Source: Bacillota bacterium
GTDB lineage: Bacteria; Bacillota; DTU025; MWDF01
Reading direction: 5' to 3'
DNA length: 34,552 bases
Assembly: GCA_029565935.1 (NCBI GenBank)
Contig: JAKQNF010000035.1
Coordinates: forward strand, 1-34,552
This document shows positions 1 through 34,552 of the stretch, in pieces. A program made the translations under genes and the position numbers. The notes under the pieces were generated by a model. That model was not told the DNA's origin. It saw only the letters and a program-made list of their open reading frames with translations, and did not search any database. Each line of letters opens with the position of its first letter. Position 1 is the first letter of the stretch.

Positions 1-1
1 A

Positions 2-1807
2 AGCGAAACTATATACGTGATTCGAACAAGCAGCTATAACAATCGGAATATCCTAGAAAGGGTATTGCTCACAAGGAACCTTGATTACAGGATCGAGTAC
101 CAGACAGGGGCCATACTCCTTGCACGGCCTCTTCCGTCCTACGACGAGGAAGGCAACAGTTATCATCTGGAGGTATCATACGCTACTACCGGCGGGTCCA
201 TTGAAGAGATAGCAGCAGGAGCAAGAGTCAAAGTGCACTTAGGCCCGCTGGCTCTAGGAATCACGACTGCAATAAAAGCCAAAGAAGGAGATACGGATGT
301 AGTTGTTGGTGCTGATGCAGATTTAAGCTTAGGATCCATCCTAAGGTTATTTGCTGAAGCCGCCAGCTCGTTCGACTCAACGATTTTCAGAGGATATGCA
401 ATCAAAGCAGGCGCGGAAGTCAAGCTGGGAAGTATCATGGCCAAACTTGAAACCATGGCAAGCGATGGAGGGTTTGTTATGCCGGGCGAGACCACGCCAC
501 TACCTGGACAGATAACTCTGTACGCTAAAGCAGGTATCGAAGAGAGCTCAGACTTGATTCTTACACTTATGACAAGTAACACATGGAAAGGCGCATCTTT
601 CGGTTACAGCTGCGATAACAAGCTTACGGTGGGCTATCAACTACCTCTTCCTATCGGCCTTTCTATCGGGATGACGACAACATTTACTTACGAAGGAGTT
701 ACTAGCGCGAATGGCGCTACATTCGACATATTCGCAATGGCGAAACCCATACCGCAGTTCTCAATAAAAGCAAACGCTCAACTGGCTAAGATAGGATCGC
801 CACTTGATGACGACGGTGACTACAGCCTTTCGATATCATACAAGCCCGGTTCGAAGCTTGCGCTTACCATGGCATATATCACAGGAACCGAATTAGCTGG
901 AAGATATCATACATTATCCCTGACGGCAGACCTTTCTGTTACGTCAAATGGCAAGCTATACGGAACGTTGAGCTTGCCATTCGGATCGAAAGCGTCTAGG
1001 ACGCTCGGCCTGGGATATAAGGATGCACTTCAGTTGTCAAAGGGCCTTAAGGCCAACATCGCTGTCGAAGGCGTCATCGGTTTCGAACCAAACGGCGCTC
1101 TGTCATTTGAAACATCCAAAGCCGCGGCATCGGCATCGTTGGAATATGCTGCGACAAACGGCTTCAGGGACAATATGAAGCAGGAGTTCTCCTGTGCCGC
1201 CGCCGGTCTGACATCCCTAACATTGGTAGATATCAGTGGAAAGGCAACCGAATGGCTCAGCATGCAGGCAGATGCGGCATGCTACTACGGCAGCACCCCT
1301 AATAGGGATGGACTCCCGTTAAGGGCAGAAGCCTCGTTAGCCTTGGCGGTAAGGCCGGATAATACAGTGTTAACAGGCCTGCTTAAGATGGAAGGTAGAT
1401 ACTTCACCGGAGAGCGGTTCGGCCATAGGGAAGATGCGGTGATAGCTACGGCTTCTACCGATTGGACGTTTGATCCAGGTAAGTACATGTCAATAACGGC
1501 AAAGGCGGGCTACAAGCTGTCAGCGGAAGCGACCTTGGGTGAGGTCATGGGGACTAGCCAGCTATTGCTTATGCAAGCCGGTGTATCATTTCATATAACG
1601 AGGACAACTAATGGGGAGGTATTCCTCAGGAGCATCGGTTGGAGTGAGAGCTGGAAAACCGGATATTGCGTACAGTTGGTACAGAAGGTCTTTAATCCAT
1701 TGAGCTTTGTTCTTGGATACAACTCCAAGGACCTTTCAGACACAGATATTAAGGATGCCAAGCCGTGGCAGGAAGGCTTCTACTTGAAGGCACTGATGAA
1801 ATTCTGA
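2..1807 (+). CDS. Outer-membrane beta-barrel-like protein, 5' truncated by window edge
   Basis: The frame is open from base 2, so the true start lies left of the window; the GTG at 17 is probably internal. The visible N-terminal part (SETIYVI..., then LTRNLDYRIEYQTGAI) matches the repeat-like signature 'G-S-E-x-V-x-V ... DY-x-IDY-x-TG-x-I' seen in large diderm outer-membrane or cell-surface proteins. The rest is about 550 residues of alternating polar/hydrophobic short strands rich in Gly, Ala, Ser, Thr and Tyr, and the protein ends in ...YLKALMKF. A C-terminal Phe is the usual outer-membrane barrel assembly signal. No catalytic motif is visible. Codon choice is more AT-rich than in genes further right (more TTA, CTA, GCA, GGA). 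I infer a pore or surface barrel; the specific role is unknown. Confidence 0.6.
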   Translation, partial: SETIYVIRTSSYNNRNILERVLLTRNLDYRIEYQTGAILLARPLPSYDEEGNSYHLEVSYATTGGSIEEIAAGARVKVHLGPLALGITTAIKAKEGDTDVVVGADADLSLGSILRLFAEAASSFDSTIFRGYAIKAGAEVKLGSIMAKLETMASDGGFVMPGETTPLPGQITLYAKAGIEESSDLILTLMTSNTWKGASFGYSCDNKLTVGYQLPLPIGLSIGMTTTFTYEGVTSANGATFDIFAMAKPIPQFSIKANAQLAKIGSPLDDDGDYSLSISYKPGSKLALTMAYITGTELAGRYHTLSLTADLSVTSNGKLYGTLSLPFGSKASRTLGLGYKDALQLSKGLKANIAVEGVIGFEPNGALSFETSKAAASASLEYAATNGFRDNMKQEFSCAAAGLTSLTLVDISGKATEWLSMQADAACYYGSTPNRDGLPLRAEASLALAVRPDNTVLTGLLKMEGRYFTGERFGHREDAVIATASTDWTFDPGKYMSITAKAGYKLSAEATLGEVMGTSQLLLMQAGVSFHITRTTNGEVFLRSIGWSESWKTGYCVQLVQKVFNPLSFVLGYNSKDLSDTDIKDAKPWQEGFYLKALMKF

Positions 1808-1995
1808 TAGGCCAAGGGTAAAATCATCTTGGCATTAATCAATCGAACTCTTAAACTGCACATATAGTACGATAGGATCCGCCGTTACGGTTGTTATGAG
1901 CGATCGATAGATTCTTCAGGGGTATTACCATAAAAGGTGAAAGAGGGACTCTTATAGAATCAGAACCTCATCCGTATGCGAAAGGAGGGTGTCCC

Positions 1996-2517
1996 ATGGA
2001 AAAGCCGCTTACGGTATTGGGTTTTGCTCTCGGGATGGAGAACAACGGCCTTGAGTTCTTCAAAAGGGCGGCCAAGACGGTCAAAGACACTAATGCCAAG
2101 ATGATATTCCTGGACCTCATGAAGATGGAAGAAGGTCATATAGCCTTCATCAAGGCTAACATCGAAAGCATCAAGGAAAAGGGAAGATGGCAGCTTAAGC
2201 CCATTGAAGGATACGATGGGAGCAAGGTTGCCGAATCCGTCTTCAAAGCTCGGGAGGAAGGTAAGGCGGGCGAGACGGAATTCGAAATAGGGGAGCTGAC
2301 GTCCGACCTTTCTGCGATAAGGATAGCCCTCGCCATAGAGAACGACCTTTATGAGTTTTATAGCAGGGCATCCTCGCATGCACGGGGTCAGGACGCGAAG
2401 GCTGTATTCAAGAAACTCTCGGAATGGGAGAAGGAGCACAGGGAGATGCTTGAATCCCAGTATGAGGAGATGCGCGAAGGTTTCTGGTCCAAGATGGGCT
2501 TTTCACCCTTCGATTGA
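1996..2517 (+). CDS. Rubrerythrin/ferritin-like diiron protein
   Basis: This is a 173-residue all-helical protein with two similar halves. Each half has a Glu-containing helix (LGMENNGLEFFKRA; LAIENDLYEFYSRA) followed by an E-x-x-H helix (MKMEEGHIAF; SEWEKEHREML). Four Glu and two His of this spacing are the diiron ligands of the rubrerythrin/ferritin-like superfamily. There is no C-terminal rubredoxin domain, so it would be a short 'erythrin'-type protein. Family members reduce peroxide or handle iron in the cytoplasm of anaerobes. The start is supported by AAAGGAGGG about 7 bases upstream of ATG. It is monocistronic, with its own terminator downstream. Confidence 0.75.
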   Translation: MEKPLTVLGFALGMENNGLEFFKRAAKTVKDTNAKMIFLDLMKMEEGHIAFIKANIESIKEKGRWQLKPIEGYDGSKVAESVFKAREEGKAGETEFEIGELTSDLSAIRIALAIENDLYEFYSRASSHARGQDAKAVFKKLSEWEKEHREMLESQYEEMREGFWSKMGFSPFD

Positions 2518-2541
2518 CGTTCTTGGCGGGTTAAGGAAAGT

Positions 2542-2574
2542 AAGGCGCGGGGGTCTCAATCCTCCGCGCCTTTA
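2542..2574. terminator. Terminator between convergent rubrerythrin and GntP genes
   Basis: A 12-bp stem AAGGCGCGGGGG / CCTCCGCGCCTT with one G-T wobble encloses a 7-base loop and is followed by TTTAA. It sits between convergent genes and could serve both strands. Confidence 0.7.
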
Positions 2575-2588
2575 ACATCCGCTGATGT

Positions 2589-3965
2589 CTAGAGCAGTAT
2601 GACTGACATCAAAGCGATAGTGAGTATGGATACTATGCCCACGAACAACGTACCGCCCGTCTGCAGCTTATAGGCTTGGTTGATGTCCATGTCGGAGAAC
2701 TGGGACACCACCCAGAAGTACGAGTCGTTCGCATGGGATACGACCATAGAGCCCGCCCCGATCGCTATAGTCACAAGGGCCCTTGCCATGGCGCTGTCAA
2801 AACCGAGGGAAGGCAGCAGAGGAGCAAGTATGGCCGATGTCGTGATCAAGGAGACAGTGGACGAGCCCTGCGCCGTCTTTATCGCAGCCGCGATGATGAA
2901 GGGCAGGAATATGCCGAGGTTGTACTTCGATAGTATGTCCCCGAGCACGCCGCCGATACCAGTAGCCTGCAGCACGGCACCGAAAGAGCCGCCAGCTGCG
3001 GTTATAACCAGTATCACGGCTGAATCCCTGATCGCATCGTCGACCCAGTCGCCATACACCTGCTTGTTTATTTTTGGCGCAAGAGTCATCGCCATGAAGA
3101 CACCGAATAGAAGCGCCAGGTTGGGATTGCCCAAAAAGACCATGATGGTCTTGAAAGTGCCCGTTCCGAACGGGTTCGTGTTGAAGTTCGCCACGGATCT
3201 CAACGCGATCAGGATGATCGGTATGAGTATCGGCATGAACGACTGCAGAGTACCTGGCAGTTTTCCGAACTTTTTAAGCATCTCCTCGTATGACATGCTG
3301 GCTTTGGGCTTGATGTCTATCTTCGAGCCGACCTTTATCGCATATAGCCAGCCGGCCAGAGTAGCGGGAATCGAAGCTATCAAGCCCATCAATATTACTA
3401 ATCCGAGGTCTGCCCCAAGGTTTCCCGCCGCGGCGATCGGCCCTGGAGTCGGAGGCACCATGGTATGGGTAGAATACAGGCCCATGGAAAGCGCCGTGCC
3501 CATTACGGCTAACGAAATTCCGCCCGATTCGGCTAGGGCCCTGTTGAGGGACGAGAGGATTACAAAGCCGCTGTCACAGAAAACGGGTATCGATACGACA
3601 TAGCCGGAAAATGCCATGGCCAACGGTGAGTTCTTCTTTCCCACCAGCTTTAGCATGGTGCGCGCCATCACTACCGCAGCGCCGGTCTTTTCCAATATCG
3701 CGCCGATTATCGTTCCTGCCACGATCACTATCCCTATGTTAGTCAGGGTGCTTCCGAAGCCGTTGGCGATGCATTCGATTATACCCGGCATGGTCTTGCC
3801 ATCTACGGTCTTCGGGACAAGAGGGGGATCAACCGCAAGCAATCCTACGAAAAGGGCTGCCAGCAGCAGGACGAGGAAGGCGTTCATCCTTACTTTACCT
3901 GTCATAAGTACGATGAACACGATCGCGAGGGCCAGCAGAAGGATAAGCCAAGCTCCGCTCAACAC
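2589..3965 (-). CDS. GntP-family gluconate/organic acid:H+ symporter
   Basis: This is a 458-residue membrane protein with about 12 hydrophobic segments. It contains GntP hallmarks: an early TGKVRMNAFLVLLLAALFVG segment, the conserved loop SIPVFCDSGFVILSSLNRALA, HTMVPPTPGPIAAA, and near the C terminus AAAIKTAQGSSTVSLITT and VSHANDSYFWVVSQF. Family members take up gluconate or related sugar acids such as glycerate or idonate with protons across the inner membrane. The GTG at 3965 is chosen because AGGAGG lies 10 bases upstream and the family starts directly with a hydrophobic helix; the frame stays open further upstream, but that extension is not family-like. No catabolic gene is adjacent, so the substrate cannot be named. 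Confidence 0.9.
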   Translation of the reverse strand: MLSGAWLILLLALAIVFIVLMTGKVRMNAFLVLLLAALFVGLLAVDPPLVPKTVDGKTMPGIIECIANGFGSTLTNIGIVIVAGTIIGAILEKTGAAVVMARTMLKLVGKKNSPLAMAFSGYVVSIPVFCDSGFVILSSLNRALAESGGISLAVMGTALSMGLYSTHTMVPPTPGPIAAAGNLGADLGLVILMGLIASIPATLAGWLYAIKVGSKIDIKPKASMSYEEMLKKFGKLPGTLQSFMPILIPIILIALRSVANFNTNPFGTGTFKTIMVFLGNPNLALLFGVFMAMTLAPKINKQVYGDWVDDAIRDSAVILVITAAGGSFGAVLQATGIGGVLGDILSKYNLGIFLPFIIAAAIKTAQGSSTVSLITTSAILAPLLPSLGFDSAMARALVTIAIGAGSMVVSHANDSYFWVVSQFSDMDINQAYKLQTGGTLFVGIVSILTIALMSVILL

Positions 3966-4237
3966 GCAAAGAACACCTCCTATACATATGAATGACCGAA
4001 CTGGATTATTTATTCTACTCGGTATAAAGAACTCCTGCCGATCAATATGGCACATAAAGTGGCATTGGCGCGAAGAACTCTTGTTTGACTGGGAAAATGA
4101 TGATGATACCTCATGTAATGGATGTTCGGTATGCATATAGCACCGCTGTCTAAATGAAGATGTGCTGCCATAGATACCAATAAATGGACGCCTATCGGAG
4201 TGGTAAAATCAGATGAGAACCATCTGGAGGTATACAA

Positions 4238-4849
4238 TTGGAATTCCTTCTCGTAAGGCATGGGGAAAGCTATTCGAATACGGACAGGGTCTTTTCGAAC
4301 ACCGGCTGGAAGCACGGGCTGACGGCCAGGGGATTACAGCAGGCGGAAGAGGCGTCGAAGGCACTGCCCGGCTTCTTCGGCCAATTTACGAGGATCTACA
4401 GCAGCCCGTTGAGAAGGGCATACGAGACAGCCGAGGTCATGGCATCGGATAACGGCGTAGAGCACAGGGTCCTGGCGGAACTCGCAGAGATATCGGTCGG
4501 CCAGCTTGAAGGCAGGTCCGACCCTGACAGCTGGCTCATCCACAATGCAGTCTGGAACAGATGGTTCAGGCTGGGCGACACCGAAGCGAGGCTTCCTGAG
4601 GGAGAAAGCCTGAAGCAGGCTGTGGAAAGGTTCGTATGCGCATTGTCACGTCTCGAGGAGGAGGAGGCAGGGTCTAAGCTCGTCATCGTAAGCCACGGAG
4701 GGGTTATGCTCGGGCTGCTTCAAGGCGCGGTCTATGACGTCCCGGATTTCATATCCCGCAGGGGTTTTATCTCGAACTGCGACATGATACGCATCGTTAA
4801 AGAAAAAGGCTCATACATATACAAAGGATTCAAATCCATAATTCCCTGA
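4238..4849 (+). CDS. Histidine phosphatase superfamily (phosphoglycerate mutase-like)
   Basis: This 203-residue protein has the N-terminal RHGES motif (R7, H8, G9), with H8 as phosphohistidine acceptor. It also has the second Arg region (YSSPLRRAYETAEVM), the acidic motif LAEISVGQLEG and the C-terminal VIVSHGGVM. These are the standard catalytic elements of the cofactor-independent branch (GpmB/PhoE/CobC-like). It dephosphorylates small phosphometabolites in the cytoplasm; the substrate cannot be told from sequence. The start is TTG, with TGGAGG seven bases upstream, and the encoded N terminus MEFLLVRHGE matches the family exactly. It is divergent from GntP; the shared 270-bp gap holds no clear gene. 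Confidence 0.85.
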   Translation: MEFLLVRHGESYSNTDRVFSNTGWKHGLTARGLQQAEEASKALPGFFGQFTRIYSSPLRRAYETAEVMASDNGVEHRVLAELAEISVGQLEGRSDPDSWLIHNAVWNRWFRLGDTEARLPEGESLKQAVERFVCALSRLEEEEAGSKLVIVSHGGVMLGLLQGAVYDVPDFISRRGFISNCDMIRIVKEKGSYIYKGFKSIIP

Positions 4850-5004
4850 AAAAACGCGCACATAAAGCGGCACTCACACGAATATGCCAGCTAGATGAGC
4901 TGTTATACGAAACCACAGCAAATGGCATTATTAACTATTCAGATGCAGGATAAGGGGGTATGAACCTAGAAATCAATAATTATGGATTAACCTGAGGATG
5001 GGGA

Positions 5005-5505
5005 GTGTTGATTCGATTGGAAAACGAGAAGGCCAAAACGGCTGGCACCAACAGTGGAAGAGTGCTGCTGAACGAGTTTCTGACCGATGTCTTCCACTAC
5101 ATTTTAAAATTCGAGGAATATACCCTAAGAGGAGAAAACGACCTTTCTATACAGGAGATGCACCTGATAGAGAAGCTGGGCCCTGACAAGGAACTAAGGA
5201 TGAGCCAGATAGCGAACGCCCTCGGCGTCACCCTCGGGACGATGACCGTGGCTGCAGATAGGCTGGACAAGAAGGGCTATGTCGTAAGGCAGAGGTTGGA
5301 TGACGATCGCAGGGTGGTTAGGCTGAAGCTCACGGATAAGGGCAAAGAAGCCTACGAAGCCCATTCTCAGTTCCACATGAAGATGGTAGAGATGGTGGTT
5401 CAAGGCCTGTCTCCCTTGGAGGAGGATACCCTTGTCACTGCGGTTAAGAACCTCAGGGATTTCTTTAAGGGACTCGATTACAGAAAACTAAAGAAAAGGA
5501 AGTGA
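5005..5505 (+). CDS. MarR-family transcriptional regulator
   Basis: This is a 166-residue winged-helix protein. The DNA-binding part runs from about residue 60 to 115: SIQEMHLIEKLG, then ELRMSQIANALGVTLGTMTVAADRLDKKGYV (helix-turn-helix) and RQRLDDDRRVVRLKLTDKG (wing with the typical D-x-R-R). A long N-terminal helix and a C-terminal helix would form the dimer interface, and the tail ends in a basic LKKRK. The overall shape resembles FabT-like MarR proteins of Firmicutes, but the target is unknown. GTG is taken as start; TTG at 5017 is an alternative because the upstream ribosome site is weak. The TspO-like gene follows after 36 bases and is probably co-transcribed. Confidence 0.85.
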   Translation: MLIRLENEKAKTAGTNSGRVLLNEFLTDVFHYILKFEEYTLRGENDLSIQEMHLIEKLGPDKELRMSQIANALGVTLGTMTVAADRLDKKGYVVRQRLDDDRRVVRLKLTDKGKEAYEAHSQFHMKMVEMVVQGLSPLEEDTLVTAVKNLRDFFKGLDYRKLKKRK

Positions 5506-5541
5506 AAGCCAAGTAGGGAATAGGGCCCGAAGGCGAAAACC

Positions 5542-6303
5542 ATGAAGAAGGTTCTCCAGATCCTCAACATTCTGGGCTTCCTGGCGGTTGTGGCAGTCAA
5601 TGCGCTGGCGGTGCTGCTTCCGATCAACAACAGGACCACAGAGCAGCTATCGGACATGTATCCGAACCTCTTCGTGCCAGCTGGAATCACGTTTTCGATT
5701 TGGGGTGCAATCTATATCCTTCTCTTGCTCTTTACACTTTACCAATCATCGGACCTTCTAGGGGGCAAGGCCGACAGGACCGGATTCGTCGACAAGGCGG
5801 GGCTTGCATACCTTCTTACGAGCATTTTGAACATTGGTTGGATATTGGCATGGCATTATGAGATGGTGCTCCTCTCGGTCCTGATAATGCTCGGGCTTTT
5901 GGCCTCGCTGATAGTACTTTATCTGCGGATCGGAAGCTCTTCCGCGAGCTTCTTTGAGAAACTCTTCTCAAGTTATCCGATAAGCGTGTACCTGGGTTGG
6001 ATATCGGTAGCCACGATAGCGAACATAACGGCATATCTCATCAACATCGGATGGGAAGGTTTCGGTATTTCACCCGAAACATGGACTTACGTTATGATGG
6101 GCGCAGCCATGTTGTTGGCTCTGCTGATGAGGTTTCTCAAAGACGACATCCCGTATTGCCTGGTAATCGTCTGGGCCCTTGCCGGCATAGCGATAAAGAG
6201 GCTTGGCACGGAACCACAATATACGGGTATAGCCTACACCGCGATCGCCATGGCGGCGGTCGTTGTGGTTTCATTCCTATTCCGACCACAGAAAAAGGCT
6301 TGA
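5542..6303 (+). CDS. TspO/MBR-related multi-pass membrane protein
   Basis: This 253-residue protein has about seven hydrophobic helices. The motif FVPAGITFSIWGAIYILL followed by LLTSILNIGWILAWHYE is typical of the extended tryptophan-rich sensory (TspO/MBR-related) family. Later helices contain SVYLGWISVATIANITAYL and the tail ends FRPQKKA. Compact TspO proteins bind tetrapyrroles and steroids; the function of this longer branch is not established. It follows the MarR gene by 36 bases, so it may be the regulated target. Confidence 0.7.
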   Translation: MKKVLQILNILGFLAVVAVNALAVLLPINNRTTEQLSDMYPNLFVPAGITFSIWGAIYILLLLFTLYQSSDLLGGKADRTGFVDKAGLAYLLTSILNIGWILAWHYEMVLLSVLIMLGLLASLIVLYLRIGSSSASFFEKLFSSYPISVYLGWISVATIANITAYLINIGWEGFGISPETWTYVMMGAAMLLALLMRFLKDDIPYCLVIVWALAGIAIKRLGTEPQYTGIAYTAIAMAAVVVVSFLFRPQKKA

Positions 6304-6330
6304 TAACACCCGGGTCCCTCATGAATCCAT

Positions 6331-6356
6331 AAGCCCGGCTTAGAGGCCGGGCTTTA
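6331..6356. terminator. Bidirectional terminator, TspO-like / methyltransferase
   Basis: A perfect 9-bp stem AAGCCCGGC / GCCGGGCTT encloses a 6-base loop, lies between convergent genes and is flanked by short T/A runs on both strands. Confidence 0.75.
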
Positions 6357-6357
6357 G

Positions 6358-7122
6358 TCAATCCTTAACCGATACCACCATTATCTCATACTCATCCAAG
6401 TCCGGTTTTCTCCTGCCCCACATGCCGGCCGTGCCTCCCCATATGGCGGATACGGTAAAACCGCACATCTTCAGCATTAGTCTCAGCTCAGAGCCCGTGA
6501 AAGCCTTCTCGCCCACAAGGGTGGAACCGAGCTCTTGGTCGATGTCCTCATAAAGCTCCGACAATGGATGCCATTCTACCGTGTCTATCGGGTCGAATCT
6601 GCCGGATAGGATTTCCTCGGCTCCGAAGCGCCGGATGAACCTCGCTGCGTTAAGGACCGTGGTCACGAATATACCGCCCTGTTTCAAGCATGCGCCGATG
6701 TTCCTTATGACGGCCAAGGGCTGGCCCACCGGGTCATCCCCTGTGCCGATAAGCCCCATCGAGCCTTCGCAAAGGCACAGCGCTGCATCGAAGCTGCCTG
6801 CCAATGCAAGGTCGACAGGATAAGTCCCTGTAGCGTCCGCTTGCATGAACCTCGCTCCGAGCCCAAGTTCCGAGGCCTTTATCCTGGCTATGCCGAGCAT
6901 TCCTTCCGAAAGGTCGATCCCCGTCGTTTGATAACCCATCGAGGACAGCGCCAGGCTGTGCCTTCCGGTACCACAACCTACATCCAACACATGAGGATGA
7001 GAATCCAGGGGAATTATCTCGGACAGGAAGGCGCACTCTTCACGTGTATTCTTGGTGAACGCGTTTTTGTCATATACTTTCGAGTGCTGGTCGAAAAAGC
7101 GCTGCCATGCCGTCTTATCCAT
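6358..7122 (-). CDS. Class I SAM-dependent methyltransferase
   Basis: This is a 254-residue cytoplasmic protein. The SAM-binding motif I is HVLDVGCGTGRHSLAL. Motif II is TTGIDLSEGMLGIAR (acidic Asp that binds the ribose), and later motifs include ARFMQADAT and FDAALCLCEGSMGLIG. The C-terminal part (TGSELRLMLKMCGFTVSAIWGG) is the usual last helix-strand of the fold. The substrate is not evident. ATG at 7122 is chosen because GGAGGAAAGA precedes it and the N terminus MDKTAWQRFFDQHSKVYD is family-like; the frame upstream is open but low-complexity and unsupported. It is divergent from the metallo-beta-lactamase-fold gene. Confidence 0.85.
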   Translation of the reverse strand: MDKTAWQRFFDQHSKVYDKNAFTKNTREECAFLSEIIPLDSHPHVLDVGCGTGRHSLALSSMGYQTTGIDLSEGMLGIARIKASELGLGARFMQADATGTYPVDLALAGSFDAALCLCEGSMGLIGTGDDPVGQPLAVIRNIGACLKQGGIFVTTVLNAARFIRRFGAEEILSGRFDPIDTVEWHPLSELYEDIDQELGSTLVGEKAFTGSELRLMLKMCGFTVSAIWGGTAGMWGRRKPDLDEYEIMVVSVKD

Positions 7123-7204
7123 TCTTTCCTCCAGTCGCCGCCCGAAATCAGGCAGGTGATGGTAGTAATCCTGTAAAATTAAGTATATCGGAGGTCGGCA
7201 GATA

Positions 7205-7909
7205 ATGAACCATCTAGAGATCAAGTATATCGGACATAGCGGGTTCCTCTGCGACACGGGGGAGCGCTTCTTGCTTTTCGACCTGTTCAGGGACCAGCAT
7301 AACATCCTTGACGGGGGTCTTCCTCATGATGGGTACGGCATGGTGTTGATCTCCCATGCCCACAGTGACCATTTCAACCCAAGGGCTTTCGAGCTGGGCG
7401 TCCCCGGAAGGACCGTCTATGTGATGGATTCTGGGATTGTCGCACCCGAATCTGCTTGCGAGGTGAAGTCCGTATCTCCCGGAGATGTGCTGGACATCGG
7501 CCGGATTAGCGTGAAGGTCTTCGGTTCCACCGATGAGGGCTCGTCCTTCCTTGTCGAGTCCGATGGATGGTCCGTGTTCCATGCGGGAGACCTTAACGAT
7601 TGGTACTGGGAGGAAGAGTCCACCCCTGATGAGCTGAAGCGCGATGAGGATCTCTACCTGCAGGAGCTGGGGCGGATCCCAGGGGGGATGGACGTCGCCT
7701 TCGTCCCGGTGGACCTGAGGCTCGGCAGGCACGCCGCAAGAGGGGCGCAGCATTTCGCAAGGATGTTACGTCCAGGATACATAATCCCGATGCACATGAA
7801 CGGGCGGCCGGACCCGGACCTATTCGAAAAGGCATTGAATCCTACAAGCTCCGGCACTCACCCTCTCATGATGGCAGAAGGCGACAAGGCTGACTTGATA
7901 AAACCTTAG
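7205..7909 (+). CDS. Metallo-beta-lactamase-fold hydrolase (UlaG/UPF0173-like)
   Basis: This 234-residue protein carries the metal-binding motif S-H-A-H-S-D-H (H51, H53, D55, H56), a second metal site VFHAGDLNDWYW with Asp, and a final IIPMHMNG His. The opening IKYIGHSGFL matches the 'beta-lactamase-like, UlaG-type' branch, whose members hydrolyse phosphate or lactone bonds or act on RNA. The YWEEE insertion after the GDLNDW segment is typical of short uncharacterised members of this branch. The ribosome site CGGAGG precedes the ATG. A glyoxalase-fold gene follows after about 45 bases. Confidence 0.85.
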   Translation: MNHLEIKYIGHSGFLCDTGERFLLFDLFRDQHNILDGGLPHDGYGMVLISHAHSDHFNPRAFELGVPGRTVYVMDSGIVAPESACEVKSVSPGDVLDIGRISVKVFGSTDEGSSFLVESDGWSVFHAGDLNDWYWEEESTPDELKRDEDLYLQELGRIPGGMDVAFVPVDLRLGRHAARGAQHFARMLRPGYIIPMHMNGRPDPDLFEKALNPTSSGTHPLMMAEGDKADLIKP

Positions 7910-7954
7910 TCATCACCGTCGATGGGACCCAATCACTATTCTAGGAGGTATAAC

Positions 7955-8326
7955 ATGAAATTCAGGATCGCCCACACGAACATCAACGTAACGGACCTGG
8001 AAAAGTCGGTCGAGTTCTACGGCAAGGCCCTAGGGCTCGTGGAGCCAAGGAGCAAGCAGGCTGCGGACGGATCCTACAAGCTGGCCTTCCTCAGCGACGA
8101 GAAGGGCGAGTACATGCTGGAGCTGACATGGCTTAGAGATAAAGAGGGGCGTTATGACCTTGGCGACAACGAAGGCCACATAGCCTTCGTCACCGATGAT
8201 TACGACGCGGCGCACAGGCTGCATTCGGACATGGGCTGCATCTGCTATGAGAACAAGGCCATGGGGCTCTACTTCATAGAGGATCCGGACGGCTACTGGC
8301 TCGAGATAGTGCCGGCCAAGAGGTAA
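7955..8326 (+). CDS. gloA: Glyoxalase I-like (VOC family) metalloprotein
   Basis: This 123-residue protein is a single VOC module pair. The sequence begins FRIAHTNINVTDLEKSVEFYGKALGL and ends YFIEDPDGYWLEIVPAKR. The four metal ligands of glyoxalase I are present: His in AHTNI, Glu in MLELTW, His in GHIAF and Glu in WLEIVP. Glyoxalase I isomerises the hemithioacetal of methylglyoxal with glutathione or another thiol. The short length and missing thiol-specific loops leave the thiol cofactor open. ATG at 7955 is chosen because TAGGAGG lies seven bases upstream; an in-frame ATG at 7922 has no ribosome site. Confidence 0.8.
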   Translation: MKFRIAHTNINVTDLEKSVEFYGKALGLVEPRSKQAADGSYKLAFLSDEKGEYMLELTWLRDKEGRYDLGDNEGHIAFVTDDYDAAHRLHSDMGCICYENKAMGLYFIEDPDGYWLEIVPAKR

Positions 8327-8469
8327 TCCGGGACATTGCCGCAGGTAAGGGCCGACATGACAAGGGACGATTTGCGCTCTTCGAGAGAGCAAGGTGCTTC
8401 ATTCGCTGAGGAGGCCAAACGCACCCCGCCGTGACTGCCACGGGGCATTCCACGTTCAGATAAGTAATG

Positions 8470-8497
8470 CTGAAATGCCCTGGATTGATGGTATAAT
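8470..8497 (+). promoter_or_regulatory. Candidate sigma-70-type promoter for signal peptidase gene
   Basis: A perfect TATAAT at 8492-8497 is preceded by CTGAAA (four of six consensus bases) with a 16-base spacer, and lies 29 bases upstream of the GTG start. Confidence 0.45.
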
Positions 8498-8526
8498 TAT
8501 TTGGTATCTAAGGTGGAGGTGCTAGC

Positions 8527-9363
8527 GTGGATTACGAGGACAAGGAGAACAAGCCCGATGTCCTTAAGGACGGCGAGGGCGAAGGTGGAAAAGAACCGAC
8601 GGTAGCTACTGAAGGAGCCCTTCTAAGAGAAGAGGAGCCCCAGGAAGAGACCCCCGCCGAACCGGGGGTAGAAGCGGCTGAGGTCCCTGTAGAAGGGATC
8701 GGTACCGAGGGCGAGGCCCCGACGGTTGATGCCGGCACAGCCGGACAGAAGAAGGGGAAGGCCTTTTTCAGCGTGTTGTTTGAATACCTTCAGGCGATAG
8801 TGATGGCGTTCCTCATCGCCATAGTCATAATGGCGTTCATCGGCCGTTCCTACATGGTGGAGGGGGCATCCATGGAGAACACCCTGTTCAACAGCGAAAG
8901 GGTCCTCGTGGAGAAGCTGAGCTACTATTTCGCCAAGCCGGAGCGCGGGGACATAGTGGTGCTGATGAATCCCAGGCAGGAGAAGTACGGCAACTGGTTC
9001 TTGGATACGTTCGGTTTCGTGAAGGACATATTCGTGTCCGATATGTCCACCAGGCCATACATAAAGCGCGTGATCGGCAAGGCCGGGGACAAGGTCGAGA
9101 TCAAGGGCGGCAGGACCTACCTCAACGACGAGCTGCTCGAAGAGCCTTACGTCAGCGAGGAGATATGGTGGGACTACGGCCCGTACTACGTCCCCGAAGG
9201 ATACGTGTTCGTGATGGGAGACAACCGCAACCACAGCGATGACAGCAGAAGCTCGGTGGGCTTCCTTAAGATAGACAGGATATTGGGTAAGGCCGTGGCC
9301 AGGTTCTGGCCTCTGAATAAGCTAAGCATCTTCACGCAGCCTGATATATTCAAGTCTATGTAG
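8527..9363 (+). CDS. lepB: Signal peptidase I with acidic N-terminal extension
   Basis: This 278-residue membrane protease removes signal peptides from Sec/Tat-exported proteins. The Ser-Lys dyad is S115 in VEGASMENTL and K180 in PYIKRVIGKAGD; the last conserved box is VFVMGDNRNHSDDSRSSVG. One transmembrane helix lies at about residues 81-105. Before it is an unusual 75-residue cytoplasmic stretch very rich in Glu, Pro, Gly and Ala; most bacterial LepB proteins of this size start directly at the membrane helix. The start is GTG with a strong AGGTGGAGGT ribosome site. It is transcribed alone, with a strong terminator after it. Several genes in this window encode likely substrates with Sec signals. 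Confidence 0.93.
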   Translation: MDYEDKENKPDVLKDGEGEGGKEPTVATEGALLREEEPQEETPAEPGVEAAEVPVEGIGTEGEAPTVDAGTAGQKKGKAFFSVLFEYLQAIVMAFLIAIVIMAFIGRSYMVEGASMENTLFNSERVLVEKLSYYFAKPERGDIVVLMNPRQEKYGNWFLDTFGFVKDIFVSDMSTRPYIKRVIGKAGDKVEIKGGRTYLNDELLEEPYVSEEIWWDYGPYYVPEGYVFVMGDNRNHSDDSRSSVGFLKIDRILGKAVARFWPLNKLSIFTQPDIFKSM

Positions 9364-9381
9364 GGCCCTAAACGGCACTTC

Positions 9382-9415
9382 AGCCGGCCCGCGGCAAAAC
9401 GGGCCGGCTTTTTTC
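9382..9415 (+). terminator. Intrinsic terminator after lepB
   Basis: A perfect 10-bp GC-rich stem AGCCGGCCCG / CGGGCCGGCT encloses an 8-base loop and runs into TTTTTT. Confidence 0.92.
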
Positions 9416-9462
9416 ATAGCCAAGGCGATGCATGATAGAATAATCTGGTAAGGAGTGGTCTT

Positions 9463-10227
9463 ATGGATTGCGCTAAGGTAGAGTCGTTCATCGTCGGATG
9501 GCTGAGGCGTATGGTGGCCTCGGCGCATTCGAGCGGCCTCGTGTTCGGCCTCTCTGGAGGCATCGACTCGGCGGTGGTAGCGGCATTGTGCAAGAAAGCC
9601 ATGGGAGATTCCACACTCGCCCTTATCATGCCTTGCGAATCCCATCCCATCGATTTCGAGCACGCCGTACTTACGGCCGAGGCGTTCGACATAAAGAGGC
9701 ATTTCGTGGAGCTCACCGGAACATACAGGTCGATGGTGGCCGAGATGAACAGGGCGGGCATGAAAGACCCGCCCAGGATGGCTTCGGCGAACCTCAAGCC
9801 GAGGCTCAGGATGGCGACTTTGTATTATTTCGCCAACGGCCTTAATTATATGGTGGCCGGCACCGGCAACAGGAGCGAATGGTACGTGGGCTACAGCACC
9901 AAGTTCGGCGACGGCGGAGTGGACATTCAGCCGATATTGGGCCTTCTCAAATCTGAGGTCGTGGAACTTGCGGGCCATCTTGGCGTGCCGAAGGAGATAA
10001 TCGAGAAGCCCCCGACGGCAGGCTTGTGGCAGGGCCAGACGGACGAAAGTGAGATGGGCTTCACTTACGACCAGCTCGATAGATACATATCTACGGGAGA
10101 GGCCGAACCTGCCGTTAAGGAACGCATCGACAGGATGAACATGGCTTCCAGGCACAAGTACATGCCGCCCCCCACGCCGTTTTCGCCCGAGGACGGAATA
10201 CCTGCGATGATCCCGGAGGCAGAATAG
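9463..10227 (+). CDS. nadE: NH3-dependent NAD+ synthetase
   Basis: This 254-residue cytoplasmic enzyme amidates nicotinate adenine dinucleotide to NAD+ using ATP and ammonia. The PP-loop ATP motif is S31-G-G-I-D-S36. Further family blocks are GTGNRSEWYVGYSTKFGDGG, then EIIEKPPTAGLWQGQTDESEMG, and the C-terminal RHKYMPPPTPF. There is no glutaminase (nitrilase) domain, so ammonia must come from elsewhere. The start has AAGGAG seven bases upstream. The next gene, an ECF S component, begins on the base after its stop codon, so the pair is translationally linked; this suggests a shared cofactor theme but does not fix the transporter substrate. Confidence 0.93.
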   Translation: MDCAKVESFIVGWLRRMVASAHSSGLVFGLSGGIDSAVVAALCKKAMGDSTLALIMPCESHPIDFEHAVLTAEAFDIKRHFVELTGTYRSMVAEMNRAGMKDPPRMASANLKPRLRMATLYYFANGLNYMVAGTGNRSEWYVGYSTKFGDGGVDIQPILGLLKSEVVELAGHLGVPKEIIEKPPTAGLWQGQTDESEMGFTYDQLDRYISTGEAEPAVKERIDRMNMASRHKYMPPPTPFSPEDGIPAMIPEAE

Positions 10228-10788
10228 GTGCCTGGCAGTGCATGGGGAAGGTTCATATCGCGTTTTGGCGTCTACGATCTCGTGGTCATAGGGCTCATAG
10301 CGGCACTTGGCATCGCGGCGAAGAACGTCGTGGGCCCGCTGGCGCACCTCGTGACGGTGCCTCTTGGAATACCAGGAGGCGCACTGGCAGGCGGCTTCTA
10401 CATGCTGTGGCTGGTCCTTGCCAGGGCCTATACGGGGAAGATCGGATCATCGTCGCTCGCGGCGCTGATCCAGGCAGTCATAGTGCTGGCCACGGGGTCT
10501 TTCGGATCCCACGGAGCGTTAACATTGGCCACATACACGCTGCCCGGCCTGGCATGCGACGTTGCGATGCTCTTCTACAGGAAGGACCGGGAAGGCAAGC
10601 TGCTCTGGTGTACGCTCGGTGGAATGGCGGCGAACATGACCGGCTCCGTGGCGTCGAACGTAGCGTTCTTCAGGCTGCCGGCGCTGGCACTGGCCCTTAT
10701 GGCTACGACGGCCGCCTTTTCCGGGGCGGCGGGAGGTGCCTTTGCGAGTGGTGTGGCGGATAAGTTAGGCAAGCTGACAGGAAGATGA
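10228..10788 (+). CDS. ECF transporter S component, specificity unknown
   Basis: This is a 186-residue integral membrane protein with five to six hydrophobic helices. It has the S-component pattern of a Gly/Ala-rich hydrophobic core (LIAALGIAAKNVVGPLAHLV, GALAGGFYMLWLVLARAYTG, SHGALTLATYTLPGLACDV) and a small-residue helix usable for docking to EcfT. S components bind one vitamin or cofactor precursor and hand it to the EcfA-A'-T motor encoded three genes downstream. It does not look like the well-known BioY, ThiT, RibU or FolT signatures. The start is GTG directly after the nadE stop, with GGAGG inside nadE as ribosome site. Candidates from context are a pterin/molybdopterin-type compound (exported molybdopterin-fold protein and MobB-like gene) or niacin (nadE). 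Confidence 0.7.
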   Translation: MPGSAWGRFISRFGVYDLVVIGLIAALGIAAKNVVGPLAHLVTVPLGIPGGALAGGFYMLWLVLARAYTGKIGSSSLAALIQAVIVLATGSFGSHGALTLATYTLPGLACDVAMLFYRKDREGKLLWCTLGGMAANMTGSVASNVAFFRLPALALALMATTAAFSGAAGGAFASGVADKLGKLTGR

Positions 10789-10801
10789 CAGGAGGTGCCC
10801 A

Positions 10802-11317
10802 ATGAAGGCCAAGGACAAGATCGCCCTTGTGACCATCGTGTTTCTTGGGCTCGCGATGGTCGCGCTCGGCGCCGTTAACTCGTGTGCTGTGGAGCAGAAG
10901 ATGGAAGGTTCGCTGGAAGTGATTGTAAACGGCGAGAGTAAAGGCATCCTGACCGCAGAGGAGCTCTCCGCGATGAAAGCGTCGACGTTCAAGGCAATCA
11001 TAAGAAGTTCCAGCGAGGGCAAGAGCGAGGCGGAGTTCACGGGCGTTTTAGTCCTGGAGATAGTGGCCAGGGTGTATCCTGCGATCAAGGACGGCTACAA
11101 GGCAATGATCGTAAAGGCGGAGGACGGCTACCAGACGGTACTGAGCAAGGAAGAAGTCGAACAGAAGGACAATGCTTACATCTGCTTCCTCATGGACGGG
11201 GCTCCCATCAAACCGAAGGTGAAGAAGGGGCAGGGCCCTCTTAGGCTCATCATAAGGAAAGACGAGTTCGGACAGCGCTGGGTGAAGTACGTTGATAGGA
11301 TAGAGGTAAAGAAATGA
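10802..11317 (+). CDS. Exported molybdopterin-binding-fold protein in ECF operon
   Basis: This 171-residue protein has an N-terminal signal helix (residues 7-25) ending in VNSC, a weak lipobox with Cys28. The mature part resembles the oxidoreductase molybdopterin-binding (sulfite-oxidase-type) fold: a FTGVLVLEIVARV segment where the family has 'GVPLxxLL', KAEDGYQTVLSKEEV where it has 'DGYxxxF', a DGAPIKP turn, and GPLRLIIRKDEFGQRWVKYVDRIEV, the family's closing motif. The Mo-ligating Cys of true enzymes is absent, so a binding rather than catalytic role is inferred. It lies between the S component and EcfA and overlaps EcfA by four bases (ATGA). The ribosome site ACAGGAGGTG is strong. It could be an extracytoplasmic ligand-capture partner of the ECF transporter. 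Confidence 0.7.
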   Translation: MKAKDKIALVTIVFLGLAMVALGAVNSCAVEQKMEGSLEVIVNGESKGILTAEELSAMKASTFKAIIRSSSEGKSEAEFTGVLVLEIVARVYPAIKDGYKAMIVKAEDGYQTVLSKEEVEQKDNAYICFLMDGAPIKPKVKKGQGPLRLIIRKDEFGQRWVKYVDRIEVKK

Positions 11318-12003
11318 GCGTGCTGGTCCTATCCGGCATCAAGTTCGCCTACTCGGGATCGAATAGAAAAGTACTTGACGGCGTGGACCTTTCGATCGAG
11401 AAGGGCGAGGCCGTCTTGATATCTGGCCCCTCCGGAGGAGGGAAGACGACCCTTTGCCTCGTGGCGGCTACGATCATACCCACGAGGGTACAAGGCGACT
11501 TCTCCGGGATGGCCGAGCTCATGGGGCAGGGCACGAGGAAGCTGGGCCCTTCGGGGGCCTCAGAGTACGTAGGATACGTCATGCAGGAACCCGAGTTCTC
11601 GATGATCATGCCTACGGTGGAGGACGAGATAGCGTTCGGCCTTGAGAACAGGGGCCGGGAGCCGGCCGAGGTCGCCGTTGCCGTAGAGGGCGTAATGACG
11701 CGCTTGGGCATGGAAGGACTCGCTGGCAGGGACCCAAGGAGGCTTTCCTCCGGCGAGAAGCAGCTCGTCGCGATGGCTTCGGCCGTAGTGCACAAACCAC
11801 AGCTGGTTATCCTTGACGAGGCACTTTCGGGGCTGGACGACGACAAGAGGGCACTCGCCCTGGCAGAGCTGGACGCGATGAGACAAGGCGGCGCTGCGCT
11901 CCTGATAGCCGAGCATGCGGGAACCGGAAGGCAGGCCCCCTTCCTGTCGGCAAGAAGATATGTCCTGCAGGACGGAAGGCTCGCGGAGGAGGTGTCCGGA
12001 TGA
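11314..12003 (+). CDS. ECF transporter ATPase A1
   Basis: This 229-residue ABC ATPase belongs to the energy-coupling module. Walker A is GPSGGGKTT (residues 38-46), the Q-loop is Q91 in VMQEPEF, the signature is LSSGEKQ (144-150), Walker B is LVILDEALSGLDD (D168/E169 pair) and the switch His is H201. The family LSGGQ is changed to LSSGE, as it is in part in the partner ATPase. The protein starts four bases inside the preceding gene and overlaps the second ATPase by four bases, so the operon is translationally coupled. It hydrolyses ATP on the cytoplasmic face to drive EcfT and the S component. Confidence 0.93.
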   Translation: MSVLVLSGIKFAYSGSNRKVLDGVDLSIEKGEAVLISGPSGGGKTTLCLVAATIIPTRVQGDFSGMAELMGQGTRKLGPSGASEYVGYVMQEPEFSMIMPTVEDEIAFGLENRGREPAEVAVAVEGVMTRLGMEGLAGRDPRRLSSGEKQLVAMASAVVHKPQLVILDEALSGLDDDKRALALAELDAMRQGGAALLIAEHAGTGRQAPFLSARRYVLQDGRLAEEVSG

Positions 12004-12677
12004 GGGCGGTATCGTTCGAGTCCGTCGGCTTCTCTTATCCAGGCAGTCGCCAGGACAAGTCGTCAAAGCAGGTCTTCGAAGGACTTACTCTCACCCTTGT
12101 GCCCGGGAAGGTCTACGTCATGTCGGGGCCGAACGGATGTGGCAAGAGCACTTTCGCCAAGCTCATGACGGGCATGCTGAAGCCGGATTCGGGCAGGATC
12201 CTGATCGGGGAGAACGATATGGTATGGATGGGGCTTTCGGACATAGGGAAGCACGTCGGACTGGTGATGCAGAATCCCTCCAGACAGCTCATCATGCAAA
12301 AGCCCGTCGACGAGATCGCCTTTGGCCTAATCCACAGGGGGATGCAAAAGGATGAGGCGGCGAATGTGGCCAAGGCCGCCCTGAGGGACTACAAGCTTAC
12401 GGAAATCGCTGACACCCCGACGCAGAAGCTGTCGAAAGGAGAGCAGGTAAGGCTGGCGATGGCTTCGGTGGCTGTGCTGGAACCGGACTGGCTCCTGCTA
12501 GATGAGTCGCTGTCCTGCCTGGACGGCGCATCGAGGAGCAAGGTTCTGGACAAGGTGGCCAGGCTGGTAAGGCACGGGGGCGGCGCCTTGATAATCTCGC
12601 ATTCTAAGGATTTGGCATACGAGCTTGGCGCTATAAGGATCCTGATCGAGAGGGGAGGGGTCAGCGTTGTGGTCTGA
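12000..12677 (+). CDS. ECF transporter ATPase A2
   Basis: This 225-residue second ABC ATPase pairs with the preceding one. Walker A is GPNGCGKST (residues 43-51), the Q-loop is Q91 in VMQNPSRQ, the signature is LSKGEQV (144-150), Walker B is WLLLDESLSCLD (D168/E169) and the switch is SHSKD. The NPSRQLIM stretch after the Q-loop resembles the ECF-specific Q-helix region that pushes on EcfT. The gene overlaps both neighbours. Two different ATPases plus one EcfT is the standard group I/II ECF layout. Confidence 0.92.
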   Translation: MRAVSFESVGFSYPGSRQDKSSKQVFEGLTLTLVPGKVYVMSGPNGCGKSTFAKLMTGMLKPDSGRILIGENDMVWMGLSDIGKHVGLVMQNPSRQLIMQKPVDEIAFGLIHRGMQKDEAANVAKAALRDYKLTEIADTPTQKLSKGEQVRLAMASVAVLEPDWLLLDESLSCLDGASRSKVLDKVARLVRHGGGALIISHSKDLAYELGAIRILIERGGVSVVV

Positions 12678-13395
12678 CATGGACCCGAGGTCCAAGATAT
12701 TCGCGACGCTATGCCTTACGTCCATGGCCCTTCTCGTGAGGATGCCCTTGGCCGCGCTGCTTCTGGCAGCGCTTACGGCAGCGGCGCTCATAGCCTTCGG
12801 CATTGATCCGAAAGGTCCTCTCAAGACCCTTATAAGGCTCGCTCCTGCGATGCTCGTGGTGGCCGTGCTGCAGGTACTGCTCGTAAGGAGCGGACGTACG
12901 GTCCTTTCTGCCTTCGGGATCGGGATCGTCACGACGGGGGGCCTAGGCGCTGCAGCCTTCATGGTGGTGAGGGTCGGGATCATAGCCGCGTGCGGCTATA
13001 TCTTGTCCGGCATAGGTTTCGCCGACTTCCTCCTTGCTATGAAGTCGATGAAGGTGCCCTATGAGATAGCGTTCATGGCGGCCATGGGAGCGAAATTCCT
13101 CCCTCTTCTGGCGGAGGAGATGACGGACAGTCTTACTTCGGCTGAGCTCAGGGGCGCCGACATAAAACGGATGGGGATAATCAGAAGGCTTAGGCTCTAC
13201 TCAGAGGTTCTGATGCCGGCGACGTTCACCGCGCTGTCTAGGGCGGAGGGCATTTCGTGGGCGCTCGAGCTCAGAGGTTTCAACCCGGGCGCCGGCAGGA
13301 CATACTGGAGGAAACTGGAAATGAGGATGTCCGACTGGATGGCATTCCCGCTGGGCATCATCGCGTTCGCGGCGTTCTTGCTAGCCAATTACTGA
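12667..13395 (+). CDS. ecfT: ECF transporter transmembrane component EcfT
   Basis: This 242-residue inner-membrane protein joins the ATPases to S components. It opens with DMDPRSKIFATLCLTSMALL, a family-typical 'xxDPRxKL' start, and has about five transmembrane helices. Two Arg-containing coupling motifs are visible, TSAELRGADIKR and ALELRGFNPGAGR, matching the two A-R-G motifs that dock onto EcfA and EcfA'. The likely start is TTG at 12667, preceded by GGGGAGGGG; ATG at 12679 is an alternative. It overlaps the ATPase gene. Confidence 0.9.
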   Translation: MWSDMDPRSKIFATLCLTSMALLVRMPLAALLLAALTAAALIAFGIDPKGPLKTLIRLAPAMLVVAVLQVLLVRSGRTVLSAFGIGIVTTGGLGAAAFMVVRVGIIAACGYILSGIGFADFLLAMKSMKVPYEIAFMAAMGAKFLPLLAEEMTDSLTSAELRGADIKRMGIIRRLRLYSEVLMPATFTALSRAEGISWALELRGFNPGAGRTYWRKLEMRMSDWMAFPLGIIAFAAFLLANY

Positions 13396-13408
13396 TCTTG
13401 GAGGAACG

Positions 13409-13921
13409 ATGAAAGTCTTTGCCGTTTCCGGCCTCCACGGCACCGGAAAGACCACGGTAGTGGAGCAGCTGGTGGGTGAACTGGTCCGAAGGGGCCTGAA
13501 TGTGGCTACAGTGAAGGACATACACTACGAAGGGTTCACCATGGACAAGCAAGGCACGAACACATGGAGGCACAGGGCGGCGGGAGCATGTGCCGTAGCG
13601 GCGCGCGGCCTTGCCGAGACGGATTTCGTCTACGGCGTCAGGATGACGATGGAAGAGGTGGTTTCTCGGCTCGAGGCTGACGTCGTCGTGATCGAAGGTG
13701 CGCACGACGAGCCCTATCCGAGGATCACCTGCGCAACATCGCCCGAGGAGGCGGACATGAGGAGGGATTCCTTCACATTCGCGATATCAGGAAGGATATC
13801 CGACACAACCTCCGAGCATGACGGACTCAGGGTGTACGACTGCGCCAAAGAGGCAACGGAACTGGCGGACCTGGCCCTTGAGAAGGCGCTGGAGGTCGGA
13901 CCCGGAGCGAGCAGAAGATGA
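13409..13921 (+). CDS. MobB-like P-loop GTPase
   Basis: This 170-residue protein has the P-loop GLHGTGKTT (residues 8-16) and the MobB pattern that follows: a helix ending RRGLNVATVKDIHYEGF, then DKQGTNTWRHRAAGA, which aligns with the 'DxPGKDSxRHRxAGA' block of molybdopterin-guanine-dinucleotide biosynthesis protein B. The later VVVIEGAHDEPYPRI matches the MobB 'EGFKxxPxPKI' region. MobB assists MobA in attaching GMP to molybdopterin. No MobA is next to it. GGAGG precedes the ATG, and its last four bases overlap the kinase-like gene. Placed in the ECF operon, it suggests that the imported or captured compound is linked to molybdopterin; a different nucleotide-dependent role remains possible. 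Confidence 0.75.
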   Translation: MKVFAVSGLHGTGKTTVVEQLVGELVRRGLNVATVKDIHYEGFTMDKQGTNTWRHRAAGACAVAARGLAETDFVYGVRMTMEEVVSRLEADVVVIEGAHDEPYPRITCATSPEEADMRRDSFTFAISGRISDTTSEHDGLRVYDCAKEATELADLALEKALEVGPGASRR

Positions 13922-14763
13922 CGGACCGGAACAAGACAAGCGAGAAGAAGCAAGGGCTCGCAGGCCAGGCCGCCAGACAGTGTGCTCTCGCCATACGCGA
14001 AGGCATCGAGATGGAAGTGGCGATGGGTTCCCTGCCCGGCTTCGTTGGCCTCATCCAGCTGGAATCGAGCAAGGGACTCTGCTACAAGCTCGATCTTTCC
14101 GGCGTAGGTCCTCTTTTCGTTAAGGTCCTGGAGGATGAGGGCAAGGCGGAGAACGAAGCGTCGTTATCGTCAAGGCTTGCAGGATTGGGCATAGGCTGTC
14201 CGGTGCCGTTGGCCGTGGAAGGCCGGGTGCTCGTAAGGGATTACCTGGGGGCCGCCACCGCCGCCGAAGAGCTTGATCTGGCTTTGAAGTGGGGCGATGT
14301 GGCCTCGGCCTCGAGATTGTGCAAGAGAGTGGCGGAGCTGCTGGCAGATATCCATATGGTGGATTCAAGTTGCGGGCACGGGATGGTCGTGAACGACCTG
14401 AACCTCAAAAACTTCCTTGTATCTTCTAACTGCAGCCTGTCCATCATCGACCTTGCGGAAGCAGGATACGGCGACCAGCCCAAGGACCTCGGGGCGCTGA
14501 TGGTCCACATCCTCACGCACAGGCCGGAGTTCACCGACATCTCGGCAGCGATGGCGGACTCTGCCCTGGATTCGTATTTCACCAAGGCAGGAAAGCTGTG
14601 GGACGTCACGGAAGCGTCGGCGGGCCTTGAAGAGGCGCTCGCTGATGCGTCCATCAGGAGGGCTAGGCCGGAACTTCCCGGGCTCGCGTCATGGTACGTG
14701 TCACATCTGAAAGAGCGGGCGGAAGCAACTACGAGGAGGTCACATCATGGAGCTGAAGACTAG
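13918..14763 (+). CDS. Protein-kinase-fold small-molecule kinase-like protein
   Basis: This 281-residue protein has a two-lobe kinase outline. The Lys of the N lobe is K69 in GPLFVKVLEDE, with a Glu in the following helix (ENEASL). The hinge is RVLVRDYLGA. The catalytic loop is MVVNDLNLKNFLV, with Asp160 and Asn165 placed as in H-x-D-x-x-x-x-N, but the usual His is replaced by Val. The metal Asp is D178 in IIDLAEAG, followed by KDLGALMVHIL as in aminoglycoside phosphotransferase/Rio/Bud32-like enzymes. It may phosphorylate the compound taken up by the ECF transporter, trapping it inside; this is inference. It overlaps MobB-like (4 bases) and bioY (17 bases). Confidence 0.6.
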   Translation: MTDRNKTSEKKQGLAGQAARQCALAIREGIEMEVAMGSLPGFVGLIQLESSKGLCYKLDLSGVGPLFVKVLEDEGKAENEASLSSRLAGLGIGCPVPLAVEGRVLVRDYLGAATAAEELDLALKWGDVASASRLCKRVAELLADIHMVDSSCGHGMVVNDLNLKNFLVSSNCSLSIIDLAEAGYGDQPKDLGALMVHILTHRPEFTDISAAMADSALDSYFTKAGKLWDVTEASAGLEEALADASIRRARPELPGLASWYVSHLKERAEATTRRSHHGAED

Positions 14764-15304
14764 GACGCTGACGATAGTGGCGCTCTTCACGGCGCTTATG
14801 ATAGCTGGAGCCTACATATCGATACCGATCGCCGACCTGGTGCCGTTGACCTTCCAGCCATTCGTGAGCATACTCGCAGGGTCGATTATAGGCCCGAGGC
14901 TGGGCTTCCTGGCGGTCTTCTCGTATGTCGTGATAGGACTCGCCGGAGTCCCCGTGTTCTCGGGGTTCACCGGAGGCTTCGCAAAGGTGCTCTCCCCCTC
15001 TTTCGGCTTCATCCTGGGTTTCCTGGCGGCGGCCCTCGTGACGGGCATGGTCACCGGGAAGGACAGGCCAACCTTCGCAAGGGTGTTGGCGGCCGACATG
15101 GCAGGCATATTCGCGATATATCTAATCGGGGTCCCCTACATGCATTTCATCCTGAGGGCGGTATCGGGCAAGGACTGGACGTTTTGGGCCACAACCATCG
15201 GCATGGTCCCGTTCCTGGTGAAGGATTTGGCCCTTGCGGCCATCGCCTCTACGATAGCGGTGAGGCTGATACCTGTGGCCAGGAAGGCTACCAGGATGCA
15301 ATGA
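14747..15304 (+). CDS. bioY: BioY biotin transporter S component
   Basis: This 185-residue membrane protein has six helices. Family motifs are visible: ISIPIADLVPLTFQPFVSILAGSIIGPRLGFLAVFSYVVIGLAGVPVFSGFTGGFAKVLSPSFGFILGFLAA is here as consecutive segments, with the diagnostic 'P(L/V)T-x-Q' and 'G-x-P-V-F-S/A' turns, and a late LIGVPYMHFIL. BioY binds biotin and works alone or with an ECF motor. It is the last gene of the nadE-ECF operon and overlaps the kinase-like gene, so it may share the EcfA-A'-T motor with the first S component. Confidence 0.92.
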   Translation: MELKTRTLTIVALFTALMIAGAYISIPIADLVPLTFQPFVSILAGSIIGPRLGFLAVFSYVVIGLAGVPVFSGFTGGFAKVLSPSFGFILGFLAAALVTGMVTGKDRPTFARVLAADMAGIFAIYLIGVPYMHFILRAVSGKDWTFWATTIGMVPFLVKDLALAAIASTIAVRLIPVARKATRMQ

Positions 15305-15333
15305 AGGAGGGCTCCTCGTGAGAGCCCCCCTTG
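15304..15333. terminator. Terminator between bioY and alkaline phosphatase
   Basis: An 11-bp stem AAGGAGGGCTC / GAGCCCCCCTT with one mismatch and a 7-base loop lies between convergent genes. The T tract is short, so the call is moderate. Confidence 0.5.
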
Positions 15334-15351
15334 TATCGCGCTCGCACTATC

Positions 15352-16611
15352 TTAGAATCCCAGCGCCTGTATCATCCTGAGGAAGAACTCCGTATTGTCG
15401 TACCATCCGGAAAAGCAGGCCCCTGCCGGGCCCTCGGCTGTTATGATCACCATAGATGCGGTGTGGGAGCCGCTGCCCCACGAGACGTTGGAAGCATATG
15501 ATATGAGCCTGCCTATCTCCTTTGCAGGGTCGGCCGAGACGCGCACTCTGGCCGCGTCCTCGTCGTCGAGCTCGTAATTCGCATACGTCTTGAGTATCTC
15601 CTTGAGCCTTTTCCAGTCGGAAGCCGCCTCAGCTGCCATCCTCCCGGCGCTGGCGCGCACTTTTAGCAATTTCGAAACATCCACGTTAAGGCCGTTGCCA
15701 GCCCCGAGGGAAAGGCCGCCCGTCTCGTGGTCCGCCGCTACGACCACCAACGTATTCCCGTCCGCTTGGGCGAACGATAGGCAGGCCTTTACCGCATCAT
15801 CGGCGGCAAGCAGGCCCTTGATGACGCTGGCGGCGTCATTATCGTGCGATGAGTCGTCCACCGAACCCGTCTCCACCAACAGCAAGAAGGGCCTCCCGTC
15901 CTTTGAGAGCATGGCAAGCGCCGTCTCGACCATGTCCTTCAGCTTCACTGCCTTCGCATCAGAATCGATCTCCTGGGGCATGTCGCCTTCGGCAAGCAGG
16001 CAGACGGCGGGCAGGGTCCCCTCCGAGAGCGCCTTGATGTCGGAATATGAGTTGAAGGCCGGCTTTGCCTTAGATGAAGCCGCCGATTCCTTGATCAGGG
16101 GGCCGATGTATGCTCCGCCGCCGCCAACCGCCAGCGCGAGCGGCGATGCCAGCAGCTGCTTCGATATGTTCTTATTTTCGGATCGCATAAGCACGTTAGC
16201 GTACATAGCGGCCGACGTGGCGTCATACAGGGCGGATGTCGTAACGATTCCGGCGGACATACCGCTTTTTACGGCCAGGGACATGATGCTCTCCGTCCTG
16301 TCCAGCTCGTAGTCGTATCCGATCACCATGTTATAAGTCTTGCGGCCAGTGAACATGGCCGTAGCCGCCGCGGCGGAATCCGTGATGTCGAGCCCGTAGC
16401 TGGAAGTGCTCATGCATCCCAGGTAGGGCATGTGGTTCATGGCTAGCCCGCCCTTCTGTGCCAGCTCGCCGAGCTGCCTGTGCGCGGGCCCCATGCCATC
16501 CACCAGGACTACGACCAGATTCCGCGCTGTCTCGGCCCCGCCAAGGGCCCAGAAGCCCATCACCGCTACTAGCAATATGGCCAAGGATGACCTTAAAGCC
16601 CACTTACGCAT
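15352..16611 (-). CDS. phoA: Exported alkaline phosphatase (PhoA superfamily)
   Basis: This 419-residue secreted enzyme removes phosphate from monoesters. After a Sec signal (residues 8-27), the fold opens NLVVVLVDGMG with metal Asp38. The nucleophile motif is D78-S79-A-A-A-A-T-A-M-F-T-G. The metal sites are ETGSVDDSSHDND (E247, D252, H256), AADHETGG (D294, H295), and the late GSGSHTASMV His. Where E. coli PhoA has Arg166 at the phosphate, this shorter Firmicutes-like form has no obvious equivalent. AAAGGAGG lies 6 bases upstream of the ATG. It is divergent from the deacylase gene. Confidence 0.9.
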   Translation of the reverse strand: MRKWALRSSLAILLVAVMGFWALGGAETARNLVVVLVDGMGPAHRQLGELAQKGGLAMNHMPYLGCMSTSSYGLDITDSAAAATAMFTGRKTYNMVIGYDYELDRTESIMSLAVKSGMSAGIVTTSALYDATSAAMYANVLMRSENKNISKQLLASPLALAVGGGGAYIGPLIKESAASSKAKPAFNSYSDIKALSEGTLPAVCLLAEGDMPQEIDSDAKAVKLKDMVETALAMLSKDGRPFLLLVETGSVDDSSHDNDAASVIKGLLAADDAVKACLSFAQADGNTLVVVAADHETGGLSLGAGNGLNVDVSKLLKVRASAGRMAAEAASDWKRLKEILKTYANYELDDEDAARVRVSADPAKEIGRLISYASNVSWGSGSHTASMVIITAEGPAGACFSGWYDNTEFFLRMIQALGF

Positions 16612-16639
16612 CGAATGCCTCCTTTTGCTGACACTTCAA

Positions 16640-16668
16640 TTCTACACCAGGAACAGGCGTGCTATAAT
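16640..16668 (+). promoter_or_regulatory. Candidate promoter for exported deacylase
   Basis: A perfect TATAAT at 16663-16668 follows a 17-base spacer from a poor -35 (TTCTAC). The -10 box is the only strong part. Confidence 0.4.
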
Positions 16669-16696
16669 CCACTCGTGAAGGGAAGGGAGGATAATC

Positions 16697-17713
16697 ATGG
16701 CTAATAAGGCACTCCGTTTTCTGAAGGCCCTGTCATTGCTGCTTGTCATCGCGATATCGTTTTCGGCGGCCGCAGCGCAGGCTCCTTCCTACCATGACGT
16801 AAGACCGGGATACGGCGTCACCCGGATAGGGTGGCTGTCGGACTACTGCCCTGAGCTCAAGGGAACCAACGGCGACACCATGGTTTATTACCTCGAAAGC
16901 GGCAAGTCCGGCATGGACGTGATGGTCCTGGGCGGCACCCATGCAAACGAGATATCGGGCATACTCGCATCGACTCTGCTGGTCGAGCTGGCGGAGGTGA
17001 AGGCCGGAAGGCTCATAGTCATACCGCATGCCAACAACAGCGCCGCGATGGCGCCGGATTCAAGGGGCGGGTTGTTCTTGGAGCAGGTGAAGATAGCGGC
17101 CACTTCCTCCGACAGGATATTCAAATACGGCGATAGGTACACGCTAGAGGCAGATCAGCCGGAATTCGCGGCCGATCCGCTGGGGGCTGAATCAAGGAAC
17201 CTTAATCGGGTGTATCCCGGCAAACCGGACGGGACCCTCACCCAGAAGATAGCCTTCGGGATCATGTCCTTGATCGTGAAGGAGGGAATAGATGTCGCGT
17301 TCGACCTCCATGAGGCGAATCCTAACAGCGCATTGGGCTGGAACATCATATCGCCTAACGAAACCTTGGACATCGCTGTTCTGACGGCTTTCGAGCTGGA
17401 GGAAAGAGGCATAAGGATGATACCCGACAGGAGCGGTCCGGGTTTCGCGGGCTACAGCCATTGGGAATGGAGCAGGAAGGGCGCCACGTCGTTCCTCATC
17501 GAGACGGTGAACCCCGCCATGGAGACGGGCCTTAAGGCCGATCCTATAGTGAGCGACAAGTTCCCTATAGAAAGAAGGGTGGGAATACACCTTGAGACGA
17601 TACTCACCCTGATGAAATACAAGACAGAGCTCTATGGCGGCGAGTTCGAGATCGAGGGCGTCCCGGGTTACGAGCAGCTGATGGAAAAAGGGATCTCCGG
17701 ATTCTTAAGATAA
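16697..17713 (+). CDS. Exported M14/AstE-like zinc deacylase or carboxypeptidase
   Basis: This 338-residue protein has a clear Sec signal (residues 8-27, cleavage near AAAQA). Zinc ligands match the succinylglutamate desuccinylase/aspartoacylase branch of M14: GGTHANE (H82, E85) and DLHEAN (H205). The proposed catalytic Glu is E269 in SFLIETVNP. SRNLNRVYPG is the substrate-carboxylate Arg-Asn-x-Arg block. Family members cut an amide bond next to a free carboxylate. An exported copy may trim peptides or N-acyl amino acids outside the inner membrane, fitting the neighbouring phosphatase, M28 peptidase and gamma-glutamyltransferase. Start: GGGAGG is upstream of ATG. Confidence 0.8.
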   Translation: MANKALRFLKALSLLLVIAISFSAAAAQAPSYHDVRPGYGVTRIGWLSDYCPELKGTNGDTMVYYLESGKSGMDVMVLGGTHANEISGILASTLLVELAEVKAGRLIVIPHANNSAAMAPDSRGGLFLEQVKIAATSSDRIFKYGDRYTLEADQPEFAADPLGAESRNLNRVYPGKPDGTLTQKIAFGIMSLIVKEGIDVAFDLHEANPNSALGWNIISPNETLDIAVLTAFELEERGIRMIPDRSGPGFAGYSHWEWSRKGATSFLIETVNPAMETGLKADPIVSDKFPIERRVGIHLETILTLMKYKTELYGGEFEIEGVPGYEQLMEKGISGFLR

Positions 17714-17731
17714 AGGACCTTAGGATGGAAT

Positions 17732-17766
17732 GAAGCCGCGGCACCTTTCACGGGTCCCGCGGCTTC
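17732..17766. terminator. Bidirectional terminator, deacylase / M28 peptidase
   Basis: A perfect 10-bp stem GAAGCCGCGG / CCGCGGCTTC encloses a 15-base loop between convergent genes. No strong T tract is present on the plus strand. Confidence 0.6.
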
Positions 17767-17786
17767 GTCTACTTCCGTAGTTCTTA

Positions 17787-18953
17787 TTAGTAGACCTTGT
17801 CTATCCTACGGATGATCCGGTCGACGAAATTGAAGGCCCTCTCCATTATCGCCTCGTCCATCTTGTCGAAAGTATCCGAGGGCATGTGCCAGTGAGGCGC
17901 GAAGCCATCCCTTTCAAGGCCTATGAGGGTTATGGCTGGTACTTTGGCTATCATAGAATCGCTCGCCTCGGTACATCCGCCCGTCAGCACCACAGGGTAT
18001 GCACCTATATCGGATGCGCCGGCTACGTGCTCCACCTGCTCGAGCAGCCTGCCGTCCGGTTTCAGCGGCAGCAGAAGCCCCTCACGGACGATGTAGGACG
18101 GGCCGGCGCAGCCTAGCATCTCGAAGTTCACTGTCACTGGGTTCACGAATTCATGCTTGTGCGCCCTGAAGAAACTCGCGGCCCCTTCGTGGAGGGATTC
18201 TTCGCTGCCTGTGCAGACCAGCCAGACCCTGGTGTTCGCCAAAGGGTTGGAGATGAGATCCTCGGCGAATGTCAGCACGAGGCCGGAGCCGGTGGCGTTG
18301 TCGTTCGCGCCGGCAGTATACGGCGTAGTGTCAGCTTCGACCGTTATGGCGATGAGAGAGAAGGCGCCGATCAGGCTGATGAAGGATATGTCCCAGACAG
18401 TCTCGTGGATATGCGGCCAGATAAGAGAGGCCCCGAAAAGGAGTGTCTGGAGTATGAGGAGCCCCATGGCGACATTCGACCAGATTGCGTAGATCTTTCT
18501 CCATTTCTTGGAAGAGAAGATTATCGGCGTCCTCTGGGTGTCCATGTGGCCCATCAAGATGATGTCCCTCTTATGATCGCCCGTCGGTTTCGCCTTCGCG
18601 AACACGTTGCGGCTTGGGTTCTTCGGCCCGACCAACCTCAGGAGGTTTGGCCTAAGGAGCAGCTCTTGGAATTCAGACACCAAGGCTACCAGGGAAAGGA
18701 TGAACGCAGCCCATGGCAACTTAGGGAAGATGGCGTAGGCGATCGCGAATGTGGCAGCCGCGACCAGGTGCGGGCGGAATACGGAGGACCTGCTCGTAAA
18801 CCTGTCCACTTCAGGCTCGTAACCCATCCTCCTGAACTGGGCCTCGCAGTATTCCGCCGCCTTCTGCTCGTCGGCTGTGCCGCTGCCCCTTGGCCCGATG
18901 ACCACAGACAACTGCTCGACGTGAGCCAGCCATGCCTTCACCTTTGGGTCCAT
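17787..18953 (-). CDS. Membrane-anchored M28-family zinc aminopeptidase
   Basis: This 388-residue protein has M28 metal sites in order: MGHMDTQRTP (His and catalytic Asp), AGANDNATGSG (bridging Asp), TGSEESLHEGA (catalytic Glu and metal Glu), GGCTEASDS and HWHMPSDTFD (last His). Between the N-terminal region and the bridging-Asp motif are about four hydrophobic helices, two before the first metal motif (VAAATFAIAYAIF, AAFILSLVALVSEF) and two after it (AMGLLILQTLLFGASLIW, ISFISLIGAFSLIAIT). This ties the protease to the membrane, which is uncommon for M28. ATG at 18953 has AAAGGAGG upstream; the longer frame to 19055 has no ribosome site and reads like non-coding sequence. It likely removes N-terminal residues from peptides at the inner membrane. 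Confidence 0.85.
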   Translation of the reverse strand: MDPKVKAWLAHVEQLSVVIGPRGSGTADEQKAAEYCEAQFRRMGYEPEVDRFTSRSSVFRPHLVAAATFAIAYAIFPKLPWAAFILSLVALVSEFQELLLRPNLLRLVGPKNPSRNVFAKAKPTGDHKRDIILMGHMDTQRTPIIFSSKKWRKIYAIWSNVAMGLLILQTLLFGASLIWPHIHETVWDISFISLIGAFSLIAITVEADTTPYTAGANDNATGSGLVLTFAEDLISNPLANTRVWLVCTGSEESLHEGAASFFRAHKHEFVNPVTVNFEMLGCAGPSYIVREGLLLPLKPDGRLLEQVEHVAGASDIGAYPVVLTGGCTEASDSMIAKVPAITLIGLERDGFAPHWHMPSDTFDKMDEAIMERAFNFVDRIIRRIDKVY

Positions 18954-19381
18954 GTCGGATCCTCCTTTACGGATGTATCGTACCCGGCGCTGCTGGATGG
19001 GCACATTACCGGTGAAGCGCGCACTTTTCCAAAAATCCTCTACGCAGATCCGCAAACTCTGGTCCGGTGCATCGGGCTTCTCGGCGCGTTACCTTAACTA
19101 AAGCCCTGCCTTCAGTCCACGCTCATACCTGGTTTACCGCCCCCGCTGCGCCCTGCTCTGCTTGCTCTAGTCAACTAGACAACCTAAGCGGAAAGAGGCT
19201 TCCATTGAGACCGTAGAAGCGATCGAGCCCTAGGCTCTCAACGATAATATATGTTTCTTCATAGGACTTATAAAAGCCTGCCCATGGATTGAATAATCGA
19301 GCATGTACAAAATATCCGCTGGCATCGCCAAGTCATTCATACTCGAAAGGGGAATCCGCTTCATCCGACTGGACTAAAAAA
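18954..19381. other. Gap between M28 gene and gamma-glutamyltransferase terminator
   Basis: About 430 bases have no supportable gene. The stretch holds the M28 upstream region (both strands have only overlapping-frame shadows), and an inverted repeat TCTAGT-CA-ACTAGA at 19166-19179, which could be an operator or a short hairpin. I saw no tRNA, no recognised riboswitch and no mobile element. Confidence 0.5.
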
Positions 19382-19435
19382 CGGGCTGGCATCCTTGACG
19401 TCAGCCCGAATCAACCGCCGGCGCGCAGCGCCGGC
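19374..19435 (-). terminator. Terminator after gamma-glutamyltransferase (two hairpins)
   Basis: Read on the minus strand, GCCGGCGC/GCGCCGGC (19417-19435, 3-base loop) is followed by CGGGCTG/CAGCCCG (19382-19408) running into TTTTTT. The second hairpin plus T run is a standard intrinsic terminator. Confidence 0.85.
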
Positions 19436-19444
19436 AATCAGATG

Positions 19445-21118
19445 CTAGTAACCTGCTGCGTTCCCTTTTCTCCTGCTGTCAGCCCAGCCATGGATGAAAC
19501 CATCGTCTCCCACGAGCACAGCCTGGCAGTTGCCTATAGCGGATGTCTTTCCGACCTTGTGTCCCATCGCCGCTAGGGCATCGGCAGTCTCCTGCGATAT
19601 TCCGCGGTCCATCTCCATCGACAGCGTGCCCTGATTGCCCGCACTCGAGTTGCACATTATCCTTGCTGATTCTATCGCCTCGGATATCGGCATTCCGAAG
19701 TCGATGACATTGACGATGACCTGTGCGACGGTGGGGAATATCTGGGTAGCTCCGGGTGATCCCAGAGACATGAAAGCCTTACCGTCCCTAAGGACTATGG
19801 TGGGGCTCATCGACGACAATGGCCTTTTGTAAGGCTCGGGTGCGGCTATGTGAAGCGGATCGAAGTTGAAGTCAGTAAGCTCGTCATTCATCACGATGCC
19901 AGTATCGGTAGCTATCACGCCGCAGCCGAAACCGCCGTTTACTGTCTGGGTCACCGATACTATGTTGCCTTCGGAATCGATGACCGAGAAATGTGTCGTC
20001 TCATTAGATTCGTATGGCATGGGGTTGCCGGGTGTGACCGCGGTAAGGGCCTTGGAGGGATCTATGAGCTTTACTAGGGTATTTGCGTATTCCTTCGACG
20101 TGAGCCCCATGATCGGGCTCTTGACGAAGGTCGGGTCGCCTCCCAGATAAGACGCCCTGTCAGCGAATACCAGCTTGAGGATATCTGCCAGTACGCTGAT
20201 GTACTTCACGCTGTTATGACCCATGGACTTAACATCGAAGTTCTCGAGCATGTTAAGGATCTGTACCAAATGGGCGCCGCCGGAGCTGGGCGGGGGCATA
20301 GAGATGATCTCATACCTGCCACGATAAGTGCCCCTTACTGCTTCTGGCGTCAGGACCTTGTACTTTGCCAGGTCGTCCATCGTCCATTTGCCACCAGCTG
20401 CGTTGATGGCGTTCACCATGCTCTGGCCGATGTATCCCTTGTAGAACACGTCCGGTCCCAGGGCTACGATGTCCTTCAACGTCTTCGCCAGCTCGGGAAG
20501 TACGATGAAATCGCCCGTGACGAGAGGCATGTTTGTCGTGGAGTTCAGATACCTTACTTTGTCCAGGTTGTTCTCGTTGTATTTGGCGATCTTGGTATAT
20601 GCTGAGTTGATGCCCTGGGCGAGTCTCTCATAGACCGTGAAACCTTTCTCGGCTAGCCTGATCGCAGGGGCTGCGACCTGTGCCCACGACATCGATCCAT
20701 AAGCTTTGAGCGCGGTATCGTAACCCATCGGAACGCCGGGGATGCCTGATATATTCGGGCCCACACGCACGGCCTTGTCGACGTACATGTCCTTCGTAGC
20801 ATAACCTGCCGCCATCTCGCGGTAGTCGACGATCTTCACTTCCTTCGTCTTCGCGAAGTAGATGACCATGAAGCCGCCTCCGCCAAGGCCCGTCGAGGTC
20901 GGTTCGGCTACGCAAAGGGCAAGGCCAGTCGCTACGGCGGCATCTATCGCGTTACCGCCGGCTTTTAGGATCTCGACCCCTGCGTTGGTAGCAAGGTCGA
21001 CAGAGGAGGCGACCATTGCATGGGGCGCTACTACATCCTGTACGGGATCTGCTGCCACGACGCAGCTTGAAAGCATGAGCGTGATAAGGGCTATACCGAT
21101 GAACAGCCTTTTGACCAT
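19445..21118 (-). CDS. ggt: Gamma-glutamyltransferase, exported, possible lipoprotein
   Basis: This 557-residue enzyme hydrolyses or transfers the gamma-glutamyl group of glutathione and similar peptides. It is made as a proenzyme that cuts itself before the catalytic Thr: T374 in SNETTHFSVID, with the small subunit starting there. Other family blocks are GGNAIDAAVATGLALCVAEPTSTGLGGGGFMVIY, SGIPGVPMGYD, PPPSSGGAHL and RPLSSMSPTIVL with the glutamate-binding Gly loop. The N terminus is a Sec signal ending LSSC, which fits a lipobox with Cys19, so it may be anchored to a membrane. It is monocistronic with its own terminator. Together with nearby exported peptidases it would supply cysteine-containing dipeptides and glutamate. 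Confidence 0.93.
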   Translation of the reverse strand: MVKRLFIGIALITLMLSSCVVAADPVQDVVAPHAMVASSVDLATNAGVEILKAGGNAIDAAVATGLALCVAEPTSTGLGGGGFMVIYFAKTKEVKIVDYREMAAGYATKDMYVDKAVRVGPNISGIPGVPMGYDTALKAYGSMSWAQVAAPAIRLAEKGFTVYERLAQGINSAYTKIAKYNENNLDKVRYLNSTTNMPLVTGDFIVLPELAKTLKDIVALGPDVFYKGYIGQSMVNAINAAGGKWTMDDLAKYKVLTPEAVRGTYRGRYEIISMPPPSSGGAHLVQILNMLENFDVKSMGHNSVKYISVLADILKLVFADRASYLGGDPTFVKSPIMGLTSKEYANTLVKLIDPSKALTAVTPGNPMPYESNETTHFSVIDSEGNIVSVTQTVNGGFGCGVIATDTGIVMNDELTDFNFDPLHIAAPEPYKRPLSSMSPTIVLRDGKAFMSLGSPGATQIFPTVAQVIVNVIDFGMPISEAIESARIMCNSSAGNQGTLSMEMDRGISQETADALAAMGHKVGKTSAIGNCQAVLVGDDGFIHGWADSRRKGNAAGY

Positions 21119-21450
21119 ATGATCTCCGTCCTTTCGTATGGGATAAAAAGTAATTCGGTGAATATAAAGGGATTCCTCCGAAGAATGACTGTTAAAGCAT
21201 GTGATATTTTTGACCGTCCAGTTCTGATAGAAGCATCGCCTTCAAGCTACTAAAAGAGCTCGAAAAGGCCGGCTTATCCTCTAGGTCTTGGCATTGACCG
21301 ACAGATGAACCGTAAATCGTTCGCTCCGCGCGTTTTCAATCGGCCTATATGCTGGGCATCTATTCCAGTTGGGGGATGATGTGTTATAGTGTACACAATC
21401 GCCGAGCTGTAGCCGGCATATCGGGACGTACATCAGATGATCGTGAATCA
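21119..21450. other. Divergent upstream region between ggt and ECF S gene
   Basis: This stretch has no supportable gene. It must contain the promoters for ggt (minus) and for the S-component leader (plus). A TATAGT at about 21385 could be the -10 box of the latter, but the -35 is poor. Confidence 0.4.
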
Positions 21451-21500
21451 TACCATGAAGGTATAGCCTCTCGAACGAGGGCGCCCTCATGGTTTTTTTA
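21395..21500 (+). promoter_or_regulatory. Attenuator-type leader upstream of second ECF S component
   Basis: A terminator stem ACCATGAAGG / CCCTCATGGT (arms at 21452-21461 and about 21484-21493, one mismatch) contains an inner CCTC/GAGG helix and runs into T7 (21493-21499), 15 bases before the S gene. An alternative hairpin ATACC-ATGAA-GGTAT (21450-21464) uses the same left arm and would block the terminator. Upstream lies a small ATGAT/ATCAT hairpin. This switchable layout is typical of a riboswitch or other attenuation, but I do not recognise an aptamer class. Confidence 0.55.
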
Positions 21501-21513
21501 TGGAGGAGACAGA

Positions 21514-22041
21514 ATGCGGACCAGAAGAATCGTCCTGGCAGCCATGTTCATCGCGCTAGGGATGCTGCTGCCCTTCCTTACAGGTCAGATACCAGGCATC
21601 GGGAGCAGGTTGCTGCCGATGCACCTGCCCGTGCTCATCTGCGGTTTCGTCTGCGGCTGGAAGTACGGGCTGGCGGTAGGTTTCATCCTTCCCATATTCA
21701 GGAGCTTCACGTTCGGCATGCCGCCGTTCCCTACGACTGCGGTACCGATGGCATTCGAGCTTGCCGCGTACGGGATGATGACGGGCTTGCTCTATTCTCT
21801 GCTTCCGAAGAAGACCGGTTCCATATACATCGCGCTGCTGTCTTCGATGTTGGCAGGAAGGGCGGTATGGGGCGCGGTAAGGTTCATTATGCTACTTGCC
21901 GGCACGAAGTTCTCGTGGGCGCTGTTCATCTCCGGGGCGTTCATCAATGCAGTCCCGGGCATGATCCTCCAGGTAATCCTCGTGCCGCTGGTCGTAATCG
22001 CCCTTCAGAAGGCCAGGTTCGCTGCAGAAGAACGTAGATGA
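21514..22041 (+). CDS. ECF transporter S component (second)
   Basis: This 175-residue membrane protein has about five to six helices. Its signature run includes RLLPMHLPVLICGFVCGWKYG, FRSFTFGMPPFPTTAVPMAFELAAYGM and AGRAVWGAVRF. This pattern is familiar from unassigned Firmicutes ECF S components; I cannot name the ligand. GGAGGAG lies 6 bases upstream of ATG. It stands alone behind a leader with an attenuator, so expression probably responds to the level of its ligand. It would use the EcfA-A'-T motor encoded 8 kb away or another one elsewhere. Confidence 0.75.
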   Translation: MRTRRIVLAAMFIALGMLLPFLTGQIPGIGSRLLPMHLPVLICGFVCGWKYGLAVGFILPIFRSFTFGMPPFPTTAVPMAFELAAYGMMTGLLYSLLPKKTGSIYIALLSSMLAGRAVWGAVRFIMLLAGTKFSWALFISGAFINAVPGMILQVILVPLVVIALQKARFAAEERR

Positions 22042-22174
22042 TCTAAGATCGGCTCAGAAGCCTTCATAGAGGATGACTTGAGCGAAGCATATTAAATTCC
22101 TCCCCGGAACGCTCGATGGCATATCATGGGCCCGGTGCCGAGCCATAGGCCGCGCACCGGCGCCTATTTCCCGG

Positions 22175-22582
22175 CTATTTGCAGACCCTCTGAAGCTCTG
22201 CTACGACCAGCTTCACAGCATCCGCGAGAGAGCAGTCCCTGGAGCCGACCACTATCGTCGAGCATTTGTTGAGGGGCAGCAGCAGCTTCAGGCCCTTGCT
22301 CTGGGATACTGCGTCCGCCATGCGAGGGGTGATCTCCCCTAGCAGGGAGTTCGCTATCATTATCCCTATGGGCCCGATTATCACGTCCGCGTCGCTGCTG
22401 TTTACTATGATCGGATTCTCCCCTGTCGCCCCAGCGTCGGCCCCGGCTTTCAGCATCGCCGAGGTAGCGATGCTGTTAGTGCCTATGGCTATTATCCTCT
22501 GATCGGGAAGGTCCTTCTTGACCTGCTCGATGATGAGCTTCCCTATCTTGCCGCCCTGTCCATCTATCACTATTATCTTCAT
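22175..22582 (-). CDS. DUF3842 family protein
   Basis: This 135-residue protein matches DUF3842 over its full length. The glycine loop is MKIIVIDGQGGKIGKLIIEQ, followed by IIAIGTNSIATSAMLKAGADAGATGENPIIVNS, IIGPIGIMIANSLLGEITP and NKCSTIVVG. The first loop is Rossmann-like, suggesting nucleotide binding, but the family has no known function. Its start has GGAGGT upstream, and its length is standard. It is convergent with the S-component gene and divergent from the riboswitch-controlled operon. It may be linked to either only by position. Confidence 0.85.
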   Translation of the reverse strand: MKIIVIDGQGGKIGKLIIEQVKKDLPDQRIIAIGTNSIATSAMLKAGADAGATGENPIIVNSSDADVIIGPIGIMIANSLLGEITPRMADAVSQSKGLKLLLPLNKCSTIVVGSRDCSLADAVKLVVAELQRVCK

Positions 22583-22824
22583 GTACCCGACCTCCGCTCA
22601 TATGATATATGCGTTCTTATGGGAGCATGTTCGCAAGTCGAAGGATTCCGTAAACTTCCCGTCCCATCCTCCAAGCGGCGTACATGCGATACTTCACACT
22701 ACCAGTCTAGCGTATACAGTCCGGCGACGGAATGTCCAAGAGGTTCAGCGCGTCCTAGTCCTTTAGGAGAGGAGACGGCGCAAAGGGATAAGAAGGCGAA
22801 AAACGGGGGCCGTATGCGCGTAGG

Positions 22825-22853
22825 TTGTATAAAGGCCGGCCCGAAGGTATCAT
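22825..22853 (+). promoter_or_regulatory. Candidate promoter for riboswitch operon
   Basis: TTGTAT (22825-22830) and TATCAT (22848-22853, five of six consensus bases) have a 17-base spacer. A transcript starting near 22860 would begin just ahead of the structured leader. The rest of 22583-22824 shows no recognised feature. Confidence 0.45.
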
Positions 22854-22865
22854 CTAATTATATGA

Positions 22866-22963
22866 CCGCGCTCCGAGCCGGGAGACCTAACGCTTGGCCA
22901 TGGATTCCCGGCCGTCAGGGCCGGGGCGGAAACGCTCCGACCTCCCTTTTGGAAAGGATGCGG
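22866..22963 (+). ncRNA. Candidate Moco/Tuco-type riboswitch
   Basis: The folded leader has: P1 CCGC (22866-22869)/GCGG (22960-22963), with TCC/GGA stacked inside; P2 GCCGGGA (22877-22883)/TCCCGGC (22906-22912); inside P2, CCTAA (22886-22890) facing ATGG (22900-22903), close to the 11-nt GAAA-tetraloop receptor (CCUAAG...UAUGG); and a 6-bp hairpin GGGGCG-GAAA-CGCTCC (22923-22938) whose GAAA loop would dock there. CCTCCC...GGAAAGGATGCGG closes the 3' side. The Moco RNA motif is described as having such a tetraloop-receptor pair and purine-rich conserved 3' block, and genes it controls are molybdenum or tungsten cofactor genes; here the next genes have molybdopterin-binding folds. A covariance-model match is not available to me. 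The region where a P3 stem would be is short, which could point to the tungsten form. Confidence 0.6.
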
Positions 22964-22979
22964 CTGGCTTCGCTTTGTA

Positions 22980-23013
22980 TGCCGTGCCTTCCTTCGGGGC
23001 ACGGCACTTTTTT
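22980..23013 (+). terminator. Riboswitch-linked intrinsic terminator
   Basis: A perfect 9-bp stem TGCCGTGCC / GGCACGGCA with a 9-base loop runs into TTTTTT. It sits between the aptamer-like leader and the ribosome site (GGGAGG) of the next gene, so it is likely the expression platform. Confidence 0.9.
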
Positions 23014-23029
23014 ATCGGGAGGTTTCCAG

Positions 23030-23995
23030 ATGCGCATCGCGAACAGAATTAAGTTGCTTGCCGCACTGTTCATCTTAGTGTCGGTGTCGATGGCAGCGTT
23101 CGCCACAGAAGCATCGGCCGACAAGCTGACGATAAGGCTGACCGACAGGATGGGAACGTCACAGACGGTCGATGTGCTGTCGCTGCCTCAACTCAGGTAC
23201 GAGGCTTCCTACAAGCGCTCATCGGGGACCATAGTCGGACCGTTCACCTACGAAGGCCCCTCGCTCCTTTCCGTGCTGGCACTGATGGGCGGGATGAACG
23301 ATGGCGATGCGGTGCAGCTGATCTCGGACGACGGCTATCGTATGAGCCTGACCTACGAGCAGATAAACGGGGAGGTCGCCGTCTATGACGAAGCGGGCCA
23401 GGCGCTCGAAGAGTACGAAAGGCCTGTCATGATGCTCGCAGTATCGTCAGACAACCCGGCTTTCGCGCAAGGCAACATAAGGGCGATCTACGCGGGACCG
23501 AAAGTACCGCTTACCGACGGTCATACCTGGGTCAAGGGCGTAATAGAGATAAAGGTCGTTCCCATGGTCAAAGAATGGGCGCTGAAGCTGACCGGCGCCG
23601 TAGAGGCCAGGATGGACAGGTCAACGTTCGAAAGCTTGGCTACGTGCCCCCTGTCTCCGCATCCTGGGTCCGAATGGAAGACGGAGGATGCGATCTATGC
23701 CGGAGTGCCGTTATGGGCGCTGGTCTCCGTAGTGGACAACATAGAACCCGCCGATTCCCATTACACGTTCGACAAGCAGCTCGCCAGGGCGGGCTATACC
23801 GTAAGGGTCATATCGGCTGACGGCACGTTCGTCGATTTCGACTCCAAGGACCTGATCTACGAATCGGACATATTCATAGCCTTTACCAAGGACAAGGTGC
23901 TGCTGGGAGACGCTGACGGACCGCTCATGCTGGCAGGAGCGAAGTCCCCGAAGGTATTGAAGCACATAGTCGCGATAGAGCTGATAGGTCTTTAA
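23030..23995 (+). CDS. Exported protein with two molybdopterin-binding-fold domains
   Basis: This 321-residue protein has a Sec signal (1-30). Domain 1 is about residues 32-178 and has the sulfite-oxidase-type fold: SGTIVGPFTYEGPSLLSVLAL where the family has 'GVPLxxLL', SDDGYRMSLTYEQI ('DGY' strand) and TDGHTWVKGVIEIKVV (closing 'WVKGV..IEV'). Domain 2, about 183-321, repeats it: AIYAGVPLWALVSVV, ISADGTFVDFDSKDL, DGPLMLAG and VLKHIVAIELIG. The only Cys is C206 at the start of domain 2, not at the Mo-ligating position of true enzymes; domain 1 has no Cys. A binding rather than redox role is inferred. Start: GGGAGG then ATG. It is the first gene behind the Moco-like leader and is followed by a microprotein and a third paralogue. 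Confidence 0.7.
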   Translation: MRIANRIKLLAALFILVSVSMAAFATEASADKLTIRLTDRMGTSQTVDVLSLPQLRYEASYKRSSGTIVGPFTYEGPSLLSVLALMGGMNDGDAVQLISDDGYRMSLTYEQINGEVAVYDEAGQALEEYERPVMMLAVSSDNPAFAQGNIRAIYAGPKVPLTDGHTWVKGVIEIKVVPMVKEWALKLTGAVEARMDRSTFESLATCPLSPHPGSEWKTEDAIYAGVPLWALVSVVDNIEPADSHYTFDKQLARAGYTVRVISADGTFVDFDSKDLIYESDIFIAFTKDKVLLGDADGPLMLAGAKSPKVLKHIVAIELIGL

Positions 23996-24016
23996 TGATT
24001 TAGGAGGTCCATGTTA

Positions 24017-24160
24017 ATGACAGCATTCAAAGCTGCAGCTTTCGCTGCGATCCTGGCTCTCATGGTCACGGCATCCAAGGCGTTTGTAGGATGCTTCTCG
24101 GTGATAATCAGGCATATGGCGGCCATAGAGCGCATATTAAGTTCAATGGGAGGTTCGTAA
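24017..24160 (+). CDS. Small membrane protein (47 residues)
   Basis: A short frame is preceded by TAGGAGG at nine bases from ATG 24017 (an in-frame ATG at 24011 is too close to it). It encodes one hydrophobic helix (FKAAAFAAILALMVTASKAFVGCFSV) and a short basic/amphipathic tail ending in SMGGS. Its stop is one base before the ATG of the next gene, and that gene's ribosome site (GGGAGG) is inside this frame, so the two are translationally coupled. No known family is recognised. It could be a membrane partner of the two exported molybdopterin-fold proteins that flank it. Confidence 0.55.
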   Translation: MTAFKAAAFAAILALMVTASKAFVGCFSVIIRHMAAIERILSSMGGS

Positions 24161-24161
24161 G

Positions 24162-24689
24162 ATGGCACGGAGAATAATCGCAGCGTCCTTGGTTATACTG
24201 GCCCTTATCTTGTCGGTCACGGCCGCGATGGCGGCGGGTCCGTCCTTGAAGCTCATAAAAAGCGACGCTGCCGTGGTCGTGGAGCTGGACAAGCAGGCTC
24301 AGACTGAAGGCGTGGCCTATTACAAGAACTCCAAGGGAGTGGTCTCCGGTCCTTTCAAGATCAAGGGCGTGAAGCTGGCCGACCTGATAAACTTGGCGGG
24401 GGGCATGAGCGCCTCGGAAAAGCTCGTAATGGTATCGTCGGACGGCTACGTGACGGAGCTCGACTACGGCAAGCTCAACGGCGAGATGGCGGCGACCAGG
24501 CCGGACGGTTCTCCCGTAGAGGGCAAGCCCGTCATGGTCCCGGTCCTCATCACCTGGTCGGATCCCGGGATGGAGAAGGACCTGCCGAGGCTGGGCTTCC
24601 TGTCCTTTGTGGAGGGCGGGCTGATCACGGAGAGCAAGTACTGGGCGAGGAACGTCGTCGAGATAAAGATTGTGCCCGCAGGCGAATAA
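24162..24689 (+). CDS. Exported single-domain molybdopterin-binding-fold protein
   Basis: This 175-residue protein has a Sec signal (1-25, cleavage near AMAAG). The mature part matches one molybdopterin-binding-fold domain: GVVSGPFKIKGVKLADLINLAGGM, VSSDGYVTELDYGKLNGE, DGSPVEGKPVMVPV and YWARNVVEIKIVPAG at the end. It contains no Cys at all, so Cys-coordinated molybdenum is impossible; the long GFLSFVEGG stretch before the end is an insert compared with compact domains. It is a paralogue of domain 1 of the preceding large protein and of the ECF-operon protein. It probably forms the end of the riboswitch operon, although no strong terminator is seen. Confidence 0.72.
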   Translation: MARRIIAASLVILALILSVTAAMAAGPSLKLIKSDAAVVVELDKQAQTEGVAYYKNSKGVVSGPFKIKGVKLADLINLAGGMSASEKLVMVSSDGYVTELDYGKLNGEMAATRPDGSPVEGKPVMVPVLITWSDPGMEKDLPRLGFLSFVEGGLITESKYWARNVVEIKIVPAGE

Positions 24690-24742
24690 GCGGAAAAAAA
24701 CGAATAATGGGAGCTGAAGGGGCGCACCGTGCGTCCCTTCCG

Positions 24743-24771
24743 TTACATACCGGGCCTATAAAGGATATAAT
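24743..24771 (+). promoter_or_regulatory. Candidate promoter for nitrilase-ABC operon
   Basis: A perfect TATAAT (24766-24771) lies 17 bases after TTACAT. It is 73 bases upstream of the nitrilase start. Confidence 0.45.
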
Positions 24772-24843
24772 CATAGTAAGCACACCGAATACGCCCCACC
24801 GGTTTCGCCGATTCGCGCCGGCGGAGGCAACGGAGGTACCCAC

Positions 24844-26568
24844 ATGGCGGACGCCCTCCGCATCTCGATAATACAGACTGCGGCTTACGACATGCTCAGC
24901 CCGCACCATGCGGACAACGAGATGTTCTACATGCTGGAGATGGAGAAGGACTACAAGCCAGACATCATCCTGCTGCCCGAATGCGTATGGCCTGGGTATT
25001 TCCTCTATGGCTGGGACTACTCCATGCAGGAGAAGTCCGACGACGTAAGGGCAAGGCTCGCCCAGGCGGCCAGGAGGTTGGGCTGCTTCATCGTCGCCGG
25101 GCTGCCCGAACCGGACAAGAGCGGACCTACGGCACAGGCGCTGCCTTTCAGCGAAGGCTGGATGCAGCCGGTCGCCAGCTCCCTGTTCAACTCGGCTTTC
25201 GCCTGGAACAAGTACGGCAAGCTGGTGGCAACAGGGAGGAAGACGAATCTCTGGCACTTCGACTCCAGATGGTTCGGGAAGGGCGAAGGGGCCGCCTCCT
25301 TCAGGACCAAGTGGGGAAGGGTCGGGCTCATGGTATGCGCCGACGCCAGGATGCCCGGCCTTGTGGAGAAGCTCGTGGACGAAGGCTCGAGGCTGATACT
25401 CAACTGCACGAATTGGGTCACCTCAGGACCTGATAGGTCGAAGCTGACGAATCCGCAGGCCGATTTCCTCATCAGGGTGCGGGCGATAGAGAACAATGTC
25501 TGGATCGCATCGTCGAATAAGGTAGGACTGGAAGACGGCCTGATAGCCTTCTGCGGCGGCTCCCAGCTGGTGAGCCCCGAAGGCAGGGTGGTGAAGAGGG
25601 CATCTTCCGACAAGGTGGAGACGATGAGGGTGGAGATCCCTCTGGACGGCCAGGGAAGGATAGAGCTCCCTGAACCAAGGGTCGAGAAGCTGAAGAACCC
25701 CGCCTACTACGAGACCGTTTCCGTGAGCATCCCGAGGGGGGGCCAGGAAGTCGCCGGGGAGCCTGCCGAAGGCGCAAGGCCCAGGATACAGGGCTATCCG
25801 GACGGTGCTTCGCATCCTTACGTGGCCGTAGTGCAGCAGTCTCCCGAATCGGCAGGACAGCCCGGCACGGGCCTGGTGGCAAAAGCGGCGGTCAAGAGGC
25901 TAGCCGCCAAGATCGACGCCATAGGCGCCGACATAGTGGTCTTCTCGGGGACGTTCGACGCCATGGAAGGGCTCGACCCACAGGCGGGCACGCTCCTGGA
26001 GGAGCCGGAGATAAGCAAGAGGATACTTGTGATCCCGCGCGGCAGGTGCGAGAAGTGCGGGAATCCGATAGGGGGCGCCGACGTCGTCTTCGGCGGCAGG
26101 TCGCTCCAGCAGTACGGGGCGCTGACCGAACGGGACGCGACGAGAGGGTGCCCCAACTGTGGTCACGGAGATTCCGTGGCCATCGCCCCGGTCGTTCAGA
26201 CGCCTTTCGGGCCTTTGGGCATTATGCTGGGCAGGGAAGGCCATGAACACAGGATGGTCGCGGGCCTCGTCGGCATGGGGGTGAGGATGTTCGCCTGGAT
26301 AACGTCCGGGCTTGTCTATGAACACGACATGATATCCAGGGCCAGGGCCATGGAATGCAGGGCATGGATAATGACGGCCAATCCGGCGAGGATGGTGGGC
26401 AAGGCATCGGAACAAGGGCCCCGTTCGGGACTCAGCCTGATCGCCGACCCCGACGGGAACGTCGCCGCTTCTGCCTTCTCTGATGAAGAGCAGATAATAT
26501 CGGCCTATTGCGACCTATGCCTCGCAGAGAGAAGGAACGTAGTGCCGGGCACCTTGGCCTTGGGGTAG
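24844..26568 (+). CDS. Tandem nitrilase-fold protein with inserted zinc ribbon
   Basis: This 574-residue cytoplasmic protein has two carbon-nitrogen hydrolase domains. The N-terminal domain (about 1-280) has the full Glu-Lys-Cys triad: E46 in LLPECVWPG, K133 in TGRKTNLW and C165 in GLMVCADARMPG. The C-terminal domain (about 325-570) keeps the fold (VAVVQQSPES, ADIVVFSGTF, GPLGIMLGREGHEHR, ISRARAMECRAWIMTANPA) but has Gly in place of the Glu and Gly463 in place of the Cys, so it should be inactive. Between its first strands and its 'Cys' position lies a zinc ribbon, C402-x2-C405 and C436-x2-C439. Active members hydrolyse nitriles or amides. GGAGG precedes the ATG. An ABC importer of the NitT/TauT type follows, possibly for the substrate or product. 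Confidence 0.85.
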   Translation: MADALRISIIQTAAYDMLSPHHADNEMFYMLEMEKDYKPDIILLPECVWPGYFLYGWDYSMQEKSDDVRARLAQAARRLGCFIVAGLPEPDKSGPTAQALPFSEGWMQPVASSLFNSAFAWNKYGKLVATGRKTNLWHFDSRWFGKGEGAASFRTKWGRVGLMVCADARMPGLVEKLVDEGSRLILNCTNWVTSGPDRSKLTNPQADFLIRVRAIENNVWIASSNKVGLEDGLIAFCGGSQLVSPEGRVVKRASSDKVETMRVEIPLDGQGRIELPEPRVEKLKNPAYYETVSVSIPRGGQEVAGEPAEGARPRIQGYPDGASHPYVAVVQQSPESAGQPGTGLVAKAAVKRLAAKIDAIGADIVVFSGTFDAMEGLDPQAGTLLEEPEISKRILVIPRGRCEKCGNPIGGADVVFGGRSLQQYGALTERDATRGCPNCGHGDSVAIAPVVQTPFGPLGIMLGREGHEHRMVAGLVGMGVRMFAWITSGLVYEHDMISRARAMECRAWIMTANPARMVGKASEQGPRSGLSLIADPDGNVAASAFSDEEQIISAYCDLCLAERRNVVPGTLALG

Positions 26569-26589
26569 GAAGCAAATTGGAGGATGAAA

Positions 26590-27513
26590 ATGAGAAGACT
26601 AACAATCGCGATCCTGGCGTCCGTAATTCTACTATCGCAACTATCCGGTGCGGCTGGACTGGCCGCTTCTAAGCCTCGCATAGTGGCGCTCAACGGCGTG
26701 ACCGGCCTGGGCCTTGCGCAACTGTTCGGATCGGGTGCCTATGAGATGGAAGTCGGCAAGGCGGCCGATGTCGCCATAGCGAGGCTTACGACCGGAGCCG
26801 CCGAGGCCGCCGCGCTGCCCGTCTCTACGGCGGCGCTGATCAGGAACAAGGGCGTGCCCGTCGTGATGGCCGCCATCACGAACTACGGCTCATTGTACGT
26901 CGTGTCCAAAGGGAACAAGGGCCTCTACGATCAGGCCGCGTCATCCATCGGCGTGCCCGGCAAGGGGACCATGCCCGACGTGGTTCTGGCGATGCTTCTC
27001 GCAGACAAGAAGGCCTCTTCGGCAGGCGTCCAGTACTACGCCTCCCCCGTGGAGCTGGCCAACCTTCTGGCGGCAGGCAAGGTCGAAGCCGCCATCCTGC
27101 CCGAACCCTGGGTGAGCCAGGTGCTCGCATCGGACGCGGCATTGAAGATAACATCCGATATACAGGCCGAATGGAAGGCGCTTTTCGGCTTCGATTACCC
27201 TCTCAGCTGCGTGGTGATGAGCGAGAGCTTCGTAAAGGAAAGACCCGAGGACGCAAAGAAGATGCTGGCGGACATCAAGGCGAGCGTAGCCTGGGTAAAG
27301 GCGAATCCCGAGAAGGCTTCGGCGATCGCGGAGGCGAACCTTTCCATGGGATCGGCCGCCACCGTCGCCGCCGTGCCGAGATGCAACTTCGAATACCTGG
27401 ACGGCTCGAAGGCTAAATTCGCAACGGCGCAGTTCTACGGCAAGGTGCTGCAGTCCGTACCGGCCATGATCGGAGGAAAGCTCCCGGATGAGGCGTTCTA
27501 CCTTAACTTCTAG
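26590..27513 (+). CDS. ABC transporter substrate-binding protein (NitT/TauT-type)
   Basis: This exported protein of 307 residues begins MRRLTIAILASVILLSQLSGAAG, a Sec signal. The body has the type II periplasmic-binding shape: KPRIVALNGVTGLGLAQLF, AEAAALPVSTAALI, IGVPGKGTMPDVVL, VEAAILPEPWVSQVL, and a late CVVMSESFVKERPEDAKKML. These blocks match SsuA/TauA/ThiY-like proteins that bind sulfonates, nitrate, or thiamine precursors. GGAGG lies 6 bases upstream of ATG 26590; an ATG at 26584 is too close to it. The gene overlaps the permease by 26 bases. The ligand cannot be named; the nitrilase upstream suggests a nitrogen compound. Confidence 0.85.
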   Translation: MRRLTIAILASVILLSQLSGAAGLAASKPRIVALNGVTGLGLAQLFGSGAYEMEVGKAADVAIARLTTGAAEAAALPVSTAALIRNKGVPVVMAAITNYGSLYVVSKGNKGLYDQAASSIGVPGKGTMPDVVLAMLLADKKASSAGVQYYASPVELANLLAAGKVEAAILPEPWVSQVLASDAALKITSDIQAEWKALFGFDYPLSCVVMSESFVKERPEDAKKMLADIKASVAWVKANPEKASAIAEANLSMGSAATVAAVPRCNFEYLDGSKAKFATAQFYGKVLQSVPAMIGGKLPDEAFYLNF

Positions 27514-28261
27514 CTTGTATGCGGCCATAGGGGTGGCCGCACTGATCGCCGTATGGCAGGCAGGCTCGATGCTGATCGGCAACAGCCTGCTTCTGCCTTC
27601 ACCGGCGGAAGCATTAAGGGCCCTGGGGACGCTAGTACGCTCCCGGGGCTTTTTCTCTGACCTCTGGGCGAGCACCGCACGGGTGCTGAAGGGCTTCGCC
27701 CTGTCATACGCGCTGGGCCTTGCCTTCGGGGCCGCCTCCGGGATGATGAGGCCGGTAAGGTACATGCTCTCGCCGCTTTTCGCCGCACTCAGGACGATAC
27801 CTTTCATATCGCTTTCGGTGCTTGCCATAATCTGGTTCCCGTCTGGGACGGTCCCCGTCTTCGTGGCCTTCCTGATGGCGTTCCCCATAGTGGCGTCGGA
27901 CGTATCCGAGGGGATGGTGTCGGTGGACCCTCTTTTGATCGAACTCACGAAAGTCTACAAGGTACCTTGGCACAAGGCGGTCACCGGGCTGTACCTCCCC
28001 TCCTTGGCGCCCCATCTGGTCTCGGCGTTCTCGCAGGCCCTGGGGATGTCGTGGAAGATCGTGGTGTCGGCGGAAGTCCTGTCGATGCCCTCCAGGGGAA
28101 TTGGTGGAAGGATGGATTCGGCGAGGTCCTTCCTCGAAACACCCGAGCTGTTCGCATGGACCTTGCTGCTGGTTGCCCTAGGATTTGCTGCGGACGCTGC
28201 GCTCGGGGCCATCAGGGCCAGGGCGTTCAGATGGAGGGAGGGCAGGCTGTGGAGGATGTGA
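27488..28261 (+). CDS. ABC transporter permease (NitT/TauT-type)
   Basis: This 257-residue inner-membrane protein has about six helices. LLPSPAEALRALGTLV and SDLWASTARVLKGFALSYALGLAFG are the usual SsuC/TauC N-terminal blocks, and the cytoplasmic coupling loop region is VDPLLIELTKVYKVPWHKAVTGLYLPSLAPHLVSAF. GGAGGAAAG precedes the ATG. It overlaps genes on both sides, so the importer subunits are made together. Confidence 0.9.
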   Translation: MRRSTLTSSLYAAIGVAALIAVWQAGSMLIGNSLLLPSPAEALRALGTLVRSRGFFSDLWASTARVLKGFALSYALGLAFGAASGMMRPVRYMLSPLFAALRTIPFISLSVLAIIWFPSGTVPVFVAFLMAFPIVASDVSEGMVSVDPLLIELTKVYKVPWHKAVTGLYLPSLAPHLVSAFSQALGMSWKIVVSAEVLSMPSRGIGGRMDSARSFLETPELFAWTLLLVALGFAADAALGAIRARAFRWREGRLWRM

Positions 28262-28980
28262 TAGTAAAGGGCCTTGGCAAATCCTTCGACGGCAAGCCAG
28301 TCTTCTCCGGCATCGACATGGCGTTCTTGAACGGTGAAGTGACAGCGGTGCTGGGCCCTTCCGGGCGGGGGAAGACTACTCTCATAAGGGTGCTGTGCGG
28401 GCTAGAGAGACAGGACGAGGGAGAGGTCCGTATGCCCAAGGGCATCGGCTGCTCGGTTGTCTTCCAGGAACCCAGGCTGCTCCCGTGGCTGACCGTGGAG
28501 GGCAACCTGAGGTACTGCATGGACGGAGAAGGAGTGGGCAGGGCGCTTAAGATGCTGGCTGGACTCGGGCTCGAAGGTTTCGAAAGCAGGTATCCGGCCG
28601 GGCTTTCAGGCGGCGAGCAGCAGCGGGTCAACTTGGTCAGGGCGCTTGCTTCGCGCGAGAAGGTGCTGCTGATGGACGAGCCGTTCAGTTCGATCGGCCT
28701 CGGGATGAAGGCCGAGCTTCTTCCGTTCCTAAGGGAAAGTACCGCATCCGAGGGGAAGACGGTGGTGCTCGTGACCCACAGCCCGGTGGACGTTGCGCTC
28801 ATGGCCGATAGGTTCTACCTTATGAGCGACGACGGCAGGGGAGCCGACGGGCCCTTCGAGCTTGAGATCGAAAAGGGCGGGCGCAGGCTCGACGACGACG
28901 GCCTGGGACGGGAAGTGCACAAGCTCATGAAGCTGATGGCATCGCTCGGGAAGGGAGGGCAAGGTCCGGATGGACGCTAA
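28249..28980 (+). CDS. ABC transporter ATPase (NitT/TauT-type)
   Basis: This 243-residue ATPase has Walker A GPSGRGKTT, Q-loop VVFQEPRLLPWLTVEGN (the PWLT sequence is typical of SsuB/TauB), signature LSGGEQQRV and Walker B VLLMDEPFSSIG, plus the switch VTHSPVDVALM. The start is GTG with GGGAGGG upstream, inside the permease gene; the frame is open further left, but that part has no ribosome site. The tail (about 30 residues, ending GKGGQGPDGR) extends past the ATPase core. It overlaps tcdA by 11 bases. Confidence 0.92.
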   Translation: MEDVIVKGLGKSFDGKPVFSGIDMAFLNGEVTAVLGPSGRGKTTLIRVLCGLERQDEGEVRMPKGIGCSVVFQEPRLLPWLTVEGNLRYCMDGEGVGRALKMLAGLGLEGFESRYPAGLSGGEQQRVNLVRALASREKVLLMDEPFSSIGLGMKAELLPFLRESTASEGKTVVLVTHSPVDVALMADRFYLMSDDGRGADGPFELEIEKGGRRLDDDGLGREVHKLMKLMASLGKGGQGPDGR

Positions 28981-29665
28981 CGAAGGACCGTTCTCCCGGG
29001 AGGTCCTCCTGATAGGCGAAGATGGCCTGGCCAGGCTCGCAGGATCCCATGTGGCCGTGTTCGGAATAGGGGGGGTGGGCTCGTTCTGCGCGGAGGCGCT
29101 AGTAAGGGCGGGCATCGGTGAGATCACGCTGGTGGACTCCGACGAAGTCCGGCCGAGCAACACGAACAGGCAGCTGATAGCGCTTTCGAGCACGGTGGGC
29201 AGGCCCAAGGCCGAGGTGATGGCGGAAAGGGCGCTCGACATCAACCCCGCGATAAAGGTGCACCCGAAGAAGGTCTGGTTCGATGAAAATACCGCTGACG
29301 GGATATTCAGCGTGAAATATGACTACGTGGCCGACGCCATAGACAGCGTAGGATCGAAGCTGTTGCTGATAAGCACGTGCCTTAAGAACGGCATACCCAT
29401 GGTATCCTCCATGGGCGCCGGGAACAAGCTGGACGCCTCTGGATTCAAGATTGTGGACATATCGAAGACCCACACGTGCCCCTTGGCCAAGGCGATCAGG
29501 GTGGGCCTTAGGAAGCATGGGATACATAAAGGACTTGAGGTGGTGTTCTCTGCGTCGGAGCCGATGGCCCGGACGCAGGGCCCGCCCGGGAGCATCTCGT
29601 ACGTCCCCCCGACCGCCGGCCTTCTTATAGCCCAGGCGGTGATAACCGGTCTGCTGAAAGGCTGA
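28970..29665 (+). CDS. tcdA: tRNA threonylcarbamoyladenosine dehydratase
   Basis: This 231-residue E1-like enzyme cyclises the threonylcarbamoyl group of t6A37 in ANN-reading tRNAs to ct6A using ATP. ThiF-fold motifs: VAVFGIGGVGSFCAEALVRAGIG (nucleotide loop), LVDSDEVRPSNTNRQ, DAIDSVGSKLLL, SSMGAGNKLD and KTHTCPLAKAIRVGLRKHG, which is specific for the TcdA/CsdL branch. It overlaps the ATPase gene, so it is likely at the end of this operon although its job is unrelated to transport. A terminator follows. Confidence 0.9.
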   Translation: MDANEGPFSREVLLIGEDGLARLAGSHVAVFGIGGVGSFCAEALVRAGIGEITLVDSDEVRPSNTNRQLIALSSTVGRPKAEVMAERALDINPAIKVHPKKVWFDENTADGIFSVKYDYVADAIDSVGSKLLLISTCLKNGIPMVSSMGAGNKLDASGFKIVDISKTHTCPLAKAIRVGLRKHGIHKGLEVVFSASEPMARTQGPPGSISYVPPTAGLLIAQAVITGLLKG

Positions 29666-29685
29666 GGTGGGGCCTAACGGAAATA

Positions 29686-29718
29686 GAAGGCCGCGTATCG
29701 ATGTGATATGCGGCCTTC
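29686..29718. terminator. Bidirectional terminator after tcdA
   Basis: A 14-bp stem GAAGGCCGCGTATC / GATATGCGGCCTTC with one G-T wobble and a 5-base loop lies between convergent genes. Confidence 0.75.
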
Positions 29719-29749
29719 CATTATTAATTGCCACTCTGTTCAGTCCGGT

Positions 29750-30961
29750 CTACTTCAGGTTCCACTCGGACTTCTGGGAAGTCTGCATGATCGGGTCGAC
29801 GAGCTTGTCCTCCATCCAGTAGATCAGGACCCCGTCGCTGGACCTGTAGATCCATGCCCTCTTGTAGTTCTTGCCGAACTCGAATATCGCTATCCTGTTG
29901 GTACCGTCCTTGGCCTTGCCTATGTAGCTGACTTCGGTCACGCTGCTCGTGATCGAGTCCTTGTCTATAACCTGGCCTTCCTTGAGGCCGGCGAGGTAGC
30001 CGACGGGCAGCCAGAACGCGCCTCCCAATTGGGCGGGGCCGATGTAGGCCTGGCTCTCGTATGTTTCCTTCTCCGAGTATACCCTGCTGAAGCTGGCCTG
30101 TATCCATCTTGGCTCTACCGACTCGAGCTTGACTTGCATCATAGCAGGCACTGACAGGCCCGGTCCCGTCTTGGGGTTCCAGGATTGTATGTTGCCCTCG
30201 TAGGAAAGGGTAAGGCCCTGCTTGACGAAGGGAGGCACCGCCTGTGAGGACCAGGTAACGGGCAGGTAGCGCATCGAGTAGAACTCTACGGACGTAATCT
30301 CGATCTCCGCGCCTGGTTTGGGCCTGTATATCCTCGCATTGTAGAGCAGGAGCCCCGTCGACTTCTCTATGATCCATACGTAGAGCGATCCTGTCTGCGC
30401 AGTGTTGTCGTAGTCTATCCTCACTGCCTGGTATTCCTCGTTCAGGATCTTCCAGCTGATGTTAGTCATCTTGATCCCCTGCCTTGTGCCGGAGGTCTTC
30501 AGCAGGTTGGTGTTTATCCAGAAGGAACCCATGCCATAGGGCCATGTCTCGCTTGTCTCGTCCCATGGTAGGTAGACCTGGTCGACGAAGACGGTGGTGT
30601 TGCTGATCACCCGCTTGGCATATACCGAAGTAACGTCCGTCCTTAGCAGGAAAGGCGTTACGGACAGGTCTTCCGGTTTCAGCAAGGGCGCAGCGGAGAG
30701 CTCACCCACTTCCTGGGACACCGATTTGGACAGTTTCCCGGTCGAAGTCCTGTAATAGACCCTCAGCCCCTCTTTGAGCCAACCGGGATACGACACATCG
30801 TTGACTTCGGGGAAAATCCTGCCGAGAAGCTCGCTGCTTATCGTCTGACCTTCTTTGCCCGCCTCGTCGGGCACTTCAGCCAAGACCCCCATGGCAGCCG
30901 TCATGAGCAGGGTGATGATGAACATGATTGTAAAAATCCGGTTCTTTGCCGGGGCCCGCAT
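29750..30961 (-). CDS. Exported protein of unknown function
   Basis: This 403-residue protein begins MRAPAKNRIFTIMFIITLLMTAAMGVLAEV, a Sec signal. The mature part is beta-rich with many aromatic and polar strands (e.g. GMGSFWINTNLLKTSG, GSLYVWIIEKSTGLLLYNARIY, YRSSDGVLIYWMEDKL), reminiscent of lipoprotein-carrier-like or repeat-containing surface folds. Several strands resemble each other, notably the two 'W/Y-I-x-x-S-T/D-G-x-L-I/L-Y' units, suggesting an internal duplication. I recognise no catalytic motif or named family. ATG 30961 has AGGAGG upstream; an in-frame ATG at 31030 has none. Transcribed alone, divergent from the subtilase genes. Confidence 0.6.
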   Translation of the reverse strand: MRAPAKNRIFTIMFIITLLMTAAMGVLAEVPDEAGKEGQTISSELLGRIFPEVNDVSYPGWLKEGLRVYYRTSTGKLSKSVSQEVGELSAAPLLKPEDLSVTPFLLRTDVTSVYAKRVISNTTVFVDQVYLPWDETSETWPYGMGSFWINTNLLKTSGTRQGIKMTNISWKILNEEYQAVRIDYDNTAQTGSLYVWIIEKSTGLLLYNARIYRPKPGAEIEITSVEFYSMRYLPVTWSSQAVPPFVKQGLTLSYEGNIQSWNPKTGPGLSVPAMMQVKLESVEPRWIQASFSRVYSEKETYESQAYIGPAQLGGAFWLPVGYLAGLKEGQVIDKDSITSSVTEVSYIGKAKDGTNRIAIFEFGKNYKRAWIYRSSDGVLIYWMEDKLVDPIMQTSQKSEWNLK

Positions 30962-31113
30962 TGAACATTCCTCCTGTTGCACAGGTGCAGGATTAGCACC
31001 CGTAGCAAAGAATATTAATAAGGATCGCACTTACAGATACCTCTTATAATATATTACGTCATTTAAGGTAAAACCCTCCCAAGTGGGTGCAAATTTTACT
31101 GGAGGCAGATTCG

Positions 31114-32991
31114 ATGCTAGGCAAGATGAGATCGTACGCCATCATGGCACTGCTGGCCCTGGCGATGCTCGCTACTGGCTGTGTCCCGATGGAGACATGC
31201 CGGGTAGTATTCTTCGGGAACGTGACCGATGCGAGCAAAGAGGCCGGAATCGAAGGAGTGCGCATCAGCGCGCTGGAGAAATCGGCCTATTGCGTGAGCG
31301 ATGCGTCAGGCGACTTTGAGATGCCGCTGATATCGGCGAAGCCGGGGAAGGTTACGCTGACCTTCGAGAAGGAAGGGTACGAAAGCATCACGAAGGTCGC
31401 CAGCGTAAGCCAGAGCGGCAGCATAAGGATGGACGCGAGCATGTTCCCGGGATTAGAGGGAAGAGCCCTCGTGGATTTCGAGTTCACCATCACCAACGAC
31501 TATACCCCCGGGACTTTCCTGGGTGATTATGAAGTACCATCCTACCCGCTCTCGGTCGCGAAGGGGGTGGCCGAGGCCGAAGGCGTCGTAGTATACCCTG
31601 GCAGGGGGACTTCCTTCGTGGCGTCTGCGAACGCGCTTTCATCGATGAAGGTCGAGATAAGAGAATCGGATCCCAGGATGGGCTACATGCTGGTGAGCCT
31701 GCCCGCCGGGAAGGACGCGGAGACGTTCTCGTCTGAGCTTCTGGGCGAGTCGTGGGTCGACTATGCAGAGCCCGATTATGTATGTTTCCCGCTGGGCGGA
31801 TACGATCCTGACGACTTCCTTTGGCCGATGCAATGGGGCCCCAGGATCGTAAGCATGCACAGGGCCTGGCAGGAGGGCTTCTTCGGGGACCCGCTGATCA
31901 TAGCCGTGGTGGATACCGGAGTCTATTCTGACCACCCCGACCTTTCAGGAAGGTGCCTGCCACTGCTCAACTCAATCAATACGGATGGTAACGACAATGA
32001 CGGGCACGGCACGCACGTCGCCGGCACCATAGGGGCAACGCTGGACAACTCTGTGGGCATAGCGGGGATGAACAGGGGTGCTCTCATACTGCCGGTGAAA
32101 GCGCTAGAGAAGAAAGGCTTCATAACGTCCGGGACCATGACGAGCATCTCCAGGGGGATAAGGTTAGCCGCGGACAACGGCGCCGACGTGATAAACATGA
32201 GCATAGGCTGGCCGTTGATATTCGCGGACTTCACTTTCAGGCTGCTTAAGGAAGCCCTGGATTATGCGGATTCCAAGGGCGTGGCCCTCGTGGCGGCTTC
32301 CGGCAACGACAGCTCCAGCACCGACCTTACGATGCCGGCGAAATACGGGAAGTGTTTCGCGGTGTCCTCCGTCGGACCGTTCTATTTCCCGCCTTCCTAT
32401 GCGAACACGGGTCTAGGTACGGATATATTCGGTCCCGGAGGGGGAAGTGGGGTACAATCCATAGTAAGCACCGTGCCGTACAGCAAGAGCGAAAAGGGCT
32501 ATGCGAGGATGTCAGGCACATCGATGGCAACTCCTCACATATCCGCGATAATCGGGGCGCTCATGTCATACGGACTTACCGCCTGCGAGGCAGAATCTGC
32601 CCTGCTCGCATCAGCCCAGTACATAGAGGGCCAGGATGCGGGCCTGGCGAACGCCTACGCGGCGTTGGCAGGAGCGAGAGGCGGCAGGGCGATATTCTGG
32701 CTCTGCGACGATGCGGGGAATCCTATAACGTATGCTTTCAGAGGGTCCGATGGTTCGAGGGATGTGACGGTGTTCGGCGATATTCAAGGACACGCATGGC
32801 TTTGCGGTTGGATAAATCTGTCAGGTTCCGAATTACCGGCGCACGGAGATTACTTCGGCATGGCAGAGGTTTTCATCGAACCTACAGGTCCTATGGAACC
32901 TCCATCGATGCTCAAGCTCAACTTCGTGGAAGGCGACGAAGCCGGTGCTTTAAGGATAAGTTCGGTCCCTAAGGTCAGGGAATCGAAATAG
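31114..32991 (+). CDS. Subtilisin-family (S8) lipoprotein with N-terminal carrier-type domain
   Basis: This 625-residue lipoprotein has the lipobox LATGC at about residue 23. Residues 30-110 form a carboxypeptidase-regulatory-like (beta-sandwich) domain: VVFFGNVTDASKEAGIEGVRISALE, DASGDFEMPLI, VTLTFEKEGYESITK. The S8 catalytic triad is Asp in IAVVDTGVYSDHPDLSG, His in NDGHGTHVAGTIGA and Ser in MSGTSMATPH; the oxyanion Asn is in VAASGNDSS. A 100-residue C-terminal part follows without known motifs. Start: GGAGG at 31101, 8 bases before ATG 31114. It is a paralogue of the next gene with a shared domain order. Confidence 0.9.
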   Translation: MLGKMRSYAIMALLALAMLATGCVPMETCRVVFFGNVTDASKEAGIEGVRISALEKSAYCVSDASGDFEMPLISAKPGKVTLTFEKEGYESITKVASVSQSGSIRMDASMFPGLEGRALVDFEFTITNDYTPGTFLGDYEVPSYPLSVAKGVAEAEGVVVYPGRGTSFVASANALSSMKVEIRESDPRMGYMLVSLPAGKDAETFSSELLGESWVDYAEPDYVCFPLGGYDPDDFLWPMQWGPRIVSMHRAWQEGFFGDPLIIAVVDTGVYSDHPDLSGRCLPLLNSINTDGNDNDGHGTHVAGTIGATLDNSVGIAGMNRGALILPVKALEKKGFITSGTMTSISRGIRLAADNGADVINMSIGWPLIFADFTFRLLKEALDYADSKGVALVAASGNDSSSTDLTMPAKYGKCFAVSSVGPFYFPPSYANTGLGTDIFGPGGGSGVQSIVSTVPYSKSEKGYARMSGTSMATPHISAIIGALMSYGLTACEAESALLASAQYIEGQDAGLANAYAALAGARGGRAIFWLCDDAGNPITYAFRGSDGSRDVTVFGDIQGHAWLCGWINLSGSELPAHGDYFGMAEVFIEPTGPMEPPSMLKLNFVEGDEAGALRISSVPKVRESK

Positions 32992-33064
32992 GGCCCGTCC
33001 TGAACAATAAGGCGCCGTCTTCCGTCAGAAACATCAATGAGTCTTAAATGGAGGTCTTTATTAG

Positions 33065-34552
33065 ATGAAGAAGCCAGTCGTCGGCGCCTTGATGGTGCTT
33101 ATGTTGATTTTCCTTGCCGGTTGCGACGGCGGGACTACCAAAACACTAAGGATTTCCGGCATCGTCACCGATTCGGTGACGACGCTTCCGATAGCAGGGG
33201 CCTCGGTAAGGGCGGAAATCAAAGCGAGGGCTATATCTCAGGAGAAGCTCACTAACACTAGCGGCGCATATTCGATCGACCTAGATGGGATAAAAACGGG
33301 CAATATAGTACAGATGCTGGTATACAAGTCAGGCTACTTCACCTACGGTTACGAATTCACCTATACCGGCGGGACGAGCATCACGGTGAACGTGGCCCTC
33401 GAACCTTCTTCATCCGTGGATACGGTAAACGGCTATGCCTCGCTGATGAACGTCATACCGCCTTCGGCTTCCACGGGCAGCATACTGAGGACCGCGACGG
33501 TCAAACACATCGTACCGCCTGAGCCGACCGAGGTGATAATAGCGCCTAGGCTGGGGATAAAACCTGAGGGAATGGAGCGCTCCCTCGCTTCGAAAGGCAC
33601 AAGGATAAAGACGGCCAACTTCGAAAGAGGCTTCATGTTAGCCGATGTCCCTAAGGGCATGGACCTGGAAGAGTTCATAGGATCGATACAAGCAGAAGGA
33701 TGGGCAAAGTACGTCGAGCCCAATAGCTACGCGGTCGCCACCGGGGCCGTCTACCCCAACGACGCGTACTTTACCGGCTACCAGTGGAACATGTACGCGA
33801 CAAGCATGCCTTATGTCTGGAGCATGACGCAGTTCGGTTCTGCGGTGACGATAGCCGTGCTGGATACCGGGGTGGACGTGACCCATCCGGACCTCGCAGG
33901 GAGGACCCTGCCTCCGATGGACTTCGCATATCCGCCGGACAGCCCGTCCTACACGATAGACGTGGACGGCCACGGCACGCATGTGGCTGGGATAATCGGA
34001 GCTGCCGTGAACAACGGGGCCTACATGGCGGGCATGAACAACAGGAGCGCGCTGATACTGCCGGTGAAAGTGCTCAACGATTCAGGTTCCGGCCTTGCGA
34101 CGGACGTCGCTGAGGGCATCTACGCGGCGGCTGACGCCGGCGCCAAGGTGATCAGCATGAGCCTGGGCTGGAGCGACGGCGCATATAGTAATACGGTCGC
34201 CAATGCGATTAACTATGCCTACAACAAGGGCGTCGCCATAGTCGCAGCGGCGGGCAACGACGCTCCTTTCGTAGTGGATTTCCCGGCCAACCAGCCCAAC
34301 GTAATAGCCGTATCTTCTGTCGACGACGCCTCTACACTCTCGGACTTCTCGAACTATGGGCCGGAGGTCGATTTCGCGGCGCCGGGCGGCAGGAGGAGCC
34401 CGGGCCTCCTAGTATACAGCCTGTATCCGATGACCCGTGGAGGTGTAGGCGCGATGGCGGGCACATCCCAGGCGACCCCGCACGTATCGGCACTGCTGGC
34501 GATGATGATGCAGAAAGGATACAGCAGGGAGAACGCGTTGTACACGATGGGT
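33065..34552 (+). CDS. Subtilisin-family (S8) lipoprotein, 3' end beyond window
   Basis: The frame runs to the right edge (496 residues visible). It opens MKKPVVGALMVLMLIFLAGC, a lipoprotein signal. A beta-sandwich domain follows (ISGIVTDSVTTLPIAGASVRAEIKA, NTSGAYSIDLDG, VNVALEP), then a propeptide-like stretch and the protease domain: Asp in IAVLDTGVDVTHPDLAG, His in VDGHGTHVAGIIG, Asn in VAAAGNDAP and Ser in MAGTSQATPH, all inside the window. TGGAGGT lies 9 bases before the ATG. Domain order and many segments match the preceding gene (e.g. both have 'AGMN-R-A-LILPVK'), so they arose by duplication. It probably degrades or trims proteins at the cell surface. Confidence 0.88.
   Translation, partial: MKKPVVGALMVLMLIFLAGCDGGTTKTLRISGIVTDSVTTLPIAGASVRAEIKARAISQEKLTNTSGAYSIDLDGIKTGNIVQMLVYKSGYFTYGYEFTYTGGTSITVNVALEPSSSVDTVNGYASLMNVIPPSASTGSILRTATVKHIVPPEPTEVIIAPRLGIKPEGMERSLASKGTRIKTANFERGFMLADVPKGMDLEEFIGSIQAEGWAKYVEPNSYAVATGAVYPNDAYFTGYQWNMYATSMPYVWSMTQFGSAVTIAVLDTGVDVTHPDLAGRTLPPMDFAYPPDSPSYTIDVDGHGTHVAGIIGAAVNNGAYMAGMNNRSALILPVKVLNDSGSGLATDVAEGIYAAADAGAKVISMSLGWSDGAYSNTVANAINYAYNKGVAIVAAAGNDAPFVVDFPANQPNVIAVSSVDDASTLSDFSNYGPEVDFAAPGGRRSPGLLVYSLYPMTRGGVGAMAGTSQATPHVSALLAMMMQKGYSRENALYTMG

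Follow-up and report, generated by a model that had tools for sequence, protein, structure and literature searches.

A riboswitch of the Moco/Tuco class in the window (the whole 34,552-nucleotide stretch of DNA analyzed here) heads the genes of two exported proteins, P0001 and P0002, with a predicted sulfite oxidase (SUOX) fold, and these proteins probably belong to a salvage system for the molybdenum or tungsten cofactor (Moco or Tuco) or for molybdopterin. With somewhat less confidence, and still on the favorable side, the wider system is read as a bacterial uptake route for the intact Mo/W cofactor or molybdopterin, used by auxotrophic anaerobes that live on the cofactor of their neighbors. 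Uptake systems under riboswitch control have been described for B12, thiamine, riboflavin, queuosine, and folate. A survey of riboswitch regulons from 2013 lists coenzyme uptake systems without any Moco transporter (PMC3766115). The free cofactor is unstable, and its route across membranes has yet to be explained, including in Caenorhabditis elegans fed with bacteria (PMC9793310). A literature search of sources accessible without subscription found no paper on a bacterial Moco importer or on a link between Moco and ECF transporters.

Table 1. Features of the window and the evidence for each
Feature	Position	Strand	Evidence
YkoE-like ECF S component (PF09819)	10228..10788	+	AlphaFold2 pLDDT 89.5; Foldseek YkoE 5edl, TM 0.77
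Membrane-anchored SUOX-fold protein of the ECF operon	10802..11317	+	PF00174 37.7 bits (cutoff 24)
ECF ATPase EcfA	11314..12003	+	PF00005 68.6 bits
ECF ATPase EcfA'	12000..12677	+	PF00005 93.6 bits
EcfT, ECF transmembrane component, CbiQ family	12667..13395	+	PF02361 76.1 bits
MobB, molybdopterin-guanine dinucleotide biosynthesis adaptor	13409..13921	+	PF03205 83.3 bits; NCBIfam mobB 84.0 (cutoff 76.2)
Exported alkaline phosphatase between ECF operon and riboswitch	15352..16611	-	PF00245 206 bits; ortholog at the same place in L238
Moco/Tuco riboswitch aptamer, P3-less form	22859..22976	+	Rfam RF01055, cmscan 65 bits, E 1.2e-13, full-length; own model 66.3 bits
P4 hairpin	22918..22943	+	Sequence and Rfam alignment; GAAA tetraloop 22929-22932; receptor in P2, CCTAA 22886-22890 and ATGG 22900-22903
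Intrinsic terminator hairpin, then CTTTTTT	22980..23006	+	11 pairs; 5' arm able to pair with 22951-22957 (GGAAAGG)
P0001, exported, two SUOX-fold domains, 321 aa	23030..23992 (stop 23993-23995)	+	AlphaFold2 pLDDT 84; Foldseek; ortholog in L238
Small hydrophobic ORF, 49 aa, between P0001 and P0002	24011..24160	+	Probably no conserved part
P0002, exported, single SUOX-fold domain, 175 aa	24162..24686 (stop 24687-24689)	+	Similarity to P0001, E 1.3e-15; ortholog P0004 in L238

Riboswitch Aptamer and Expression Platform

The original prediction had read a Moco/Tuco-like riboswitch from a tetraloop-receptor pair, a GAAA-capped hairpin, the purine block GGAAAGG, and a strong terminator, all of which lie in the sequence where it had placed them. 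The match to RF01055, whose E value was computed over the whole window, far exceeds the gathering score of 36 bits. A second covariance model, derived independently from 19 other members with the window left out, recovers the leader as well. The Rfam model finds exactly one match in the 1.80-Mb genome of the organism, namely, the copy in the window, and the independent model found no second riboswitch in the 1.44 Mb of this genome to which it was applied. Compensatory changes in the 19 related leaders are strong in P1, P2, and P4. Double changes occur at 21 of 29 base pairs; by stem, they affect 4 of 6 pairs in P1, 7 of 8 in P2, and 7 of 10 in P4, which was reached by none of 500 shuffles. Pairing cells amount to 92.5%, compared to 71.8% after shuffling and 40 to 49% with slid partners. 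On the grounds of the 65-bit score, the covariation, and the conserved gene context, a chance RNA match was rejected, and the sequence evidence identifies the leader as a true member of the Moco/Tuco riboswitch class, the ligand of which would be Moco or Tuco.

The RNA shares with the described Moco/Tuco riboswitch the aptamer architecture, the GAAA tetraloop with its receptor, the purine-rich 3' strand, and the terminator platform (PMC2408646). In the Rfam alignment, P3 is replaced by 4 nucleotides in the window's aptamer. Regulski et al. (2008) correlated the absence of P3 with the tungsten cofactor (PMC2408646), and by this correlation the RNA would therefore be of the Tuco type. The missing P3 stem had been overlooked in the original prediction, as had the small 49-residue reading frame between the two genes.

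Direct reading of the sequence places the purine block at positions 22951 to 22957. In computed foldings, a transcript of up to 118 nucleotides adopts the aptamer with P1, whereas the full leader favors an antiterminator (-68.9 kcal/mol, compared to -64.7 kcal/mol for P1 plus terminator) in which this block and the 3' strand of P1 pair with the 5' arm of the terminator. Among related riboswitches, only 25 of 63 are followed by a terminator-like hairpin, although this is an enrichment over 11 of 189 random control windows. An automatic test over 20 related loci gave a weak result, with minimum-energy antiterminators at only 4 of them. The downstream terminator and the competing antiterminator lead to the prediction that, in a simple reading, cofactor binding turns expression off. 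This direction fits expectation, because the genes would supply the cofactor.

SUOX-Fold Proteins P0001 and P0002

Both proteins carry N-terminal export signals. The AlphaFold model of P0001 is matched in Foldseek by PruR, sulfite dehydrogenase (2blf), and YedY (1xdy), and a profile of single-domain relatives that includes P0002 matches PruR 7kom (E value of 2.8e-9) and sulfite dehydrogenase (2.9e-6). Pfam and NCBIfam scans with the single sequences of P0001 and P0002 yielded no family, and relatives of P0001 match PF00174 above the cutoff. According to these models and profiles, the downstream proteins have the SUOX fold and no different one, in agreement with the original prediction of two exported proteins with the molybdopterin fold of sulfite oxidase. 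In the related locus L238, from the same genus, the two genes are separated by 16 nucleotides without the 49-residue reading frame, which was rejected as a conserved part for this reason.

Among 276 SUOX domains from related loci, the residues of a D-G-Y motif are conserved to 100, 87, and 88%, and a C-terminal Trp is conserved to 79%. No conserved Cys is found at the metal-ligand position in these domains, and Cys is rare in their core columns. The proteins share the fold of sulfite oxidase and YedY (PF00174), but they lack the metal-ligating Cys, and an oxidoreductase role is not expected. As a separate observation, a conserved Cys206 lies in the second domain of P0001 in the motif TCPxTPHPG.

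PruR from Agrobacterium, Vibrio, and Klebsiella (PDB 7kos, 7kom, and 7rkb) is likewise an exported SUOX-fold protein without the Cys and with a conserved Tyr and a C-terminal Trp. It binds a pterin through the Tyr of an N/D-x-Y motif and the Trp (PMC13259868), and in the alignment to 7kom its NDY stands opposite DGY of the proteins described here. Since the Mo-ligating Cys is absent and the PruR-like Tyr and Trp are kept, P0001, P0002, and their relatives resemble pterin-binding proteins more than oxidoreductases. The PruR pocket is reportedly too small to hold Moco (PMC13259868); the fold therefore gives no proof of Moco binding.

Regulski et al. described two P3-lacking RNAs in front of "putative sulphite oxidase" genes in Syntrophomonas wolfei and noted them as exceptions (PMC2408646); this part of the link between riboswitch and SUOX-type proteins had thus already been published. 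Genome G015 has a gene of this kind as well (locus L042). The idea of those authors for S. wolfei, that the proteins are cofactor-using redox enzymes regulated by their own cofactor, agrees with the PF00174 matches among the relatives and with the NCBI label of such proteins as molybdopterin-dependent oxidoreductases. It is nevertheless very unlikely to apply here, given the absence of a conserved metal-ligand Cys from all 276 domains, the PruR proteins as nearest solved structures, the fusion or linkage of the domains to ECF S components and phosphoesterases, and the occurrence of the secreted domains in genomes unable to make the cofactor. P0001 and P0002 as enzymes were rejected for want of the Mo-ligating Cys, which also lends support to the original proposal that the cofactor level controls secreted nonenzymes.

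ECF Operon in the Window and in Other Genomes

The window contains a complete group I ECF set in one operon (10228 to 13395), with S component, two ATPases, and T component, and this operon, extended by the anchored SUOX protein and MobB (10228 to 13921), represents a second form of the system. The riboswitch of the window heads the SUOX pair only, and the ECF operon lies separately, 9 to 12 kb upstream, which weighs against the salvage reading. The model of the S component is closest to YkoE (TM score of 0.77), followed by other vitamin S components. The exported alkaline phosphatase located between the two units is a possible accessory enzyme, which is a speculative assignment.

The neighborhood was compared across 80 loci from named genomes, fetched with an alignment of the S component alone; P0001 alone as the query gave no match against the genome contigs, whereas the S-component alignment succeeded. 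The loci belong mainly to Clostridia and also to Dehalococcoidia, Cloacimonetes, Actinomycetota, and Halanaerobiales. With the riboswitch model, 64 matches are obtained in them, or 63 in 55 loci after the omission of one weak match (20.7 bits), compared to about 6 expected even if the densest genome observed (18 per 4 Mb) is taken as the basis. All but one of the 63 lie on the strand of the S component. Among the 64 loci with full downstream sequence, 61 contain EcfT, 57 SUOX, 47 MobB, and 34 a secreted PF01663 phosphodiesterase. Within the same taxonomic order and in other families, homologs lie under the same riboswitch in operons with SUOX proteins, PF09819, a double ATPase, EcfT, and a fusion of SUOX to a phosphoesterase, and in seven loci the S component (PF09819) is itself fused to a SUOX domain. 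L238 mirrors the split layout of the window, with the orthologs of P0001 and P0002 immediately 3' of the riboswitch. In genome G009 and the single-contig genome G095, a lone riboswitch stands at the head of the entire SUOX-ECF-MobB operon. The unusual regulon anticipated by the original prediction is thus supported in its nonenzymatic targets; it is no stray oddity, being part of a conserved ECF transporter system.

The constant partnership with ECF components and the S components with fused SUOX domains also bear on a sensor role, in which the proteins would perceive extracellular pterins, as PruR does for DcpA, with uptake being a separate matter. The fold and the Tyr and Trp positions are the same as in PruR, but no DcpA-type partner was noticed on inspection of the neighboring genes in the operons, and a sensor role is considered very unlikely. 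PruR works with DcpA in c-di-GMP signaling and has a pocket for small pterins, while the proteins described here accompany an ECF transporter, lie behind a cofactor riboswitch, and have repeated or fused domains.

The group I thiamine transporter YkoEDC (PDB 5edl) is similar in its S-component fold and in having dedicated S, A, A', and T components in one operon (PMC5037267). It differs in being controlled by a TPP riboswitch; here, a Moco riboswitch is combined with SUOX-fold partners or fusions, MobB, and secreted phosphoesterases. No TPP, FMN, or THF riboswitch occurs at the heads of these operons, where an RF01055-type RNA is found instead, and TPP regulation was rejected. The same observation weakens the view that the cargo is another pterin or vitamin, such as thiamine, a folate-type pterin, or a flavin, with the riboswitch reflecting coregulation and not the identity of the cargo. 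YkoE itself binds thiamine (PMC5037267), PruR takes small pterins, and some of the operons include FMN_bind and ApbE genes, all in line with such a cargo. It remains improbable in view of the Moco RNA at the operon heads, MobB in most operons, and the distribution of the system among MoaA-less genomes, which tracks aldehyde oxidoreductases. The preQ1 riboswitch-controlled salvage of queuosine in Clostridioides difficile likewise places a cofactor-type riboswitch over an ECF S component and salvage enzymes, although riboswitch, S component, and cargo are different (PMC11477304).

Cofactor Synthesis Genes and Cofactor-Using Enzymes

None of the three genomes of the genus, which are 98, 89, and 77% complete, contains MoaA, MoaC, or MoeA. 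A local phmmer search with proteins of Escherichia coli and of relatives, covering 1.777 of the 1.800 Mb of the organism's own genome, agrees on the absence of MoaA and gave no match for ModA, a TupA-like protein, MoaB, MoaD, MoaE, or Mog. The genome contains a MobA-like match of 32.6 bits as well as MoeB/ThiF-like matches. It also encodes two full tungstopterin aldehyde oxidoreductases (AOR), and the presence of AOR genes in the absence of MoaA, MoaC, and MoeA is the reason to suppose a need for salvage. AOR without MoaA, MoaC, and MoeA is also the situation in the unrelated genome G009 and in the single-contig G095. An artifact of HMMs or assembly was rejected as the cause, as the loss concerns three separate genes and recurs in all three genomes of the genus and in the single-contig G095, while relatives within the order test positive.

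In a set of 50 genomes lacking MoaA, 9 of the 13 that have AOR encode the S component, compared to 0 of the 37 that have no AOR (Fisher P value of 2.9e-7); counted by family, the proportions are 5 of 8 and 0 of 23 (P value of 3.3e-4). Some of the surveyed genomes are incomplete MAGs. Four MoaA-less genomes with AOR (G020, G073, G110, and G155) yielded no S component, and therefore other routes or nonfunctional AORs would exist. The S component was also found in six of the first 30 MoaA-positive genomes; it would therefore be useful to cofactor producers too and not to auxotrophs alone.

These losses also weigh on the idea that a metal oxyanion (tungstate or molybdate) is the cargo of the ECF system, in which case the SUOX-fold proteins would be unusual accessory binders. 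Moco RNAs are known upstream of molybdate and tungstate transporters (PMC2408646), P3-lacking RNAs also precede genes of TupA-like solute-binding proteins (L279 and L270), and the Pfam title of PF09819 is "ABC-type cobalt transport." The metal alone would, however, be useless without MoaA, MoaC, and MoeA, which are missing in the genus, G009, and G095; the fold of the S component is that of vitamin S components, among them the thiamine binder YkoE; and SUOX-fold domains together with phosphoesterases suit a phosphorylated pterin instead. Oxyanion import is thus considered unlikely.

Proposed Salvage Route and Its Significance

For the salvage of the pterin cofactor, a multistep route is proposed. 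At low levels of the W/Mo cofactor, the riboswitch would be in its ON state and the two secreted PruR-like proteins would be made. Extracytoplasmic SUOX-fold domains would capture Moco, Tuco, or molybdopterin that other cells have released, and secreted phosphoesterases of two unrelated families may remove the phosphate or nucleotide of this pterin cofactor. The YkoE-like ECF transporter would then import the pterin cofactor, and inside the cell, MobB and enzymes of the AOR family would use it.

The known targets of RF01055 RNAs comprise cofactor synthesis, oxyanion transport, and cofactor-using enzymes. The nonenzymatic SUOX-fold proteins of a predicted ECF system would extend this range. If the proposal is true, it would account for the "sulphite oxidase" genes noted as exceptions in 2008, and the annotation of many "molybdopterin-dependent oxidoreductases" would be corrected. 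The persistence of tungsten enzymes in genomes without the synthesis pathway would be explained, and with a bacterial importer in hand, the sharing of cofactor among anaerobes in their communities could be put to the test.

Genes associated with the Moco/Tuco riboswitch

The Moco/Tuco riboswitch occurs in tandem copies at the genome loci L260, L279, L305 and L314, with ∼50 to 120 nt between the copies. Genes for solute-binding proteins similar to TupA, which binds tungstate, lie immediately downstream of the riboswitch at two loci, and in the window, ECF S components other than the YkoE-like subunit are found closely upstream of the riboswitch (PF12822) and adjoining the ECF-MobB operon (BioY). 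The genes immediately following that of the exported SUOX-fold protein P0002 encode a nitrilase-like protein and then an NMT1/SsuA-like ABC transporter and a TcdA/ThiF-like protein.

An exported protein of 1,106 residues with several SUOX domains is encoded downstream of the riboswitch in genome G015, presumably that of Syntrophomonas wolfei. Cys206 of P0001, which lies within a TCPxTPHPG motif in the protein's second SUOX domain, is invariant among P0001-like proteins; single-domain SUOX forms lack this cysteine.

Features at riboswitch-associated loci and in the window
Feature	Location	Coordinates
TupA-like gene	L279	973-2136
TupA-like gene	L270	1854-3034
PF12822 S component	window	21349-22041
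BioY S component	window	14747-15304
Nitrilase-like to TcdA/ThiF-like genes	window	24844-29665
Multi-SUOX protein	L042	8327-11647 (-)
FMN_bind/ApbE first gene	L243	7764-8330
FMN_bind/ApbE first gene	L276	193-708
FMN_bind/ApbE first gene	L253	5286-6452
FMN_bind/ApbE first gene	L258	8666-9793
Riboswitch 5' of PF00171 gene	L293	15550-15670
Riboswitch 5' of PF00171 gene	L098	13720-13836

Cofactor supply and possible redox functions

Genomes G020, G073 and G110 contain AOR without MoaA, and a search for the S component found none in these three, which would need a different cofactor source. In several operons, the first gene after the riboswitch encodes an FMN_bind lipoprotein or an ApbE flavin transferase, indicating a possible extracytoplasmic redox step. 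The NAD-type aldehyde dehydrogenases (PF00171) encoded downstream of the same riboswitch type could take the place of AOR without requiring a metal, their genes being turned on under cofactor shortage.
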